A stretch of 64,000 nt of DNA from Methylobacterium sp. (GTDB taxonomy: Bacteria > Pseudomonadota > Alphaproteobacteria > Rhizobiales > Beijerinckiaceae), in NCBI RefSeq assembly GCF_019745455.1, contig NZ_JAIETD010000017.1, positions 1 to 64,000 of the forward strand, given 5' to 3'. Of the stretch, positions 1 to 64,000 are shown piece by piece; position 1 is the first letter of the stretch, and each line of letters begins with the position of its first letter. The translations under genes and the position numbers were made by a program. The notes under the pieces are model-generated. The model was not told the origin of the DNA. It was given only the letters and a program-made list of their open reading frames with translations, and did no database searches.

Positions 1-1274
1 CCGGCGTCTCCGACTTCGTGCCCGAGAAGCCGAGGCGGGCGGCGGCCGCGCGCGCCTTCGATTCCGGAACGTCCGGCATCAGGTCGCGGACATGGGCGTA
101 GGCGCTCTCGGAGGGCCTGAGCTCGTCGAGCTGGTGCTGGGCGAAATAGGCGACTTCCATCTTGCCCGAACGCTTCATCTCGCCGGAAAGCGGCGCCATC
201 CGCCCGCCGATGAGCTTGCAGAAGGTCGACTTGCCGTTGCCGTTGGCGCCGAGCAGCGCGACGCGGTCGTCGGGGGCAAGGGAGAGATTGAGGCCCGACA
301 GCACGATCCGGTCGGCATAGCCGGCCTGGACCCGTTCCATCGCGACGATCGGCGGCGAGAGCGGGCGCTCCGGGCTCGGCAGACGGAAAACCGGCACGTC
401 GTCCTCGATGACCGAGGCGATGATCTCCATCTTGGCGAGGCGTTTCACGCGGGATTGGGCTTGGCGCGCTTTGGTCGCCTTGGCCTTGAAGCGGTCGACG
501 AAGCTCTGGAGATGAGCGCGCTCGACATCCTGCTTGGCCTTGGCTTTCGCCTGCAGCACGCGCTTCTCGGCGACCTGGCGGGCGAAGGAGGTGTAGCCGC
601 CGCGATAGATCGTCAAGCGACCTTTATCGAGGTGGAGGATGTGGTCGACGCATTCGTCGAGGAGGTCGCGATCGTGGGAGATGATGATCGCGGTGCGCGG
701 GTAGCGCTCGAGATAGTCGTAGAGCCAGATCGTGCCCTCGATATCGAGGTAGTTGGTCGGCTCGTCGAGGAGCAGCAGGTCGGGCTCGGAAAACAGCACC
801 GCGGCGAGCGCCACGCGCATGCGCCATCCGCCCGAGAAGTCCGCGCAGGGCCGTGCCTGGGCGGCCGCATCGAAGCCGAGGCCGTGCAGGATGGCGGCGG
901 CGCGGGCGGGCGCCGAATGGGCCTCGATATCCACGAGCCGGGTCTCGATCTCGGCGCGGCGCAGGCCGTCGGCGGTTTCTGCTTCGGCCATGAGGCGGGA
1001 GCGCTCGGTATCGGCGGCAAGGACGACGGAATGGAGCGTCTCGGGGCCGGCCGGAGCCTCCTGCGCGACCGCCCCGATGCGCATGCCCTTGGGCATCGAG
1101 ACCGTACCGCCCTCGGTCGGCAACTCGCCGAGGATCGCCTTGAACAGGGTGGTCTTGCCGGCGCCGTTGCGGCCGACGAGCCCGACCCTCGCACGGTCCG
1201 GAATCGAGAAGGTGGCGCCGTCGAGGATCAGGCGCTCGCCGATGCGGTAGGTGAGGTCGTTGACGCGCAGCATG
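1..1274 (-). CDS. ABC-F family ATPase (3' end outside window)
   Basis: Soluble duplicated ATP-binding-cassette protein of the ABC-F type, which acts on ribosomes rather than membranes. Reading the reverse strand from the ATG at 1274 (MLRVNDLTYRIGERLILDG) gives a first Walker A GRNGAGKTT, signature FSGGWRMR, Walker B LLLLDEPTNYLD and a switch histidine in ISHDRD. A charged linker rich in Lys/Arg/Ala follows, then a second Walker A GANGNGKST. The gene runs off the left edge before the second signature, so the C-terminus is not visible. The tandem cassettes and the absence of membrane segments fit Uup/YheS-like members; the exact subfamily is not resolved. The antisense 500-aa ORF over it is a shadow. 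Confidence 0.93.
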
Positions 1275-1433
1275 GCGCGCTTGTGAGGGGACGGGCCGAG
1301 GGAGGCAAGAGGCCGGCACGCACCGCCGGCCTGTGCGGCGAAGGACCCGGTCTTCCCCATCGGAACTTGGCCATCGACTTGACCGGTGCAACGAGGGGCG
1401 CAACGATCGAATCACACGAAGGAGAGACGACGC

Positions 1434-2126
1434 GTGACCACAGGACGGCTGGCGGGAATACCGTTCTTCAGGGAACCCGGAATCGAATTATCGTCCTTCG
1501 AAACCCGCTGTCACTGGCGCAAGTTCGACGAGAACGAGGTCCTCGTCGATTACGACGACGTTTCGACCGACGTCTATTTCATCATCGCTGGTGAAGTGCG
1601 CATCCTCAACCGGTCGCAATCCGGCAAGGAAGTCATTCTCGGCGAGATGCGCGGCGGCGCCTTCTTCGGAGAGCTTGCGGCCCTCGACGGGATCGGGCGA
1701 TCGGCCAATGTCACGGCGCTCACGCGCGGCGAGGTCTGCGTCGTTCCGGCGCCGATCTTCCGCCAGATGATCTTCGCCTCGGAGCCGATCGCCGACCGGC
1801 TGTTCAGGCTGCTCGCCAAGCGGGTGCGCGAGCTGAACACCCGGCTGATGGAGCATGCGCTCCTCGACCTGCGCCACCGGCTCTACGCCGAATTGCTCCG
1901 CCTCTCGGTGCCGCGGGCCGGCAGCGACGGCGCCCGCGTCGTGACGCCGCCGCCCTATCACCACGTCCTCGCCGCCCGCATCGGCTGCCGGCGCGAACAG
2001 GTGACGCGCGAGTTCACCGTGATGGCCGCCGACGGTCTCATCGACCGGACGCGCGGTGCCCTTGTGATCCGCCGGCCGGACCTCCTCGAAGCGCGCGTGG
2101 CGGAAGCGCTGCGCGAGGATTCCTGA
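1434..2126 (+). CDS. Crp/Fnr family transcriptional regulator
   Basis: Cyclic-nucleotide-binding-fold regulator of 230 aa. The N-terminal beta-roll contains GGAFFGELAALDG followed by RSANVTAL, the region that forms the effector pocket in Crp. The C-terminus has a winged helix with LAARIGCRREQVTREF as likely recognition segment. No Cys-rich N-terminus is present, so an Fnr-type iron–sulfur sensor is unlikely. I moved the start from 1386 to the GTG at 1434 because GAAGGAG lies 9 nt before it. It sits 19 nt upstream of the PotABC-type transporter on the same strand and may regulate or be co-transcribed with it (inference). The effector is unknown. Confidence 0.9.
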   Translation: MTTGRLAGIPFFREPGIELSSFETRCHWRKFDENEVLVDYDDVSTDVYFIIAGEVRILNRSQSGKEVILGEMRGGAFFGELAALDGIGRSANVTALTRGEVCVVPAPIFRQMIFASEPIADRLFRLLAKRVRELNTRLMEHALLDLRHRLYAELLRLSVPRAGSDGARVVTPPPYHHVLAARIGCRREQVTREFTVMAADGLIDRTRGALVIRRPDLLEARVAEALREDS

Positions 2127-2145
2127 ATCCCTCGCCCGGCACCTC

Positions 2146-3228
2146 ATGACGGTTCCCGATCACACCGAAGGCGAGCCGCTGCTGCGGATCGCGGGCCTCA
2201 GCAAGCGGTTCGGTGCGTTCGCGGCCCTGAGCGATGTCTCCCTCGACCTTACGGCCGGCGAGTTCGTCTGCCTACTCGGGCCATCGGGCTGCGGCAAGAG
2301 CACCTTGCTCAGGCTGGTGGCTGGGTTCGAGACGCCCACTTCCGGCACCATCATGCTCGGGAGCGAGGACTTGGCTGCGCTGCCGCCGCACCGACGCCCG
2401 GTCAACATGATGTTCCAGTTCTACGCCCTGTTCCCGCATATGAGCGTCGGCCGCAACATCGCCTACGGCCTCAAGGGCATGGGGATGGGTCGCACGGCAG
2501 TCGCAGATCGCGTCGCCGAACTCTTGCGGCTCCTGCGGCTCGACGGCTTCGAGGGGAGGGCGCCCGATACGCTTTCCGGGGGCCAGCGCCAGCGTGTGGC
2601 CCTGGCGCGCGCACTGGCGCGCGAACCGAAGGTGCTCCTCCTCGACGAGCCGCTCGGCGCCCTCGACCGATCTCTGCGCGAGGAGACGCAAGGCGAGCTG
2701 CGCGCGCTGCAGCGGCGCCTCGGCACCAGCTTCGTCGTCGTCACCCACGATGCCGGCGAGGCGATGACCATGGCCGACCGGATCGCCGTGATGAACCAGG
2801 GCCGCCTGGTCCAGATCGGCGATGCCGCGAGCCTCTATGAGCGGCCCGCGAGCCGGTTCATCGCCGGGCTCCTCGGCGACGTGAATCTCATCGAAGGCCG
2901 CATCGCAGGCCCCGCAGCGGGGGCCATCCAGGCCGTCGAGACAGGCTTCGGCAGGATCGAGGCTGCGACGGAGCGGAGCTGGGGTCTGGGCGAGGCTGTC
3001 GCCATAGGAATCCGGCCCGAACGTGTAACGCTCGTCGCCGGTGCTGCGGCATTAGAGGGCAGGATCACGGAGCGCACCTATCTCGGCGACCGGCTGCGCT
3101 ATCGCGTCACCATGGCGGACGGCACGATCCTTCGGGCGAGCGTGCTTTCGAGCGGGCATGCGCTTTCTCCGGGGGATCCGGTCGGCGTCGCCTTCGCACC
3201 CGACGCGATCGCGATCCTGCCGCCATGA
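2146..3228 (+). CDS. PotA-like ABC transporter ATP-binding protein
   Basis: ATPase subunit of a spermidine/putrescine-family importer, 360 aa. Visible: Walker A GPSGCGKST, Q-loop in MMFQFYALFPH, signature LSGGQRQRVALARAL, Walker B VLLLDEPLGALD, switch histidine in VVTHD, and a C-terminal TOBE-like region from about residue 240 (GIRPERVTLV). It energises the two permeases encoded next. Its stop overlaps the next start (ATGA), so translation is coupled. The substrate could be polyamine, an amino-acid derivative or another small cation; sequence alone does not decide. The ribosome-binding site is weak, which fits read-through from the regulator upstream. Confidence 0.93.
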   Translation: MTVPDHTEGEPLLRIAGLSKRFGAFAALSDVSLDLTAGEFVCLLGPSGCGKSTLLRLVAGFETPTSGTIMLGSEDLAALPPHRRPVNMMFQFYALFPHMSVGRNIAYGLKGMGMGRTAVADRVAELLRLLRLDGFEGRAPDTLSGGQRQRVALARALAREPKVLLLDEPLGALDRSLREETQGELRALQRRLGTSFVVVTHDAGEAMTMADRIAVMNQGRLVQIGDAASLYERPASRFIAGLLGDVNLIEGRIAGPAAGAIQAVETGFGRIEAATERSWGLGEAVAIGIRPERVTLVAGAAALEGRITERTYLGDRLRYRVTMADGTILRASVLSSGHALSPGDPVGVAFAPDAIAILPP

Positions 3229-4130
3229 GGGAGCGGATGCGCCTCGTCCGCCTGCTGCCTCTGCTGCCGTATCTGTGGCTCGGCGCATTCTTCCTGCTGC
3301 CCTTCATCATCACCCTGAAGATCAGCTTCTCGGCCGCCGCCACGGCGCAGCCGCCATACCTGCCGGTCCTCGACTGGAGTGCCGGCCCGGTCGGCTGGGC
3401 CTACTTCCTCGAAGCCCTCGATTTTGCCAATTACGAGACCCTGGCGGGCGACAGCCTCTACCGGGACGCAGCCCTCTCGTCCCTGGCCCTCGCCGCCGCC
3501 GCCACGCTGATCCTCGTCCTCATCGGCCTGCCGATCGCCCATGCGATGGCGCGGGCGCCCGGCCGCTGGCAGCCGGCACTCGTCGCACTCGTCATCGTGC
3601 CGTTCTGGACGAGCTTCCTGATCCGGATCTACGCCTGGATCGCGATCCTGAAGCCCGAAGGGCTCCTGAGCGGAGCGCTGATGCAGCTCGGGCTGATAGC
3701 GTCGCCGCTGGAGATCATGAATACCCAGACCGCAGTGCTGATCGGGCTGACCTACGCCTACCTGCCCTTCATGGTCCTCCCGCTCTACGCCGTGCTTAAC
3801 CGCCTCGACCCGCGCCTTCGCGAGGCGGCGGCCGATCTCGGCGCCTCGCCGGCACGGGTGTTCTGGACCGTGACGCTGCCGCTTGCCCGGCCGGGGCTCG
3901 CCGCGGGAGCGCTGCTCTGCTTCATCCCGATGGTCGGCGAGTTCATCATCCCGGATCTACTCGGCGGCTCCGATACCCTGATGCTCGGGCGCGTTCTGTG
4001 GAGCGAGTTCTTCTCGAACCGCGACTGGCCCCTGGCCTCGGCGGTGGCGATCCTCCTTATCGTCCTTGTCGTCGGACCGGTGGTGCTTTTCCGGGAGGCT
4101 GAGGCGCGACGTGAGGAGGCGGGGAAGTGA
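3225..4130 (+). CDS. PotB-like ABC transporter permease
   Basis: Inner-membrane permease of the polyamine-type importer, 301 aa, with about six hydrophobic segments starting at LPYLWLGAFFLLPFIITL. The EAA-type coupling motif with its invariant Gly reads EAAADLGASPARVFWTVTLPLARPG, in the position expected for contact with the ATPase. The start ATG overlaps the potA-like stop by 4 nt and the stop overlaps the next GTG start by 4 nt. This gives a tight translationally coupled trio. Confidence 0.93.
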   Translation: MRERMRLVRLLPLLPYLWLGAFFLLPFIITLKISFSAAATAQPPYLPVLDWSAGPVGWAYFLEALDFANYETLAGDSLYRDAALSSLALAAAATLILVLIGLPIAHAMARAPGRWQPALVALVIVPFWTSFLIRIYAWIAILKPEGLLSGALMQLGLIASPLEIMNTQTAVLIGLTYAYLPFMVLPLYAVLNRLDPRLREAAADLGASPARVFWTVTLPLARPGLAAGALLCFIPMVGEFIIPDLLGGSDTLMLGRVLWSEFFSNRDWPLASAVAILLIVLVVGPVVLFREAEARREEAGK

Positions 4131-4900
4131 GCCTGTTCTCGCGCGCGGCCCTCGGCCTGGGCCTCCTGTTCCTCTACGCGCCGATCGCCGCCCTCGTCGT
4201 CTATTCCTTCAACGCCTCCGCCCTCGTGACCGTCTGGGGCGGGTTCTCGCTCAAATGGTACGGCATCCTGTTCCAAGACGGACCGCTCCTTGCCGCCGCC
4301 CTCATCTCCCTTCGCGTGGCCCTGGCCTCGGCCCTCATCGCCACGTTGCTCGGTACGCTCGCAGCGCTAGCGCTCGGACGCAGCGGCCGGTTCCTTGGGC
4401 GACTGCTCTTCACCGGTCTCGTCTACGCCCCGATGGTGATGCCAGAAGTCGTGACCGGGCTGTCGCTGCTGCTGCTCTTCGTCGGCCTCGGCCTCGACAG
4501 GGGCGTCGGCACCATCGTGATCGCCCACGCCACCCTCGCCACCGGCTTCGTCGCCGTCGTGGTCCTGGCGCGGCTGCGGGTACTCGATCAGAGCCTCGAA
4601 GAGGCGGCGGCGGATCTCGGCGCAGGGCCTTTTCGCGTCCTCGCCACAGTGACGCTGCCTTTGCTGGCGCCCGCCATCGCGGCCGGCTTCCTCCTCGCCT
4701 TCACCCTCTCGCTCGACGACCTCGTCGTCGCGAGCTTCGTCTCGGGACCGGGCGCCACGACCCTGCCGATGCGCCTCTACAGTCAGGTTCGGCTCGGGGT
4801 GAACCCGGAGATCAATGCAGCCTCGACCCTGATCGTGGCCCTCGTCACCGTCATCGCACTGTCTGCCTCGTGGCTCATGGCCCGGCACCAGTACCGCTGA
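4127..4900 (+). CDS. PotC-like ABC transporter permease
   Basis: Second permease of the importer, 257 aa, with six hydrophobic segments and the EAA-type motif EEAAADLGAGPFRVLATVTLP. It starts with GTG at 4127, overlapping the previous stop; GAGGAGG sits 7 nt upstream. It is the last gene of the cluster. The periplasmic binding protein (PotD/F-like) that normally completes such a transporter is not next to it: the downstream gene is convergent and unrelated. The binding protein may be encoded elsewhere. Confidence 0.93.
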   Translation: MSLFSRAALGLGLLFLYAPIAALVVYSFNASALVTVWGGFSLKWYGILFQDGPLLAAALISLRVALASALIATLLGTLAALALGRSGRFLGRLLFTGLVYAPMVMPEVVTGLSLLLLFVGLGLDRGVGTIVIAHATLATGFVAVVVLARLRVLDQSLEEAAADLGAGPFRVLATVTLPLLAPAIAAGFLLAFTLSLDDLVVASFVSGPGATTLPMRLYSQVRLGVNPEINAASTLIVALVTVIALSASWLMARHQYR

Positions 4901-4925
4901 GGATTGTCAAACGACCGCCCGCCCC

Positions 4926-6839
4926 TCAGGGCGCGTAGGCGCGTGCAGAGCCCGGAAGGTCGGCCTTCGGCGGAAATCGCATAGGGTCCGGTTTGACGAC
5001 CGCGAGGCCGCCTGGGTCAGACTCGGACCGGCGCAAGGCCGCCGGACGCACGACGATGGTGTTCCAGGGCCCGGCAATCTCGAAGGAGCGGGCTGGGCCG
5101 CCACCCTGAGACGAGATATCAGCCTGCGCGTCGACCCGCCGCTCGACGAGGGAGAGGGTGCCACCAAGCGCGGCTGTCAGATTGGGCGACGTCAGCGTGC
5201 CCTCGGCGATCTCGCAGAGCCCGTCCTTCACGCGCAGCGACACGCCGGCACGGGCAAAGTCGGTCCGTCCGACTGGCTGTAGCGGGAGGTCCGTGGCAGG
5301 GCTCCGCTCACGCTGCATCAGAGAAACGAGGTCGAGGCCGCTGATGGCGCCGTCATCGGATGCGATCGTGGCGCGTCCACCGAGGCGCGCGACAAGGTCG
5401 CCCATGGTCGCCGCCCGGCTCTCGACCGCGAGAGTCCCCCGGACGGCGCCTACGAGCCAGCGATATTCGCCCAGATCCGCAAGGAGGTCACCGAGATCCA
5501 GCCCGTCGAAGGCGCCTTGCATCTTGAGGTCCGTCGTCTGACGGTCCGGCGCGAGGCCGAAGGCGATCCGGCCCTTGACGACGCCTCCCTGGAGCGTCGC
5601 ACGGCCGATGGTTGCCTCGATACTGCCCTCGCGCACGATCAGGCCCGATGCGATATCCTCGACGAGCACAGGCCCGATGCGGGCGCTGGCGGCGGACAGG
5701 CGCAGATCGAGATCGCCTGCGGTGAACGAGCCGAGCGACAGTCGCCGCTCCTTCCAGTCGGGTCGCTCAGACGAGAGACCGAGTGCGCCGATCAGTTCGC
5801 CGACCAGCGGCGCGACGTTGAGCGTGTCCGCCGCCACGGTCGCCTGGATCGCGACCCGGTTGTCGGCGAAGGAGACCGCCCCTGCTCCTTCGAACCGGTT
5901 GCTGCCCACCTCCATCCGCATGCGTGGAAGCAGAAAGTCCTTGCCCGTACCCTTGAAGTCGGCTTCCACGGTGGCGCCTGACATCAGCGGTGCCAGCGCG
6001 ACGCCGCCGCCGGACCAATCCAAGGTCTCAGGGACCGAACGTGTGGCGAGCTTCGCCCGGCCGGTCATCTGCAAGCCGCCGTCGACTCGCATGGTTCCAC
6101 TCAGCGCCAAGCTGCCGGCCGGCCAGCTCGTATTCGTCGAGAAGCCGCTTTCGCGGCCTGCGAGGAGCGCGGCGATGTCGAGGCCGGAGATGTGCAGGCG
6201 ACTCTCGCTGCCATGCCAATTGCCGCGGGCCATAAGTTCGGTTCTGTGACTCCAGAAAGGGGAGGACAGGCTGAGATCCGCACCCGTCACGGTCTGGACG
6301 GTGCCGTCGCGGGGGTCGATCCCAGTGAGGGTGGCACGGGTAAGAGTGAACCGCGACGGTTTCGCTTCGGCACCGGAAGCCGTGCGAATCCGCGCGGCGA
6401 TGTTCTGAAGCGGAAGGTTCCAGCGCTGGTCCGCCGAAGACATCGGTAGGGTCACGGCGGCACCGTCGAGAGATAGGGCATCAACATCGATGCGGCCCGA
6501 CAAAATGGCGAGCAAGCTCAACTGCAGCGAGAGGCTGCCGCCTTCCGCCAGCAACTCGCCGTCCGGCGTCCCGGCGTTCAGGCGGGCTCTCGCGATGTTG
6601 AGGCGCGGGAACGGCAGCAGGGCGACGTGGGTGCCTCCCTCGACCGTCAGCGCGATGCCGTAGGACCGCCTGACCTCGTCGACCACCAAGTCTAGCAGAT
6701 GAGGCGCCTTCACGGGCCATGGCAGGCAGGCCGCGATGAGGCCGACGCCGACAATGCACAGACCAAGGCCTGACCATCCGAGGCGAAGCCAGTTTCGGAT
6801 GGGTGCGGTCGATGCGGTCGTGCGAAAGCGCAGCGGCAT
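4926..6839 (-). CDS. AsmA-family inner-membrane-anchored protein
   Basis: 637-aa protein with one N-terminal transmembrane helix (WSGLGLCIVGVGLIAACLPWPV) followed by a long periplasmic region of beta-strand repeats typical of AsmA. The start of the domain reads VEGGTHVALLPFPRLNIARARL; the C-terminal AsmA-like part contains GDLVARLGGRATIASDDGAISGLDL. Family members are bridge-like proteins linked to outer-membrane lipid homeostasis; the role of this one is inferred. It is a single gene, convergent with the importer operon (25-nt gap) and divergent from the CoA-transferase genes. Confidence 0.85.
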   Translation of the reverse strand: MPLRFRTTASTAPIRNWLRLGWSGLGLCIVGVGLIAACLPWPVKAPHLLDLVVDEVRRSYGIALTVEGGTHVALLPFPRLNIARARLNAGTPDGELLAEGGSLSLQLSLLAILSGRIDVDALSLDGAAVTLPMSSADQRWNLPLQNIAARIRTASGAEAKPSRFTLTRATLTGIDPRDGTVQTVTGADLSLSSPFWSHRTELMARGNWHGSESRLHISGLDIAALLAGRESGFSTNTSWPAGSLALSGTMRVDGGLQMTGRAKLATRSVPETLDWSGGGVALAPLMSGATVEADFKGTGKDFLLPRMRMEVGSNRFEGAGAVSFADNRVAIQATVAADTLNVAPLVGELIGALGLSSERPDWKERRLSLGSFTAGDLDLRLSAASARIGPVLVEDIASGLIVREGSIEATIGRATLQGGVVKGRIAFGLAPDRQTTDLKMQGAFDGLDLGDLLADLGEYRWLVGAVRGTLAVESRAATMGDLVARLGGRATIASDDGAISGLDLVSLMQRERSPATDLPLQPVGRTDFARAGVSLRVKDGLCEIAEGTLTSPNLTAALGGTLSLVERRVDAQADISSQGGGPARSFEIAGPWNTIVVRPAALRRSESDPGGLAVVKPDPMRFPPKADLPGSARAYAP

Positions 6840-7200
6840 GTCACTCCGGCAAAGTCGGCGGCATGGCCGTCGGTCGCGGCCGTCGCGATCGGGCGGCGCC
6901 CCCCGATCCCCTTAAAGCCTCGATGGGGCTTTGTCTTCAGCCGCACCTACGACGGTCCACCGTAGAGGTTCGACTCGACGGCATTCCGACGATCTACGAG
7001 GCTTGTCCTCGTTTGGAACCTGGCCCAAACACGCTCCGTCAGAGGAGCGCGGACGGCGCTGGGCAACAGGACGGGACCGGCTGGGTGGCGATGCTTCGCC
7101 GACGCCGCGGGCTTGGCCTTGCGCATGCATAGGGCGCGTCTTCCTCGGGGCCGCGGGACGGCGGCACGCGGCGTCGACGAGGTTTGAGAGGAACGGCTCG
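6840..7200. other. Intergenic region between asmA-like gene and scoA
   Basis: 361 nt without a convincing gene. It must hold divergent promoters for the AsmA-like gene (minus) and the CoA-transferase (plus), but no near-consensus -35/-10 pair stands out. Near its right edge AGAGGA lies just before the scoA ATG. A short imperfect hairpin (AAAGCC…GGCTTT, 6914–6932) has no T-run. The track ORFs crossing it are only upstream extensions of scoA's frame or random. Confidence 0.6.
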
Positions 7201-7938
7201 ATGAAGAAGGTTTATCCGGATGCGACGGCGGCGCTCGCCGACCTGCTCAAGGACGACATGACGATCATGGCCGGCGGCTTCGGCCTGTGCGGCATCCCCG
7301 ACGAACTCATCGACGCCATTCAGGCCTCGGGTGTGAAGGGCCTCACGGTCGTCTCGAACAATGCCGGCATCGACAATGTTGGCCTGGGCAAGCTGCTCCA
7401 AACACGTCAGGTCGCCAAGATGATCTCGTCCTATGTCGGCGAGAACAAGGAATTCGCCCGCCAGTATCTCGGCGGCGAGCTGGCCATCGAGTTCAACCCT
7501 CAGGGCACGCTCGCCGAGCGCATCCGTGCGGGCGGAGCCGGCATCCCGGCTTTCTTCACCAAGACCGGCGTCGGCACGCTGATCGCCGAGGGCAAGGAGG
7601 TTCGGGAGTTCGACGGCGAGAATTACGTGATGGAGCGCGGGCTCTTCGCTGATCTCGCCATCGTCCATGCCTGGAAAGGCGATACCGAGGGCAACCTCGT
7701 CTACCGAAAGACCGCGCGAAACTTCAATCCGATGATGGCGACGGCCGCGACCGTGACGGTGGCTCAGGTCGAGCACCTCGTCGAGCCGGGCGAGCTCGAC
7801 CCGGATGCGATCGTCACGCCCGGCATCTTCGTGAAGCGCATCGTGCACGTCGCCATCCGCGAGAAGCTGATCGAGCAGCGCACGACCCGCAAACGCGGCG
7901 AGCCGGCCAACCCCGCCGCCAGCGCCGGCGTCGCCTGA
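7201..7938 (+). CDS. scoA: 3-oxoacid CoA-transferase subunit A
   Basis: Alpha subunit of the succinyl-CoA:3-ketoacid (acetoacetate) CoA-transferase type, 245 aa. It opens with [16 protein letters not shown] and the family motif [13 protein letters not shown], then [15 protein letters not shown] and [16 protein letters not shown]. The enzyme transfers CoA between succinyl-CoA and a 3-oxoacid, feeding ketone bodies or polyhydroxybutyrate breakdown products to acetyl-CoA. I moved the start from 6931 to the ATG at 7201, which has AGAGGA upstream and gives the usual family length. It is followed 22 nt later by the B subunit. Confidence 0.93.
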
Positions 7939-7960
7939 CAATCCAACGGAGAACACGATC

Positions 7961-8620
7961 ATGGCCTGGACCCGCGATCAGATGGCGGAGCGCGCCGCCA
8001 AGGAACTGCGCGACGGCTACTACGTGAACCTCGGCATCGGCATCCCCACCCTCGTCTCGAACTACATTCCCGAGGGCATGTCGGTGCAGCTCCAGTCGGA
8101 GAACGGCATGCTCGGCATGGGGCCTTTCCCCTTCGATGGCGAGGAGGACCCCGACCTCATCAATGCCGGCAAGCAGACGATCACGGCTCTGCCGACCACG
8201 AGCTACTTCTCGTCCTCGGATTCCTTCGGGATGGTCCGCGGCGGGCACATCAACCTGTCGATCCTCGGAGCGATGCAGGTGGCCGAGAACGGCGACCTCG
8301 CCAACTGGATGATCCCCGGCAAGATGGTGAAGGGCATGGGCGGCGCCATGGACCTCGTCGCCGGCGTCAAGAAGGTCGTCGTCGTCATGGAGCACGTCGC
8401 CAAGAACAAGGACGGCACCGAGAGCGCCAAGCTCCTCAAGGCCTGCGACCTGCCGCTGACCGGCACCGGCGTCGTCGACATGGTGATCACCGATCTCGGG
8501 GTCTTCACCATCGACAAGAAGGGCGGCGGCGGAATGACATTGGTCGAGCTCGCCGAGGGGGTCAGCGAGGACGAGGTGAGGGCCAAGACCGAGGCCGCCT
8601 ACAGCGTCGCCCTGGCTTGA
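7961..8620 (+). CDS. scoB: 3-oxoacid CoA-transferase subunit B
   Basis: Beta subunit, 219 aa, carrying the catalytic glutamate in [12 protein letters not shown] (E47), which forms the enzyme-CoA thioester in this family. Other family landmarks are [16 protein letters not shown] and the C-terminal [25 protein letters not shown]-type region. It forms a heteromeric enzyme with the preceding subunit. The length is normal and the two genes are clearly one operon. Confidence 0.94.
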
Positions 8621-8783
8621 GGAAAAGCGGCGGGTCGTTTCGGGACGATCCGTCGGCCGATCGCTTCGGCATGGCTAAGCGCGCGTTAAGCCGACTCGTC
8701 GAATTCTCCGGATCAACGGGGCCGCGCCGCTGGGTGGCGGAGCAGGCCCTGGTGGATCGTGAAGGCGACAAGGGTCGAGGCGT

Positions 8784-9176
8784 ATGCGTAGCGTTGCGTT
8801 GCAAGTCGAGAATAACGTCGTGCCCTTCAGGCGGCTCGGCGGCAGGACTCCATCCCTCGATCTGGCGCCCAATCCTGCCCTGGCCGCCAGGCGCGGCGAC
8901 CAGCGCGCACTGATGGATGCGGTCTACGCCACCGGCAGCCTTGCCGTGGCGGCGGGAGATCGGGAGACGAAGCTGATCGCCTCGCGCCTCCAGGTCTACG
9001 GCTTCCTCATCGTCGAGGAAATCGGGGAGAACGGCGAGAGCCGCCGCCTGCGCCCGTCGGAGGCGATCCGCGCCGGCACCGACAGGCCCTGGCGCGTCTC
9101 CAAGGCCGCCTATGGCGGCGGTCAGGCGGTGACGATCCCGGCCGTCGACCACTTCCTGTTCGACCAGCCGGCCTGA
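8784..9176 (+). CDS. Hypothetical protein, 130 aa
   Basis: I do not recognise this family. It is a soluble, mixed-charge protein with no signal peptide or membrane segment. The N-terminus (MRSVALQVENNVVPFRRLGG) looks flexible; the remainder (DQRALMDAVYATGSLAVAAGD… VYGFLIVEEIGENGESRRLRPSEAI) could be a small alpha/beta fold. A weak GAGG precedes the ATG. It ends 3 nt before the convergent papain-like gene. Length and lack of an overlapping better ORF support coding, but without homology I cannot be sure. Confidence 0.6.
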   Translation: MRSVALQVENNVVPFRRLGGRTPSLDLAPNPALAARRGDQRALMDAVYATGSLAVAAGDRETKLIASRLQVYGFLIVEEIGENGESRRLRPSEAIRAGTDRPWRVSKAAYGGGQAVTIPAVDHFLFDQPA

Positions 9177-9179
9177 GAA

Positions 9180-10349
9180 TCAGCGCAGGTAGATGACGCT
9201 GTAGAGGGTTCGCCGCAGCTCGCTCTCGAGGAGCCAGACGCGGCCATCCTCGCAGCGCTCGCGGACGCCCGGCCGCATCCGGGCGCAGTACTCGCCGGTG
9301 TTGTCCTGGACGAGGTAGCGGCATTCGCCGCCCTCGCGACGACGGGCGATGACGGTGCTCGAATGGTCGGCCGCGATGTCCGGATCCTTGGGGTCGCGCT
9401 CCTGCAATTCGTACCAGCTGTAGCCGATCGTCGGCGCACGGGCATGGTCGAGGGCGTAATCGACCATCGCGAGCATGCGGGCGACTTCGGCTCGACCGGG
9501 TCCCCGGCCGGCGGCCACCTTGTCCATGAATTCGAGCTGGCTCGACGCGACCCGGTAGGAGACCGGCAGGAGCGGCACCGGCAGCGGCCGGCGCCGGCAG
9601 AGCGTGTCGACGTTGCGGAGCCAGGCGGCGTTGAACGCGTCGGCGCGCGGGCTGCGCAGACCGGCGACGGAGGCGCCGACATCGCGAAAGCACTGGCGGG
9701 GGCTGCGAAGCGGCGCGCCATAGCGCAGGGCGGCGAAACGCTTCGTGAAATGCGAGTAGCCCTCGTGGCTAGGCAGGTCGCGCTCCTCGCAGAGGCCGCC
9801 GATATTGTAGAGGAGCGCCGAGGAATCCTCCTCGCCGCCTTCGAGCTTGTCGAAGTAGGGCTCTAGACCGGGGTTACGGTCCTTCGAGACTTCCGCAGCG
9901 TTGCGCGCCCAGGCGATGTCGGCAAGGTAGTTCGGATGGGACTTGAGATGGGCTTGGAGCGCCTTGTCCGGGATCGCCGAAAGCCGCTCGGGGTCGGCGA
10001 AGTAGAATTTCGTCGCGACATCGAGGGGCGAGACGGCGACGCCGACGCGCTGCGAGATCATGTCGGCGGTTGCGTAGGCATAGCAGATGGCGCTGTCGCC
10101 CTGGCCCACCGGAATGTCGGCCGGCCGCGGTGAGACCAGCGCGCCGCCGGGCAGACGATGGGTGCTCGGGGGCAGGGCGATTCGCACCGGGCGGCAGGCC
10201 GCATCGCGGGCATAGGCGGGGCGGGCGGGCAGGAGCCGGGTGTCGACGGCGCTGGCAGGGCACGCGCCGAGCAGGCTCAGCGCGGCTGCGAAACCGGCTC
10301 GGATCTGTAGTCGCACCTCTGTATTCCTGACGATGTCCGTTGCCCCCAT
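9180..10349 (-). CDS. Exported papain-fold (C1-like) cysteine peptidase-like protein
   Basis: 389-aa protein I read as a papain-like fold. From the chosen ATG at 10349 (GAGGA upstream), the N-terminus is a signal sequence (IRAGFAAALSLLGACPASA) that could be cut by signal peptidase I or, through LGAC (Cys30), lipidated. The motif GQGDSAICYAYA gives Gln83 and Cys89, matching the oxyanion Gln and nucleophile of papain's GQCGSCWAF. Downstream DHSSTVI supplies His329 and YLVQDNTG supplies Asn350, so the Gln–Cys–His–Asn set is complete in order. The substrate is unknown. The track start at 10478 would bury the signal peptide and is rejected. It is divergent from the riboswitch and gcvT. Confidence 0.72.
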   Translation of the reverse strand: MGATDIVRNTEVRLQIRAGFAAALSLLGACPASAVDTRLLPARPAYARDAACRPVRIALPPSTHRLPGGALVSPRPADIPVGQGDSAICYAYATADMISQRVGVAVSPLDVATKFYFADPERLSAIPDKALQAHLKSHPNYLADIAWARNAAEVSKDRNPGLEPYFDKLEGGEEDSSALLYNIGGLCEERDLPSHEGYSHFTKRFAALRYGAPLRSPRQCFRDVGASVAGLRSPRADAFNAAWLRNVDTLCRRRPLPVPLLPVSYRVASSQLEFMDKVAAGRGPGRAEVARMLAMVDYALDHARAPTIGYSWYELQERDPKDPDIAADHSSTVIARRREGGECRYLVQDNTGEYCARMRPGVRERCEDGRVWLLESELRRTLYSVIYLR

Positions 10350-10511
10350 AGCGATCGTCCTCGGACGAATCGAGAGGCAATGACACCGCAGGCGGTCTTG
10401 TGCGCTCAGGAAGATCGGAACCCGCGTTGGCCGGTTACCGATCCAGCCCTGCCACCGATCCGGGGTTGCGTGAACCAAGCCGACGTGACACCTTGACGCC
10501 GTCCGATACGA

Positions 10512-10702
10512 CGATGCGGGAGAGCCCAGACGAGCGTTCGTTCGTCATGGCGCCGACGGAGCAACCACCCCCGGAAACTCTCAGGCACAATCACCGCAAT
10601 CGTTGGACAATCTGGAGAGAGGCGCCTGACGGCGTCCACCGAAGGAGAAATCTCAAGTCGCTCCGGCGCTTGATAGAAGCTCTCAGGTAACCGCGACAGA
10701 TG
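10512..10702 (+). promoter_or_regulatory. Tandem glycine riboswitch
   Basis: Two consecutive glycine aptamers upstream of gcvT. Aptamer I (about 10512–10602) has GCGGGAGAG, GCGCCGACGGAGCAA and GGAAACTCTCAGGCAC, closed by GCGG/CCGC. Aptamer II (about 10610–10702) has ATCTGGAGAG, CACCGAAGGAGAAA and AGAAGCTCTCAGGTA, closed by ATCTG/CAGAT. These are the conserved strings of the glycine (gcvT) RNA family, which binds glycine and usually turns on glycine-cleavage genes. The ATG at 10700 falls inside the closing stem of aptamer II, so it cannot be the normal start. The expression platform should lie in 10703–10759 around the Shine–Dalgarno sequence GAGGTGA. Confidence 0.93.
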
Positions 10703-10759
10703 GGGGCAACCGGGACGCTCGTTCGAGCTTCCGGGGCCATTCTGTCGCGAGGTGACCTG

Positions 10760-11914
10760 ATGCAGCCAGTGCCTGCTCCAGACACGACTTCCCCGATCGA
10801 AACACCCCTTCACGCTCTCCATCAGCGCCTCGGCGCCAGGATGGTGCCGTTCGCGGGCTACGCGATGCCGCTGCAATACCCGGCCGGCCTTCTCGCGGAG
10901 CACTTGCACACGCGGGCATCGGCCGGGCTGTTCGACGTCTCGCATATGGGCCAGATCGCGGTCACGCCGCGCTCGGGCGACATGGCCGACGCGGCGCTCG
11001 CGCTCGAGACCTTGATCCCGATCGACGTGCTCGGGCTGGCACCGGGCCGCCAACGCTACGGCGTCTTCACCGATGATTCCGGAGGCATCCTCGACGACCT
11101 CATGGTGGCTCATCTCGGCGACCACCTGGTCCTCGTCGTCAACGCCGCCTGCAAGGAGGCGGATGCGGCCCATCTCGAACGGCATCTTGCGCAGACCTGC
11201 CACGTCGCGATGCTGGCACGGGCGCTGCTCGCTCTTCAGGGACCGAAAGCGGGGGGCGCGCTCGCCGCCCTCGCCCCGGACGTCGCGACCATGCGCTTCA
11301 TGGATGTCCGCCGCGTCTCAATTCTCGGGGCCGAGGCCATCGTCACCCGCTCCGGCTATACCGGCGAGGACGGCTTCGAGATCTCACTCCCCGAAGATCA
11401 GGCCATGGCTGCGGCCGAGGCGCTTCTGGCCCAGGACGGCGTGATGGCGATCGGGCTCGGCGCCCGCGACTCCCTGCGTCTCGAGGCGGGCCTGTGCCTC
11501 TACGGCGCCGATATCGGCCCGGACACCGATCCGATCGAGGCCGGGCTCGTCTGGGCGATCCAGCCGGTTCGCAGGCGGGGCGGCGCCCGCGCCGGAGGTT
11601 TTCCGGGTGCCGACCGGATTCTGCAGGCGATCGAGACCGGTCCGAGTCGTCGGCGGGTCGGACTGCGACCTGAAGGCCGCCTTCCCGTCAGGGCCGGAGC
11701 CCCGCTCTTCGCGGGACGCGACGATGCGGAGGCGATCGGAACCGTCACCTCCGGCGGCTTCGGGCCGAGCCTCGGGTCTCCCGTCGCCATGGGCTACGTG
11801 CCGGCGCCACTCGCCAAGCCAGGCATACGCCTGTTCGCCGAGGTCCGCAGCCAGCGCCTGGCGCTCGACGTCACAGCCCTTCCTTTCGTTCCCGCCGGCT
11901 TCAAACGGCGCTGA
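10760..11914 (+). CDS. gcvT: Glycine cleavage system T protein (aminomethyltransferase)
   Basis: 384-aa tetrahydrofolate-dependent aminomethyltransferase that takes the methylene carbon from the H protein to make 5,10-methylene-THF and ammonia. Family landmarks: MVPFAGYAMPLQYPAG, GLFDVSHMGQI, the folate-site region SGYTGEDGFEISLP, and LGARDSLRLEAGLCLYG. I chose ATG 10760 because GAGGTGA lies 4–5 nt before it and the track start at 10700 is inside the riboswitch. First gene of gcvT-gcvH-gcvP, under predicted glycine control. Confidence 0.96.
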   Translation: MQPVPAPDTTSPIETPLHALHQRLGARMVPFAGYAMPLQYPAGLLAEHLHTRASAGLFDVSHMGQIAVTPRSGDMADAALALETLIPIDVLGLAPGRQRYGVFTDDSGGILDDLMVAHLGDHLVLVVNAACKEADAAHLERHLAQTCHVAMLARALLALQGPKAGGALAALAPDVATMRFMDVRRVSILGAEAIVTRSGYTGEDGFEISLPEDQAMAAAEALLAQDGVMAIGLGARDSLRLEAGLCLYGADIGPDTDPIEAGLVWAIQPVRRRGGARAGGFPGADRILQAIETGPSRRRVGLRPEGRLPVRAGAPLFAGRDDAEAIGTVTSGGFGPSLGSPVAMGYVPAPLAKPGIRLFAEVRSQRLALDVTALPFVPAGFKRR

Positions 11915-11938
11915 TCCCTCGACCTCCCGGAGAGAACC

Positions 11939-12301
11939 ATGATGAGATTCACTGACGAGCACGAATGGCTGAAGCGCGAGGGCGACGTCGCTACCGTAGG
12001 CATCACCGGACACGCAGCCGACCAGCTCGGCGACCTCGTCTTCATCGAACTACCGAACGTCGGCGCCAAGCTGAAGAAGGGGCAGGCGGCGGCGGTGGTC
12101 GAATCCGTGAAAGCGGCCTCCGACGTCTATGCGCCCCTCGACGGCACGGTCACCGAGGTCAACACGGCGGCCGTCGAGGACCCGAGCACCGTCGGCAGCG
12201 ACCCGCAGGGCGCGGGCTGGCTCTACCGCATGCGCCTGGACGATCCGGCCGCCTTCGAGGCCCTGATGGACGAGGCCGCCTACGCGGCTTTTCCGAAATA
12301 G
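11939..12301 (+). CDS. gcvH: Glycine cleavage system H protein (lipoyl carrier)
   Basis: 120-aa lipoyl-carrier protein that shuttles the aminomethyl group between P, T and L proteins. The lipoylation site is the Lys in [12 protein letters not shown] (K58); HEWLK near the N-terminus and the C-terminal WLYRMRL are typical. GGAGAG precedes the ATG. It lies 24 nt after gcvT and is followed by a 77-nt gap with a small hairpin before gcvP. A second ATG one codon later is possible. Confidence 0.96.
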
Positions 12302-12311
12302 GCGCGAGCTC

Positions 12312-12329
12312 TCCTCCCAATGGGGAGGG
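12312..12329. repeat. Small inverted repeat between gcvH and gcvP
   Basis: TCCTCCC–AATG–GGGAGGG forms a 7-bp stem (one G·U pair) with a four-base loop, shortly after the gcvH stop. No T-tract follows, so a full intrinsic terminator is unlikely. It could attenuate, stabilise the gcvTH transcript, or be a remnant of a GC-rich intergenic palindrome. The function is inferred only. Confidence 0.45.
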
Positions 12330-12378
12330 AAGCACGCCCAGCCTTCTGTCACCTGTTCTGAATTGTTGAGGCAGTTCC

Positions 12379-15225
12379 ATGAGCGACGATCGCTACGATC
12401 CCTACGATTTCGCCAATCGCCGCCATATCGGGCCGACCACGGCCGAGATCGGCCAGATGCTGGACGTGGTCGGGGCGCCGACCCTCCATGTTCTCATCGA
12501 CGAGACCCTACCTGCCGGCATCCGCCAAGCCGAGCGCATCGATTTCGGGGCGTCGCTCACCGAGCGCCGTGCGATCGAGCGGATGCGCGAGATCGCGGAC
12601 AAGAACCGGCTCCTGGTCTCGCTGATCGGCCAGGGCTACCACGGCACCACGATGCCGCCGGTGATCCAGCGCAATATCTTCGAGAACCCGGCCTGGTACA
12701 CGGCCTATTCGCCCTACCAGCCCGAGATCAGCCAGGGGCGCCTGGAAGCCCTGCTCAATTTCCAGACCCTCGTCTGCGACCTGACCGGTCTCGACGTCGC
12801 CAACGCCTCCCTCCTCGACGAGGCCACCGCGGCCGCCGAGGCGATGGGCATGTCCAAACGCATCGCCACCAGCGAGGCCGACACTTTCTTCGTCGACCGT
12901 GAATGCCTTCCGCAGACCATCGCGGTTCTGAGGACGCGGGCCGCTCCGCTGGGCTGGCGCATCGTCGTCGGCGATCCGGAGAAGGATCTCGATCCCGACA
13001 CGGTGTTCGGCGCGATCTTCCAATATCCGGGCGTCTGCGGCGCGATCCAAGACTTCTCCGGAGCGATCGCACGTCTCCATGAGGCCGGCGCGGTGGCGGT
13101 GATGGCCGCCGACCCGCTGGCGCTCACGCTGCTCAAGCCGCCGGGCGAGATGGGCGCCGACATAGCGGTCGGTTCGATGCAGCGCTACGGCGTGCCGATG
13201 GGCTATGGCGGGCCGCACGCCGCCTACATGGCGACGCGGGACGCGCATAAGCGCACCCTGCCGGGCCGGCTCGTCGGCGTCTCGGTCGATGCCCGCGGCA
13301 ACCGCGCGTATCGCCTCGCCCTGCAGACCCGCGAACAGCATATCCGGCGCGAGAAGGCGACCTCCAACATCTGCACGGCGCAGGTGCTCCTCGCCGTCGT
13401 CGCCTCGATGTACGCGGTGTTCCACGGGCCGCGGGGTCTGCGCGCCATCGCCGACCGGGTCCACCGCGATGCGGTGCGCCTTGCCGACGGGCTGACGAGT
13501 CTGGGCTTCACGGTCGAACCGAAAAGCTTCTTCGACACGATCACCGTGAAGGTGGGGGCCTTCCAGGAACTGATCCTGAGAAACGCGGTCGCCAACGGCG
13601 TCAACCTGCGAAAAGTCGGCACCGACCGCATCGGCATCACGGTCGACGAGCGCACCCGTCCCGACATCATCCAAGCGGTGTGGAGGGCCTTTGGCGGCGA
13701 CCACCTCGCCTGTAACGAGACCTGGCCGGCGCAGCGCTTGCCGGCCGACCTCATGCGGACCTCTCCCTATCTCACGCACCCGATCTTTCACATGAACCGG
13801 GCCGAGAGCGAGATGACGCGCTACATGCGCCGCCTCGCCGACCGCGACCTGGCGCTCGACCGCGCGATGATCCCACTCGGCTCCTGCACGATGAAGCTCA
13901 ACGCCACCGCCGAGATGCTGCCGATCTCCTGGCCGGAATTCTCGGAGATCCACCCTTTCGTTCCCGACGACCAGGCGGCGGGCTATCACGAGATGATCGG
14001 CGACCTCTCGGCGAAACTCTGCGAGATCACCGGCTACGACGCGATCTCGATGCAGCCGAATTCCGGCGCCCAGGGCGAATACGCCGGGCTCCTCGCCATC
14101 CGGGCCTATCATCACGCGCGGGGAGAGGCGCATCGCGACGTCTGCCTGATCCCGTCCTCGGCCCACGGCACCAACCCGGCCTCGGCGCAGATGTGCGGGA
14201 TGAGCGTCGTCGTCGTGGGAGCGGACGCGCAGGGCAATGTCGATCTCGACGATTTCCGCAGCAAAGCCGACCAATACGCAGACCGGCTGTCGGCCTGCAT
14301 GATCACCTATCCATCCACGCACGGGGTGTTCGAGACGCGGGTGCAAGAGATCTGCGACATCGTCCACGAGCGCGGCGGACAGGTCTATCTCGACGGGGCG
14401 AACCTCAACGCGCTGGTGGGCCTCGCGCGGCCCGGGGATATCGGCGCCGATGTCAGCCACCTCAACCTGCACAAGACCTTCTGCATCCCCCATGGCGGCG
14501 GCGGGCCCGGCATGGGGCCGATCGGCGTCAAGGCGCACCTGATCCCGTTCCTTCCGGGGCACCCGGAGACGGGCGGGGAAGGGGCGGTCTCGGCGGCGCC
14601 CTACGGCTCGGCCTCGATCCTGCCGATCTCGTGGAGCTACTGCCTGATGATGGGCGGGCGGGGGCTCACCCAGGCGACCCGCATCGCCATCCTCAACGCC
14701 AACTACATCGCCAAGCGCCTGGAGGGCGCCTTCCCGGTCCTCTACGCGGGCGAGAACGGGCGCGTGGCCCATGAGTGCATCCTCGATGTCCGGCCGTTCC
14801 AGAAGAGCGCCGGCATCTCGGTCGAAGACATCGCCAAACGGTTGATCGATTGTGGCTTTCACCCGCCGACGATGAGCTGGCCGGTGGCCGGGACCCTGAT
14901 GGTCGAGCCGACCGAATCCGAGACCAAGGGCGAGATCGACCGCTTCTGCGACGCGATGCTGGCGATCCGCGAGGAGATCCGGGCGATCGAAACCGGTCGC
15001 ATGGACAAGCAGAACAACCCGCTCAAGAACGCGCCGCACACGGTGCAGGATCTCGTCGGCTCGTGGGAGCGCCCGTATTCGCGCGAGGCCGCCTGTTTCC
15101 CGGCGGGCTCGCGCGGCATCGACAAGTACTGGCCGCCGATCAACCGCGTCGACAACGCCTATGGCGACCGCAACCTGATGTGCTCCTGCCCGCCGCCGGA
15201 GACATACGTGAAGGCGGCGGAGTAG
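12379..15225 (+). CDS. gcvP: Glycine dehydrogenase (decarboxylating), P protein
   Basis: 948-aa single-chain P protein, the size of the fused GcvP (N- and C-terminal halves together). It decarboxylates glycine with PLP and passes the aminomethyl group to GcvH. Landmarks: [10 protein letters not shown] at the N-terminus, [31 protein letters not shown], and the PLP-lysine region [25 protein letters not shown] precedes the ATG. In methylotrophs glycine cleavage links C1 and serine-cycle metabolism (family knowledge). The 843-aa ORF on the other strand is antisense shadow. Confidence 0.97.
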
Positions 15226-15228
15226 TCC

Positions 15229-15678
15229 TCATCGCCCCTTGCGCAGGGGACGACCATAGAAGGTCCCGGCCTGTTCGAACCCTGTCGCGGCGCAGAAGGC
15301 GTCGAGGGCGGGCAGGCCTGGACCAACGAGAAGTTGCAGGCTGCCGCACCCAGCCATGCGAGCGGCCTGAGAAGCGGACTTCACGAGGAGCCGCCCGATC
15401 CCGCGACGGCGTTCGTCCGACCCGACGAGAAGCGTGGTGATCTGGGCGACCGGCGCGTCGGCGTCGAGACCGCGATACCAGTGCAGTACGACGAGCCCGC
15501 TCGGCGGCCCCCACTCGATGGCGACGAGGGCTGCGCTCGGTCCGTGGCGCAGGGCCTCTATCCGCTCGGCGAGGGCCGCGCCCGCCACGACGTAACCGGC
15601 GGCTCCGAGGAGTTCGGCGAGCCCAGGGGCGTCGCCGGCTTGAGCAGCGCGGATCTCCAGGCCGTAACGACTACCCAA
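15229..15678 (-). CDS. GNAT family N-acetyltransferase
   Basis: 149-aa acetyl-CoA-dependent acyltransferase of the GNAT fold. The acetyl-CoA loop is VGSDERRRGIGRLLV (motif A, R/Q-x-x-G-x-G/A type), preceded by the beta-strand QITTLLV. The C-terminal FCAATGFEQAGTFYGRPL is the usual last strand pair. It begins with TTG at 15678 with GGGGA upstream. It is convergent with gcvP, with almost no gap. The acceptor substrate is unknown. Confidence 0.88.
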   Translation of the reverse strand: MGSRYGLEIRAAQAGDAPGLAELLGAAGYVVAGAALAERIEALRHGPSAALVAIEWGPPSGLVVLHWYRGLDADAPVAQITTLLVGSDERRRGIGRLLVKSASQAARMAGCGSLQLLVGPGLPALDAFCAATGFEQAGTFYGRPLRKGR

Positions 15679-15710
15679 AAGATTCCCCGCTCAAGCGCGA
15701 AAGGCCATGA

Positions 15711-16628
15711 TCACGTCGTCGATTGCGCTCCGCGTTCCGCTTCCGTCGTCCCTGGTACGGGACCCTTGGCAGTGACGTGCCGGACGAAGGCGTCGACCCA
15801 GGCATCGAAGCAGGCCATGGCCTCGCTGTCATCCGCCATGTCGTCGGCCTGGTCGTCCGCATAGGGCTGATAGAGGCCGACAGAGGCGTGCCGCCAAAGT
15901 TCGTCCGGCACTTCGATACCGCTGTACCGGCATTGCCAGACGAGTCCCTGATAGGAACGTCGCTCGTCGCCCTGGTAGGGCTCGTGGTCGGGGTCGAACC
16001 AAGCCTTGTGCTCGAGAATGCGAGGTCGATGATCGTTGTCGAGCTCGTTGCCGCCCTCGTTGCCGTAGCAGAAGAAAGCGGCCGAGCGTCCTTCGAGATG
16101 GTTCTTCGTCAGCTCGCGCCAGAGCGGCGACCTCTCCAGGGCTTGTGCCTTCAGAGTGCTCTTCTTGTCGATGAGGTCGGGCCGCGGGTTGCCGCCGCTC
16201 ATGCAGACGAGGCGGTCGAACATCGCCTTGAGGTTGGTCGTGGGTCCGTACCACCAAACCGGGCCGATGATCGCCCAGGCATCGGCCCTGGCGAGCCGCT
16301 GGTAGATCTTCTCGTTCCACATCAGGTCGGGCTGGTGATCGCTGCCGGGCCCGTAGCAGTTGCAGGGCCACACGCAGAGCGCCATCGACGAGCCGACGCA
16401 GCCGTTACAGCCCTGGATCTTGGGTTTGCCGTGCTCGTTGCCGATATCGACGGCGTCGGCCTGCCATCGTGGCGGCAGGCGGCCGAGCATCCTGTGCATG
16501 AGAAAGCGGGCCTTGCCGTCTAGGCCCGGGCAACCATCGAGCCGGCGCGCAGAGCCGGCGATCACGAGCACCTGCAGCGGCCGCTCTTCCAGCGGCAACA
16601 CGTCGATCTCGGCTTTCACAGCGGTCAA
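15711..16628 (-). CDS. Flavodoxin-like NAD(P)H-dependent FMN reductase family protein
   Basis: 305-aa protein with a flavodoxin-type alpha/beta core: strand and phosphate-loop region LQVLVIAGSARRLDG near residue 19, then a Cys-containing CNGCVGSSMALCVWPCNCYG segment, and the flavin-binding stretch WAIIGPVWWYGPTTNLKAMFDRL. These match NADPH-dependent FMN reductases/flavodoxin-like oxidoreductases. The cluster of cysteines (CNGC…CVWPCNCYG) after the first strand resembles those of iron–sulfur flavoproteins, but I cannot confirm a cluster. The apparent start is TTG at 16628; the frame is open upstream without an ATG, so the start is uncertain. Confidence 0.78.
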   Translation of the reverse strand: MTAVKAEIDVLPLEERPLQVLVIAGSARRLDGCPGLDGKARFLMHRMLGRLPPRWQADAVDIGNEHGKPKIQGCNGCVGSSMALCVWPCNCYGPGSDHQPDLMWNEKIYQRLARADAWAIIGPVWWYGPTTNLKAMFDRLVCMSGGNPRPDLIDKKSTLKAQALERSPLWRELTKNHLEGRSAAFFCYGNEGGNELDNDHRPRILEHKAWFDPDHEPYQGDERRSYQGLVWQCRYSGIEVPDELWRHASVGLYQPYADDQADDMADDSEAMACFDAWVDAFVRHVTAKGPVPGTTEAERGAQSTT

Positions 16629-16730
16629 GTCGGCGTCTTCTTGTCTCGCGATGATGCTCGATCCGAACCGGGCTCCGCAGGCAATTGTTCCTGCGGCCCC
16701 TATGCCTCATCATATCGTGTTCGACGAGCC

Positions 16731-18869
16731 TCAGGCCTCGATCCGACCGGCAAGGACGACGCCGCGGACGCGGGCACCGTCCGGTCCGAAGCCGTCGACC
16801 GCGTCCTGCAGCTCGGTCAGGGCGGTCCGGCCACCCTCAACCACGAGGACGATGTCGTCGGCGATGGCGGCGAAGGCGCGCAGGGTCGGGCCGACGGAGC
16901 CTGCATCGATGACGACGACGCCCGCCTGGCGCAGAAAATGGCCGAGCGCCTCGCGAAGGTTCGGCGCGGTGGCGAGAACTGCCCCGTCATTGTGTGTGCC
17001 GGCGGTGATGACGCGCAGCCCATCGAAGAAGCGAGGTGCGTCCGAGAACCCCTGCGGCGCTCCGGCGAGGAGGTCGGTGAGGCCGGGATAGCGCTCGGCA
17101 CCGAGCATGCGGGTCAGGCCGCGCACCTGCATGTCGCCGTCGATCAGGAGCGTGCGCTCGCCGCCGCCATGGATCAGCTTGGCGAAGTGCTGGGCAAGGG
17201 CGGTGCGGGCATTGGCGGCCCCGAGGCCGGCGAGGACGACGACCCGCGCCCGTTCGGACTGAATCGCCGGCGTCAGCATGTCCCTGAGGCGCCAGACCGC
17301 GTTCTCGCCCGGTTTCGTACCGGGCATCACGGCGAGCACCGGCAGCCGCGTCTCTGCCGTCACCTGGCGGCCAGAGCGGATGGTTCCGTCGAACTGCTCG
17401 CGGACGAGCGCCAGGCCGACGCCGAGAATGCCGCCCAGCATGACTGCGCCGAGGACCAGAACGATCCGCGATGGCCCGGACCGGCCGAGCGGCGGCATCG
17501 CGGCGGAGATGATCCGGCCCGCGCCAGTCTCGACGCCCTGACGCTCCTGAAGGTCCTTCGCGCGGTTGAGGAAGCTCTCGTAGAGCGTACGGTCGGAACT
17601 CGCCTGCCGTTCGAGCTCGCGCAGTCGCACCTGCGCCTGGTTGGCGCTGCCGGATTCCTTCTTCAGGCCCTCGATCTTGCGGGCGATGGCCGCCTCGCTG
17701 CCGCGGGCGCGCTCGTAATCGCTCTCCGCGGTGCGGGCGAGGCGCCCGAGTTCCTCCGACAGGCGCCGCCGGACCACCTGAACCTGCTCGGCGGCGGCGG
17801 CCATGGCCGGATGGCGCGGCCCATAGGCGAGTCTCGCCTCGCCCTCTGCGCGGGTCGCGTCGGCATATTGCGTTCGCAAGGCGGCGATGGTCGGCGAGGT
17901 CGACACCTCGGCCAGGGCCTCGGCCGGTTTGCCGGAACGGACGAGCTGGCGGACCTCGCTCACTCGCGCTTCCTGCTCGGCTGTTCGCGTCCGCGCCAGG
18001 GTCAGCTGATTGTTGAGGTCGGCGAGTTGCTGCTCGCCGACGAGACGACCGTTGGCGCCGATCAGGTTGTTGCCGTTTCGGTAGGTCTCCACCGCGGCTT
18101 CGCTCCGCTGGACGCGCTGGCGCAATTCCTCCAGGCGTCCGCTCAAGGCCTCGCCGGACTTTCGGGCTGCCTCGGAACGGACGGCGTTGGTCTCGGCGAG
18201 GAAGGCATCGCCGATCGCGGTGGCGATCCGCGCCGATTTATCGGGGTCGGCGGTCGTCACGGTAATGTCGAGGATGAACGTCTTCTCAGACCGGACGACT
18301 GCGACGGCGTTCTGGAGGGTGCGCAACACGGTCCGCATCCGATCCTCCGGCGCGGGCACTGGCGGTGGCGAAACCAGCGATGTGATTGCCTCAGCGATGC
18401 GTGCCTGCAGGCTCGGCTTCGGTGCGGCGAATTCCGGATCGGATGCGAGGTCGAGGCCGCGAACGACCTTGCCGAGCACGCTCGTCGAGGCGATGACCTG
18501 GATCTGGCTCTCGACCTCGGCTCCGGTCTCGTCGCCGGTGGTGTTGTTCGGACGGATATCGTTCTGGAAGACCTGGATGCCGCGCGGGTCGAGCAGCACC
18601 TTGGCGCTTGCCCGATACCGTGGATCCATCGACAGCACGACGATCAGGGCAAGGCCCCCGAGCATCAGGGCCGGCACGATGATCCAGAGCCGGCGCCGCC
18701 ACAGGGCGCGCCCGATGCCACGCAGGTCGACCACTGCGGCCGGTGGGGTCTCGGCGTCGATCTGGACCATGGAGAAGCGGCGATCGATGGCGGTCATCGG
18801 CGGCTCGCGAACCCAGAGAAGCGGACGCGTCGTGCGGTCATGGGACGTATCCGCTCCAAATCGAAACAT
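16731..18869 (-). CDS. Polysaccharide co-polymerase (Wzz) fused to degenerate BY-kinase-like domain
   Basis: 712-aa inner-membrane protein. TM1 is about residues 61–80, a Wzz/GNVR-type periplasmic region with long coiled coils spans about 230–450, a PP…GPS proline motif precedes TM2 (about 468–489), and a cytoplasmic P-loop-like domain fills 500–712. Such proteins set chain length of Wzy-dependent exopolysaccharides. The Walker A position reads AGLGAANARTALA (547–559): the usual GKS/T lysine is absent. Walker A' (TLLIDGDM) is kept, and no C-terminal tyrosine cluster is visible, so kinase activity is doubtful. The ATG overlaps the upstream stop (TGATG), indicating coupling. Internal Met25 is an alternative start. 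Confidence 0.86.
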   Translation of the reverse strand: MFRFGADTSHDRTTRPLLWVREPPMTAIDRRFSMVQIDAETPPAAVVDLRGIGRALWRRRLWIIVPALMLGGLALIVVLSMDPRYRASAKVLLDPRGIQVFQNDIRPNNTTGDETGAEVESQIQVIASTSVLGKVVRGLDLASDPEFAAPKPSLQARIAEAITSLVSPPPVPAPEDRMRTVLRTLQNAVAVVRSEKTFILDITVTTADPDKSARIATAIGDAFLAETNAVRSEAARKSGEALSGRLEELRQRVQRSEAAVETYRNGNNLIGANGRLVGEQQLADLNNQLTLARTRTAEQEARVSEVRQLVRSGKPAEALAEVSTSPTIAALRTQYADATRAEGEARLAYGPRHPAMAAAAEQVQVVRRRLSEELGRLARTAESDYERARGSEAAIARKIEGLKKESGSANQAQVRLRELERQASSDRTLYESFLNRAKDLQERQGVETGAGRIISAAMPPLGRSGPSRIVLVLGAVMLGGILGVGLALVREQFDGTIRSGRQVTAETRLPVLAVMPGTKPGENAVWRLRDMLTPAIQSERARVVVLAGLGAANARTALAQHFAKLIHGGGERTLLIDGDMQVRGLTRMLGAERYPGLTDLLAGAPQGFSDAPRFFDGLRVITAGTHNDGAVLATAPNLREALGHFLRQAGVVVIDAGSVGPTLRAFAAIADDIVLVVEGGRTALTELQDAVDGFGPDGARVRGVVLAGRIEA

Positions 18870-20914
18870 CAGACATGGTCGGACCTCGCCGGATTACGCA
18901 GGGACGGGTCGTCGAGCAGATCGCGGGCCAGCGTGTCGGCACCCGGAATGGGACCTCGCGCAAGAACGCTGATCCGCGTGGTCGCCTCGGCGTCGCGCAT
19001 ACGGCCGGAAAAGACGATTCTCTGGGCGTCGACAAGTTCCCCGAAGCGGCGGGCGCGGACCGCACCCTGGCCGGCACCTCGCCGAACCTCGACGGCGAAC
19101 CCGTCAGGGGCCCGAAACCGGCAGAGCCGATCCGCGCCCTGCATCACGAAGACGGTGTCGGCTTCGACGTCGAGATCGAGGCCGGCGCCGATGAGAAAGC
19201 CAATCTCGACGTCATGCTCCCTCCTTGACCCGACCAGCCGATCCGTGACCGTAAGCGTGTCGCCGTGCCGACCGAGCCGGCGGCGCTGGTGAACGCCATA
19301 ACGCCGACGATAGCCGTCGTGCAGGGCCGATACCCACCAGCCATCCGCATCCGAACGCCACTCCTCGAGGGTCGCCTCGGCGCGGTTCGTCCAGGTGAAG
19401 GCCGAGGACGACCGGCTCTGCGAGGCCCCGGCGAGGCACAGGGTGTTGTGGCTCGGGCTCTCGCGCAGGGCGAGACGCATCGCGCCGCCGGCATTGTAGA
19501 GGAAGGTGCCCGGATCGATCAGCACGGGGATCCCGTCGAGGCTCATCCAGAGGGACAGGGCGTCGGCATGGCCGTGAGCCGCCAGGCTCAGATAGCCGAG
19601 CGGCCCGTGGTCGAAGACGAGGTGCAGGCGGCGTCCCGCGACGGTGTCTCGCGCGACGGTGTAGCCGCCGTCACGGAACAGCAGGACTTCGTCAGCGACG
19701 GGACGGTCTCCTGCCGGCGTCGAGAAGATCGCGTCCCGCAGATGCGGGTCGCGGGCGGGAGGCAGGAGGTCGGGCCGGCCGGTCAGCCCCGCGACCGCCG
19801 CCACCACCGAGGCGACGTAGCGCGGCTCGTCATCGGGCGGCTGGGCGATCACACGGCTCTCGTCGTCGTCGCCAATGGCGGGGACACGCCCTGTCTCATC
19901 CATCAGCGCTCGCAGGAAGACGGCGGAGGCCGCGAGACGATCGAGTACCGGGGCCGCGAACGGCCTTCCCTGGCAACCTGCCACGAGGGCCGCGAAGGCG
20001 ATCATCTCGCAGGAGAACGCCTGATAGCTTGGCGACTGCTCCGCTCCGGCGCCATCCGGCAGGATCTGCAGGAGGGCTTCCGTCTCCAGGATCCGCCTTC
20101 CCTCCCGCTCCCAGCTGGCATCGATGTCGGGAACGAGGGTGCCGGCGAGGAACAGGCCCAGCCCCTCTGCGATCCTATGGTTGTTGGCGGAGGAGTGAAG
20201 AGAGGGAAAGGCGGCGATCTGGCTGGCATGCGCCGCGACGAAGGCGCGGATCAGCCCTGCATCGGCGGATGAGAGCTCGTGTCGCTCCAAGCCCGACCGG
20301 AGGAGAGTCACGGCGACGAGGCGCAGAGCCAGTTCGATCCCGGAGCACCAATGTACGCCCCGATGCGGCGGGTTCGCCCGCATGAAGTCGCTGAGCACCG
20401 CGAGGGCGAGTCGTGCGGATTCCTCGTCGCCGGCCGCAGCCGCGGCTGCGAGCGGATGCAGCACCTGCAGACGCGCTGGCTCCCAGATGAATTTCACGTC
20501 GCCGCGGTTGGGGCCATTGGGATCGTGCCCGGTCGCCCGTAGGTCGACGTCGAGGAATCCGGCTTCTCCTGTCGGCCATGATCGCCCTGTGACGACATCA
20601 CGGCTCCACAAGGCGCCGGCTCCCGATTCCCATGACACGGGAGGCCAACCCCGGCCGAAGAATCGCAGCTGGCCTGCCAGCGCACCTGCGGCACTCGCCG
20701 CGACGGTCGGCAGCCGAGCTGCATTCACAAGGCGATCACGGAGTCTCGCGATTTCGTGAATGTCTCGTTCTGATACGTAGTCGGACCATTCTACGCAGCG
20801 GTTTCGCCAAGCCCAGCGAACCCGAGCTTCCTGTACCCGATGAAAGGCTTCAGCCACCGTCATCGCCTTGAATCGAGTGGCATACCAAAAAAGCTTCGAC
20901 AATTGCAGCGCCAT
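18869..20914 (-). CDS. Heparinase II/III-family polysaccharide lyase-like protein
   Basis: 681-aa protein with an N-terminal alpha/alpha-toroid region (KFIWEPARLQVL, LHSSANNHRIAEGLGLFLAGTL) and a C-terminal beta-sandwich with LSLAAHGHADALSLWMSLDGIPVLIDPGTFLYN, the family hallmark. Members cleave uronic-acid-containing glycans by beta-elimination, or act in polymer modification during export. No obvious signal peptide is seen, as in other EPS-locus homologs. It is the first gene of a minus-strand pair with the Wzz-like gene and reads away from the AT-rich divergent promoter region. The substrate is inferred to be the polymer of this locus. Confidence 0.86.
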   Translation of the reverse strand: MALQLSKLFWYATRFKAMTVAEAFHRVQEARVRWAWRNRCVEWSDYVSERDIHEIARLRDRLVNAARLPTVAASAAGALAGQLRFFGRGWPPVSWESGAGALWSRDVVTGRSWPTGEAGFLDVDLRATGHDPNGPNRGDVKFIWEPARLQVLHPLAAAAAAGDEESARLALAVLSDFMRANPPHRGVHWCSGIELALRLVAVTLLRSGLERHELSSADAGLIRAFVAAHASQIAAFPSLHSSANNHRIAEGLGLFLAGTLVPDIDASWEREGRRILETEALLQILPDGAGAEQSPSYQAFSCEMIAFAALVAGCQGRPFAAPVLDRLAASAVFLRALMDETGRVPAIGDDDESRVIAQPPDDEPRYVASVVAAVAGLTGRPDLLPPARDPHLRDAIFSTPAGDRPVADEVLLFRDGGYTVARDTVAGRRLHLVFDHGPLGYLSLAAHGHADALSLWMSLDGIPVLIDPGTFLYNAGGAMRLALRESPSHNTLCLAGASQSRSSSAFTWTNRAEATLEEWRSDADGWWVSALHDGYRRRYGVHQRRRLGRHGDTLTVTDRLVGSRREHDVEIGFLIGAGLDLDVEADTVFVMQGADRLCRFRAPDGFAVEVRRGAGQGAVRARRFGELVDAQRIVFSGRMRDAEATTRISVLARGPIPGADTLARDLLDDPSLRNPARSDHV

Positions 20915-21150
20915 GGGTCATCCCAATAAGGAAACGAGTAGCTTAAGATCCGTAATCAAATTGGAAATCATAGTATGTTTCATTCTTAGACACTGAAGTT
21001 ACCTGTATGTGCTAAAATAGGACAAGTGGTTTTTAATGCAACCGTTTGATCGCTCTTACGTTGTTTGACACTCAACGCAGCGACTACCTATTAAATGCTG
21101 ACGGTGAGGCGAGAAAATCTCGGCAGCGTTTCAAAAAGATCAATCGCACC
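20915..21150. promoter_or_regulatory. AT-rich divergent promoter region of the EPS locus
   Basis: 236 nt between the divergent heparinase-like gene and wecB, visibly richer in A/T than the surrounding DNA (for example TAAAATAGG, GTTTTTAATG, AATCAAATTGG). It contains a strong plus-strand promoter candidate listed separately. On the minus strand TTGCAT and TATTTT spaced by 16 nt are a weaker candidate. The compositional contrast suggests regulator binding or H-NS/MucR-like silencing (inference). Confidence 0.6.
21065..21094 (+). promoter_or_regulatory. Sigma-70-like promoter for wecB
   Basis: TTGACA (21065–21070) and TATTAA (21089–21094) are separated by 18 nt. The -35 is perfect and the -10 is close to consensus. 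Transcription would begin near 21101, leaving about 50 nt of leader before the wecB ATG at 21151. Confidence 0.6.
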
Positions 21151-22371
21151 ATGAAAGTTCTCAGCGTTTTCGGCACGCGGCCGGAAGCCATCAAGATGGC
21201 TCCGCTCGTGAATGCCCTTGCTCGGACCCAGGCTGTCGAGAGCCGTGTCTGCGTGACCGGTCAGCATCGGTCCATGCTCGACGATGTGCTGTCCGCCCTC
21301 GAGATCCGGGCGGATTACGATCTCGACGTGATGCGGCCGAACCAGGGCCTGTCAGAGGTCTTCGCCCGCATCCTTGCCGGTCTCGATCCCATCCTGGCCG
21401 CCTGGAATCCAGACTTCGTCCTCGTTCAGGGTGATACTGCGACGAGCACCGCAGCAGCGATGGCGGCTTTCTACCGCCACACACGGGTCGGTCATGTCGA
21501 GGCGGGCCTGCGCACGGGCGACATGACGAGCCCGTGGCCGGAGGAAGGGAACCGGCGTCTCACCGCCGTCGTCGCCTCCCGCCACTACGCGCCAACGCCG
21601 CGGGCGAGGGCCGCATTGCTGGCGGAGGGCTACCCTGGTTCGAACATCCAGGTCACCGGCAACACCGTGATCGATGCCCTCCTTCAGACCGTCGCCGTCC
21701 TGGACCGTGAGGGACCGCTGAAGCGCTCGATCGAGGCCGAATTCAGCTGGATCGACCCGAACAAGCGTCTCGTCCTGGTGACGGGTCACAGGCGCGAAAG
21801 CTTCGGAACCGGCTTCCAGAACATCTGCAGGGCTCTGCGCATCCTCGGGAGCCGACGCGACATCCAGATCGTGTTTCCGGTCCATCTCAATCCGAACGTT
21901 CGCGACGCAGTCTTTCCTCTGCTCGGAGATGTCGCAGGCATCCGGCTGATCGAGCCGCTGGACTACCCACGCTTCGTCGCCCTGATGGCGCGAGCGCACC
22001 TGATCCTGACGGATTCGGGCGGCATCCAGGAGGAAGCGCCGGCCCTTCGCAAACCGGTGCTCGTAATGCGCGACACCAGCGAGCGGCCCGAGGCGATCGA
22101 AGCCGGTGTGGCGCGCCTGGTGGGAACGGACTCGGCCGACATCGTCGCGGGCGTTTCGGCGCTCCTCGATGATCCAGCCCTGTACGCGGCGATGGCCAAT
22201 GGCGCGAGCCCGTTCGGCGACGGTCACGCCAGCGAGCGGATCGTCGCCGACCTTCTCGACCAGATTCAGGGCGTCACGGCCGAGCCGTTCGCCGCACCTC
22301 CTCTTCCCGCCTTCCCCACCCCGCTCTCGATCTCATCCAACGGCAACGTCCGGAAGGGGCATTTCCAATGA
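21151..22371 (+). CDS. wecB: UDP-N-acetylglucosamine 2-epimerase (non-hydrolysing)
   Basis: 406-aa enzyme that interconverts UDP-GlcNAc and UDP-ManNAc. From ATG 21151 (MKVLSVFGTRPEAIK) the residues known to matter in E. coli WecB fall at the same numbers: K15, D95 (VLVQGDTATS), E117 (HVEAGLRTG), E131 (PEEGNRR) and H213 (VTGHRRES). The region DSGGIQEEA is also intact. The track start at 21046 adds an unrelated leader crossing the promoter and is rejected. The gene overlaps wecC by ATGA. Product feeds a ManNAc/ManNAcA donor for the exopolysaccharide. Confidence 0.96.
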   Translation: MKVLSVFGTRPEAIKMAPLVNALARTQAVESRVCVTGQHRSMLDDVLSALEIRADYDLDVMRPNQGLSEVFARILAGLDPILAAWNPDFVLVQGDTATSTAAAMAAFYRHTRVGHVEAGLRTGDMTSPWPEEGNRRLTAVVASRHYAPTPRARAALLAEGYPGSNIQVTGNTVIDALLQTVAVLDREGPLKRSIEAEFSWIDPNKRLVLVTGHRRESFGTGFQNICRALRILGSRRDIQIVFPVHLNPNVRDAVFPLLGDVAGIRLIEPLDYPRFVALMARAHLILTDSGGIQEEAPALRKPVLVMRDTSERPEAIEAGVARLVGTDSADIVAGVSALLDDPALYAAMANGASPFGDGHASERIVADLLDQIQGVTAEPFAAPPLPAFPTPLSISSNGNVRKGHFQ

Positions 22372-23630
22372 CGACCTTCGAGACCATCTCCGTCGTCGGG
22401 CTCGGCTATGTCGGGTTGCCGACGGCCGCGACCTTCGCCTCACGCGGGCTCAAGGTGATCGGCGTCGACGTCCGCGAAGAGACGGTCGGGCGGATCAATG
22501 CCGGACGAGCTCATTTCATCGAGCCTGACCTCGATATCGTTCTGCGAGCCGTCGTCACCGGCGGCACGTTGAGGGCGGTCGCGACGCCCGAGCCCGCCGA
22601 AGCCTTCCTCATCGCCGTGCCGACTCCGATCCGGGACGACCACAGTCCCGACCTGTCGTTCGTAGAGGCGGCCCTCACGTCGATCGCGCCGGTGCTCAAG
22701 CGCGGCGATCTCATCATCATCGAGTCGACCTGCCCGGTCGGGACCACGGCATGGGCGGCCCGGCTTCTGCGCGAGGCGAGGCCAGACTTGAGCTTCCCCG
22801 ACCAAGCACCTGAGAGCGCCGACATCCTCATGGCCTATTGCCCGGAGCGGATCCTGCCCGGCCATACCTTGCGCGAACTCGTCGACAACGCCCGCACCTT
22901 CGGCGGCCTCGACCGGCGCAGCGCGGTGGCAGCCCGTGACCTCTACTCGGTCTTCGCGCGGGGCCCGCAACGCATCACGACGGCACCGGCCGCCGAGTTG
23001 TCCAAGCTCGTCGAGAACGCATTCCGCGACGTCAACATCGCCTTCGCGAACGAGTTGTCCGTGGTCTGCGATGCCTTCGGTCTCGACGTCTGGTCGGTGA
23101 TCGAGCTGGCCAACCTGCATCCGCGCGTGAACGTGCTGAGCCCCGGTCCCGGCGTCGGAGGACATTGCATCCCCGTCGATCCCTGGTTCATCCACGACGC
23201 GTTGCCCGACCACACGCCGCTGATCCGCGCGGCCCGCGAGGTCAACGACGCCAAGCCGGCCTTCCTGGCGGAGAGGGTCGCGAAGGTGGCCGCGAGATTT
23301 CGAGAGCCCACGGTGGCCCTGCTCGGGCTATCATACAAGCCGAACGTCGACGACCTGCGCGACAGCCCGGCGCTCAAGATCGCCCGCGACCTCGCCGAGC
23401 GACGGGTCGGCCGCCTCCTCGTGGTCGAGCCGCATGTGGAAGGTCTACCGGAGGCGCTCGCCGGACATCCGGACGTTGCCGTCGCCTCTCTGGACGAGGC
23501 GGTGGCCGAGGCCGACGTCGTCGTGATCCTCGTCGCGCATAACCGCTTCAAGGGGCTCAACCGCGGCGTTCTCGCACAAAAGGTCGTGATCGATTCGGTC
23601 GGTCTCCTCGCTGCGACTGACTTCGCCTGA
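22368..23630 (+). CDS. wecC: UDP-N-acetyl-D-mannosamine dehydrogenase
   Basis: 420-aa NAD-dependent nucleotide-sugar dehydrogenase that oxidises UDP-ManNAc to UDP-ManNAcA in two steps. N-terminal Rossmann motif VVGLGYVGLPTA; catalytic lysine region ELSKLVENAFRDVNIAFANEL; catalytic Cys267 in PGVGGHCIPVDPWF; C-terminal LGLSYKPNVDDLRDSPA. The start overlaps the wecB stop (ATGA). Order wecB-wecC argues for ManNAcA rather than glucuronic acid. Some related enzymes use other UDP-hexosamines, so sugar identity is likely, not proven. Confidence 0.93.
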   Translation: MTTFETISVVGLGYVGLPTAATFASRGLKVIGVDVREETVGRINAGRAHFIEPDLDIVLRAVVTGGTLRAVATPEPAEAFLIAVPTPIRDDHSPDLSFVEAALTSIAPVLKRGDLIIIESTCPVGTTAWAARLLREARPDLSFPDQAPESADILMAYCPERILPGHTLRELVDNARTFGGLDRRSAVAARDLYSVFARGPQRITTAPAAELSKLVENAFRDVNIAFANELSVVCDAFGLDVWSVIELANLHPRVNVLSPGPGVGGHCIPVDPWFIHDALPDHTPLIRAAREVNDAKPAFLAERVAKVAARFREPTVALLGLSYKPNVDDLRDSPALKIARDLAERRVGRLLVVEPHVEGLPEALAGHPDVAVASLDEAVAEADVVVILVAHNRFKGLNRGVLAQKVVIDSVGLLAATDFA

Positions 23631-23661
23631 CGCGGCGGCAAGAAGACACCAAGGGGACACC

Positions 23662-24444
23662 ATGATGCGCACGCATCTGCTCGGACTGCCGGTCGACATC
23701 CTCACGTCTGACGAGACCATCGAGGTCGCAACGCAGGCGATGCGCGACCGGCTACCCTGTCAGCATGTGGCGCTCAACGTCGCCAAGCTGGTCAACGCCC
23801 GCCGCGACCCGGACCTCGACCGCGACATCCGCTCAGCCGACATCGTCGGCATCGATGGGATGGGAATTGCCTGGGCAATCGGGATGTTCACCCGCCACAC
23901 GCCCGCACGGGTCGCCGGCATCGACCTGTTCGAGGGTTTGATGGCGGTGAGCGCGCGCGAAGGCTTCCGGCCCTATCTCCTAGGCGCGACCTCCGAGGTA
24001 CTGGAGGCCGCCACCCTCAATCTCCAGCGACGCTATCCGGGACTTGAGCTCGCCGGCCATCATCACGGCTATTTCGGCGCGGAGGACGAGGAAGGCCTTT
24101 GCCGGATGATCGCCGAGAGCGGCGCGGACGGCTTGTTCGTGGCGATGCCGACGCCGCGCAAGGAGCGCTTCATGCTGCGCAATCGCGAGCGGCTGGGCAT
24201 CCCGTTCGTGATGGGGATCGGCGGAACCCTCGACGTCATCGCCGGCGAGGTCCGCCGCGCCCCGCGTCTCGTCCAGCGCGCCGGCCTCGAATGGTTCTAC
24301 CGCCTCGCGCAGGAGCCGCGGCGCCTGGCTGGACGGTACGTGAAGACCAACGCCGTCTTCGCGGGCCTGATCCTGCGAGAGGTCGGCATGCGAATGAGGG
24401 CGCGGCTGGGCATCGTGCGGCCGGCAGGGGGCAGCCGGCCATGA
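23662..24444 (+). CDS. WecG/TagA/CpsF family glycosyltransferase
   Basis: 260-aa GT26-family enzyme. Landmarks: HVALNVAKLVNARRD, the catalytic-region DIVGIDGMGIAWAIG, YLLGATSEVLEAA, and LFVAMPTPRKERFM. WecG transfers ManNAcA, TagA transfers ManNAc, to a lipid-linked GlcNAc. Following wecB-wecC directly, it is the natural candidate to add the ManNAcA residue. AAGGGG precedes the ATG (second Met adjacent). The gene ends 5 nt before the convergent flippase gene. Confidence 0.92.
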   Translation: MMRTHLLGLPVDILTSDETIEVATQAMRDRLPCQHVALNVAKLVNARRDPDLDRDIRSADIVGIDGMGIAWAIGMFTRHTPARVAGIDLFEGLMAVSAREGFRPYLLGATSEVLEAATLNLQRRYPGLELAGHHHGYFGAEDEEGLCRMIAESGADGLFVAMPTPRKERFMLRNRERLGIPFVMGIGGTLDVIAGEVRRAPRLVQRAGLEWFYRLAQEPRRLAGRYVKTNAVFAGLILREVGMRMRARLGIVRPAGGSRP

Positions 24445-24449
24445 TCGCG

Positions 24450-25868
24450 TCACGCTTTGCTGCGCGATGCGAGGATCGTGGCGATCATCGGCCTCATGAC
24501 CAGGCCTGCCAAGAGAAGGTAGATCGCGGCACCGGCCGCCACCTGAACCGCCAGGCCCCAATTCTCGGCCGGATAGACGTCGAGCCGGACGAGGAGTCCC
24601 ATTGCGACGGAGGCCGCGGTGAGCGCCGCGATATCGCGCAGCGGCAGCCTCAAGCCGTAACGCAGCGAGGCGATGGCGAACCCCGCCACCGCACAGAACG
24701 TGGTGCCGGCAAGCACTCCGAGGCAGGCGCCCGGCAGTCCTCCCGCGAGGAGGCCGATTACGCAGAGCAGCATCGTCAGCACGGCCTCGGCAGCGTTGAG
24801 GGCCAGGAGCGAGCGCGGGTGTTCGGCGATCAGGAAGACCTGGTCGGCAAGATGCATGCGCAGGTTTCGGATCGTAGCCGCAGCCGCGGCGAGCGGCAGG
24901 ATCAACCGCGTCGCGTCCTGGAACTCGGCACCGACCACGGCGCGGATCAGCGGGTCGGTGATGGCCGCGATACCGATGGCCGAGGGCACCAGCAGGCCGA
25001 ACAGCAGGATCGCGGTGCGGCCGATCTGGTCGATGCCAGCCTGGGTTCCCCCTTGCGCGGCCTGACGCACGGCGAGGGGGAAGGCCGCCGCGGTGACGAG
25101 GGTGGCGACGACGGCGATCAGGCGCTGGCCCAGATTCCAGCCGACCGAGAGAAGGCCGAGCGCGACGAGCCCCTCGCCATGCTCGACCACGAGGCGAATT
25201 CCGTTCACCGACAGCCAGCCGAGGCCCCCGGCGATGAGGAGCGGTCCGCCATAGCCGAAGGCGGCGCGCAGGATCGCGCCATCGACAGGCAGCAGGATCC
25301 GGTTGAGGAGCCTCAGGCGTCCGGCGAGGAGCGGCAGGATCGCGACCTGGACGACGGCGAAGCCCGCGACCACCGCGGTGGTGCCGGGCGCGACCGCCAT
25401 GAGCGCGAGGCCGAGGCCGAAACCCAGGATCGGGCCGGTAAGCTGGACGATGGTGTAGGTCACGACGTCGCCAAGGGATCGGGCCCGCTCGCCGAGATGG
25501 CTGTTGAGGCTGCGGCTCACCGCGAAGGCGAGAGTCGCGGCGACGAGGGCCGGCTCGTCCAGATGCCCGGTGAGCCCGAGCGCCAACCCCATGACGGGGA
25601 TCTGGCACAGGCCGCACAGCGCCATGACGGCTCCCTCGGCCCTGCGATACGGCTCGGGGTCGGCGAGCGCCGGCAAGTAGCGGACGGTGTAGTGCGTCCA
25701 CCACGACATGCCGACGAGGAAGGCGAGTTCCTGCACCGCCAGGATCAGCGAGATCAGCCCGTAATCGGCGGGAGCGAGCCAATGCGTCCATGCCAGCACG
25801 GCGACGAACTGGGCCAGCGGGCCGACGAGCTGAGCCGGCAGGTAGGCGAAGGTCTGGCGAAGGAGCAT
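24450..25868 (-). CDS. Oligosaccharide flippase family protein (Wzx-like)
   Basis: 472-aa polytopic membrane protein of the MOP/Wzx-type superfamily, with about 12–14 hydrophobic segments, beginning TFAYLPAQLVGPLAQFVAVLAWTHWLAPADYGLISLIL. It is expected to flip the undecaprenyl-linked repeat unit to the periplasmic side for polymerisation. It faces the wec genes convergently and is divergent from the cupin gene. The long antisense ORFs here are shadows. Confidence 0.88.
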   Translation of the reverse strand: MLLRQTFAYLPAQLVGPLAQFVAVLAWTHWLAPADYGLISLILAVQELAFLVGMSWWTHYTVRYLPALADPEPYRRAEGAVMALCGLCQIPVMGLALGLTGHLDEPALVAATLAFAVSRSLNSHLGERARSLGDVVTYTIVQLTGPILGFGLGLALMAVAPGTTAVVAGFAVVQVAILPLLAGRLRLLNRILLPVDGAILRAAFGYGGPLLIAGGLGWLSVNGIRLVVEHGEGLVALGLLSVGWNLGQRLIAVVATLVTAAAFPLAVRQAAQGGTQAGIDQIGRTAILLFGLLVPSAIGIAAITDPLIRAVVGAEFQDATRLILPLAAAAATIRNLRMHLADQVFLIAEHPRSLLALNAAEAVLTMLLCVIGLLAGGLPGACLGVLAGTTFCAVAGFAIASLRYGLRLPLRDIAALTAASVAMGLLVRLDVYPAENWGLAVQVAAGAAIYLLLAGLVMRPMIATILASRSKA

Positions 25869-26000
25869 CGAGCCTGAACCGAGCGCGACCAGCCGTGATC
25901 CGGCGACCGCTGCATTCTGAACGACGAGGAGTCAGGAAACTCCGCGCCATCCCGTGATCAGCCTGTGCCGTTGCGGCACGGCCACCAGGAGACCGACCCG

Positions 26001-26933
26001 ATGCACACCGAACCCGTCTTCACAAACTGGACCGAACAGCACAGCCATCTCTGGGGGAACCAGCCGGTGCGCGTCGGGCACAGCCTGAACCGCTCACCGA
26101 TGTTCAGCATGGAGGGTCTCGCAGACCTCATCGACCGCTATCCGCGCGAGCATTACAGCCTCGTGCAGATGGGCGCGCCCGGTCAGCGCAAGCTCTGGCG
26201 CGAGGGCGAGATCGGCAACCTCTCCGGCGCAGAGGTGATCCAGGCCATTGCCAAGGGGCGGATGTGGCTGAACCTGCGCCGCGTCGCCCATGTCGACAGC
26301 CGCTACCGCGATCTCGTCAACGCGATCTTCGGCGAGCTCGGGGAGCGGGTGCCCGGTTTCGAGTCGCAGGATGAAAGCATCGGCATCCTGATCTCGTCGC
26401 CGAACGCCCAGGTCTATTACCACGCCGACCTGCCGGGCCAGTCGCTCTGGCAGATCCACGGCGCCAAGCGGGTCTACATCTACCCGGCGGTCAAGCCGTT
26501 CCTCGCCCCCGAACACCTCGAGGACATCGCTCTCCTCGGTGTCGAGGTGAACATGCCCTACCAGGAGTGGTACGACGAGCATGCGCAGGTCTTCGAATTC
26601 AAGGCCGGCGAGATGCTGAACTGGCCGCTGAACGCGCCGCACCGGATCGAGAATCTCAACTGCCTCAACGTCTCGATGACGATGGAGTACTGGACCGAGG
26701 AGTTCAAACGGGCCCAGGTGGTCACCCTTGCCAACGCCATCATGCGCCATCGCTTTGGCCGCACGGCCAAGAGCCGGTCGACGGAGGGCCTAAGCTTCTG
26801 GGGCAAGCGCGTCGCCCAGCGCCTGTTGCGCGACAGCGCCGGCCTGAAGCGCGAGCGGAAGGCCCTTCGGCCCATCAGCTTCCGGCTGGACCGCGAGCAG
26901 CTCGGTGAGATCGTCGATCTCAAGGCGGCCTGA
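26001..26933 (+). CDS. JmjC-like cupin-domain protein
   Basis: 310-aa protein with a double-stranded beta-helix core resembling JmjC/cupin_8 Fe(II)/2-oxoglutarate oxygenases. The HxD pair is H141/D143 in YYHADLPGQSLWQIHG, followed by KRVYIYP; a distal His214 lies in NAPHRIENL. So a complete facial triad is visible. Substrate unknown; relatives hydroxylate proteins or small molecules. I moved the start to ATG 26001, where AGGAGA lies upstream. It is directly joined to the next gene (TGA then GTG), suggesting joint function in exopolysaccharide or cell-surface modification. Confidence 0.78.
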   Translation: MHTEPVFTNWTEQHSHLWGNQPVRVGHSLNRSPMFSMEGLADLIDRYPREHYSLVQMGAPGQRKLWREGEIGNLSGAEVIQAIAKGRMWLNLRRVAHVDSRYRDLVNAIFGELGERVPGFESQDESIGILISSPNAQVYYHADLPGQSLWQIHGAKRVYIYPAVKPFLAPEHLEDIALLGVEVNMPYQEWYDEHAQVFEFKAGEMLNWPLNAPHRIENLNCLNVSMTMEYWTEEFKRAQVVTLANAIMRHRFGRTAKSRSTEGLSFWGKRVAQRLLRDSAGLKRERKALRPISFRLDREQLGEIVDLKAA

Positions 26934-28097
26934 GTGATCCCCTTGGTCAATGCCATGGCGACGGCTCCGATATCGGTGCCGGCGCGCAGGAGCCGCGGGT
27001 TCGAGGTCGCGATCGCCACCGATTGGGCGGCGGCCCGGATCGGCTGGGCGGCCGCCCTAGCGGATGGACGGGCGACCCCGTTCCAGCGCCTCGTCGTGAT
27101 GGAGGCGTGGTTCGAGGCCATGGCCGCCCAGCCGGGCATCGAGCCGCTGATCGTCACGATCCGCGACGCCGCGACCGGGGCTGCGGCAGCGAGCCTCGCC
27201 CTGGTCCGCACGACGTCTGGACAGGTGCGGACGATCGGTTTCGCCGACCTCGGTCTCATCGACTACAATGCCCCGATCCTGGGTCCGGCCGCCCCGCAGG
27301 ATCGGACCGGTGCAGCGTCGCTGTGGCAAGCCCTGCGCCGGGCACTGCCGTCCGCCGACGTCATTGAACTCCGGAAGATGCCCGCCACCATCGGCGGGCA
27401 GCCAAATCCGTTCGCACTGCTCGACGCTCTGCCCTGCGCCTTGAGCGGAAACGTGGTGCATACCGGCGACGATTGGGAGAGCTATCATCGGACCCTGCGC
27501 AAGACCGTGCGCAAGGAGCTCGAGCGATCCTGGCGGGTCTTCACCCGGCACCCGGAGGCCACATTCAAGCCCGTGAGCGACCCTGCGGAGCGCCGCCGCG
27601 TCCTCGCCGCCATCGAGGAGCAGCAGCCCTTGCGGATGCAGGCGACGGGCAAGTCCTACGTGCTCGATGCGCCGTCCGCGGCAAATTTCTACCGCAACCT
27701 CGTCGACGCGCCGGAAGACGACCAGACCGTGACCCTGACTGCGCTCATGGCAGGGGATGAGGTCGTGGCGGCGCTCCTCGGACTGCGGGATGCGCAGGAC
27801 TACATCATGGTCCGGATCAGCAATGCCGAGGGCGAATGGTCGAATGCTTCGCCCGGCAAGCTCATCATCGATCGCTCGATGGCCTATCTCCACGAGCGAG
27901 GGTATCGCGCCTTCGACTTCAGCATCGGCGACTATGACTACAAGCGCCGATTCGGCGTCGAGCCGACGCCGCTTGTCGATCTCGTCCAACCGCTCGGCTG
28001 GCGCGGCGTGACGACGAGCGTCGAGAGTCGCGCCCGCAACTTCGTGCGCCGTCGGCCCGCCCTGCGCCGCTTCGCCAACACGCTGCTGCGCCGCTGA
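26934..28097 (+). CDS. FemAB/CelD-like GNAT acyltransferase
   Basis: 387-aa protein with two GNAT-like halves as in the Acetyltransf_6 (BioF2/CelD) group found in polysaccharide loci. The second half contains WESYHRTLRKTVRKELERSWR, the CoA-side strand VTLTALMAGDEVVAALLGLRD, and the typical ending LHERGYRAFDFSIGDYDYKRRFGV. It probably transfers an acyl or aminoacyl group to a sugar or lipid carrier intermediate. GTG 26934 follows the preceding stop with no gap and has AAGGCGG upstream; ATG 26955 is the alternative. It is convergent with the GT4 gene, zero gap. Confidence 0.8.
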   Translation: MIPLVNAMATAPISVPARRSRGFEVAIATDWAAARIGWAAALADGRATPFQRLVVMEAWFEAMAAQPGIEPLIVTIRDAATGAAAASLALVRTTSGQVRTIGFADLGLIDYNAPILGPAAPQDRTGAASLWQALRRALPSADVIELRKMPATIGGQPNPFALLDALPCALSGNVVHTGDDWESYHRTLRKTVRKELERSWRVFTRHPEATFKPVSDPAERRRVLAAIEEQQPLRMQATGKSYVLDAPSAANFYRNLVDAPEDDQTVTLTALMAGDEVVAALLGLRDAQDYIMVRISNAEGEWSNASPGKLIIDRSMAYLHERGYRAFDFSIGDYDYKRRFGVEPTPLVDLVQPLGWRGVTTSVESRARNFVRRRPALRRFANTLLRR

Positions 28098-29165
28098 TCA
28101 GCGGCGCCTCTCGAAGAGGTCGAGATAGGCATCGACCACATGGCTCGTAGCGTACACGGACGCCCGCGCGACGCGTGGGGCCGGATCGCCAGGGGTGATC
28201 AGGGCTTCTTCGAGTGCATTGGCGAGCGCCTGGACGTCGCCCACAGGGTAGAGGCTTCCGAAGCGCCCGTCTTCGAGGATCTCGCGCGGGCCGCCGCAAT
28301 CGGTTGAGACGACAGGCAGGCCAGAGGCCAGGGCCTCGACCACGACATTTCCGAAGGATTCGCTGGTCGAGGTAAGGGCGAAGACCCGCGCCGCCTCGTA
28401 GGCCGCCCATGGCTCGCGGTGTCCGGGCAGGCTGACGCGCTCTTGGAGGTCGGCGGCCATGGCAACGAGGGTGTCGCGCGCCGGACCATCGCCGAGCATG
28501 ACGAGGCGGGTCTCAGGCGGCAGCAGGCGGAGGGCCGCGATGAGATCCGCGTGGCGCTTCTCCGGAACCATCCGCCCGACCGCGATGATCGTCGCCGGGC
28601 GCGCGGCGAGGGCTGCAGCGTCGGCGGGAGGGCGGGCATGCTGCACCGGGATCGGGTTCGGTATCACGGTCACCGTACCGGCTTTCGCGCCCCAATCCTC
28701 GACGAGATGCCGCGCGAGACCTTCGGAGACGCAGACGGTCCCATTCGACAGGCGCGTGAGCAGCGGAGCGAGCCAGTAGGCGAGCCGTCCGATGCGGCCT
28801 CGCACGATGTCGCCATAGCCGTGATAGGACAGGTAGATGCGGGTCTGCGCGCGGGACAGCACCCGTGCGAGGACGAGCTTGAGGCTCGCCGTGGCATCGA
28901 TCGCAACGGCAGCCTCGGGCTGCTCCTGCACCAGCCAGCGGGCAAGGCGCATGATGCTTCGGCCGTGACCGCCTAGCGGCAGGACCCGTTCGACTCCTTG
29001 ATCGAGAAAGCCGTCCTGGGCCTCGGCGTCGTGATCGACCAGAAGGGCGGTCGGGATGCCGGCGGCCCGGAACCCGGATGCGAGCACGGCTGCCGTGCGC
29101 TCGGCGCCACCCGCCTGGAGACTCGGAACGTAGACGGCGATGCTGCGCGGGCGAGAGGCCGTCAC
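28098..29165 (-). CDS. Glycosyltransferase family 4 protein
   Basis: 355-aa GT-B fold retaining glycosyltransferase. N-terminal acceptor-domain loop YVPSLQAGGAERTAAVLA; donor-domain landmarks ATIIAVGRMVPEKRHADLI, LVMLGDGP and the ExxxxxE-type region STSESFGNVVVEALASGLPVVSTDCGG. I moved the start from 29240 to GTG 29165, which overlaps the asnB-like stop as GTGA, implying coupled translation. Last gene of the minus-strand trio GT4–asnB–GT4; it adds one sugar of the repeat unit. Confidence 0.9.
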   Translation of the reverse strand: MTASRPRSIAVYVPSLQAGGAERTAAVLASGFRAAGIPTALLVDHDAEAQDGFLDQGVERVLPLGGHGRSIMRLARWLVQEQPEAAVAIDATASLKLVLARVLSRAQTRIYLSYHGYGDIVRGRIGRLAYWLAPLLTRLSNGTVCVSEGLARHLVEDWGAKAGTVTVIPNPIPVQHARPPADAAALAARPATIIAVGRMVPEKRHADLIAALRLLPPETRLVMLGDGPARDTLVAMAADLQERVSLPGHREPWAAYEAARVFALTSTSESFGNVVVEALASGLPVVSTDCGGPREILEDGRFGSLYPVGDVQALANALEEALITPGDPAPRVARASVYATSHVVDAYLDLFERRR

Positions 29166-31060
29166 GCCGCCTCCGAGACGCCCGCCCCGAGATCCGGTTT
29201 GAAGCGGCGCAGGAAGAGCTCGAGGTTGCACAGCGACCACAGAACCTTCTCGTGATTGCTACGCCCCTCGACATGCTCGCCGACGAGGCGGTCGAGCTCG
29301 TGGGCACTCAGGAGGCGCCGCGTCTCGGATTCGCCGGATGCGAGGAGGTCGCCGAGCCGCTCTCGGAAGGGCCCGCGGAACCACTCGTTGATCGGCACCC
29401 GGAACCCGACCTTCTTCCGGTTCAGGATCGAGGTCGGCAGAACCTTGGCTGTGGCGGCGCGCAGCACAGCCTTGCCTTTCGGGTGCCCGACGAGGAAACG
29501 GTCTGGAAAGCGTGCCACGAGGCGGGCGAGTTCGACATCCATGAACGGCATGCGTCCCTCCACGGAAGCCGCCATCATCATGCGGTCGCCGCGCTCCAGC
29601 AGGTTGTCGGGCAGCCACGAGGTCTGGTCGAAAAACAGCGTCTTCCTGAGGGCCGACCCGCGGGTCGACGAGAACGGGAAGTCGTCGACGGCTTCAAGCG
29701 CCGGCCGTCCGATCAGAACGGCGCGCTCGGCCTGAGATACGCCGCCAAACCAGCGCCGCATCCGCGCCTGCGGGTCGCGCTCGGAGAGGGCGTTGGCCAG
29801 GATCTTCAGCCGGCGCATGCGATAGGGCAGGGCGCCGACGGCCGGCTTGATCAGTCGTTCATGAACTCCGCCTGGCACGAGGCGGTGATAGAGGCCGAGG
29901 AAATGTTCGGCCCTGTGCTTCGGATAGCCGGCGAGCAACTCGTCCGAGCCTTCGCCGGTGAGGACCATCTTGACGCTTTCCCGAGCCCGCCGGGCCAGCA
30001 GCAGGATCGGGATATCGGCGGTCTCCGAGACCGGGGCGCCGCGGTGGGCGAGTGCGTCCGGCCAGGCGTCGAGGAAATCCTGTGGCGTGATCACGCACTC
30101 GGTGTGGTCCGTGCCGAACAGCTCCGCGACCGTTCTGGCGTGGTCGAGCTCGGAATAAGCAGCCTCGGGAAAACCAACTGCGAAAGTGCGCAGCCGCGTC
30201 GTCGCGTGCCGGGCCATGGCCGCGACGACGGCCGAGGAATCGAGACCGCCAGAGAGGAACGCACCGAACGGCGCGTCGCTGCGCATCCTGAGGCGTACGG
30301 CCTCGTCGAAACCCACCTCGAACAGGCGTACCGCCTCGCCGAAATCGGTGACATCCGGCTCTGTAGTGGCGAAGGGCGGGGTGAAGTAGCGCCGCATCGT
30401 GAGAGCACCACCATGCCAGGTGGCGAGGCAGCCCGGGGGCAGTTTGCGGATGCCGCGGAAGAACGTTGCAGGTCCGGGCACGTAGCGGTCGACGAGGAAG
30501 GCGTCGAGCGCCCCCCAATCGAGACCGACGTCGAAACCGGGGAGGGCGGTCAGCGCCGAGATCTCAGAGGCGAAGGCGATGCGGCCACGGGTCTGGCTCA
30601 GGAAGAGCGGCTTCTTGCCGAAGGGGTCGCGGGCCATGAGCACGGATTGGTTCGCCGCATCGAACAGCGCGAAAGCGAACATGCCGCGCAGCCGCGAGAC
30701 GCATTTCTCGCCCCAGGCACGGTAGGCCTCGATCAGGACCTCGGTGTCGGAACCGGTCCGGAAGTCGTGGCCGAGGCGGCGCAGCTCCTCGCGCAACTCG
30801 ACGTAATTGTAGATTTCGCCGTTGAAGGTCAGCGTGATCGCGCCGTCGGCGCTCGCCATCGGCTGATGGCCGCCAGCCGCGTCGATGATCGAGAGGCGGC
30901 GATGGGCGAACGCGACCTCGAAGCCGCCGTCGGCCGTCAGGGTCGTCCAGGTGCCGCCGCCATCCGGTCCGCGGTGATGCAGGATCTCGGCAAGGCGCCG
31001 GAGCACTGTCTCGCCGGGGGACGATCCCGCAGAGGCCATCCAGCCAACGATGCCGCACAT
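29162..31060 (-). CDS. Asparagine synthetase-like glutamine amidotransferase
   Basis: 632-aa class II amidotransferase. Cys2 in MCGIVGWM is the N-terminal nucleophile that releases ammonia from glutamine; the glutaminase part includes FNGEIYNYVELREEL. The synthetase half has the PP-loop AFLSGGLDSSAVVA and GEGSDELLAGYPKH. This is the AsnB architecture (normally making Asn from Asp). Sandwiched between two glycosyltransferases in an EPS locus and coupled to one, it may instead amidate a sugar carboxylate such as ManNAcA; that is inference. The gap to the upstream GT4 is 18 nt. Confidence 0.9.
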   Translation of the reverse strand: MCGIVGWMASAGSSPGETVLRRLAEILHHRGPDGGGTWTTLTADGGFEVAFAHRRLSIIDAAGGHQPMASADGAITLTFNGEIYNYVELREELRRLGHDFRTGSDTEVLIEAYRAWGEKCVSRLRGMFAFALFDAANQSVLMARDPFGKKPLFLSQTRGRIAFASEISALTALPGFDVGLDWGALDAFLVDRYVPGPATFFRGIRKLPPGCLATWHGGALTMRRYFTPPFATTEPDVTDFGEAVRLFEVGFDEAVRLRMRSDAPFGAFLSGGLDSSAVVAAMARHATTRLRTFAVGFPEAAYSELDHARTVAELFGTDHTECVITPQDFLDAWPDALAHRGAPVSETADIPILLLARRARESVKMVLTGEGSDELLAGYPKHRAEHFLGLYHRLVPGGVHERLIKPAVGALPYRMRRLKILANALSERDPQARMRRWFGGVSQAERAVLIGRPALEAVDDFPFSSTRGSALRKTLFFDQTSWLPDNLLERGDRMMMAASVEGRMPFMDVELARLVARFPDRFLVGHPKGKAVLRAATAKVLPTSILNRKKVGFRVPINEWFRGPFRERLGDLLASGESETRRLLSAHELDRLVGEHVEGRSNHEKVLWSLCNLELFLRRFKPDLGAGVSEAA

Positions 31061-31078
31061 AGGTTCAGGTGTCCCGTT

Positions 31079-32230
31079 TCAGGCCGAAGAGCCGGGAAGA
31101 GCTGGCGCGGAAGGGCCAGGCCCACGTCCGGTGGCAGACTCCGTGCCGGGGAGCGCCGTAAATTCCGCATAGATCGCGGCGAGATTCGACGCGAAGGCAT
31201 CGAGTGTCAGCCGTTCGCGGTAATGCATCCGCGAGGCGAGCTGCATCCGTCCGAGAAGCCCCCGATCCTCGATCAGGACCGTCAGCGCTTCAGCCAAGGC
31301 GATCGGATCGCGGGTGACGAGCCGGCCGTTGACGCCGTTTCGAAGGATCTCCGGTACGTTGCCGACCGGGGTCGCAACGAGCGCGGCACCGGCACAGGCA
31401 CCCTCGGCGAGGCTCAGAGGGAGAGCCTCGGCGACAGAAGGCAGAACGACGATGTCTGCCTGCCGCATGAGGCTATGCACACCGTCGGCCTCGATCCAGC
31501 CGGTGAAATAGACGTGCTCCGACAGGCCGAGCAGAACCGCGCGCTCGGCATAATCCTCGACCTCGCCGTCGCCGGCGATGACGCAGCGCCAGCCGCCAAG
31601 GCCACGTCGATGGAGAAGTGACAGAGCGTCGATGAGGATTCCGACGCCCTTATGCGTGCCGACGCGGCCGGCGAGCAGGATGACGACATCGTCCCCCACC
31701 GGCTTCGGCAGCGCGATGTCGGCGGCGAAATCCGGGATGCCGTTGAGCACGACCCGCACCTTCTCGGTCGCGACGCCGTGCATGACGAGCGCGCGGGCCG
31801 ACGCTTCGCCGAGTGCGACGACCCTGTCGGCGCCGCGGCAAATCGCCAGGAAGAGGCGCCCGGCGAGGGCCTGGCTCTTTAGGGCATCGACCGGAAGGCT
31901 GTCGTGGAGATGGACGACGATACGGGCGCCAAAGGCACGCGCCAGTCTGAGCACGGCGTATTTACGCCAGGCGCTGCCCCGATTGGCGAAGTTGATATGG
32001 ACGACCTGCGGCCGGAAGCTTTGAAGCACCCTCGCAACGCGCAACAGGCGCAGCGGAAAGGCGAGCGGCCACAGCGCTCCTGCCTCACCGCGGGCAGCGG
32101 CATAGCGCAAGTCGATTCCCGCGAGGCCGTCCGGGGCTGCTTCGCGCAAGTAGTGGTAGAGGCGGTCGATCCCGCCGCGCCCCTCGGGCCCTGACGGCGT
32201 CACGCACAGGACCCTCAGCGGGTCGGTCAT
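31079..32230 (-). CDS. Glycosyltransferase family 4 protein
   Basis: 383-aa GT-B glycosyltransferase. Starts MTDPLRVLCVTPSG with GIDRLYHYL in the glycine-rich acceptor loop; donor half has VVILLAGRVGTHKGVGILIDAL, VIAGDGEVEDYAE and the ExxxxxE-type stretch EALPLSLAEGACAGAALVATPVGNVPEIL. I chose ATG 32230 over the track's 32353 because homologs begin just before the first beta strand (RVLCVTPSG). It is first gene of the trio with the asnB-like and second GT4 genes, divergent from the polymerase. Confidence 0.89.
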   Translation of the reverse strand: MTDPLRVLCVTPSGPEGRGGIDRLYHYLREAAPDGLAGIDLRYAAARGEAGALWPLAFPLRLLRVARVLQSFRPQVVHINFANRGSAWRKYAVLRLARAFGARIVVHLHDSLPVDALKSQALAGRLFLAICRGADRVVALGEASARALVMHGVATEKVRVVLNGIPDFAADIALPKPVGDDVVILLAGRVGTHKGVGILIDALSLLHRRGLGGWRCVIAGDGEVEDYAERAVLLGLSEHVYFTGWIEADGVHSLMRQADIVVLPSVAEALPLSLAEGACAGAALVATPVGNVPEILRNGVNGRLVTRDPIALAEALTVLIEDRGLLGRMQLASRMHYRERLTLDAFASNLAAIYAEFTALPGTESATGRGPGPSAPALPGSSA

Positions 32231-32433
32231 GGCAGCATCTCGTCCAAGCGTCCTGATTCCCCCGGTTCGACCGGCGCAGCTTAAGCGCCCGCGCGCCCTC
32301 CGCGTTCCCCCCGAGTCGATAGAACCTTGGGTTCGGTTAAGCACCGCTTCCAAAACTCTTCCACACCCCGGTTCCCGTTTGCTCGGCGATAGCGTTCAGT
32401 GCGGACCGAGCGAGACGCACGAGATCTTCCTCC

Positions 32434-33699
32434 ATGCCTTCGGCCATCATGGATTCCCCTTCCGCAGTGACGGTGCCCGCGGCAAGCCGGGCCTCGCCGC
32501 TTCTTTCGGCGATGTTCCTGCTGTTCGCGGGCCTCGTCCTCATGCGGATCGGCCTCACGCCGCTGCTTCTCGACCTCGCAATCAACTACACTGCCGACCA
32601 GGGCTCGATCGCCGAGAAGCTGCATCCGGCCCTCTACGGTTTCGTGCTCGTGGGGTTTCTCGGCCTGATTTGCTTCCGCCTCGCTCTCGATGCCTGGGAG
32701 GTGCGGGTGGTGCGGGCGATACTGGCCTTCGTCGGTGGGCTGATCGTCCTCATCCTCGCCGCGACGCTTGCGGGCCGCGGCGGCAATGCCGGCTTCCTGA
32801 TCGACACCTATGCCGGCGCATGCTTCTGCGTCCTCCTATTCCTGTTCCCGCCGGCCTGGCGCAACGTGGTCGGGCAGGTGGTCGTCGGCTGGCTGGTAAT
32901 CAGCGCAATCGTCGCCCTCGTAGAGTTCGGCCTCAAAATCCGGTTCCAGCCTTTCACCGAGACCGAGTACAGCTTCCGGCCGATCGGCTTCGCTGGGCAT
33001 CCCCTCGACCTCGGATTATGGACGGCGGTGGCCCTCTGCTTCTGCGCCGCAACGGACTGGTCGAGGCGTACGAAACTGGCCGTCGGCGCCATCCTCCTCG
33101 TCGCCCTCGGCGCGTCGGGCGCCAGGCTCGCTCTGATGGTCGGGCTCACCAGCGCCCTGATCATCGCCATCGCGGCGACCGGGTCCGGCCTTTCGGCGCG
33201 CAAGCGGCTGGAATGGCGGATCATCGCGCTGACCGGAGCCATCCTCGTGGTGCCGTTCATCATCGGCGCGCTCTACGCGGCAGGCGCCCTCGATCGCTTT
33301 CAAGGAGGAATCGCCGATTCGAACGCCCGCGCCCGCGTCGATATCTATCGGGTCTTCGACTACCTGAGCTGGCAGGACATCCTGTTCGGGACCGACATCG
33401 CCTGGGTGCGCAAGATCGCTCGCGACCGACTCCAGCTCGAATTCATCGAGAGCTCGATCGTCATCTTCGTCAGCCAGTTCGGCGTGATCGGCACGTTGTT
33501 CTTCGTGAGCCTCTTCGCTTGGCTGCTGCGGGTGCTCCTGACTGGCGCGAAACCCGCCGTGCTGCTCGGCACGCTCGTGTTCTTCATCGTGATCCTGAGC
33601 AGCAACGGGCTGTCCTCGAAGGGCTCGTCGGTCTTCACGCTACTCACGCTGATCGTCGCCTTCAGGCCCGACTCCAAGCGCGGGCAGGTCCGGCGATGA
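32434..33699 (+). CDS. VpsF/Wzy-like exopolysaccharide polymerase
   Basis: 421-aa polytopic membrane protein with about 11–12 hydrophobic segments and one longer loop (ALDRFQGGIADSNARARVDIYRVFDYLSWQDILFG), an arrangement typical of O-antigen ligase/Wzy-type polymerases. The loop motif and length recall the VpsF group. It should join repeat units delivered by the flippase. Translation is coupled to the GH5 gene by an ATGA overlap. ATG 32449 is an alternative start; neither has a strong ribosome-binding site. Confidence 0.75.
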   Translation: MPSAIMDSPSAVTVPAASRASPLLSAMFLLFAGLVLMRIGLTPLLLDLAINYTADQGSIAEKLHPALYGFVLVGFLGLICFRLALDAWEVRVVRAILAFVGGLIVLILAATLAGRGGNAGFLIDTYAGACFCVLLFLFPPAWRNVVGQVVVGWLVISAIVALVEFGLKIRFQPFTETEYSFRPIGFAGHPLDLGLWTAVALCFCAATDWSRRTKLAVGAILLVALGASGARLALMVGLTSALIIAIAATGSGLSARKRLEWRIIALTGAILVVPFIIGALYAAGALDRFQGGIADSNARARVDIYRVFDYLSWQDILFGTDIAWVRKIARDRLQLEFIESSIVIFVSQFGVIGTLFFVSLFAWLLRVLLTGAKPAVLLGTLVFFIVILSSNGLSSKGSSVFTLLTLIVAFRPDSKRGQVRR

Positions 33700-34949
33700 T
33701 CCGCGTTCTCCTCATCCTCGGGGCGCTCGTGGCCTTCGGCGGATCGCTCGCCGAAGCGGGTCCCGCGCCGTTTCGAAGAGGGGTCGGTGTCCACTCTCTG
33801 TTGAACTGGGGTGCGCTCGAACCCGGGCGACCCGACCGGTATAAGCCGCGCCCCTTCGACGGCTCCGATTACGAGGTGCCCGATACGCTGCTCCGTGCGG
33901 TGGCGCTGGCGGGGTTCGACTTCGTGCGCCTCACCATCGATCCAGGCCCATTCTTGCAGCTTTCGGGAAAGGATCGCGACGCCCTCGATACTCTCCTCCT
34001 CGCGACGGTGCGCCGCCTGCAGGAGTTCGGGCTCGGCGTGGTGGTCGACCTCCACGGCAATACCCAGGTGCCCGAATACGATCCGCAGCGAGTCATCGCC
34101 TCGGCGGATTCGGCGCTCTTCCGCTCCTATGTCGGCCTCGTCCGCCGCACGTCACGCATTCTGTCGGGCATGAAGGGAGGCCGTCTCGCCTTCGAACTGA
34201 TGAACGAGCCGCCCTATGGCTACGACCCCGTCAGCCGACGACGCTGGCAGGGGATGATGGAGACCCTGCACGCGGCCGCGCGCGCAGAGGCGCCCGACCT
34301 TCTTCTCGTTCTCACCGGCAGCCATGGCGGTGACCGGCAGGGCCTGTTCGACCTCGACCCGACGCCCTTCAGGGGCAGCGCCGTGCTGTATTCGTTCCAC
34401 CATTACGAGCCGCACGATTTCACCCATCAGGGCGTTCCGGAGGAAGGCCTCGCGGGGCGTTACCGGCAATACCTGTCGGGGCTCCCCTACCCGGTGGGCA
34501 GCCTGCCGGCCGCGCTGGCGCAGGATACAGTGAGGGGAAATGTTGGAGCCGACGCTGCCCTGGATCCAATGACGCGCAGGCAGGTGGAGAAGGAGGCGGC
34601 GGCCAAGGTCTCGGCCTATCTCGCCAGCGGCCTCGACCGCGCATCGATCGCCAAGGCCTTCGACGAGGTCGGCGACTGGGCGAGACGCAACGGCGTCGCG
34701 TCGGACAGGATCTTCCTCGGCGAGTTCGGCGCCACGCGCTCCTACGACAATCATCGTGCAGGAGACACGCTTTCGTACGAGGCCTGGATCCGCGATGTCC
34801 GGAGCGAGGCCGAAGCGCGCGGCTTCGGGTGGGCGATCTGGGCGCTGACGGGTACCGGCGGCATGGCGATCGTCGCCACGGATGGCGGCACCAGCCTCGA
34901 TCCCGGCACCCTGCGGGCGCTGGGCCTCAAGGACCCATCGGCGCCCTGA
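33696..34949 (+). CDS. Glycoside hydrolase family 5-like secreted endoglycanase
   Basis: 417-aa protein with a signal peptide (IRVLLILGALVAFGGSLAEA) and a GH5-like (alpha/beta)8 catalytic domain. Acid/base Glu171 lies in AFELMNEPPYG and the likely nucleophile Glu343 in RIFLGEFGATR; VVVDLHGN and YSFHHYEPHDF are also GH5-like. It is expected in the periplasm or outside, trimming or shaping the polymer of this locus. The start ATG overlaps the polymerase stop by 4 nt. I split this gene from the track's 906-aa ORF, whose first half is out-of-frame read-through under the polymerase gene. Confidence 0.9.
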   Translation: MIRVLLILGALVAFGGSLAEAGPAPFRRGVGVHSLLNWGALEPGRPDRYKPRPFDGSDYEVPDTLLRAVALAGFDFVRLTIDPGPFLQLSGKDRDALDTLLLATVRRLQEFGLGVVVDLHGNTQVPEYDPQRVIASADSALFRSYVGLVRRTSRILSGMKGGRLAFELMNEPPYGYDPVSRRRWQGMMETLHAAARAEAPDLLLVLTGSHGGDRQGLFDLDPTPFRGSAVLYSFHHYEPHDFTHQGVPEEGLAGRYRQYLSGLPYPVGSLPAALAQDTVRGNVGADAALDPMTRRQVEKEAAAKVSAYLASGLDRASIAKAFDEVGDWARRNGVASDRIFLGEFGATRSYDNHRAGDTLSYEAWIRDVRSEAEARGFGWAIWALTGTGGMAIVATDGGTSLDPGTLRALGLKDPSAP

Positions 34950-34957
34950 AGGGTGCT

Positions 34958-35122
34958 TCAATCCTTTCGCATGATGATCCAGATGGCGTGAACCATTCCC
35001 GGCACGATGCCGAGGATCGTCAAGACGATGTTGAGGAAGAACTGGACCCCGATCCCCGTTGTGATCAGCACGGCGACCGGCGGCAGAAAGATGGCGAGCA
35101 GAATGCGAATGAAGGTAGACAC
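34958..35122 (-). CDS. Pmp3/YqaE family membrane peptide
   Basis: 54-aa proteolipid of the UPF0057/Pmp3 family: two hydrophobic helices (IRILLAIFLPPVAVLITTGIG and FFLNIVLTILGIVPGMVHAIWII) with the conserved PP and G-x-x-P between and within them. The family is linked to membrane potential and salt/cold stress. The correct start is GTG 35122 with GGGAG 8–9 nt upstream; the track start at 35308 adds a spurious leader. Convergent with the GH5 gene. Confidence 0.92.
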   Translation of the reverse strand: MSTFIRILLAIFLPPVAVLITTGIGVQFFLNIVLTILGIVPGMVHAIWIIMRKD

Positions 35123-35404
35123 GGTAGCTCCCGGTATCGGAGCGATCCGCCGCCCCGGCGCAGAAAGGCGGTAAGGCCGGTTTTGTTCCCGACCAAGGAG
35201 TTTCTTAGGAATCTTGTTCCATCCTCGGCGCTGCGGTGTGGAAAGTGCCGGACGCGACGAGACCGTGCCGGAGTTGTGGCCGGCCGACATCGCGTAGGCC
35301 GACGCCATTCGGAGGATATCGGTGTGTCTCGGCTCAACCCGTAAAATGGTGACGATACCGGCTACGCCTTCGGCTGATGAGGATGTGGCGACCGGGAAGA
35401 CATC

Positions 35405-36178
35405 ATGCTGCTGGACTGGCTCAGCTATCTGACGACGCCCGCTCCGTGGGATGCTCGCCGCCTCGGCTTCGTGCGCGACAGCATCTGGCTACAATCGCGC
35501 TCTCGCCGATGCAGGAAAGCGTGGAAGCCGCACCTCGATCGCTCGCGCGCCCTTATCGCCGGCGCCGTCGCAGAAATCGGGAGGGGCCGGACCGCCGTGG
35601 TGCTGGGTTCCGGGCTTCTCGACGACATCCCCCTCGACCGTCTCGCCGATAGCTTCAATTCCGTTGTCCTCGTCGACATGGTCCATCCCTGGCCGGCGCG
35701 CCTGGCTGCCCGGCGCCACCCCCATGTCGGCCTCTTGACGTTCGATCTCAGCGGCTGCGCCGATTGGATGCTCGGTCGCAGGACCGAGCCCGGGCTAACC
35801 CTGCCGGCGGTCTGCCTCGGTGGCGACGTCGACTTGGTGGTGTCGGCCAACGTGCTCTCGCAACTACCGATCCTGCCGCTCGATCACTTCTGCGAGGGAG
35901 AGGACATCATGCCCGATCTTGGCTCGCGGATCGTCAGCGCTCATCTCGACGCCCTTGCGCAGATCGGATGTCGGATCTGCCTCGTCACCGACACGGTGCA
36001 ACGGGAGGAGGACCGTAGCGGCCAGGTTCTCGATCGCAGCGATCTCCTGCACGGCGTCGACGCAGGGTCGCCGGATCAGGAATGGGACTGGGTCCTCGCC
36101 CCGTTCGGCGAGGCGGCCCGCGGCTCCCGCCTCGTCCATCGCGTTCATGGCTTCAGCGACTGGCGGCCATCCCGCTGA
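35405..36178 (+). CDS. Methyltransferase-like protein of unknown function
   Basis: 257-aa protein that looks like a class I SAM-binding Rossmann fold: a glycine-rich strand-turn TAVVLGSGLLDDIPLD (about residues 63–78), an acidic strand end VVLVDMVHPWPA, and a fourth strand DLVVSANVLSQLPIL. These match SAM motifs I, II and IV in spacing, though motif I is not classic. The N-terminus is basic and Trp-rich (SIWLQSRSRRCRKAWKPH). GGAAGA lies before the ATG. I do not know the substrate. A strong hairpin follows the stop. Confidence 0.6.
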   Translation: MLLDWLSYLTTPAPWDARRLGFVRDSIWLQSRSRRCRKAWKPHLDRSRALIAGAVAEIGRGRTAVVLGSGLLDDIPLDRLADSFNSVVLVDMVHPWPARLAARRHPHVGLLTFDLSGCADWMLGRRTEPGLTLPAVCLGGDVDLVVSANVLSQLPILPLDHFCEGEDIMPDLGSRIVSAHLDALAQIGCRICLVTDTVQREEDRSGQVLDRSDLLHGVDAGSPDQEWDWVLAPFGEAARGSRLVHRVHGFSDWRPSR

Positions 36179-36183
36179 CATGA

Positions 36184-36211
36184 AACGGCCGCCCCGAATG
36201 GGACGGCCGTT
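36184..36211. terminator. Bidirectional terminator-like hairpin
   Basis: AACGGCCG and CGGCCGTT pair perfectly (8 bp), with an inner CCC/GGG extension after one mismatch and a GAAT loop. It lies between two convergent genes (methyltransferase-like and DUF4167), exactly where a shared terminator is expected. There is no T-run on either side, so it may act as a barrier or RNA-end stabiliser. Confidence 0.65.
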
Positions 36212-36220
36212 GCCGAAATT

Positions 36221-37444
36221 CTATTCGCTGTCCGAACTGCCGTCGCCCTGAGGACCGCCCTCACCAGCCTCGACCCCTTCGAAGCGGGGTCGACGCCGAC
36301 GTCGCGGCTTTGCCGGGGCGACAGGAACATCGTCGTCCGAACGATCGGAGACCGACGGGGGGGCAGCGACCGGCTCGGGGGCTGGGACCGGACGGGGCGG
36401 CGTCATCAGGAAAGCGGGAAGCCCCGCGGGCTCCTCCAGTGGAAGACGGCTCGCCGGCTCCTCGCGACGGCGGCGGCTGCGCGTGGGCGCTTCGGACCGC
36501 GCGGACTCCGGACGCACCGGCTCCGGCCGGACATCGTTGCGAGCCTCCTGCAGGCTCTCTTCGTTTCGCCCACCATCCTGCCGCGGCCCCGAATCGCCGC
36601 GCTGGAAATCGCCTCTCGCCGGACCGTTCCGGTTGAAGTCGGCTCGCGGCTGCTCCTGCTGGCCGTAATCTTGGCGCGGCTGATCTTGGCGCGGCTGATC
36701 TTGGCGAGGAAAATCCTGACGGTTCTGATCCTGGCGGCCCTGGTCGTTCCGTTGGCGGTCTTGCCGGACGAAGTCCTGGCGGTTGCCGTCGCGGGGCTGG
36801 TCGTTGCGCGGTCGATCCTGGCGGCCGTAATCCCCACGCGGCTGGTCCTGGCGGCCATAATCCTGGCGTTGGCCGTCGCGGGCATTGTTATCGAAGCGCG
36901 GGTTGTCGAAGCGCTGCGGCCGGTCGTTACGGTTCTGGAACCGGTCGTTGCGGTTCTGCCGATCGTTGCGGTTCTGGCGGTTGTCGGGGGAAATGTCAGG
37001 GCGCATCTCCTGCCGGGTCTCTTGGCGCGCGTCCTGGCGGCTATCCTGCCGTCCGTCAAAAGGCTGTGGCTGCTCCGCGTACTCGTCGGCGTAGCCATTG
37101 GCGGCGTAGCCCTGCGGGCTGGCGCCCTGGCCGTCGTCGTCACCCTCGTCGCCGTCGTCGTCGAACGCACCGCGGGCATAGCCGCCGGCCTGCTGCCGGT
37201 TCTGCTCCTGAGCTCCCGAGATGATGCGGAAATAGTGCTCGCCGTGCTGGAAGTAATTCTCAGCTGCGACCGGATCGCCGCTCGCCTGGGCATCGCGGGC
37301 AAGCTGGGCGTACTTGTCGGCGATATGCTGGGCGGTTCCCCGGATCTTGACGTCGGGTCCGTTGGATTCGTAGGACCGGGTGAGGGGATTGGGACCCTTG
37401 GGGCGGTTGCGGCCGCGCATCCGTCTGTTCTGGTTTGGTCTCAT
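36221..37444 (-). CDS. DUF4167 domain protein with long Q/N/R/D-rich low-complexity region
   Basis: 407-aa protein. The first ~80 residues (MRPNQNRRMRGRNRPKGPNPL … IADKYAQLARDAQASGDPVAAENYFQHGEHYFRI) are the DUF4167 domain common in Hyphomicrobiales. The middle is made of short repeats such as DRQNRN and QDQPR, followed by Pro/Arg/Glu-rich sequence, and is predicted disordered. The arginine-rich N-terminus suggests RNA or ribosome association (inference). I moved the start to ATG 37444. It sits downstream of prmC on the same strand in the conserved prfA–prmC–DUF4167 order. Confidence 0.88.
   Translation of the reverse strand: MRPNQNRRMRGRNRPKGPNPLTRSYESNGPDVKIRGTAQHIADKYAQLARDAQASGDPVAAENYFQHGEHYFRIISGAQEQNRQQAGGYARGAFDDDGDEGDDDGQGASPQGYAANGYADEYAEQPQPFDGRQDSRQDARQETRQEMRPDISPDNRQNRNDRQNRNDRFQNRNDRPQRFDNPRFDNNARDGQRQDYGRQDQPRGDYGRQDRPRNDQPRDGNRQDFVRQDRQRNDQGRQDQNRQDFPRQDQPRQDQPRQDYGQQEQPRADFNRNGPARGDFQRGDSGPRQDGGRNEESLQEARNDVRPEPVRPESARSEAPTRSRRRREEPASRLPLEEPAGLPAFLMTPPRPVPAPEPVAAPPSVSDRSDDDVPVAPAKPRRRRRPRFEGVEAGEGGPQGDGSSDSE
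36640..36990. repeat. Tandem short repeats within the DUF4167 gene
   Basis: A 15-bp unit (ATCTTGGCGCGGCTG) is repeated twice exactly and partly a third time from 36668, and an 18–21-bp unit around CGGTCGTTGCGGTTCTG recurs near 36920–36980. They encode the QDQPR and DRQNRN peptide repeats. Such tracts can change copy number by slippage. Confidence 0.75.
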
Positions 37445-37828
37445 CGGTCTCGATTGACCCTCGTTCGTATAGAAGCGTCTGAAGGTAGTGCAGGCTCCGA
37501 GGCAGCCGCCCCATCGGGACACGTCGCCGTCGCCGGATCACGTGAGAGCTATGCGCGATCGATCTGTCGCCGTGCTTGCGGTCCGTCCGTCAACCGGGGA
37601 TTGCGCTCGTGCTCAGGAGCCTTTGCAGGAACCCATCGCATATCAGGTTCGAAGGGATCAGGCCCCGGCAGCATCCCTGATGCGCGTCTGCCTGATCGTG
37701 GGGAGATCGTCTAAAAACGTCGCGGACAGTGCCACATCCGTTCTTACTTCAAGCCGACTTAACAGTCCGCTTACGACCTGCAAACTCACGTTAGCGGTTC
37801 ACGGCCTCCGCAACAAGCCCTTTCTCCA
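37445..37828. other. Intergenic region between DUF4167 gene and prmC
   Basis: 384 nt without a convincing gene. The plus-strand 146-aa ORF here runs into prmC antisense and shows no family features. The stretch 37700–37830 is locally less GC-rich (GTCTAAAAACGTC, CCGACTTAACAG) and is the likely promoter/leader zone for the minus-strand DUF4167 gene. I could not name a clear -35/-10 pair. Confidence 0.55.
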
Positions 37829-38734
37829 TCAGTCAACTTCCGGGACCCGACCACTCTGCATTCGAGCCATCGCCAAGCTGACGACCCGGTCATTGCCGGC
37901 AAGGTCCACACGGACGGTGATCTCCTGAAAGCCACAGGCTCCTGCGAGCTCGGATACCGCACCTGCCTGATCGTAGCCGATCTCGAGATGAAGCGAGCCA
38001 CCCGGCGCCAGGATGCCCTGGCGCGTCATCGCCGTCAGGATCCCGCGATAGGCGTCGAGTCCGTCCTCGCCGCCATCGAGCGCCAGCAACGGGTCGTGAC
38101 AGCGGACTTCGATCGAGAGGCCAGCGATCACGCCGGTCGCGATGTAGGGGGGATTCGCCACCACGAGATCGAAGGAGCCGGCGAGGGCATCGCACCAGGA
38201 GGCGGCGGCGAAGGCGCACCGCTCCGCGACAGCATTGGCGCAGGCATTGGCGCTCGCCGTGACGAGAGCCCGATGCGATCGATCGATCCCGACGCCGAAG
38301 GCGGCGGGACACTCGGTGAGCAGCGCGATTAGGATGCAGCCCGATCCGGTGCCGAGATCGAGGATGCGCAGCGGCCGCGTTCGTTCCGGACAGCGCGCCA
38401 GGGCGGCCTCGACCAATGTTTCGGTATCGGGCCGGGGCACCAGCGTGTCGGGCGACAGCGCGAAGGGCAGGCCCCAAAACTCCCAGACACCGATGATCCG
38501 CGCCACGGGTTCACCAGCGAGGCGCCGCTCGATCATGCCCGAGAGGCGCGACGCTCCCGCATCTCCGATGGGGCGACCGCCGTCGAGGAGAAGCTGAGTC
38601 TGGCTCAAGCCGAGGGCATGAAGCAGCAGGAACCGCGCATCGCCCGGCCCGGCATCGACGGGAGCCTCGGCGAGACGCCGGCCGGCCAAGGCCAGGGCCG
38701 CCTTTCGCGTCAGATCCGGGCCGAAATCCGTCAC
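37829..38734 (-). CDS. prmC: Release-factor glutamine N5-methyltransferase
   Basis: 301-aa SAM-dependent enzyme that methylates the Gln of the GGQ motif in peptide chain release factors. Landmarks: [16 protein letters not shown] (substrate-docking region), SAM motif [15 protein letters not shown], and the catalytic NPPY in [11 protein letters not shown]. It starts with GTG at 38734, which overlaps the prfA stop (GTGA), so the enzyme is made together with its substrate. Confidence 0.95.
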
Positions 38735-39816
38735 GCCATTCCGTCGGCGGCCAGGAGCTCGGCCTGGTGCTCGCTCATCAGGGCGTCAACGAATTCGTCG
38801 AGGGCCTCTCCGGCCAGCACCTCCTCGAGCTTGTAGAGGGTCAGGTTGATGCGGTGATCGGTGACGCGGGCCTGAGGGAAATTGTAGGTGCGGATGCGCT
38901 CGGAGCGGTCGCCCGACCCGACCTGGGACTTGCGGTCGGCGGCGCGCGCCGAATCCTTGGCGGTACGCTCGGCATCGTAGAGCTTGGCCCTCAGCAGCGA
39001 CATCGCCCGGGCGCGATTCTTGTGCTGCGAGCGCTCCTCCTGGACGAAGATCACGATTCCGCTCGGCAAGTGAGTGATCCGGATCGCCGATTCGGTCTTG
39101 TTGACGTGCTGGCCGCCGGCTCCCTGCGAGCGCATGGTGTCGATCTTCAGGTCGGCATCGTTGACGACGATGTCGACCTCCTCGGCCTCCGGCAGGACCG
39201 CAACCGTGGCCGCCGAGGTGTGGATGCGGCCCTGCGTCTCGGTATCGGGCACGCGCTGGACCCTGTGGGCACCGCTCTCGAACTTGAGCTTGGCGAAGAC
39301 GCCGCGGCCCTTCACCTCTGCGATCACCTCGCGATAGCCGCCGACGGTGCCTTCGCTCTCCGAGATCACCTCGACCTTCCAGCCCTTGGCCTCCGCGTAC
39401 TTCGCGTACATGCGGAAGAGGTCTCCCGCAAAGAGCGCAGCCTCGTCGCCGCCGGTTCCGGCGCGGATCTCGAGAATCGCACTCTTTTCGTCGGCGGCGT
39501 CCTTCGGCAGCAGCATGAGCTGGAGCGCGCGATGAGCCTGCTCGACCGCCTCTTCCGCCTCCGGCTTCTCGGCGGCGGCGAGCGCCCGCATCTCGGCATC
39601 GCTGCCGGGCTCGTCGATCATGGCCTCGATCCCGGCGAGGTTCTCGGCCGCGGCACGATAGGCGTGGATCGCCGAGACAACGCCCTCCAGTTCCGACAAC
39701 TCGCGCGAGAGCTGGACGAAGGTCTCGGAATCGGCCGAGCCGGCGCTGAGCGTCGCCGTGACGATGTCGTGGCGGGTCAGGATCGCGTCGAGGCGTTCGG
39801 GGGGAATAGGGGTCAT
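38731..39816 (-). CDS. prfA: Peptide chain release factor 1
   Basis: 361-aa class I release factor that ends translation at UAG and UAA. The GGQ motif is in [11 protein letters not shown] (Gln236), the residue PrmC methylates. The codon-recognition tripeptide is of the RF1 PxT type (PDT, 190–192) in [28 protein letters not shown] is a family landmark. It lies in the order lysC–ptsP–prfA–prmC on the minus strand. Confidence 0.97.
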
Positions 39817-39888
39817 CGCCCGCTTGGTACTCTTGCTCTGTGGAAACTGGTCTCGGCCCTCAAGCCAATTCGCCGGGCCTTCGGCCCG

Positions 39889-42153
39889 CTAGATAGGCAC
39901 GCCGTGCGCCTTGGCGAAGGCGGCCAGCGCCGGCCGCAGCGTAGCGCCATCGGGCGCGTTCGCCATCTCGGTATCGATCACCGCCGTGACCGCGGCCGCG
40001 TCGGTCGCGAGCACCATGGCCTTCACGGGCCCGATCGCAGCAGGCGACATCGACAGGTGCCGGAAGCCGAGACCGATCAGCGCCATTGCCTCCAGAGGCC
40101 TGCCTCCAACCTCGCCGCAGACTGTCGCCGGACAGCCGGCGGCATCCGCACGCTCGGCGATGAGCCGCAGGGCACGCAAGGCCGGAACGCTCAAGGTATC
40201 GAAGCGATCGGCGACGCGGCGATTCTCGCGGTCGACGGCGAAGAGGAACTGGATGAGGTCGTTCGACCCCACCGAGAGGAAGTCGGCGACCTTCGCGATC
40301 TCGTCGATCTGGAACAGCAGCGAGGGCACCTCGACCATGACGCCGAGGCGGCAATCGCTCGGCAGCTTATGGCCGTGTCGGCGAAGGTGCGCCTTTTCGC
40401 GTTCGACGATGGCCTTTGCGCGGATGAACTCGTCCACCGTCGCCACCATGGGGAACATGATCTTCAGAGCCCGCCCCCCGGCTGCCTTCAGGAGCGCGCG
40501 CAGTTGCACCCGCAGAAGGGCCGGCCGATCGAGTCCGATGCGGATCGCGCGCCAGCCGAGAGCCGGATTCTCCTCCTCGAGGGCGGGCATGTAGGGAAGG
40601 ATCTTGTCGCCGCCGATATCGAGGGTCCGGATCGTCACCGGCAGATCGCCGGTGGCGGCGAAGACGGCCTCGTAAAGGGCCTGCTGCTCGGCGGCCGATG
40701 GCATGCGCTGGGCGACCATGAACTGCAGCTCGGTACGGAACAGGCCGATGCCGTCCGCGCCTGTCTCCTGCAGGTGCGAGAGGTCGATGAGCAGGCCGGC
40801 ATTGAGCTGCAGGCCGATGGCGACGCCATCCTTGGTCACCGCCGGAACGTCGCGGAGCGCCCGGTACTGCTCCTGCCGGCGAGCGCGCAGGCGCACCATC
40901 TCGGCATAGGCCGCCTCGATCTCGGGGCCGGGCCGGACCTGGATCTCACCCGAGACCCCGTCGACGATGATGGCGTCGCCGGAATCGCAGAGCGCGGTCG
41001 CGTTGGCGATCTCACCGACGGCCGGGATGCCGAGGGCGCGGGCGACGATGGCGATGTGGCTCGTCGGGCCACCTTCCTCCAGAACCACGCCACGCAAGGC
41101 GGTGCGGTCGTATTCGAGGAGGGCGGCCGGACCCATCGAGCGGGCCACCAGGATCGCGTTTTCGGGCAAAACGCGCAGGGCCCCGGAAGCCTCGTTGCCG
41201 ATGAGGGTCCTGAGCAGGCGGTTGGCGAGATCGTCGAGGTCGTGCAGCCGATCGCGGAGATAAGGATCGCTCTGGCGCATCATCCGGGCGCGGTTGTCCG
41301 ACTGGACCCGCTCGACGGCGGCCTCGGCGGTGAGGCCGGAATGGACCGCCTCGCGCATCCGGCGCAACCAGCCCTTGTCGTGCGCGAACATGCGCACGGT
41401 CTCGAGCACCTCGCGCGATTCGGCGGTGCCGATTCCGTCACCCCGCTCGACGAGGTCGTCGATGGCCGAGCGGACCTCGCCGATCGCCTCCTCCAATCGC
41501 TCGACCTCGCGCTCGACATTCTCGGCGATGAGGGTCTTCACGACGATGCGGGGTTCGTGCAGCACCACATGGCCAAGGCCGATGCCGTCGGCGAGCGCGA
41601 CGCCGCGCTGGCTCACGGGGCGCCGGACCGACGAGCCGGCGCCGGGCGCGAGAGACTGAAGCTCGCCCGAGGCGATCATCTCCGAAAGCACCATGGCGGT
41701 GGTCTGAAGCGCCTCGATCTCCTCCTCCGAATAGACCCGGTAGGTGCGGTTCTGCACCACGAGGACGCCCAGCGTGTTGCCAGCACGCAGGAGCGGCACG
41801 CCGAGGAAGGCGTGATAGGCCTCCTCCCCGGTCTCCGGGCGATACGAAAAGGCCGGGTGGGACTGGGCGTCGGACAGCGAGAGCGGCTCGGCCGTCTTGG
41901 CGATGAGCCCGACGAGACCCTCGTCCGCCCGCATCCGGGTCATGTGGACGGCGCTTCGGTTAAGACCTTCGGTGGCGAACAACTCAAGCGTGCTGTCGTC
42001 GCTGAGGACGTAGACCGAGCATACCTCCGCGATGACGTTCGCGGCGATCAGTGTGACGATGCGGTCGAGGCGTGCCTGTGGGCTGACCGGCTCCGCCATC
42101 GCTTCGCGGAGGCGGCGCAGCAGCAGGCGCGGGCCTCCGGGCGCAGCGGGCAT
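39889..42153 (-). CDS. ptsP: Phosphoenolpyruvate–protein phosphotransferase PtsP (enzyme I-Ntr)
   Basis: 754-aa first enzyme of the nitrogen-related phosphotransferase system, moving phosphate from PEP to NPr. N-terminal GAF domain (about 25–160; DRIVTLIAANVIAEVCSVYV, FLGVPLLRAGNTLGVLVVQN), then the EI helical and phosphohistidine domains with His366 in GGPTSHIAIVARALGIPAV, then a PEP-binding TIM barrel (GIGLFRTELQFM, KIMFPMV, VGSNDLIQF). I prefer ATG 42153, giving the usual ~755 aa. ATG 42210 has AGGA upstream and is a real alternative. Neighbours suggest coupling to aspartate kinase expression. Confidence 0.95.
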   Translation of the reverse strand: MPAAPGGPRLLLRRLREAMAEPVSPQARLDRIVTLIAANVIAEVCSVYVLSDDSTLELFATEGLNRSAVHMTRMRADEGLVGLIAKTAEPLSLSDAQSHPAFSYRPETGEEAYHAFLGVPLLRAGNTLGVLVVQNRTYRVYSEEEIEALQTTAMVLSEMIASGELQSLAPGAGSSVRRPVSQRGVALADGIGLGHVVLHEPRIVVKTLIAENVEREVERLEEAIGEVRSAIDDLVERGDGIGTAESREVLETVRMFAHDKGWLRRMREAVHSGLTAEAAVERVQSDNRARMMRQSDPYLRDRLHDLDDLANRLLRTLIGNEASGALRVLPENAILVARSMGPAALLEYDRTALRGVVLEEGGPTSHIAIVARALGIPAVGEIANATALCDSGDAIIVDGVSGEIQVRPGPEIEAAYAEMVRLRARRQEQYRALRDVPAVTKDGVAIGLQLNAGLLIDLSHLQETGADGIGLFRTELQFMVAQRMPSAAEQQALYEAVFAATGDLPVTIRTLDIGGDKILPYMPALEEENPALGWRAIRIGLDRPALLRVQLRALLKAAGGRALKIMFPMVATVDEFIRAKAIVEREKAHLRRHGHKLPSDCRLGVMVEVPSLLFQIDEIAKVADFLSVGSNDLIQFLFAVDRENRRVADRFDTLSVPALRALRLIAERADAAGCPATVCGEVGGRPLEAMALIGLGFRHLSMSPAAIGPVKAMVLATDAAAVTAVIDTEMANAPDGATLRPALAAFAKAHGVPI

Positions 42154-42236
42154 GGTGTCGTCAATCCAGCTTCGGCGCCTTACGCAGATCCTGCGCTGTG
42201 CGCGATGCAATTCCTGCGCAACGCTCGACGCGGATG

Positions 42237-43472
42237 TCAGGCCTCGTCGAGGCCGTATAGCGAGTGCAGCGTGCGAACGGCAAGCTCCGTATAGGCGGCA
42301 TCGATCAACACGGAGAACTTGATCTCCGACGTCGTGATGGCGCGGATGTTGATCCCCTTCTGGGCGAGAGCCCGGAACGCCTTGGCGGCGACGCCCGCGT
42401 GGCTGCGCATGCCGACCCCGATCGCCGAGACCTTCACCACGTCGGTGGCGCCCTCGATCTGGCCGAAAGCGATGGTGCCGCTCTGAGCGTCGAGGATCGT
42501 GCGGGCTCGGTCGTAATCGGCGGCCGGTACCGTGAAGGTCATGTCGGTCGTCGCCTGGTCGCCCGAAACGGTCTGGATGATCATGTCGACGTTGATGTTG
42601 GCGTCGGCCAGCGGCCCGAAGATCGCGGCGGCGATGCCGGGACTGTCCTTCAGGTTGCGCAGGGTGATCTGCGCCTCGTCCTTCGAGAAGGCGATGCCGG
42701 TGATGATCTGCTGTTCCACGATTTCGTCCTCGTCGCAGATGAGGGTGCCTGGGCGGGCATTGTCGGGCGGATCGAAGCTGGAGCGGACGGTGGTCGGCAC
42801 GCCGTGGACCATGGCGAGCTCGACCGAGCGGACCTGGAGCACCTTGGCCCCGAGGGAGGCCATCTCCAGCATCTCCTCGAAGGTGACGCGCTCCATGCGC
42901 TTCGCCTTCGGCACGACGCGCGGATCCGTGGTGTAGACGCCGTCGACGTCGGTGTAGATGTCGCAGCGCTCGGCGCCGATGGCGGCGGCGATCGCCACCG
43001 CGCTGGTATCGGAGCCGCCGCGGCCGAGGGTGGTGATCCGGCCGGTATCGGAATGCATCCCCTGGAAGCCGGCGATGACGGCGATCTCACCCCGCGCGAA
43101 GCCCGCCATGAGGCGAACACCGTCGATCTCCTCGATACGTGCCGAACCATGCGCCTCGGAGGTCAGGATCGGAATCTGCCAGCCCTGCCAGGACCGGGCC
43201 TTGAAGCCGTCCTTCTGCAGCGCGATGGCGAGGAGGCCCGAGGTCACCTGCTCGCCCGAAGCGACGACGGCGTCGTACTCGGCCTCGTCGTACAGCGTGT
43301 TGGCATCCTTGACCCAGCCGACGAGCTCGTTGGTCTTGCCCGACATGGCCGAGACCACCACCGCGACATCGTAACCGGCCCGAACCTCGCGGGCGACGTG
43401 TTGAGCGACGTTGCGGATCCGGTCGAGGTTCGCGACGGAGGTGCCGCCGAATTTCATCACCAAACGGGGCAT
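42237..43472 (-). CDS. lysC: Aspartate kinase
   Basis: 411-aa aspartokinase, first step of Lys/Thr/Met and diaminopimelate synthesis. Nucleotide-binding KFGGTSVAN begins at residue 7; GRGGSDTSAVAIAAAIGAERCDIYTDVDGVYTTDPR carries the catalytic and Asp-binding region. Two C-terminal ACT domains (ITLRNLKDSPGIAAAIFGPLADANINVDMI; KVSAIGVGMRSHAGVAAKAFRAL) point to Lys/Thr feedback control. I moved the start from 43604 to ATG 43472, where the family sequence MPRLVMKFGG begins. It is divergent from ubiG. Confidence 0.96.
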   Translation of the reverse strand: MPRLVMKFGGTSVANLDRIRNVAQHVAREVRAGYDVAVVVSAMSGKTNELVGWVKDANTLYDEAEYDAVVASGEQVTSGLLAIALQKDGFKARSWQGWQIPILTSEAHGSARIEEIDGVRLMAGFARGEIAVIAGFQGMHSDTGRITTLGRGGSDTSAVAIAAAIGAERCDIYTDVDGVYTTDPRVVPKAKRMERVTFEEMLEMASLGAKVLQVRSVELAMVHGVPTTVRSSFDPPDNARPGTLICDEDEIVEQQIITGIAFSKDEAQITLRNLKDSPGIAAAIFGPLADANINVDMIIQTVSGDQATTDMTFTVPAADYDRARTILDAQSGTIAFGQIEGATDVVKVSAIGVGMRSHAGVAAKAFRALAQKGINIRAITTSEIKFSVLIDAAYTELAVRTLHSLYGLDEA

Positions 43473-43675
43473 GTCGCGTCCGTGTCTGCTCTCTCGTGCG
43501 ATCTGTTCTGGCTGAACCGCGCGCCAGGCTGCCGCGGCCATAACGGCCGAAGGGTCGGTCCACAGGGCTTCACCGGGCGGGCGTCCGGCGGGTACAAGGG
43601 CCATCCGAAGGTGTCAACAATCCGACGCCTTCAGACCAGCGCCGCGCCGCGGCGAGCACGGACCCGGCAGGCATC

Positions 43676-44422
43676 ATGAGCGGACCAATCCCGTCTTCGA
43701 TCGACCGCGGCGAGGTCGCCCGGTTCGAGGCCATCGCGGCGACCTGGTGGGACGAGACCGGCCCCATGCGGGTCCTGCACCGTTTCAACCCGGTCCGCCT
43801 CGGCTACATCCGGGACGCCGCCTGCCGCCATTTCGATCGCGACCCCCTCAAACCCTTCCCCCTGGAAGGTCTGACCCTGGTCGACGTCGGCTGCGGGGGC
43901 GGAGTGCTCTCGGAGCCTCTGGCGCGCCTCGGCGCACGCGTTGTCGGGCTCGACCCGGCCCCGACCAACGTCGCAGTGGCCCGCGCCCATGCGGAAGCCG
44001 AGGGCGTGCCGGTGGATTACCGCGAGGAGACGATCGAGGCAGTCGTCGCCGGCGGCGAGCGCTTCGACATCGTGCTTGCCATGGAGGTCGTCGAACACGT
44101 CTCCGACCGCAGCGCCTTTCTCGCCACCGCCTGCCGCGCCGTGAAGCCGGGCGGCCTCTTCTTCGCGGCCACCATCAACCGAACCCTGCGCTCCTACGCA
44201 CTCGCCATCGTCGGTGCAGAATACGTCCTCGGCTGGCTGCCGAAAGGCACGCATGACTGGGACAAGTTCGTCACGCCCGAGGAACTCACCGCAGATATCG
44301 AGGCCGGCGGACTTGCGGTCACCGACGTCACCGGTGTTGTCTACAATCCCTTAAGCGACCGCTGGAGCCCGTCGCGCGACAAAGGCGTCAACTACATGCT
44401 CAGCGCTGCGCGCAGGGCCTGA
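43676..44422 (+). CDS. ubiG: Ubiquinone biosynthesis O-methyltransferase
   Basis: 248-aa SAM-dependent enzyme that carries out both O-methylations in ubiquinone synthesis. The N-terminal VARFEAIAATWWDETGPMRVLHRFNPVRLGYI matches UbiG; SAM motif I is LVDVGCGGGVLSEPLARLGA; AMEVVEHVSD and LFFAATINRT follow. Length is standard. It is divergent from lysC across a 203-nt gap and is followed by the frameshifted quinone oxidoreductase on the same strand. Confidence 0.95.
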   Translation: MSGPIPSSIDRGEVARFEAIAATWWDETGPMRVLHRFNPVRLGYIRDAACRHFDRDPLKPFPLEGLTLVDVGCGGGVLSEPLARLGARVVGLDPAPTNVAVARAHAEAEGVPVDYREETIEAVVAGGERFDIVLAMEVVEHVSDRSAFLATACRAVKPGGLFFAATINRTLRSYALAIVGAEYVLGWLPKGTHDWDKFVTPEELTADIEAGGLAVTDVTGVVYNPLSDRWSPSRDKGVNYMLSAARRA

Positions 44423-44445
44423 CGGGCCTCCAGGAGAACGACAGG

Positions 44446-45416
44446 ATGAAGGCGCTCGTCTGCTCCCGCCTCGGCGGCCCGGAAGATCTCGCCATCGAGA
44501 CGCTTCCCGATCCCGTGCCGGGACCGGGCGAGGCATTGGTGCGTGTGACGCTGGCCGCTCTCAACTTCTTCGACACGCTGATCATCGCCGGGCGCTACCA
44601 GGTAAAGCCGGAGCTGCCATTCTCGCCGGGCGGAGAAGCCTGCGGGATCGTCGAGTCACTGGGAGAAGGCGCCGAGGGCGTCTCGGTGGGCGATCGGGTG
44701 ATCGTCCATGCCAAGTACGGCACCTGCGCCGAGCGCATCGTGCTGCCTGCGAAGAGCCTCGTTCTCGTGCCGAGGGTGTCGGCGACGAGCAGGCTGCCGG
44801 CCTCACCATCACGTACGGCACCACGCTTCACGCCCTGCGAGACCGGGCGCGGCTGCAGCCGGGCGAGACGCTCGCCGTCCTCGGCGCGTCCGGCGGCGTC
44901 GGATTGGCGGCGGTCGAGCTCGGCGCGCTCATGGGCGCGCGGGTCATCGCCTGCGCCTCGGCGCCCGAGAAGCTGGCGGTGGCCGAGGCCCACGGCGCCC
45001 ATGCGCTGATCGACTACGCCAAGGACAATTTTCGCGAGGAACTGCGTCGCCTTGCCCCCGACGGAGTCGACGTTGTTTACGACCCACTCGGCGGCGACTA
45101 CGCCGAGCCTGCGTTGCGGTCACTGGCCTGGAAGGGCCGCCATCTGGTCATCGGCTTCGCTGCGGGCGAGATCCCGCGCATCCCGCTCAACCTCGCCCTC
45201 GTGAAGGGCATCGACATTCTCGGCGTCCATTGGGGCGTCTTCGTCGAGCGCGAGCCCGAGGCGCATCGCGGCAACCAGGCGCAGCTCCTCGACTGGGTCG
45301 GGCAGGGCCGCCTGACCGCGAAGGTCGACAGCATCCATCGGATCGAGGATTTCGTCGCGGCATTGGGCATCCTCCAGCGCCGCGAGGCAGTGGGCAAAGT
45401 GCTGCTCCGGCTCTGA
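44446..45416 (+). pseudogene. Zinc-independent NADPH:quinone oxidoreductase, broken by a one-base frameshift
   Basis: MDR/quinone-oxidoreductase family. The N-terminal part (MKALVCSRLGGPEDLAIETLPDPVPGPGE… FSPGGEACGIVESLGEGAEGVSVGDRV) is in the frame of the 187-aa ORF. After KSLVLVP the family sequence continues one frame over: EGVGDEQAAGLTITYGTT, then the NADPH loop GASGGVGLAAVELG and the rest of the 170-aa ORF. Adding one G between 44772 and 44773 (CCG[G]AGGGTGTC) restores 323 codons. Either a recent inactivating deletion or a base-calling/assembly error. There is no other damage, which favours a very recent event or error. Confidence 0.88.
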
Positions 45417-45601
45417 TCCGCCACGGCAAGTCGAACCCATCGAGGGCGTGATCTGGCTGGGTTCGGACCATCCTCCGCTGAGGGACCGGGTTCCGACGGT
45501 ACTCGATCCGACCTGAAGAAGGCGTGCGCAACGCCGCAGCGGGACCGATTTCCAACGTGACGGGTTGGCGGCAAGGACCAGCTTAAGCCGGATCGCCCCC
45601 G

Positions 45602-47575
45602 ATGGACGCCCAAACACCGATCCAACGCACGGTCGAGCTGACGCTGCGGGGGCTCGTCATCGGCGCTGCCATCACGGTCGTGTTCATGGCCGCCAACGTC
45701 TATATGGGCCTGAAGACAGGGATGACGTTCTCATCGTCGATCCCCGCGGCTCTCATCTCGATGGGAGCGCTTCGCCTCATGGGCGGCGCCGGCATCCTCG
45801 AGAACAACATCGTGCAGACTCAGGCTTCCGCGGCCGGCACGCTGTGCAACGTCATCCTGGTCCTGCCCGGGCTCGTCCTGATCGGACATTGGCACGGGTT
45901 TCCATTCTGGCAGACGAGCCTCGTCTGCCTCCTCGGCGGCCTGCTCGGCGTCGCCTTCTCGATTCCACTGCGACGCGCATTGATCGCCGGCTCGGATCTT
46001 CCCTATCCGGAAGGCGTCGCCGCCGCCGAGGTCCTGCGCACGGGCCATGAGGAGGGTGGGGAGAAGGGGCTTCGCGACCTCCTTGGCGCCGCGGGCGCCG
46101 CCGGGACGATCGGCTTGGGGACCGTCGGCCTGAAGCTGTTGGCCGACGGCATGCACGGAGCGGTCAGCCTTGGCGGGGCAGTGTTCCGGCTCGGTACGGG
46201 CTTCTCGCTGGCTCTCGTCGGCGTCGGCTACCTCGTCGGAATCGGCGCCTGCCTCGCGCTCCTCACCGGCGTGGTGATCGCTTGGGGGATCGCGGTGCCG
46301 ATCCTCACTGCGCTCTCGTCCGATCCAGCCGCGAGCGCCGAAGCGGCGGCCGAGGCGGTCTGGTCGGAACAGGTTCGACTGATCGGAGCGGGGATCATCG
46401 CGGTCGGGGGACTCTGGACGGTCGGTTCGCTCGCCCGCCCCATCCTTGTCAGCATTCGGGCAGCACTGGCCTCCACCGGAGGAGGGAGCCTCGGCGCCGA
46501 CCATCCGCGGGAGGAGCGCGACCTGCCGATCACCTGGGTCGGCGGGGCGGCCTTGGCGCTCTGTCCGATCGTTGCCGGTCTGTTCGCGGTCTTCGCAGCG
46601 GGGGCGAACCTCGGCAACCTCATGCCGGTTCTCGTGATCGCCAGCACCTCGTTCGTGGTGCTGTTCGGATTCCTGATGGCGGCGGCTTGCGGCTACCTCG
46701 CCGGCCTCCTCGGCTCCTCGTCGAGCCCGATTTCGGGGATCGGCGTCCTCACCACCATGGCGACGGCCCTGCTGCTGCCGCTGGTGATCGGCTCCGCGGC
46801 CGGTCCGGAAGGCCATCGCTTCGTCACCGGCATGGCGCTGCTCATCGCAGCCGTCATCGTCACCACCTCGTCGATCGCCAACGACAACCTGCAGGATCTC
46901 AAGACCGGGCAGCTCGTCGGCGCCACTCCGTGGTGCCAGCAGGTCGCGCTCGTCATCGGCGTCACCGTCGGCTCGGCGGTCATCGCGCCGCTTCTGGCGC
47001 TTCTCTACCATGCCTATGGCTTCGTCGGAGCGTTGCCGCGCGAGGGGATGGACGCGGCAAACGCCATGCCGGCGCCTCAGGCCGCGCTGATGACGCAGAT
47101 CGCGGACGGCATCGTGCAGGGGAGGTTGCCCTGGGCGATGGTCCTGATCGGCGCGGGCCTCGGCACCGTGCTGGTGGTCGTCGAGACCAAGCTGCGTCGG
47201 CGCGGCCTGACATTTCCCGCATTGACGGTCGGCATCGGCATGTATCTGCCGCTCGCGGTCGAGGTGACGATCGCCATCGGGGGCGTGCTCGGCTGGCTCG
47301 CCCAGAGAAGTCTCAAGCGTTCGGTGCGCCCCGACGGTTCCGAAGACGAGATCGTGGACGGCGCTCGCCGCCGCGGCGTCCTGCTCGCATCGGGCTTCCT
47401 CGTCGGTGAGAGCTTCGTCGGCGTGCTCCTCGCGGCCGCCGACCTGACCCTCGGCCGCTCCTCGTCGCTGGCACTCGCCGGAGAAGGAGCAGCGTTCACG
47501 ACCTGGCTGGGCCTCGCGGTCTTCGCGGGCGGACTTGGCGTGTTCTTTCGCCTGGTGTCCGCACGGCCGGCGTAA
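45602..47575 (+). CDS. OPT family oligopeptide/metal-chelate transporter
   Basis: 657-aa polytopic membrane protein with about 14–16 hydrophobic segments. N-terminal ELTLRGLVIGAAITVVFMAANVYMGLKTGMTFSSSIPA and ENNIVQTQASAAGTLCNVI are hallmarks of the OPT family; DLPYPEGVAAAEVLRTG is a further conserved site. Bacterial members import oligopeptides or metal chelates with protons. It stands alone, 185 nt after the frameshifted gene; no strong ribosome-binding site is visible before ATG 45602. Confidence 0.9.
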   Translation: MDAQTPIQRTVELTLRGLVIGAAITVVFMAANVYMGLKTGMTFSSSIPAALISMGALRLMGGAGILENNIVQTQASAAGTLCNVILVLPGLVLIGHWHGFPFWQTSLVCLLGGLLGVAFSIPLRRALIAGSDLPYPEGVAAAEVLRTGHEEGGEKGLRDLLGAAGAAGTIGLGTVGLKLLADGMHGAVSLGGAVFRLGTGFSLALVGVGYLVGIGACLALLTGVVIAWGIAVPILTALSSDPAASAEAAAEAVWSEQVRLIGAGIIAVGGLWTVGSLARPILVSIRAALASTGGGSLGADHPREERDLPITWVGGAALALCPIVAGLFAVFAAGANLGNLMPVLVIASTSFVVLFGFLMAAACGYLAGLLGSSSSPISGIGVLTTMATALLLPLVIGSAAGPEGHRFVTGMALLIAAVIVTTSSIANDNLQDLKTGQLVGATPWCQQVALVIGVTVGSAVIAPLLALLYHAYGFVGALPREGMDAANAMPAPQAALMTQIADGIVQGRLPWAMVLIGAGLGTVLVVVETKLRRRGLTFPALTVGIGMYLPLAVEVTIAIGGVLGWLAQRSLKRSVRPDGSEDEIVDGARRRGVLLASGFLVGESFVGVLLAAADLTLGRSSSLALAGEGAAFTTWLGLAVFAGGLGVFFRLVSARPA

Positions 47576-47925
47576 CAGGCAAGACGCTCCGCATCGGCAA
47601 TCGCACGGGAGGTCGCTTCATCCCCGGACCCATGTCGCGACCGGCGGGCATTGCCGTTCGCGCCGATGGTCAGGAACAACGCCTGCAAAAGCCAGGTTTG
47701 CCGATCACCGCAAGCAGCGTGCCGCGTGTCCTCAACGGATGGCCATCGCTCCACGATCTCTCTTCAGTCACAGGCGATTCCGGAAAGACATCGCCCATCG
47801 ATGACCGAACAGGTGCTCATGTTCCGACCTTCGCAGATCTTCTCGCATCACCCCGCCTCGCATCGGAGGGCTGACATCAGAACTCGACCGTGTGTCTGGC
47901 ACCGGAATGCGAGGGGAGCCCGGTA
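47576..47925. other. Intergenic region before the methyltransferase–egtD pair
   Basis: 350 nt with three overlapping small plus-strand ORFs in different frames and none with recognisable features or a good ribosome-binding site. The right end carries GAGGGGAG, the ribosome-binding site of the next gene. The stretch likely holds its promoter, but no clear -35/-10 pair is visible. Confidence 0.55.
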
Positions 47926-48870
47926 ATGGTTCAAGGCGAGGATGCGGGCGCCCTGGTCGCGTTGATCGAGGCTCTCAAGCGGCTGGGTTACACCTTCACG
48001 ACGGTGACTCCGTCCACCCATGAACGAGTGAATCGCCGCCCCTGTGCGGAGCAGGCGCGTAACCTCAGGGACGTGTTCGGCTGGAGCCGGCCATTCGACG
48101 AAGCGCTGCTGCCGGCAGAGATCGTCGAGACCATGCGCCGCGCAGGGGTACTCGTGCGAGACGGGGAGCGCTGGCGTTCGGCGATCCGCGTGTCGAGCCT
48201 CGACGGCGAGTTGTTCGTCCATTCGGCATTTCCGCCGAGCGCAGTCGATGCCGTCTTCTTCGGTCCGGACACCTTCCGGTTCGTCACGGCCGTCGTCGCG
48301 CATCTCGATGGCCGTGCCTCGCCGGTGCGCAGGGCGGTCGACATCGGCTGCGGTTCGGGTGCCGCCGGCATCGCGATCGCCAAACGTTCACCGGATGCTG
48401 AGGTCGTCCTCGTCGACATCAACGATGCGGCGCTCAGGACAGCGGCGATCAATGCGTGCTCGGCCGGCATCGAGGTGAAGCCTCGCAAGAGCGACCTGCT
48501 CGCTGCCGTCGACGGTTCTTTCGATCTCATCGTCTCCAACCCGCCCTTCATGGTCGACCGAAGCGGGCGCACCTATCGGCATGGCGGTGGCAGGTTCGGC
48601 GAGGGGTTGTCCCTCGCCGTGGTGGAGGCGGCGACCGAGCGCCTCGTGCCGGGCGGGAGCCTCGTGCTCTTCACGGGTTCGGTGATCGTGGACGGCGAGG
48701 ATCCGTTCAGGGCGGCCGCGACGGCCGCCTGCGAGAGGGCAGGGCTGGATGTGACCTACCTGGAGTTCGACCCTGACGAGTACGGCGAGGAACTCGACGA
48801 CCCCGCCTATGCGGAGGCCGACCGGATCGCCCTGGTGGTGCTGACGGCAACGCGCGGAAACGCACGATGA
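47926..48870 (+). CDS. Class I SAM-dependent methyltransferase (MTS/HemK-like)
   Basis: 314-aa protein. An N-terminal ~100-residue helical region (GEDAGALVALIEALKRLGYTF) precedes a methyltransferase domain with SAM motif AVDIGCGSGAAGIAIAKRSP, acidic strand VVLVDINDAALR and catalytic-type NPPF in LIVSNPPFMVD. NPP[YF] enzymes act on amino/amide nitrogens of proteins or nucleic acids, so a role as an RsmC/PrmC-like modifier is possible. I moved the start to ATG 47926 with GAGGGGAG 7 nt upstream. The stop overlaps the EgtD-like gene (ATGA). Confidence 0.85.
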   Translation: MVQGEDAGALVALIEALKRLGYTFTTVTPSTHERVNRRPCAEQARNLRDVFGWSRPFDEALLPAEIVETMRRAGVLVRDGERWRSAIRVSSLDGELFVHSAFPPSAVDAVFFGPDTFRFVTAVVAHLDGRASPVRRAVDIGCGSGAAGIAIAKRSPDAEVVLVDINDAALRTAAINACSAGIEVKPRKSDLLAAVDGSFDLIVSNPPFMVDRSGRTYRHGGGRFGEGLSLAVVEAATERLVPGGSLVLFTGSVIVDGEDPFRAAATAACERAGLDVTYLEFDPDEYGEELDDPAYAEADRIALVVLTATRGNAR

Positions 48871-49841
48871 CGGACATCGTCGCGAACGACGCGGACCGGC
48901 AGGAATCCGAGCGGCGGGAGTTCCTCAGCGAAGCAATCGCCGGACTCGCGGACCACCCCAGACGGGTCCCCGGTAAGTTCCTGTGGGACGAGACAGGCTC
49001 GATCCTGTTCGATCGCATCTGCGACGACCCCGACTACTATCCGACGGCGCACGAACGGGCGCTCATGCCCGGGGCGCTTCGGGATATCGCGGGTCTTGTC
49101 GGACCGGGCGCGACGATCGTCGAGTTCGGCAGCGGCGCAAGCCGTAAGATCCGCGCCCTGCTCGACAGCCTGGCGCGGCCGGCGCGCTACATCGCGGTCG
49201 ACATCTCGCGGGATTACCTCCATGCCTCGGTGGCACGGCTCGCGCCTGATTACCCTCACATCGCGATGACGGCTGTCTGTGCCGATTACTCGCGGCCGTT
49301 CCGCCTCCCGGAGGCACCCGGCGACGGACCTGTCCTCGGCTTCTTTCCGGGAACGACGATCGGGAATTTCGCTCCGGCGGAGGCCGAGGCGTTCCTGAAG
49401 CGCATCCGCGATGCCCTCGGACCGAGCTGGCTCATGATCGGCGCGGATCCCAACCGGGACGAAGCCCGGCTGTTACAGGCTTATGGCGGTTGCGGCGGCC
49501 TTATGGGCGCCTTCCACCTCAACCTGCTGACACGCATGAGCCGCGAACTCGGCGCCGTTTTCGATCGGGAGGCCTTCCGTCATCAAGCCCGCGTGCTTGA
49601 TGATCCGTTCCGGGTCGAGGCTCACCTCGTTGCCCATCGCGCGACGAAGGCTCAGCTTGGCGATCAGGTCATCGCCTTCACGGCCGGCGAGGGCTTCAGA
49701 ACGGACGTGTCGCACAAATACTCGGTGGAGGCGTTTCGAAGCCTTGCGGTCCAAGCCGGATGGGAGTCGGCCGCGCAATGGATTGATCGAAATGGGTTGT
49801 TCAGTATGCATCTCCTTCGATCCGATGCCGGCATGAGATGA
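48867..49841 (+). CDS. egtD: EgtD-family L-histidine N-alpha-methyltransferase
   Basis: 324-aa protein of the EgtD/DUF2260 methyltransferase family, which trimethylates histidine to hercynine in ergothioneine synthesis. Landmarks: PGKFLWDETGSILFDRICDDPDYYPT, SAM loop VEFGSGASRKIRALL, LGFFPGTTIGNF and SHKYS. Residues equivalent to mycobacterial Y56, N166, Y206 and S284 are present (Y58, N167, Y206, S282), but the position of histidine-binding E282 is Asp280 (FRTDVSHKY). So substrate preference may differ. No egtB is adjacent. Translation is coupled to the methyltransferase upstream; a perfect hairpin follows. Confidence 0.85.
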   Translation: MTDIVANDADRQESERREFLSEAIAGLADHPRRVPGKFLWDETGSILFDRICDDPDYYPTAHERALMPGALRDIAGLVGPGATIVEFGSGASRKIRALLDSLARPARYIAVDISRDYLHASVARLAPDYPHIAMTAVCADYSRPFRLPEAPGDGPVLGFFPGTTIGNFAPAEAEAFLKRIRDALGPSWLMIGADPNRDEARLLQAYGGCGGLMGAFHLNLLTRMSRELGAVFDREAFRHQARVLDDPFRVEAHLVAHRATKAQLGDQVIAFTAGEGFRTDVSHKYSVEAFRSLAVQAGWESAAQWIDRNGLFSMHLLRSDAGMR

Positions 49842-49935
49842 CTCCATGAGATGATGCGGCGGCCCGTCGGCCCCAGGTCGATCATGCCCGCAGACCCGTT
49901 CCAGCGCGGTCCTTGCCGGCGACGGCATACGGGCT

Positions 49936-49959
49936 GTCCGCCGGCAGAGGCCGGCGGAC
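49936..49959. terminator. Perfect 10-bp hairpin between convergent genes
   Basis: GTCCGCCGGC–AGAG–GCCGGCGGAC is a perfect inverted repeat with a four-base loop, placed between egtD (plus) and the small-protein operon (minus). No T-run follows on either strand. It probably serves as a shared terminator or RNA-end stabiliser. Confidence 0.65.
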
Positions 49960-49991
49960 CCTTCAGGAACAACGCGACCCGAAGCATCTCA

Positions 49992-50210
49992 TCAATGCGA
50001 GCGATGGCTCGCTTTTCCGGCCGGGTCGTGAGTGTGATGGCTGTCACGCTCGCCGCCGCCGCCGGAAACATGCGATTTCGAATCACTCGTCGGCGACCCG
50101 GGGGTCGGCCCCTTATGGTCAGGCGGGTTCGGCTTGGAGGCATCCTGATGGCTGCTGCCTGGACCGCCGTGGTGCCGGTCGGCGGCCGGTGTCTTCGTCG
50201 ATGTGCTCAT
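49992..50210 (-). CDS. Small His-rich disordered protein, 72 aa
   Basis: Unrecognised. Starts MSTSTKTPAADRHHGG; ten of 72 residues are His, the rest mostly Gly, Ser, Pro, Asp and Lys, with no hydrophobic core, so it should be intrinsically disordered. AGGA lies 6 nt before ATG 50210, and that ATG overlaps the upstream stop (TGATG). Third gene of a set of three tiny hydrophilic proteins. His-richness suggests metal binding, but this is only a guess. Confidence 0.62.
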   Translation of the reverse strand: MSTSTKTPAADRHHGGPGSSHQDASKPNPPDHKGPTPGSPTSDSKSHVSGGGGERDSHHTHDPAGKASHRSH

Positions 50211-50395
50211 CACCGATCCTGCTGATAGCCTTGGTTGGTCGTGTTCACCTTCGAATTGCCGGCCTGGCCGATCTTGTCCGGATCCTTGGTCTGGGACGAG
50301 CCCTTCGGACCCGTGGAGACCGGGACGTCCGGCGCGCTGCCCGGGCCCTTGTCGGAGCGGTTTGCGGGGGGAACAGGAGGTGGCTTGGTCGTCAT
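50210..50395 (-). CDS. Small disordered protein with NTTNQGYQQDR C-terminus, 61 aa
   Basis: Starts MTTKPPPVPPANRSDKG and ends in GNSKVNTTNQGYQQDR. A perfect AAGGAG sits before ATG 50395, strong evidence it is translated. The body is Pro/Gly/Ser/Lys-rich and disordered. From memory, an N(T)TNxGxQ…R ending recurs in small uncharacterised alphaproteobacterial proteins; I could not check this. The stop overlaps the next start. Confidence 0.68.
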   Translation of the reverse strand: MTTKPPPVPPANRSDKGPGSAPDVPVSTGPKGSSQTKDPDKIGQAGNSKVNTTNQGYQQDR

Positions 50396-50471
50396 GACGT
50401 CTCCTTCTCTGTCGGTAGCCAACCTCGCCTGGAAGCGCCTGTTCCCGACAAGTTCCGCTGCGAGGGACCTG

Positions 50472-50648
50472 TCAGAGCTGGCGAATCCTCTCCTCGATCC
50501 GCTTCGCCTCCGTCTCGTCGATGTCGACGGGCCTGCCGCTGTCGTCGGGAATGCCGGACTCGGTCTGGCCGATCGAATCGTCGCGGGGTCGTGAGTTCGG
50601 CCCCGTCGAGTCCGGCTTCTCGGTCGCGTCGTCCTTTTCGCGGTCCAT
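50472..50648 (-). CDS. Small acidic disordered protein, 58 aa
   Basis: Starts MDREKDDATEKPDSTGP and ends DETEAKRIEERIRQL, a short charged helix. GAGGAGG lies 5 nt before ATG 50648; the GTG two codons earlier sits directly against the ribosome-binding site and is rejected. Highly charged and hydrophilic, no family recognised. It lies 19 nt downstream of the P450 end on the same strand... that is, the P450 gene is not between them and transcription runs on toward the other two small genes (76-nt gap). Confidence 0.66.
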   Translation of the reverse strand: MDREKDDATEKPDSTGPNSRPRDDSIGQTESGIPDDSGRPVDIDETEAKRIEERIRQL

Positions 50649-50667
50649 GGTCACCTCCTCGTGGAAG

Positions 50668-51945
50668 TCATTGCCTTGGCAGCACGCCGCGCATGACGAA
50701 GCCGCTACGCGGGCGCGCAGGGATGTAGGCGAGGTCGAGGGTCAGGTCCTGATCCGGGACCGTGTAGGACATCGTGGCGAGCTCGCCGGCGAGCGTCTCC
50801 ACCACGAACTGGGTGATCCCCTCGCCGGGGCAGCGATGGCCGCTCGCGGCCGACCCGCCGCCATGCGAAATCAGGTTGAAGGCGTCGATCCGGTCGCGCT
50901 CGAACCGGCACGGATCGAACCGCTCCGGCTCATGCCACAGCCGAGGGTCGTGGTTGGTGCCGTAGAGGTCCATCAGCACCCAATCTCCCTCCTCGAAAGC
51001 GTGGCCGCGCCACTCGAAGGGTGCGCGCACTCGCCCTCCGATGAAGGGGATGAAGGGGTAGAAGCGGCGGACTTCCCATGTGAAACGCTGTCGCGCCTCG
51101 TCCCCGCTCCTCAGATCCTCGCGATACTGCGGTTGGTCGCGAAGGGCCATGGCCGCGAACACGACGTAGCGGGCATTCGCCACCGTCGGGCGAAGCACGT
51201 TGATGAGCTCGACGGCAGCCGTCTTCACGTCGAGCAGCTTGCCCTCGGCGTCGCGATGCCCGGCGATCGTGCGGGCGGCGCCGTCCGGCACCTCACGGCG
51301 GCCGGACCGCATCTCCTCGATCATCCGGCGCGCCCAGCGCTCGGTGCGAGCGCGGTAGAGATGGCCACGCCAGTTGCGCGGACCGATCGCACCGGTACCG
51401 TCGACCATCGCGGCGAACTCGGTTGCCCGATCGCACGCCTCCGATGGCGTCAAAGGGAGGCCGACCCATTCGCAGATGGCAGCGGTCAGAACGAAGTGCG
51501 CCTCGTCGAGTAGACCGACCTCGTCCATCCGCGACCAGCGCGATGCCGCCTCGCGCCAGTGCTTCACGACGACATCGGCGAGGCGTTGCAGTGCCTCGGC
51601 GCCGACGAGGGAAAGGAACATCGTCTTGCGCCGCCGATGAGCGTCGCCGTCCATCACCATCACGCTGCCGTGGTCCTGGATCAGCGCGAAGGAGGTGGGC
51701 GGGAGCGCGTGACGACGGGTAAAGCGGTGGTCGTCGTAGAAGTGGCTCGCCGCTTCGGAGCCGGACATGCAGATCGCCCGGCTCAGCATCAGCCGCGTAG
51801 CGAACAGGTCCGAACCATGGCGTCGGCAACGGTTCGAAATGAACGCGTAGCCCTCGCGAAGCAGGGCGAGGGTGCTGTCTGGCGCGCTGTCACGAGGGAG
51901 CGCAGCGCTCCGGCGACGAGCAACGGCTGCAGGGTTCGACGACAT
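50668..51945 (-). CDS. CYP152-type cytochrome P450 fatty-acid peroxygenase
   Basis: 425-aa P450 of the peroxygenase class, which uses hydrogen peroxide to hydroxylate (or decarboxylate) fatty acids. The heme-ligand loop is GGGSAASGHRCPGEGIT (Cys372). The I-helix carries Arg252–Pro253 in INVLRPTVANARYV instead of the usual acid–alcohol pair; this RP signature, which binds the fatty-acid carboxylate, defines CYP152. The residue matching position 85 of P450-BSβ/OleT (Gln/His there) appears to be Met96 in VMVMDGDAHRRR, which leaves the hydroxylation/decarboxylation balance open. It precedes the small-protein genes on the same strand (gap 19 nt to the first). Confidence 0.9.
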   Translation of the reverse strand: MSSNPAAVARRRSAALPRDSAPDSTLALLREGYAFISNRCRRHGSDLFATRLMLSRAICMSGSEAASHFYDDHRFTRRHALPPTSFALIQDHGSVMVMDGDAHRRRKTMFLSLVGAEALQRLADVVVKHWREAASRWSRMDEVGLLDEAHFVLTAAICEWVGLPLTPSEACDRATEFAAMVDGTGAIGPRNWRGHLYRARTERWARRMIEEMRSGRREVPDGAARTIAGHRDAEGKLLDVKTAAVELINVLRPTVANARYVVFAAMALRDQPQYREDLRSGDEARQRFTWEVRRFYPFIPFIGGRVRAPFEWRGHAFEEGDWVLMDLYGTNHDPRLWHEPERFDPCRFERDRIDAFNLISHGGGSAASGHRCPGEGITQFVVETLAGELATMSYTVPDQDLTLDLAYIPARPRSGFVMRGVLPRQ

Positions 51946-52102
51946 CCGACCATCCGGCTTGCGCCGAGTCGACGCCCGGCGCCACGGAAACCTCCGGAGC
52001 TGACCCAGTGTTCAGAAAAGCAGCCTGTCGCAAGAGATATTCGCGAGCGTCGGACGCTCAGTCCTTTGGCGGCCTTGATCCGGCTGATAACACCGAGACC
52101 GC

Positions 52103-52303
52103 TTAGTTCGGCGCAGGGGTCTGGCGAATCCTGGCGCGGAGCGGTGAGGGAACGCGCTCGCGGCGCTGGAGCAAGTATTCGAGGCGCTCCTGCAAGGGCC
52201 GGCGCTGTTCCGCGGGGAGAGCATCAAGGCCACGCTTCGTGGACAGGAGATCGAGGATCATGAGAACGATCCAAGGCCCGCCGATCCCTAGGAAGAATGC
52301 CAT
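52103..52303 (-). CDS. Small single-pass membrane protein, 66 aa
   Basis: Starts MAFFLGIGGPWIVLMILDLLSTKRG: one N-terminal hydrophobic helix followed by a basic amphipathic segment (LQERLEYLLQRRERVPSPLRARI). GAGGAG lies 10 nt before ATG 52303. The track start at 52426 adds a leader that crosses a plausible promoter. No family recognised. It lies between the P450 and PBP1A genes on the same strand. Confidence 0.62.
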   Translation of the reverse strand: MAFFLGIGGPWIVLMILDLLSTKRGLDALPAEQRRPLQERLEYLLQRRERVPSPLRARIRQTPAPN

Positions 52304-52346
52304 CTTGCCCGTCTCCTCGCCGCCGACCCCGACCGGGTCGGGATCG

Positions 52347-52374
52347 AATATGGCACGCGATCGAAAAGTGTAAA
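52347..52374 (-). promoter_or_regulatory. Possible promoter for the 66-aa membrane protein
   Basis: On the minus strand TTTACA (52374–52369) and CATATT (52352–52347) are 16 nt apart, about 45 nt before the ATG at 52303. Moderate match to a sigma-70 promoter in an otherwise GC-rich setting. Confidence 0.35.
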
Positions 52375-52444
52375 GGTGCGTTGACGGTTTGATACGTTGC
52401 TTTGCCGTTAGCGTCGTTGAGGACACGGTCGAGGGCTTCGCTGT

Positions 52445-54922
52445 TCAGCGCATACGGCTCCAGAGACCCGCCCTTTCCGAGCGGGCCTGCTCCTCGGCGG
52501 CGAGGAGGTCGGAAGGAGCGTTCTCCGCCGCGCGGGCGCCGCCGGCAGCCAGGATGAGCGACGCGAGATCGTCGCCATCGATCCGGCAGCGCAGGCCCTC
52601 GGGCTCGCCGGCCGCTGCGTCGGCGGGAGCGGCGCAGACGACCTCACGGCGGCGAAGGTAGCGGGCGAGCTGGCGTGCCAGTGCTCCCCGTTCGCCCTCG
52701 ACGCCCGCGAGACGGACGACCCGGCCGCGGAAGGCGAGGGTGCCGGTATCTATGACTTCGGGCACGCCGCGCAGATCCGTGGCGGGCGCGGCTGCGACCG
52801 GAGCCGCCGGTGCCGGCTCCGCCTTCGCGGCGGATGGCCGCTTGCGCGCCTTGGCCATCTGCACTGAGGCACGGGCGATGAAATCGCGAAAGATCGCCGC
52901 CGGAATGTCTCCGCCGCTGACCTTGTTCATCGAGCTGTTGTCGTCGTTCCCGACCCAGACCCCGACGACGAGATCCGGCGTCATCCCGACGAACCAGGCG
53001 TCGCGATAGTCCTGGGTCGTTCCGGTTTTGCCACCGACGGGAATGGTGGCGACCCGCGCCGCCTTTCCGGTACCGCCATCCACCACCGCTTGCAGCGAAT
53101 CGAGCATCATCGTCCTGCTCTCGCCGGCGAGAGCGGCTGCGGGCTTCGGATCGGGCCGGAGATAGAGGGGCTGGGGCGCCGCGCCTCGGATCGTATGGAC
53201 GCTGAAACTCTCCACCGCCCCGCCGACGAGCACGCTGGCATAGGCGCGGGTCATCTCGAGCAGCGTGACTTCGGCGGAGCCGAGGGCGAGGCTCGGCACG
53301 TTCGGCAAGTCCGATTGCACCCCGAGGCGACGCGCGGTCTCGATGACCGCCGGGATGCCGACCTCGTCGGCGATCTGGGCGGCGATGATATTGATCGACT
53401 GTGCGAAGGCGCTGCGCAGGGGCACGGCGCCGCGGAAGCGGTTGTTGGAGTTCTGCGGCTCCCAATCGCCGATCTGGATCGGGCGGTCGACGAGAACGGT
53501 CTCGGGCGTGTAGCCCTTCTCGTAGCCGGCCAGATAGACGAAGAGCTTGAACAGCGAGCCGGCCTGGCGCTTGGCCTGGATGGCGCGGTTGAACTGGCTC
53601 TGCTCGTAATCGCGGCCTCCGACCATCGCCAGGATGGCGCCCTCTTTCGACAGCACCACCATCGCCGCCTGGCCCGCCTTCTTCTTCTCGCCCTCGGCAT
53701 CCATGCGGCGTGCGACGACGCCTTCGGCGAGGCTCTGAAGGTCGAGATTGAGGGTGGTGCGGGCGGTGACGTCGCCGCTCGTATCGGCGAGGCGCTTGGC
53801 GTCGGCCGCGACCATGTCGAGGAAGAAGTTGGTGCCGGGCGGCGTCTCGGGCGGGATGCGCAGGGTGACGGTCGTCGCACGGGCCTTGTCGGCCTCGGCC
53901 GTGGTGATGGCGCCGGTCTCCACCATGGTCTGCAGAACGACGTCGGCGCGCTCCTTGGCGCCGCCGAAGTTGCGGGTGGGAGAGAGCTGCGAGGGCGCCC
54001 GCAGCAGGCCGGCGAGCATCGCGGATTCCGGCAAGGTGAGCGAGGGCGCCGACTTGCCGAAATAGCGCTGCGCCGCCGCATCGATCCCGAAGGCGCCAGC
54101 TCCGAAATAGGCGGTGTTGAGGTAGCCGAGCAGGATCTCCCGCTTCGTCATCTGGCTCTCGGCCTTCAGGGCGAGAAAGGCCTCCTGTAGCTTGCGCCGA
54201 AGGGTCTTCTCCTGGCTCAGCGAGGTCAGGCGGACATATTGCTGCGTGATCGTCGAAGCGCCCTCGCGCACGCCGCCGCTGGCGAGATTACGCCAGATTG
54301 CGCGAGCCAATCCACGCGGGTCGACACCCCAATGCGAGTAGAAGCGCCGATCCTCGATGGCGATGATCGCCTGCTCGAGATGCGGCGGCATGTCGGCCTC
54401 GGCGAGCTTGCGCCCCCGGAACACGCCGCGCGTGGCGAAGACCCGGCCGTCATCGGCCTCCACGGTGATCGCCCGGCGTTCGTTCTCGGTGACGATGCCC
54501 CCGAGCGGCGGCAGGGTGGCGAGAACCCAGATGACGAACCCGCCGAGCAGGATGGCAGCCACTCCGCAGACCGCAAGGACGCCGGTGACGAGAGGCCGCC
54601 TCCGACCCCTCGCAGAGGCTTCGCGCGGGGCTGCATCGACGTCGGGCGCTCCCTGAACCGTCTTTGCCATACCGGCGGCCGCCCGGGCCGACGACGCCTT
54701 CCTGGCCAGGGCCGCGAGTTGGGCGCCGGCGTCGCGACCGCCTCTGCCCGCCGCCCTGGCGACGCCGAAGGCAAGGATGCCGAGCTGCTTTCCGAGTGTT
54801 CGGGCGGCAGCCACGGCCTCGCGGGCAGCGACCTTGGTATCGGGTGCGCCGGTCGCCGAGGATGACGGCGCATCGGCTGCGCCGTCCCGTCCTTCCGTCT
54901 CGTCGGGCTTGGATGGCTGCAT
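52445..54922 (-). CDS. Penicillin-binding protein 1A with SNase-like C-terminal domain
   Basis: 825-aa bifunctional peptidoglycan synthase. After a ~120-residue Ala/Arg-rich cytoplasmic tail and one TM (GVLAVCGVAAILLGGFVIWVLATL), the GT51 glycosyltransferase has EDRRFYSHWG and GASTITQQYVR. The transpeptidase has SLFK, SIN and KTGTT motifs. The last ~110 residues (716–825, from DLRGVPEVIDTGTLAFRGRVVRLAGVEG to AAEEQARSERAGLW) resemble a staphylococcal-nuclease/OB fold, with catalytic acidic positions seemingly lost. I moved the start from 55105 to ATG 54922. It is divergent from the isochorismatase-family gene. Confidence 0.9.
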   Translation of the reverse strand: MQPSKPDETEGRDGAADAPSSSATGAPDTKVAAREAVAAARTLGKQLGILAFGVARAAGRGGRDAGAQLAALARKASSARAAAGMAKTVQGAPDVDAAPREASARGRRRPLVTGVLAVCGVAAILLGGFVIWVLATLPPLGGIVTENERRAITVEADDGRVFATRGVFRGRKLAEADMPPHLEQAIIAIEDRRFYSHWGVDPRGLARAIWRNLASGGVREGASTITQQYVRLTSLSQEKTLRRKLQEAFLALKAESQMTKREILLGYLNTAYFGAGAFGIDAAAQRYFGKSAPSLTLPESAMLAGLLRAPSQLSPTRNFGGAKERADVVLQTMVETGAITTAEADKARATTVTLRIPPETPPGTNFFLDMVAADAKRLADTSGDVTARTTLNLDLQSLAEGVVARRMDAEGEKKKAGQAAMVVLSKEGAILAMVGGRDYEQSQFNRAIQAKRQAGSLFKLFVYLAGYEKGYTPETVLVDRPIQIGDWEPQNSNNRFRGAVPLRSAFAQSINIIAAQIADEVGIPAVIETARRLGVQSDLPNVPSLALGSAEVTLLEMTRAYASVLVGGAVESFSVHTIRGAAPQPLYLRPDPKPAAALAGESRTMMLDSLQAVVDGGTGKAARVATIPVGGKTGTTQDYRDAWFVGMTPDLVVGVWVGNDDNSSMNKVSGGDIPAAIFRDFIARASVQMAKARKRPSAAKAEPAPAAPVAAAPATDLRGVPEVIDTGTLAFRGRVVRLAGVEGERGALARQLARYLRRREVVCAAPADAAAGEPEGLRCRIDGDDLASLILAAGGARAAENAPSDLLAAEEQARSERAGLWSRMR

Positions 54923-55122
54923 CCGATACGATGTCCTGAACGGCAAGCACGCTCGCCGGTGGGCTGATGGCGTCGGAGCGACACTCTTAGCCGCGTTCGG
55001 CCCGGCGAAGCTAGGCTGAAGGGTAGGGCATGCTCGCCGAGATCTCAGCGGATTGTCTTGACCGCATCTTGCCGAGTCCGCTTCTCGGTGCTTGAAAACT
55101 ATCACTCTCGGAGAAGCCAGCC

Positions 55123-55734
55123 ATGAACGCCACGGATACCCTGCCGAAGACGCTGCGCGACGTCTCGGGCCTCAGCCCGGCTCCCGCGACCCTCGCCGGA
55201 TCGGCGCTCGTGATGATCGACCTGCAGAACACCTATCGCGAAGGCGTGATGCGCCTCGACGGCGTCGAGCCCGCGCTCCGCGAGGCGAAAGAACTGCTGC
55301 ACCGTGCCCGTGACGCCGGCATCCCGATCTTTCACATCCAGCACGATACCGGACCCGGCTCGCCCTACGACATCACCGCGCCGATCGGGCGAATCAGCGA
55401 CGAAGTGGCACCTCAGGGTGACGAGCCGGTGATCGTGAAGAACTACCCGAATTCGTTCGTCGGCACCGATCTCCAGGCCCGCCTCGAACAGGCTGGGGTC
55501 AAGTCGCTGATCCTGGCCGGCTTCATGACGCATATGTGCATCAACTCGACGGCGCGCGGCGCCTTCAACCTCGGCTTCAGCCCGACCGTGGTGGCCTCGG
55601 CCACCGCAACCCGCAACCTGCCCGGACCCGACGGCGCGATCGTCCCGGCCTCGGCGCTCCAGGCCGCGAGCCTCGCGACCCTGGGCGATCTCTTCGCGGT
55701 GATCGCGCCACGGGTCGACACGATCGGAGCCTGA
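55123..55734 (+). CDS. Isochorismatase-family cysteine hydrolase
   Basis: 203-aa alpha/beta hydrolase of the nicotinamidase/isochorismatase superfamily. The catalytic triad is visible: Asp33 (LVMIDLQNTY), Lys106 (VIVKNYPNSFVGT) and Cys139 (GFMTHMCINSTARGA). Members hydrolyse amide or vinyl-ether bonds in small molecules; the substrate here is unknown. GGAG precedes ATG 55123. The next gene, poxB, starts 53 nt later on the same strand and may be co-transcribed. Confidence 0.92.
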   Translation: MNATDTLPKTLRDVSGLSPAPATLAGSALVMIDLQNTYREGVMRLDGVEPALREAKELLHRARDAGIPIFHIQHDTGPGSPYDITAPIGRISDEVAPQGDEPVIVKNYPNSFVGTDLQARLEQAGVKSLILAGFMTHMCINSTARGAFNLGFSPTVVASATATRNLPGPDGAIVPASALQAASLATLGDLFAVIAPRVDTIGA

Positions 55735-55787
55735 CGGAACGGGACACCGTTCCGTTCGGTTCGGCTCCCGAGAGCTGGAGCCGAGCC

Positions 55788-57548
55788 ATGACCATCGACA
55801 CCGTCGCCGACCTCGTCGTCGAGACCCTGCAGCAGATGGGCGTCCGGCGAATCTACGGGGTGGTCGGCGACAGCCTCAACGCGCTCACCGAGTCGATCCG
55901 AGCCCGCGGGATCATCGACTGGGTGCCGGTCCGCCACGAGGAAGTCGGCGCCTTCGCGGCCGGGGCCGACAGCCAGGTCACGGGTCGGCTCGCGGTCTGC
56001 GCCGGCTCCTGCGGGCCGGGACACGTCCACCTGATCAACGGGTTGTTCGATTGCCACCGCACCCGCACGCCGGTCCTGGCGATCGCCGCGCATATTCCCT
56101 CGTCCGAGATCGGTTCGGGTTACTTCCAGGAGACCGACCCGAAGGCGTTGTTCGCGCAGTGCAGCCATTATTGCGAGCTCGTCACCGACGCCGCGCAACT
56201 GCCCTTCGTGCTTGAGAACGCCGTTCGCGCCGCGATCGGGCAGGGTGGTGTGTCCGTCGTCATCATTCCCGGCGATGTCGCCCAGCAGGACGCACCCGCC
56301 CGCGCCGTCTCGCCCAATGCCGGGCTCCTGCCGCCGCGCCCGCTGGTGCGGCCCGCCGATGCCGAGCTGAATGCGCTGGCCGAACTCCTCAACGGCTCGT
56401 CGCGGATCACCCTGCTGTGCGGTCGCGGCTGTGCCGGAGCCCGCGCCGATCTCATGGCCCTGGCCGAGGCGCTGAAAAGCCCCATCGTCCATGCGCTCGG
56501 CGGCAAGGACATCCTGGAATACGACAACCCCTACGATGTCGGGATGACGGGCCTGATCGGCTTCTCGTCGGGCTACGCCGCAATGATGGGCTGCGAGACC
56601 CTGCTGATGCTGGGCACTGATTTTCCCTACAAGCAGTTCTACCCGAAGAAGGCCAAGGTCGCGCAGGTGGATCTCAGGCCGCATCAGCTCGGTCGGCGTA
56701 CCCGCCTCGATCTCGGCCTCGTCGGCGATGTCGGCGACACGATCAGGGCGCTTCTCCCAAAGCTCGCTGTCAAATCCGACCGGGCCTGGCTCGATGCGAG
56801 CCTCGAGCACTACGCCAAAGCCCGCGAGGGCCTCGACGATCTCGCCACCGGGGTGCCGGAGAAGGGCTGGTTCGGACGGAAGGCAGGCGAGACCCCAATC
56901 CATCCGCAATACCTCACCAAGGTCCTGAGCGAAGCGGCAACGGAAGACGCGATCTTCACGGCGGATGTCGGCACCCCGACGATCTGGGCCGCGCGCTATC
57001 TCACAATGAATGGTCGGCGACGGCTGATCGGATCCTGGGTGCATGGCTCGATGGCCAATGCGATGGCACAGGGGCTCGGCGCGCAAGCGGCCCAGCCGGG
57101 GCGACAGGTGGTGTCGCTCTCCGGCGATGGCGGCTTCACCATGCTGATGGGCGATCTCCTCACCCTCCGGCAGAAAAACCTGCCGCTCAAGGTGGTGGTG
57201 TTCAACAACGGCACCCTCGGCTTCGTCGAGATGGAGATGAAGGCAGCAGGCTTTCTCGAGACCGGAGTCGCCCTCGACAATCCTGACTTCGCCGCGATGG
57301 CGCGGGCGGCGGGCATCCATGCCATCCGCGTCGAGGACCCGGGCGAACTGGAGAGCGCCGCACGCGACGTCCTCGCGCATGAGGGGCCGGCCCTCCTCGA
57401 CGTCGTGGTGGCTAGGCAGGAGCTCTCGATCCCGCCGAAAGTCGATGGCCAGCAGGTGAAGGGCTTCAGCCTCTACGTGCTTCGCGCGGTGATGAGCGGA
57501 CGGGGCGATTCCGTGCTCGATCTGGCGAAGACGAACCTCATTCGATGA
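55788..57548 (+). CDS. poxB: Pyruvate dehydrogenase (quinone), TPP/FAD-dependent
   Basis: 586-aa thiamine-diphosphate enzyme. N-terminal TPP-pyrimidine domain with RHEEVGAFAAGADSQVTGRLAVCAGSCGPGHVHLINGL, a central FAD/regulatory domain, and a C-terminal TPP site SGDGGFTMLMGDLLTLRQKNLPLKVVVFNN. This layout, with GVVGDSLNALTES near the start, matches PoxB, which oxidises pyruvate to acetate and CO2 and passes electrons to quinone at the membrane. I moved the start to ATG 55788 (GGAG upstream). Nearby lutABC makes pyruvate from lactate, so the two could work in sequence. Confidence 0.9.
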   Translation: MTIDTVADLVVETLQQMGVRRIYGVVGDSLNALTESIRARGIIDWVPVRHEEVGAFAAGADSQVTGRLAVCAGSCGPGHVHLINGLFDCHRTRTPVLAIAAHIPSSEIGSGYFQETDPKALFAQCSHYCELVTDAAQLPFVLENAVRAAIGQGGVSVVIIPGDVAQQDAPARAVSPNAGLLPPRPLVRPADAELNALAELLNGSSRITLLCGRGCAGARADLMALAEALKSPIVHALGGKDILEYDNPYDVGMTGLIGFSSGYAAMMGCETLLMLGTDFPYKQFYPKKAKVAQVDLRPHQLGRRTRLDLGLVGDVGDTIRALLPKLAVKSDRAWLDASLEHYAKAREGLDDLATGVPEKGWFGRKAGETPIHPQYLTKVLSEAATEDAIFTADVGTPTIWAARYLTMNGRRRLIGSWVHGSMANAMAQGLGAQAAQPGRQVVSLSGDGGFTMLMGDLLTLRQKNLPLKVVVFNNGTLGFVEMEMKAAGFLETGVALDNPDFAAMARAAGIHAIRVEDPGELESAARDVLAHEGPALLDVVVARQELSIPPKVDGQQVKGFSLYVLRAVMSGRGDSVLDLAKTNLIR

Positions 57549-57584
57549 CACCTTCCAGCGCGGCGGGCGCTACGTCGTCGGCCG

Positions 57585-57612
57585 TTGACGATCGTACCAT
57601 ATGCGGTACAAA
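57585..57612 (+). promoter_or_regulatory. Promoter and operator of the toxin–antitoxin pair
   Basis: TTGACG (57585–57590) and TACAAA (57607–57612) are separated by 16 nt. Between and overlapping them is an inverted repeat GTACC–ATATGC–GGTAC (57594–57609), a plausible operator for the HTH antitoxin. Transcription would start just before the GTG of the toxin. Confidence 0.5.
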
Positions 57613-57635
57613 TCGATCGATGCTCAGGAGTCAGC

Positions 57636-57974
57636 GTGTTTTCCGTCAGGTTCTTTCGCACCACCAGCGGCAACGAGCCGGTGCGGGATTGGTTGAAAGG
57701 ACTCGCACCGGAAGAGCGCCGTGTGATCGGCTTCGATTTGCGTACGGTCGAACGCGGCTTTCCCATCGGCATGCCGCTCTGCCGTCCTATGGGAAACGGT
57801 ATCTATGAAGTCAGGTCGAGCCTGCCATCGAAGAACGAAGCCCGGGTTCTATTCTTTCAGGACGGCAGCGAGTTGATCGTCGTGGCCGGCTTTATCAAGA
57901 AGTCGCAGAAGACGCCCGCCAGCGAGCTGTCTCTCGCATTGTCACGCAAGCGTTCGTTCCAAATCGGACGATAA
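57636..57974 (+). CDS. HigB/Gp49-like (RelE superfamily) toxin
   Basis: 112-aa protein of the phage Gp49-like/HigB group: FFRTTSGNEPVRDWLKGLAPEERRVIGFDLRTVE, then MGNGIYEVRSSLP and ARVLFFQDGSELIVVAGFIKKSQKTPASEL, the conserved strand and basic patch of RelE-fold mRNA interferases. The true start is GTG 57636 with AGGAG upstream; the track start (57585) overlaps the promoter. An HTH antitoxin follows after 18 nt. Confidence 0.87.
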   Translation: MFSVRFFRTTSGNEPVRDWLKGLAPEERRVIGFDLRTVERGFPIGMPLCRPMGNGIYEVRSSLPSKNEARVLFFQDGSELIVVAGFIKKSQKTPASELSLALSRKRSFQIGR

Positions 57975-57992
57975 TTCAACAAAGGACGTGTC

Positions 57993-58286
57993 ATGGCTTA
58001 TGAAGCGGGCAATCCACATCGCGGCTCGTCCCTTGAATCATTTCTCATCGAGGATGGCATTCTTGAGGAGGCCGACAATACCTCCATCAAGCGGGTCATC
58101 GCTTGGCAGATCAGGGAGGAGATGGCGAAACGCAAGATGACGAAGACGTCGATGGCTCGTCTGATGGATACGAGCCGCGCCCAACTCGATCGGCTCCTGA
58201 ACCCTGACGATGGCAACGTCACGATCAACACCATCGAGCGGGCGGCGACGGTCATTGGCCGCAAGCTGAAGCTCGAACTCTCATAG
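57993..58286 (+). CDS. XRE-family HTH antitoxin (HigA-like)
   Basis: 97-aa DNA-binding protein. The helix-turn-helix reads EEMAKRKMTKTSMARLMDTSRAQLDRLLNP, followed by NVTINTIERAATVIGRKLKLEL. It sits directly after the Gp49-like toxin, the toxin-first order of HigBA modules. It should neutralise the toxin and repress the promoter at 57585–57612. Confidence 0.88.
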   Translation: MAYEAGNPHRGSSLESFLIEDGILEEADNTSIKRVIAWQIREEMAKRKMTKTSMARLMDTSRAQLDRLLNPDDGNVTINTIERAATVIGRKLKLELS

Positions 58287-58345
58287 CTCACCCGGCACTG
58301 GCAGGTGTAGGGTCCACAAAACACCATGCGACAACGAGAAACGCC

Positions 58346-59089
58346 ATGCGCATCGGACTGTTCGTTCCGTGCTACGTCGATGCCTTCGAGCCGGAGGTCG
58401 GGATCGCCACGCTCGAATTGCTGGAACGCTTCGGCCTCGACGTCGAGTATCCCTTCGACCAGACCTGCTGCGGCCAGCCGATGACCAATACCGGCTGCCA
58501 CGCCGAAGCGGCCGCCACCGAAGCCCTGTTCGTCAGGAACTTCACCGGCTTCGACTATGTCGTGACGCCGTCGGGCTCCTGCGCCCATCAGGTTCGCGAG
58601 CACCTCACCGCGATCCCGCAGACCGAGGAGGTCAAGGCGGTGCGCGAGCGGACCTTCGAGCTCGTCGAGTTCCTGCACGACATCCTCAAGGTCGAGGCCT
58701 TCCCCTGGGCGAAGTTCCCGCACAAGGTCGCCTACCATTCGAACTGCAACGCGCTGCGTGGCATCCATCACGCCAAACCGTCGGAGCTGAACAAGCCGGC
58801 TTATTCGAAGCCTCTCGATCTCCTTGCCAAGGTGCCGGGCGTCGAGGTGGTCAAGCTCGCCCGGCCTGACGAGTGCTGCGGCTTCGGCGGCACCTTCAGC
58901 GTGTTCGAGCCCGCCGTCTCGGCCAAGATGGGCTACGACAAGGTTGCCGATCAAGCCCAGGCCGGTGCCGATTACGTCGTCTCGGCCGATTCCTCCTGCC
59001 TCATGCACCAGAAGGGCTGCGCCGACCGCGTCGGCGTTCCCCTCAAGTTCATCCACATCGCCCGCATCCTCAACGGAGCCGCCGCATGA
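58346..59089 (+). CDS. lutA: Lactate utilisation protein A (Fe–S oxidoreductase)
   Basis: 247-aa protein with two Cys-rich CCG domains: TCCGQPMTNTGC and later CCGFGGTFSV, separated by SGSCAHQVR. This is the LutA/YkgE subunit of the L-lactate dehydrogenase complex that oxidises lactate to pyruvate. It is joined by ATGA overlap to lutB, and lutC follows, so all three are one operon. The ribosome-binding site (GAGAAA) is weak. Confidence 0.94.
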   Translation: MRIGLFVPCYVDAFEPEVGIATLELLERFGLDVEYPFDQTCCGQPMTNTGCHAEAAATEALFVRNFTGFDYVVTPSGSCAHQVREHLTAIPQTEEVKAVRERTFELVEFLHDILKVEAFPWAKFPHKVAYHSNCNALRGIHHAKPSELNKPAYSKPLDLLAKVPGVEVVKLARPDECCGFGGTFSVFEPAVSAKMGYDKVADQAQAGADYVVSADSSCLMHQKGCADRVGVPLKFIHIARILNGAAA

Positions 59090-60708
59090 GCGCTCAGGAC
59101 GACCTTCGGGTCCAGGACGGCGCCTCGGACCGCGACGGGCTCATCCATCCCGAGATCGCCAAACCCGCCGACGAGAGTGCACGTAGCCAGGACGGGCGCC
59201 GCCTCGACCATGCCGAAGCGACGACGAAGCCACTGAGCGCGGAACCGCAGGCGGCGAGGGCGCGCGAGCCGCAGCCGCGCGGCGCCAAGATCCGCGGCGA
59301 CCGTCCGATCGATCAGGCAGAGGCTGCCGAGCGCTTCCTCGCCGCTCCGCTGCATCAGAAGGCCCACGACGAGCGCCTGTGGGACCTGCGCAAGAAGCGC
59401 GACACCGCCGCCTTCGGCATCCCCGAATGGGAGGAGCTGCGCGAGCTCGCCTCGCAGATCAAGGCGCATACCCTCTCGCGCCTCGACGAGTACCTCGAAC
59501 AATTCGAGGCGCAGGCCAAGGCCAACGGCGTCCATGTCCACTGGGCGGCCGACGGGGCTGCGCATAACCGCATCGTCCACGGCATCCTCAAGGATCACGG
59601 CGCCAGGAGCCTGATCAAGTCGAAGTCCATGCTCACCGAGGAATGCGGTTTTCGCCATTACATGGCGACGACGGGAATCGAGGTGATCGAGACCGATCTC
59701 GGCGAGCGCATCCAGCAGCTCGACAACGAGGAGCCGAGCCACGTCGTGGTGCCGGCGGTCCACAAGACCCGCTTCGATGTCGCCGCGGTCTTCGCCAAGA
59801 CCATGGGCACCGATCCCGAGAACGACGACGCCCGCTATCTCGCAGAGAGCCAGCGCATGCACACGCGCCCGCTCATCCTCGAGGCCGATGCGGGGCTGAC
59901 CGGCTGCAACTTCGCCATCGCCGAGACCGGCACGGTGGTGACCTGCACCAACGAGGGCAATGCCGACCTCTCCGGCAATGTACCGAAGCTCCTGATCCAC
60001 TCGATCGGCATCGAGAAGCTGATCCCCCGCATCGAGCATCTCGGCGTGTTCCTGCGCCTTCTCGCGCGCTCGGCGCTCGGATCGCCGATCACGCAATACA
60101 CCTCGCATTTCCGGAAGCCCCGGCCGGGGACCGAGATGCACATGGTGCTGGTCGATAACGGCCGCTCGGAACGCCTCGGGATGGAGGAGTTCTGGACCTC
60201 GCTCAAATGCATCCGCTGCGGCGCCTGCATGAACACTTGTCCGGTCTACCGGCGCAGCGGGGGCCTCTCCTACGGAGCGACCTATTCCGGCCCGATCGGG
60301 CTGATCATCGATCCGACCTTCAACAAGCGGAAATACTCGACCCTGCCGTTCTCTTCGACGATGAACGGCTCCTGCACCAATGTCTGCCCGGTCAAGATCA
60401 ACATCCACGAGCAGATCTTCGCCTGGCGAAAGGTGCTCGCCGAGGAGCATCAGATCCCGCTCCTGAAGCAGGGAATGATGAAGGCGGCGGGTCAGGTCCT
60501 GAGCCGCCCGGCGGCCTACCGCGCCGCGATCGGAGCGGCGGATTCCGCCTTACGGGCGCTGCCGCGCTTTGCCGTCTACAACCCGCTCAACACCTGGGGG
60601 AAGGGCCGCGAGATGCCCGACGTGCCACGCCAGAGCTTTCACGCCTGGTACAAGCAGAACCGGATGGGCAAGAAGAACGACATGGGCAAGAAGGACGCCC
60701 TTCGTTGA
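59086..60708 (+). CDS. lutB: Lactate utilisation protein B (4Fe-4S), with N-terminal extension
   Basis: 540-aa LutB/YkgF iron–sulfur subunit. The LUD-like core starts near residue 80 (AAERFLAAPLHQKAHDERLWDLRKKRD), includes KSMLTEECGFRHYM and AETGTVVTCTNEGNADL, and ends with two cluster motifs CIRCGACMNTCPVY and CTNVCPVKI. The first ~75 residues are charged, Ala/Glu/Arg-rich and absent from the usual ~475-aa protein. The ATG overlaps the lutA stop; an internal start is possible, but the coupled one is preferred. Confidence 0.93.
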   Translation: MSAQDDLRVQDGASDRDGLIHPEIAKPADESARSQDGRRLDHAEATTKPLSAEPQAARAREPQPRGAKIRGDRPIDQAEAAERFLAAPLHQKAHDERLWDLRKKRDTAAFGIPEWEELRELASQIKAHTLSRLDEYLEQFEAQAKANGVHVHWAADGAAHNRIVHGILKDHGARSLIKSKSMLTEECGFRHYMATTGIEVIETDLGERIQQLDNEEPSHVVVPAVHKTRFDVAAVFAKTMGTDPENDDARYLAESQRMHTRPLILEADAGLTGCNFAIAETGTVVTCTNEGNADLSGNVPKLLIHSIGIEKLIPRIEHLGVFLRLLARSALGSPITQYTSHFRKPRPGTEMHMVLVDNGRSERLGMEEFWTSLKCIRCGACMNTCPVYRRSGGLSYGATYSGPIGLIIDPTFNKRKYSTLPFSSTMNGSCTNVCPVKINIHEQIFAWRKVLAEEHQIPLLKQGMMKAAGQVLSRPAAYRAAIGAADSALRALPRFAVYNPLNTWGKGREMPDVPRQSFHAWYKQNRMGKKNDMGKKDALR

Positions 60709-61310
60709 GCGCCCGCGAGACCACCCTTGCCACGATCCGGAAGAATCGCCCGGCAGGCGACCATCCGCTGCCGGAGATTCCGCTTTTCGCTCCTCTCGTC
60801 GGCGACGACCTCGTGGCCGAGTTCGGCGAGCGCCTCAAGCGGATGGGCGGGCGGGTCGCCGATGTCGTCCCCGGCGAGGACCCGTTCGCCTCGGTCCGCG
60901 AGCGGTTGGAGACGGCCAAGGTGATCGCCTCGACCGTGCCGGAGATCACCGGCAACCGCGACCTGGCGCGGGTGGCCCTGCCTAGGGACCTCGCCGATGT
61001 CGATGTCGCCGTCGTGCGGGCCGTGTTCGGTGTCGCCGAGACAGGGTCGGTGCTGTTCACTCAAGAGCAGTTGCAGGTGAACTCGGTCGCCTATCTCGCC
61101 CAGCACCTCGTGGTGTTGCTCGATCCGGCCGACATCCTCGACACAATCCAGACCGCCTACCGCCGCCCGGATTTTGCCCAGGCCAGCTATGCCGTGCTCC
61201 ATACGGGCCCTTCGGCCACGGCGGACATCGAGGGCGTGCTGATCCACGGCGCTCAAGGCGTGCGATCGCTCACCGTCATCCTGCTGCCGCGGAACTCAGC
61301 CGAGCAATGA
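60705..61310 (+). CDS. lutC: Lactate utilisation protein C (LUD domain)
   Basis: 201-aa LutC/YkgG subunit. Landmarks: GVAETGSVLF, YLAQHLVVLLDPADIL and GPSATADIEGVLIHGAQGVRSLTVIL. It starts with TTG at 60705, overlapping the lutB stop (TTGA), so expression depends on coupling. No other start gives a family-like N-terminus. Completes lutABC. Confidence 0.92.
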   Translation: MSARETTLATIRKNRPAGDHPLPEIPLFAPLVGDDLVAEFGERLKRMGGRVADVVPGEDPFASVRERLETAKVIASTVPEITGNRDLARVALPRDLADVDVAVVRAVFGVAETGSVLFTQEQLQVNSVAYLAQHLVVLLDPADILDTIQTAYRRPDFAQASYAVLHTGPSATADIEGVLIHGAQGVRSLTVILLPRNSAEQ

Positions 61311-61390
61311 CGCCTTTGCACGGCTGAGGCTCGGTCCTTGCTTCGTTCGGCAGGACTAGGCGCGCGGGATCATCGAAGGGGACGGGGTGG

Positions 61391-62254
61391 ATGGTGCGAT
61401 ATAGGCTGGGCTGTTCTCTTTCCTACAACGTACTCGCCGACACGACCTTCATCTTCAATCTTGAGGTGGCCCGGCTGAGGAGTCTCGAGATTTTGAGCGA
61501 GACGCTGACGCTGAAGCCCGACCTGAAGCGGGAGGTCTACACGACACCCGACCTCCTGAACCGCTATCTCGGCGTGAACGTGCCGACCGGGCCGTTCTCG
61601 CTGGAATACGAGGCCGAGGTCGAGCTCACGGTCCATCGCGCCGACCCGGCGACGATCGACGAGACGCCGATCGGGAAGCTCCCCCTCGACATCCTGCCAT
61701 TCCTGCTCCCGAGCCGCTTCGTCTCGTCGGATCGGCTCACGCCCTTCGCGCAGGCCGAGTTCGGCGCGCTGCCGAAGGGGCATCAGCGCGTCAGCGCGAT
61801 CTGCAACTGGATTCACGACCACATCACCTACCAGCCAGGAACGAGCGACGGCGAGACCACCGCCGACGAGAGCCTGCTGAAGCGTGCCGGGGTCTGCCGG
61901 GACTTCGCCCATATCGGCACCGCCTTCTGCCGGGCGCTCGGTATCCCAGCCCGGTTCGTGAGCTGCTACGCCCACGGCCTCGTCCCGAGCGATTTCCACG
62001 CCGTGTTCGAGGCCTATCTCGACGGGCGCTGGTGGCTGTTCGACGCCACGCGTCAGGCCGATCTCGACGGCCTCGTGCGCATCGGCGTCGGGCGGGACGC
62101 GGCCGAGATCGCGTTCTCGACGCCCTACGGCAACATGCAGCCGGTCAACCAGCAGATCCGGATCGTCCGCTCCGATGGCCAGGGCAGCCCGCCTCAGCGT
62201 ACGGTCGACGCGATCTCGACCGAGGTGCCTGCGCCGAATGCCGGGGCGGCTTAG
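61391..62254 (+). CDS. Transglutaminase-like protein
   Basis: 287-aa protein with an N-terminal beta-rich domain (Transglut_N-type) and a papain-like transglutaminase core. The triad is Cys169 (AGVCRDFAHIGTAFCRALGIPAR), His203 (SDFHAVFEAYL) and Asp218 (WWLFDATR). Bacterial members are usually proteases or amide-cleaving enzymes with unknown targets. No signal peptide, so cytoplasmic. Precedes eutB by 43 nt on the same strand, but a functional link is not evident. Confidence 0.9.
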   Translation: MVRYRLGCSLSYNVLADTTFIFNLEVARLRSLEILSETLTLKPDLKREVYTTPDLLNRYLGVNVPTGPFSLEYEAEVELTVHRADPATIDETPIGKLPLDILPFLLPSRFVSSDRLTPFAQAEFGALPKGHQRVSAICNWIHDHITYQPGTSDGETTADESLLKRAGVCRDFAHIGTAFCRALGIPARFVSCYAHGLVPSDFHAVFEAYLDGRWWLFDATRQADLDGLVRIGVGRDAAEIAFSTPYGNMQPVNQQIRIVRSDGQGSPPQRTVDAISTEVPAPNAGAA

Positions 62255-62297
62255 GGCACACCTCGCCGAGAGGCCAACGCAAGGAGACCGTGAGCGC

Positions 62298-63680
62298 ATG
62301 CCCTACCGTCACGTCGTCGGCCCCAAGACCCACGTCTTCGCCGACCTCGCCACGTTGATGGCCAAAGCGACACCGGTTCGCTCGGGCGATCGGCTGGCCG
62401 GCATCGCGGCCGAGACCGCCGAGGAAGGCATGGCGGCGCGCTGGGCGCTCGCCGACGTCACCCTATCCGAGATCCTGGCCAAGCCCCTCATTCCCTATGA
62501 GGACGACGACGTCACCCGCCTCATCCTCGACACGCACGATGCCGAGGCCTTCGCCGAGATCGCGCATCTCACGGTCGGCGATTTTCGCGAGTTCCTGATC
62601 AAGGCATCGCCCGAGACCCTGACCCGGATCGCCCCCGGCATCACGCCCGAGATCGCCGCGGCTGTCTCGAAGATCATGCGCAACCAGGACCTGATCCTCG
62701 TCGCCCGGAAGTGCCGCGTCGTCACGAAGTTCCGCAACACGATCGGGCTGCCCGGTCGCCTCTCGGTGCGGTTGCAGCCGAACCACCCGACCGACGATGC
62801 GGCCGGCATCACGGCCGCCATCGTCGACGGCCTGTCCTATGGCTGCGGCGACGCCGTGATCGGCCTCAACCCGGCCTCGGATTCCATCTCGACCTTGAGC
62901 GGCTTGCTTCACCTCTTCGACGACCTGATCCAGCGCCTCGCGATCCCGACGCAGGGCTGCATCCTGACCCATGTGACGACGACGATCGACGCGATGAATC
63001 GCGGCCTGCCGGTCGATCTCGTGTTCCAGTCGATCGCCGGCACGCAAGCCGCCAATGCGAGCTTCGGCGTCACTCTGCCGATCCTCAAGGAGGCGCATGA
63101 GGCGGCCCTCGCCCTCAAGCGCGGGACGGTCGGCGACAACTGCATGTACTTCGAGACCGGCCAGGGCTCGGCGCTCTCGGCCAACGCCCATCACGGCATC
63201 GACCAGCAGACGCTTGAGGCTCGTGCCTATGCGGTGGCCCGGCCGTTCCGGCCGCTTCTGGTCAACACCGTCGTCGGCTTCATCGGGCCCGAATACCTCT
63301 ACGACGGCAAGGAGATCATCCGGGCAGGCCTGGAGGACCACTTCTGCGGCAAGCTCATGGGCCTGCCGCTCGGCTGCGACGTTTGCTACACCAACCATGC
63401 CGAAGCCGACCAGAACGACATGGATACGCTCCTGACGCTGCTCGGGGCGGCAGGCTGCACCTTCGTCATGGGCATTCCCGGCGCCGACGACGTGATGCTG
63501 AACTACCAATCCACCTCGTTCCACGACTCGCTCTACATCCGCGAAGTGCTGGGCCTGAAGCGCGCCCCGGAATTCGAGGCCTGGCTCGAACAGATCGGGC
63601 TCACCGATGCCGAGGGCACGCTCCTGCCGGAAGGCCCGAGCGCCCGCCTCATCGCCGCGGCACCGGGCCTGGCCGCATGA
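62298..63680 (+). CDS. eutB: Ethanolamine ammonia-lyase large subunit
   Basis: 460-aa alpha subunit of the adenosylcobalamin-dependent enzyme that splits ethanolamine into acetaldehyde and ammonia. Landmarks: RLAGIAAETAEEGMAARWALADVTL, GLNPASDSISTL, YFETGQGSALSANAHHG and LPLGCDVCYTNHAEADQNDMDTL. AAGGAG lies 11 nt before ATG 62298; the track start at 62175 is an extension into the preceding gene. It overlaps eutC by ATGA. No microcompartment shell genes are visible. Confidence 0.96.
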   Translation: MPYRHVVGPKTHVFADLATLMAKATPVRSGDRLAGIAAETAEEGMAARWALADVTLSEILAKPLIPYEDDDVTRLILDTHDAEAFAEIAHLTVGDFREFLIKASPETLTRIAPGITPEIAAAVSKIMRNQDLILVARKCRVVTKFRNTIGLPGRLSVRLQPNHPTDDAAGITAAIVDGLSYGCGDAVIGLNPASDSISTLSGLLHLFDDLIQRLAIPTQGCILTHVTTTIDAMNRGLPVDLVFQSIAGTQAANASFGVTLPILKEAHEAALALKRGTVGDNCMYFETGQGSALSANAHHGIDQQTLEARAYAVARPFRPLLVNTVVGFIGPEYLYDGKEIIRAGLEDHFCGKLMGLPLGCDVCYTNHAEADQNDMDTLLTLLGAAGCTFVMGIPGADDVMLNYQSTSFHDSLYIREVLGLKRAPEFEAWLEQIGLTDAEGTLLPEGPSARLIAAAPGLAA

Positions 63681-64000
63681 CCGGCGAGGATCCCTGGGCG
63701 CGCCTCGCGCGCCTGACACCCGCCCGCATCGGCCTCGGGCGCGCCGGTGCCGGCCTGCCGACCCGCGAGGTGTTGGCCTTCGGCCTCGCCCATGCCCAGG
63801 CCCGCGACGCAGTCCATACGCCGATGGATGCGGAGGAGGTGGCGAAGGGCATAGCGGCACTCGGCTTCGACACCTCGGTCCTCGCCTCCGCGGCGCCCGA
63901 CCGGGCCACCTATCTGCGCCGGCCGGATCTCGGCCGCACTCTGGGCGAGGAGAGCCGCGACGCCCTGGCGGCGGTGCCGTCCGAACCTGTCGACCTCGCC
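63677..64000 (+). CDS. eutC: Ethanolamine ammonia-lyase small subunit (5' part only)
   Basis: First 108 residues of the beta subunit before the window ends. TPARIGLGRAGAGLPTREVLAFGLAHAQARDAVHTPMD is the conserved N-terminal region of EutC, which helps bind adenosylcobalamin. The ATG at 63677 overlaps the eutB stop. Confidence 0.93.
   Translation, partial: MTGEDPWARLARLTPARIGLGRAGAGLPTREVLAFGLAHAQARDAVHTPMDAEEVAKGIAALGFDTSVLASAAPDRATYLRRPDLGRTLGEESRDALAAVPSEPVDLA

Follow-up and report, generated by a model that had tools for sequence, protein, structure and literature searches.

A conserved pair of small hydrophilin-like genes behind a putative general-stress promoter in Methylobacterium and other Alphaproteobacteria

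Three very small genes, here called A, B, and C, lie side by side on the minus strand of the Methylobacterium DNA analysed in this work (64,000 nt; hereafter the window). We propose that B and C form an EcfG-induced two-gene operon of hydrophilin-like proteins that would protect cells in drying, osmotic, or heat stress, a reading to which we give a probability of about 70%. As the pair is widely conserved and usually sits behind a general-stress promoter, B and C are probably unrecognised drought- and stress-protection proteins. A and a fourth small gene, D, represent two further families, often linked to B-C or sharing its promoter type.

Gene A (50472..50648) encodes an acidic, hydrophilic protein of 58 aa, gene B (50210..50395) a protein of 61 aa, and gene C (49992..50210) a His/Gly-rich protein of 72 aa. 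Each is present in one copy in the genome. The sequence-only reading that preceded this analysis had proposed these three minus-strand ORFs, and its description of them was accurate. Ribosome-binding sites were found for A (GAGGAGG, 50654..50660, directly past the end of the neighbouring cypC gene), B (AAGGAG, 50401..50406), and C (AGGA, 50217..50220, within the 3' end of B), all of them minus-strand. The start codon of C shares one base with the stop codon of B, giving a TGATG overlap (50212-50208). All three proteins are hydrophilic (GRAVY -1.61 for A, -1.34 for B, and -1.59 for C). The His-rich member is C (13.9% His), and the NTTNQGYQQDR terminus is the C-terminal end of B.

Homologues were found across the genus, with a degree of conservation beyond chance. 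Between species, synonymous divergence was near-saturated and median pN/pS was lowest for B (0.28), followed by C (0.45) and A (0.47). Because pN/pS stays below 0.5 at near-saturated synonymous sites, we conclude from these comparisons that A, B, and C are translated genes with selection acting on the protein.

The three genes had been described as one operon, and a look for conserved triplets in other Methylobacterium genomes had been suggested; only B and C proved to be kept together. The two were adjacent in 45 of 56 genus loci, where their start and stop codons often overlap or touch. Outside the genus, C was directly downstream of B in most loci examined (among the best 80 of 303 B relatives), and the two are neighbours on pSymB of Sinorhizobium meliloti as well, at about 345,350-345,733. 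A adjoined B-C in only 6 of 57 loci, namely the window and five relatives (G007, G040, G047, G054, and G056), and a three-gene A-B-C operon was rejected as a conserved unit. Most genomes carrying A have it at another, unlinked locus. Since a separate putative promoter for B lies in the A-B interval, and A is unlinked in most genomes, the three do not make up one conserved operon. By this comparison of gene order, B-C is the conserved operon, whereas A is an independent, mobile gene.

D is likewise small and hydrophilic and was present in 70 of 99 genus genomes. Its family, which is uncurated and often linked to B-C, has the consensus GxGxGAMTxL...NMVLSNRDKxxHxxxRGxDxKxxQTEQYQDHAANR. In the host genome D is on a different contig from A-B-C (G000:C9:112981-113295, minus strand). 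D is found no more than 5 kb from B, usually directly beside B or C, in most of the relatives with linked A-B-C and in numerous other genomes (examples are loci L120, L128, L201, L206, and L195). By motif scan, as many as 24 of 57 genus loci have D near B, though a few of these hits are possibly frame artefacts.

Of 99 genus genomes, 55 carry B, 53 carry C, and 37 carry A. When genome contigs were scanned, 303 B-related stretches emerged across Alphaproteobacteria, the best 80 of which included Methylobacterium/Methylorubrum, Rhizobium, Mesorhizobium, Bradyrhizobium, Phyllobacterium, Microvirga, Rubellimicrobium, and Cereibacter. Both the B and C families occur on plasmids of Sinorhizobium, Rhizobium, and Agrobacterium. 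Distribution was patchy (3 of 289 genomes at class level, 17 of 199 at family level).

A sigma-EcfG-type promoter, GGAAC-N16-GGTT, was identified between A and B (50421..50445, minus strand; -35 at 50445-50441, -10 at 50424-50421), 26 nt ahead of the B start codon. It corresponds to the consensus GAAC-N16,17-C/GGTT published for M. extorquens (PMC4814048); a sigma-EcfG consensus has also been published for S. melonis (PMC6599016). Within the window the motif was found 4 times against 1.3 expected, which is not clearly above chance, and a promoter claim based on the window match alone was discarded as not significant. The case for the promoter therefore rests on conservation across species. For the cross-species counts, expected values came from dinucleotide shuffles. 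The strict motif preceded B in 34 of 56 genus loci (shuffle mean 0.1, maximum 2) and, with similar upstream sequences clustered, was present in 18 of 28 clusters; the loose motif was found in 47 of 56 loci (0.6 in shuffles). In other genera, 8 of 38 loci had the strict motif (0.09 in shuffles) and 21 of 38 the loose one (0.5). Motif positions clustered at 48-104 nt ahead of the start codon, and the flanks were far less conserved.

Perfect copies of GGAAC-N16-GGTT precede B-C on pSymB of S. meliloti 1021 and in S. medicae. In D-B-C operons led by D (Rubellimicrobium, Rhizobium), the motif stood ahead of D instead at 9 of 10 loci. It was absent directly before B in 26 of 94 loci, more than half of which are not rescued by a motif ahead of a leading D. 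Many unlinked A orthologues carried GGAAC-N16-CGATT (5) or GGAAA-N16-[CG]GTT (9) upstream, at -49 to -90; it is uncertain which sigma factor reads the GGAAA form, which deviates from the consensus.

These promoter data make it very probable that B-C is regulated by EcfG. The pair resembles the alphaproteobacterial PhyR-NepR-sigma-EcfG regulon in promoter consensus and spacing, and the host genome encodes 5 NepR-like proteins (PF18557) above the Pfam cut-off. On promoter sequence, B-C is a candidate member of the regulon. Known members of this regulon include many hypothetical proteins (PMC4814048, PMC6599016, and PMC3616915).

Additional genes were noted at these loci. In the window, an egtD-type histidine methyltransferase gene (TIGR03438, above cut-off; 48867-49841, plus strand) is convergent to B-C. 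It is preceded by a HemK-like methyltransferase gene (47890-48870, plus strand) with an EcfG-like motif upstream (47673-47698), and no egtB was noticed beside it. A gene for a thiamine-pyrophosphate enzyme with three TPP domains (55788-57548, plus strand) has GGAAC-N17-GGTT at 55736-55761 (plus strand), ending 26 nt before the start codon, and could be another target of the general stress response. In the M. terricola/tarhaniae group, a stress-type DUF892 (YciF-like) gene is divergent to B-C about 0.7 kb upstream of B (L121, L122, L127, and L132), with similar ORFs in L102, L104, L118, and L133. In M. gregans and a relative (L128 and L125), a 101-aa hydrophilic ORF (MDPKTRPDAAEPHDSLRSFDAYADRNGQDLGQDEARD...) occupies -340 to -34 relative to B, and a search of 600 nt gave no EcfG motif. 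At two rhizobial loci (L215 and L223), the operon upstream of B is headed by a gene for a small hydrophilic protein (...PxEGDRxTIxRxxxxQDxxxxxExEPxExGVxLDPKRRID) with a GGAAC...GTT motif ahead. In Sinorhizobium, C is overlapped at its end by one more small gene (L235, region 4001-4380, S. meliloti pSymB; also L233 and L236). As the product of this gene has a hydrophobic C-terminal half (MITDEQIRRMGVLLDPQRVEEFAMRRG..., full reading from L233), the stress operon may there include a membrane component.

Hydrophilins are defined by Gly content above 6% and hydrophilicity above 1 (PMC7448490). With Gly contents of 6.9% (A), 11.5% (B), and 13.9% (C), and with their mean hydrophilicity, all three proteins fall within this definition. 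AlphaFold modelled A as mostly unstructured (pLDDT 69, pTM 0.28), with a single C-terminal helix at residues 45-57, and gave B no fold and no secondary structure (pLDDT 62, pTM 0.15). B is thus predicted to be unstructured; for C, the lack of a stable fold was predicted from charge-hydropathy only.

At a limit of E = 1, neither Pfam nor NCBIfam had a match for A, B, C, D, or the rhizobial B and C proteins, and assignment of A, B, and C to a curated family was abandoned. The three resemble hydrophilins and LEA-like proteins (Garay-Arroyo criteria; yeast Hsp12, plant LEA group 2) in being small and soluble, in Gly content and hydrophilicity, in predicted disorder, and presumably in stress induction. 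They differ in having no sequence relation to these proteins and no Pfam LEA, Hsp12, or KGG match. The KGG-type hydrophilins (E. coli YciG, Bacillus GsiB) are tiny, hydrophilic, and under a general-stress sigma factor (RpoS or SigB). A, B, and C are likewise tiny and hydrophilic and probably under a general-stress sigma factor, but they lack a Pfam KGG-repeat match and have a sigma-EcfG-type promoter in place of RpoS or SigB control. Hydrophilin-like proteins in a general-stress regulon are a known kind, while A, B, C, and D as families are uncurated. The genes are unmentioned in the main text of studies on the S. meliloti small proteome (PMC10117765) and transcription start sites (PMC3616915), and the families may already stand as unnamed entries in supplementary regulon tables.

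Residue-level conservation pointed to possible roles beyond bulk protection. A has the core RPRDxTIxQTGxGxPxDxGxPVxVDExEAxRIExxIR. B is conserved at its ends (PPPVPPANxSxKGPG and DPDKxGQAGNSKVNTTxQGYQQDR), and C at MSTSxK, GGPGxSH, and SGGGGExD. Wide alignments contained 13 invariant residues in B and 19 in C. Such conservation of exact residues exceeds the needs of a bulk hydrophilic shield and leaves room for a specific partner. B and C might then be EcfG-induced yet use short linear motifs to contact each other or some partner (ribosome, nucleoid, membrane, or protease), acting as regulators or condensate scaffolds. The near-invariant motifs of the two B termini (PPxP, K49, N51, T52, and GxQQDR) and in C (GGPGxSH and SGGGGExD) extend across orders while the middle varies freely, the B-C pairing is constant, and D is frequently linked. 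Given that there is no known partner, no predicted fold, and a composition typical of hydrophilins, we regard this account as unlikely. We also consider, as a tentative extension, that B, C, and linked D could be one stress module whose members use near-invariant motifs to find one another or a cellular target that they share, yielding a protective condensate or coat switched by sigma-EcfG. This too seems improbable; if true, the B-C-D module would be a defined machinery of disordered proteins and not a set of interchangeable protectants.

The gene preceding A in the window encodes a CypC-like CYP152 fatty-acid peroxygenase P450 (50668..51945, minus strand; PF00067). It scored 468 bits on NF053744, below the equivalog cut-off of 600. 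The sequence-only reading had remarked that the small genes follow a peroxide-using P450, and CypC/CYP152 does adjoin A-B-C in the window, but this adjacency is peculiar to the host genome. Among the genus genomes, 12 of 99 contained cypC, beside B-C in the host only; relatives carry it at other loci, and a functional tie to the P450 was rejected as a conserved feature. The gene has its own putative EcfG-type promoter, GAAC-N17-GGTT (51989..52013, minus strand), and of 11 cypC copies examined, 9, the window copy among them, have an element of this type 42-101 nt upstream. In the host genome only, cypC and A are probably co-transcribed. As GAAC-type elements precede 9 of 11 cypC copies, read-through from the cypC promoter is a plausible source of A transcription there.

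The metal-buffering role suggested earlier was not specifically supported. In a rival account on these lines, C would be a His-rich buffer for metal or peroxide that acts alongside the peroxide-using P450 and is assisted by A and B. Window C does contain 14% His, and H21, H58, and H59 were nearly invariant in a 20-sequence alignment. Yet His content and two of the His clusters are not kept across homologues: outside the genus C has about 8% His and retains only about 5 His, the first HH is missing outside Methylobacterium, RHH becomes RQ, and the HHxH cluster is lost in one Rubellimicrobium C. The invariant residues of C are mostly Gly, Ser, Glu, and Asp. With the P450 linkage confined to the host genome and no metal-handling gene noticed beside B-C, we consider this role very doubtful. 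That A, B, and C are chance ORFs or non-functional remnants in a GC-rich genome, as their shortness, low complexity, and a window rich in long spurious ORFs might suggest, is already ruled out for practical purposes by conservation, with dozens of species holding homologues that keep the protein ends, selection against amino-acid change, and start-stop coupling and promoter both kept.

The general-stress hydrophilin reading would operate as follows. Stress would lead to phosphorylation of PhyR, which would take NepR off sigma-EcfG. Sigma-EcfG would then initiate transcription about 10 nt downstream of the 50445-50421 element, and B and C would be translationally coupled within one general-stress operon. 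The two small, soluble hydrophilins, for the most part unstructured by prediction, would build up and act as a shield for proteins, membranes, or nucleic acid, retaining water in drying, osmotic, or heat stress. In the host genome, a second unit, cypC-A, is probably expressed from its own EcfG-type promoter, by which A would enter the same stress response. We infer the protective role from hydrophilin-like composition and the general-stress regulon, and consider it likely that B and C protect cell contents during drying or osmotic stress. The earlier suggestion of a stress-protection set not yet described thus gains strong circumstantial support from the conserved sigma-EcfG promoter, the hydrophilin composition, and the lack of a curated family, although the set is not supported as a conserved three-gene unit.

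Much of the alphaproteobacterial general stress regulon is made up of proteins annotated as hypothetical. Our analysis defines up to four unannotated families (B, C, A, and linked D) with a common promoter type, and provides annotation profiles that cover frequently overlooked genes. B and C are found in plant-associated Methylobacterium, Rhizobium, Sinorhizobium, and Bradyrhizobium, in which genetics is easy. A vague set of small genes thereby becomes a testable module for desiccation and osmotic protection.
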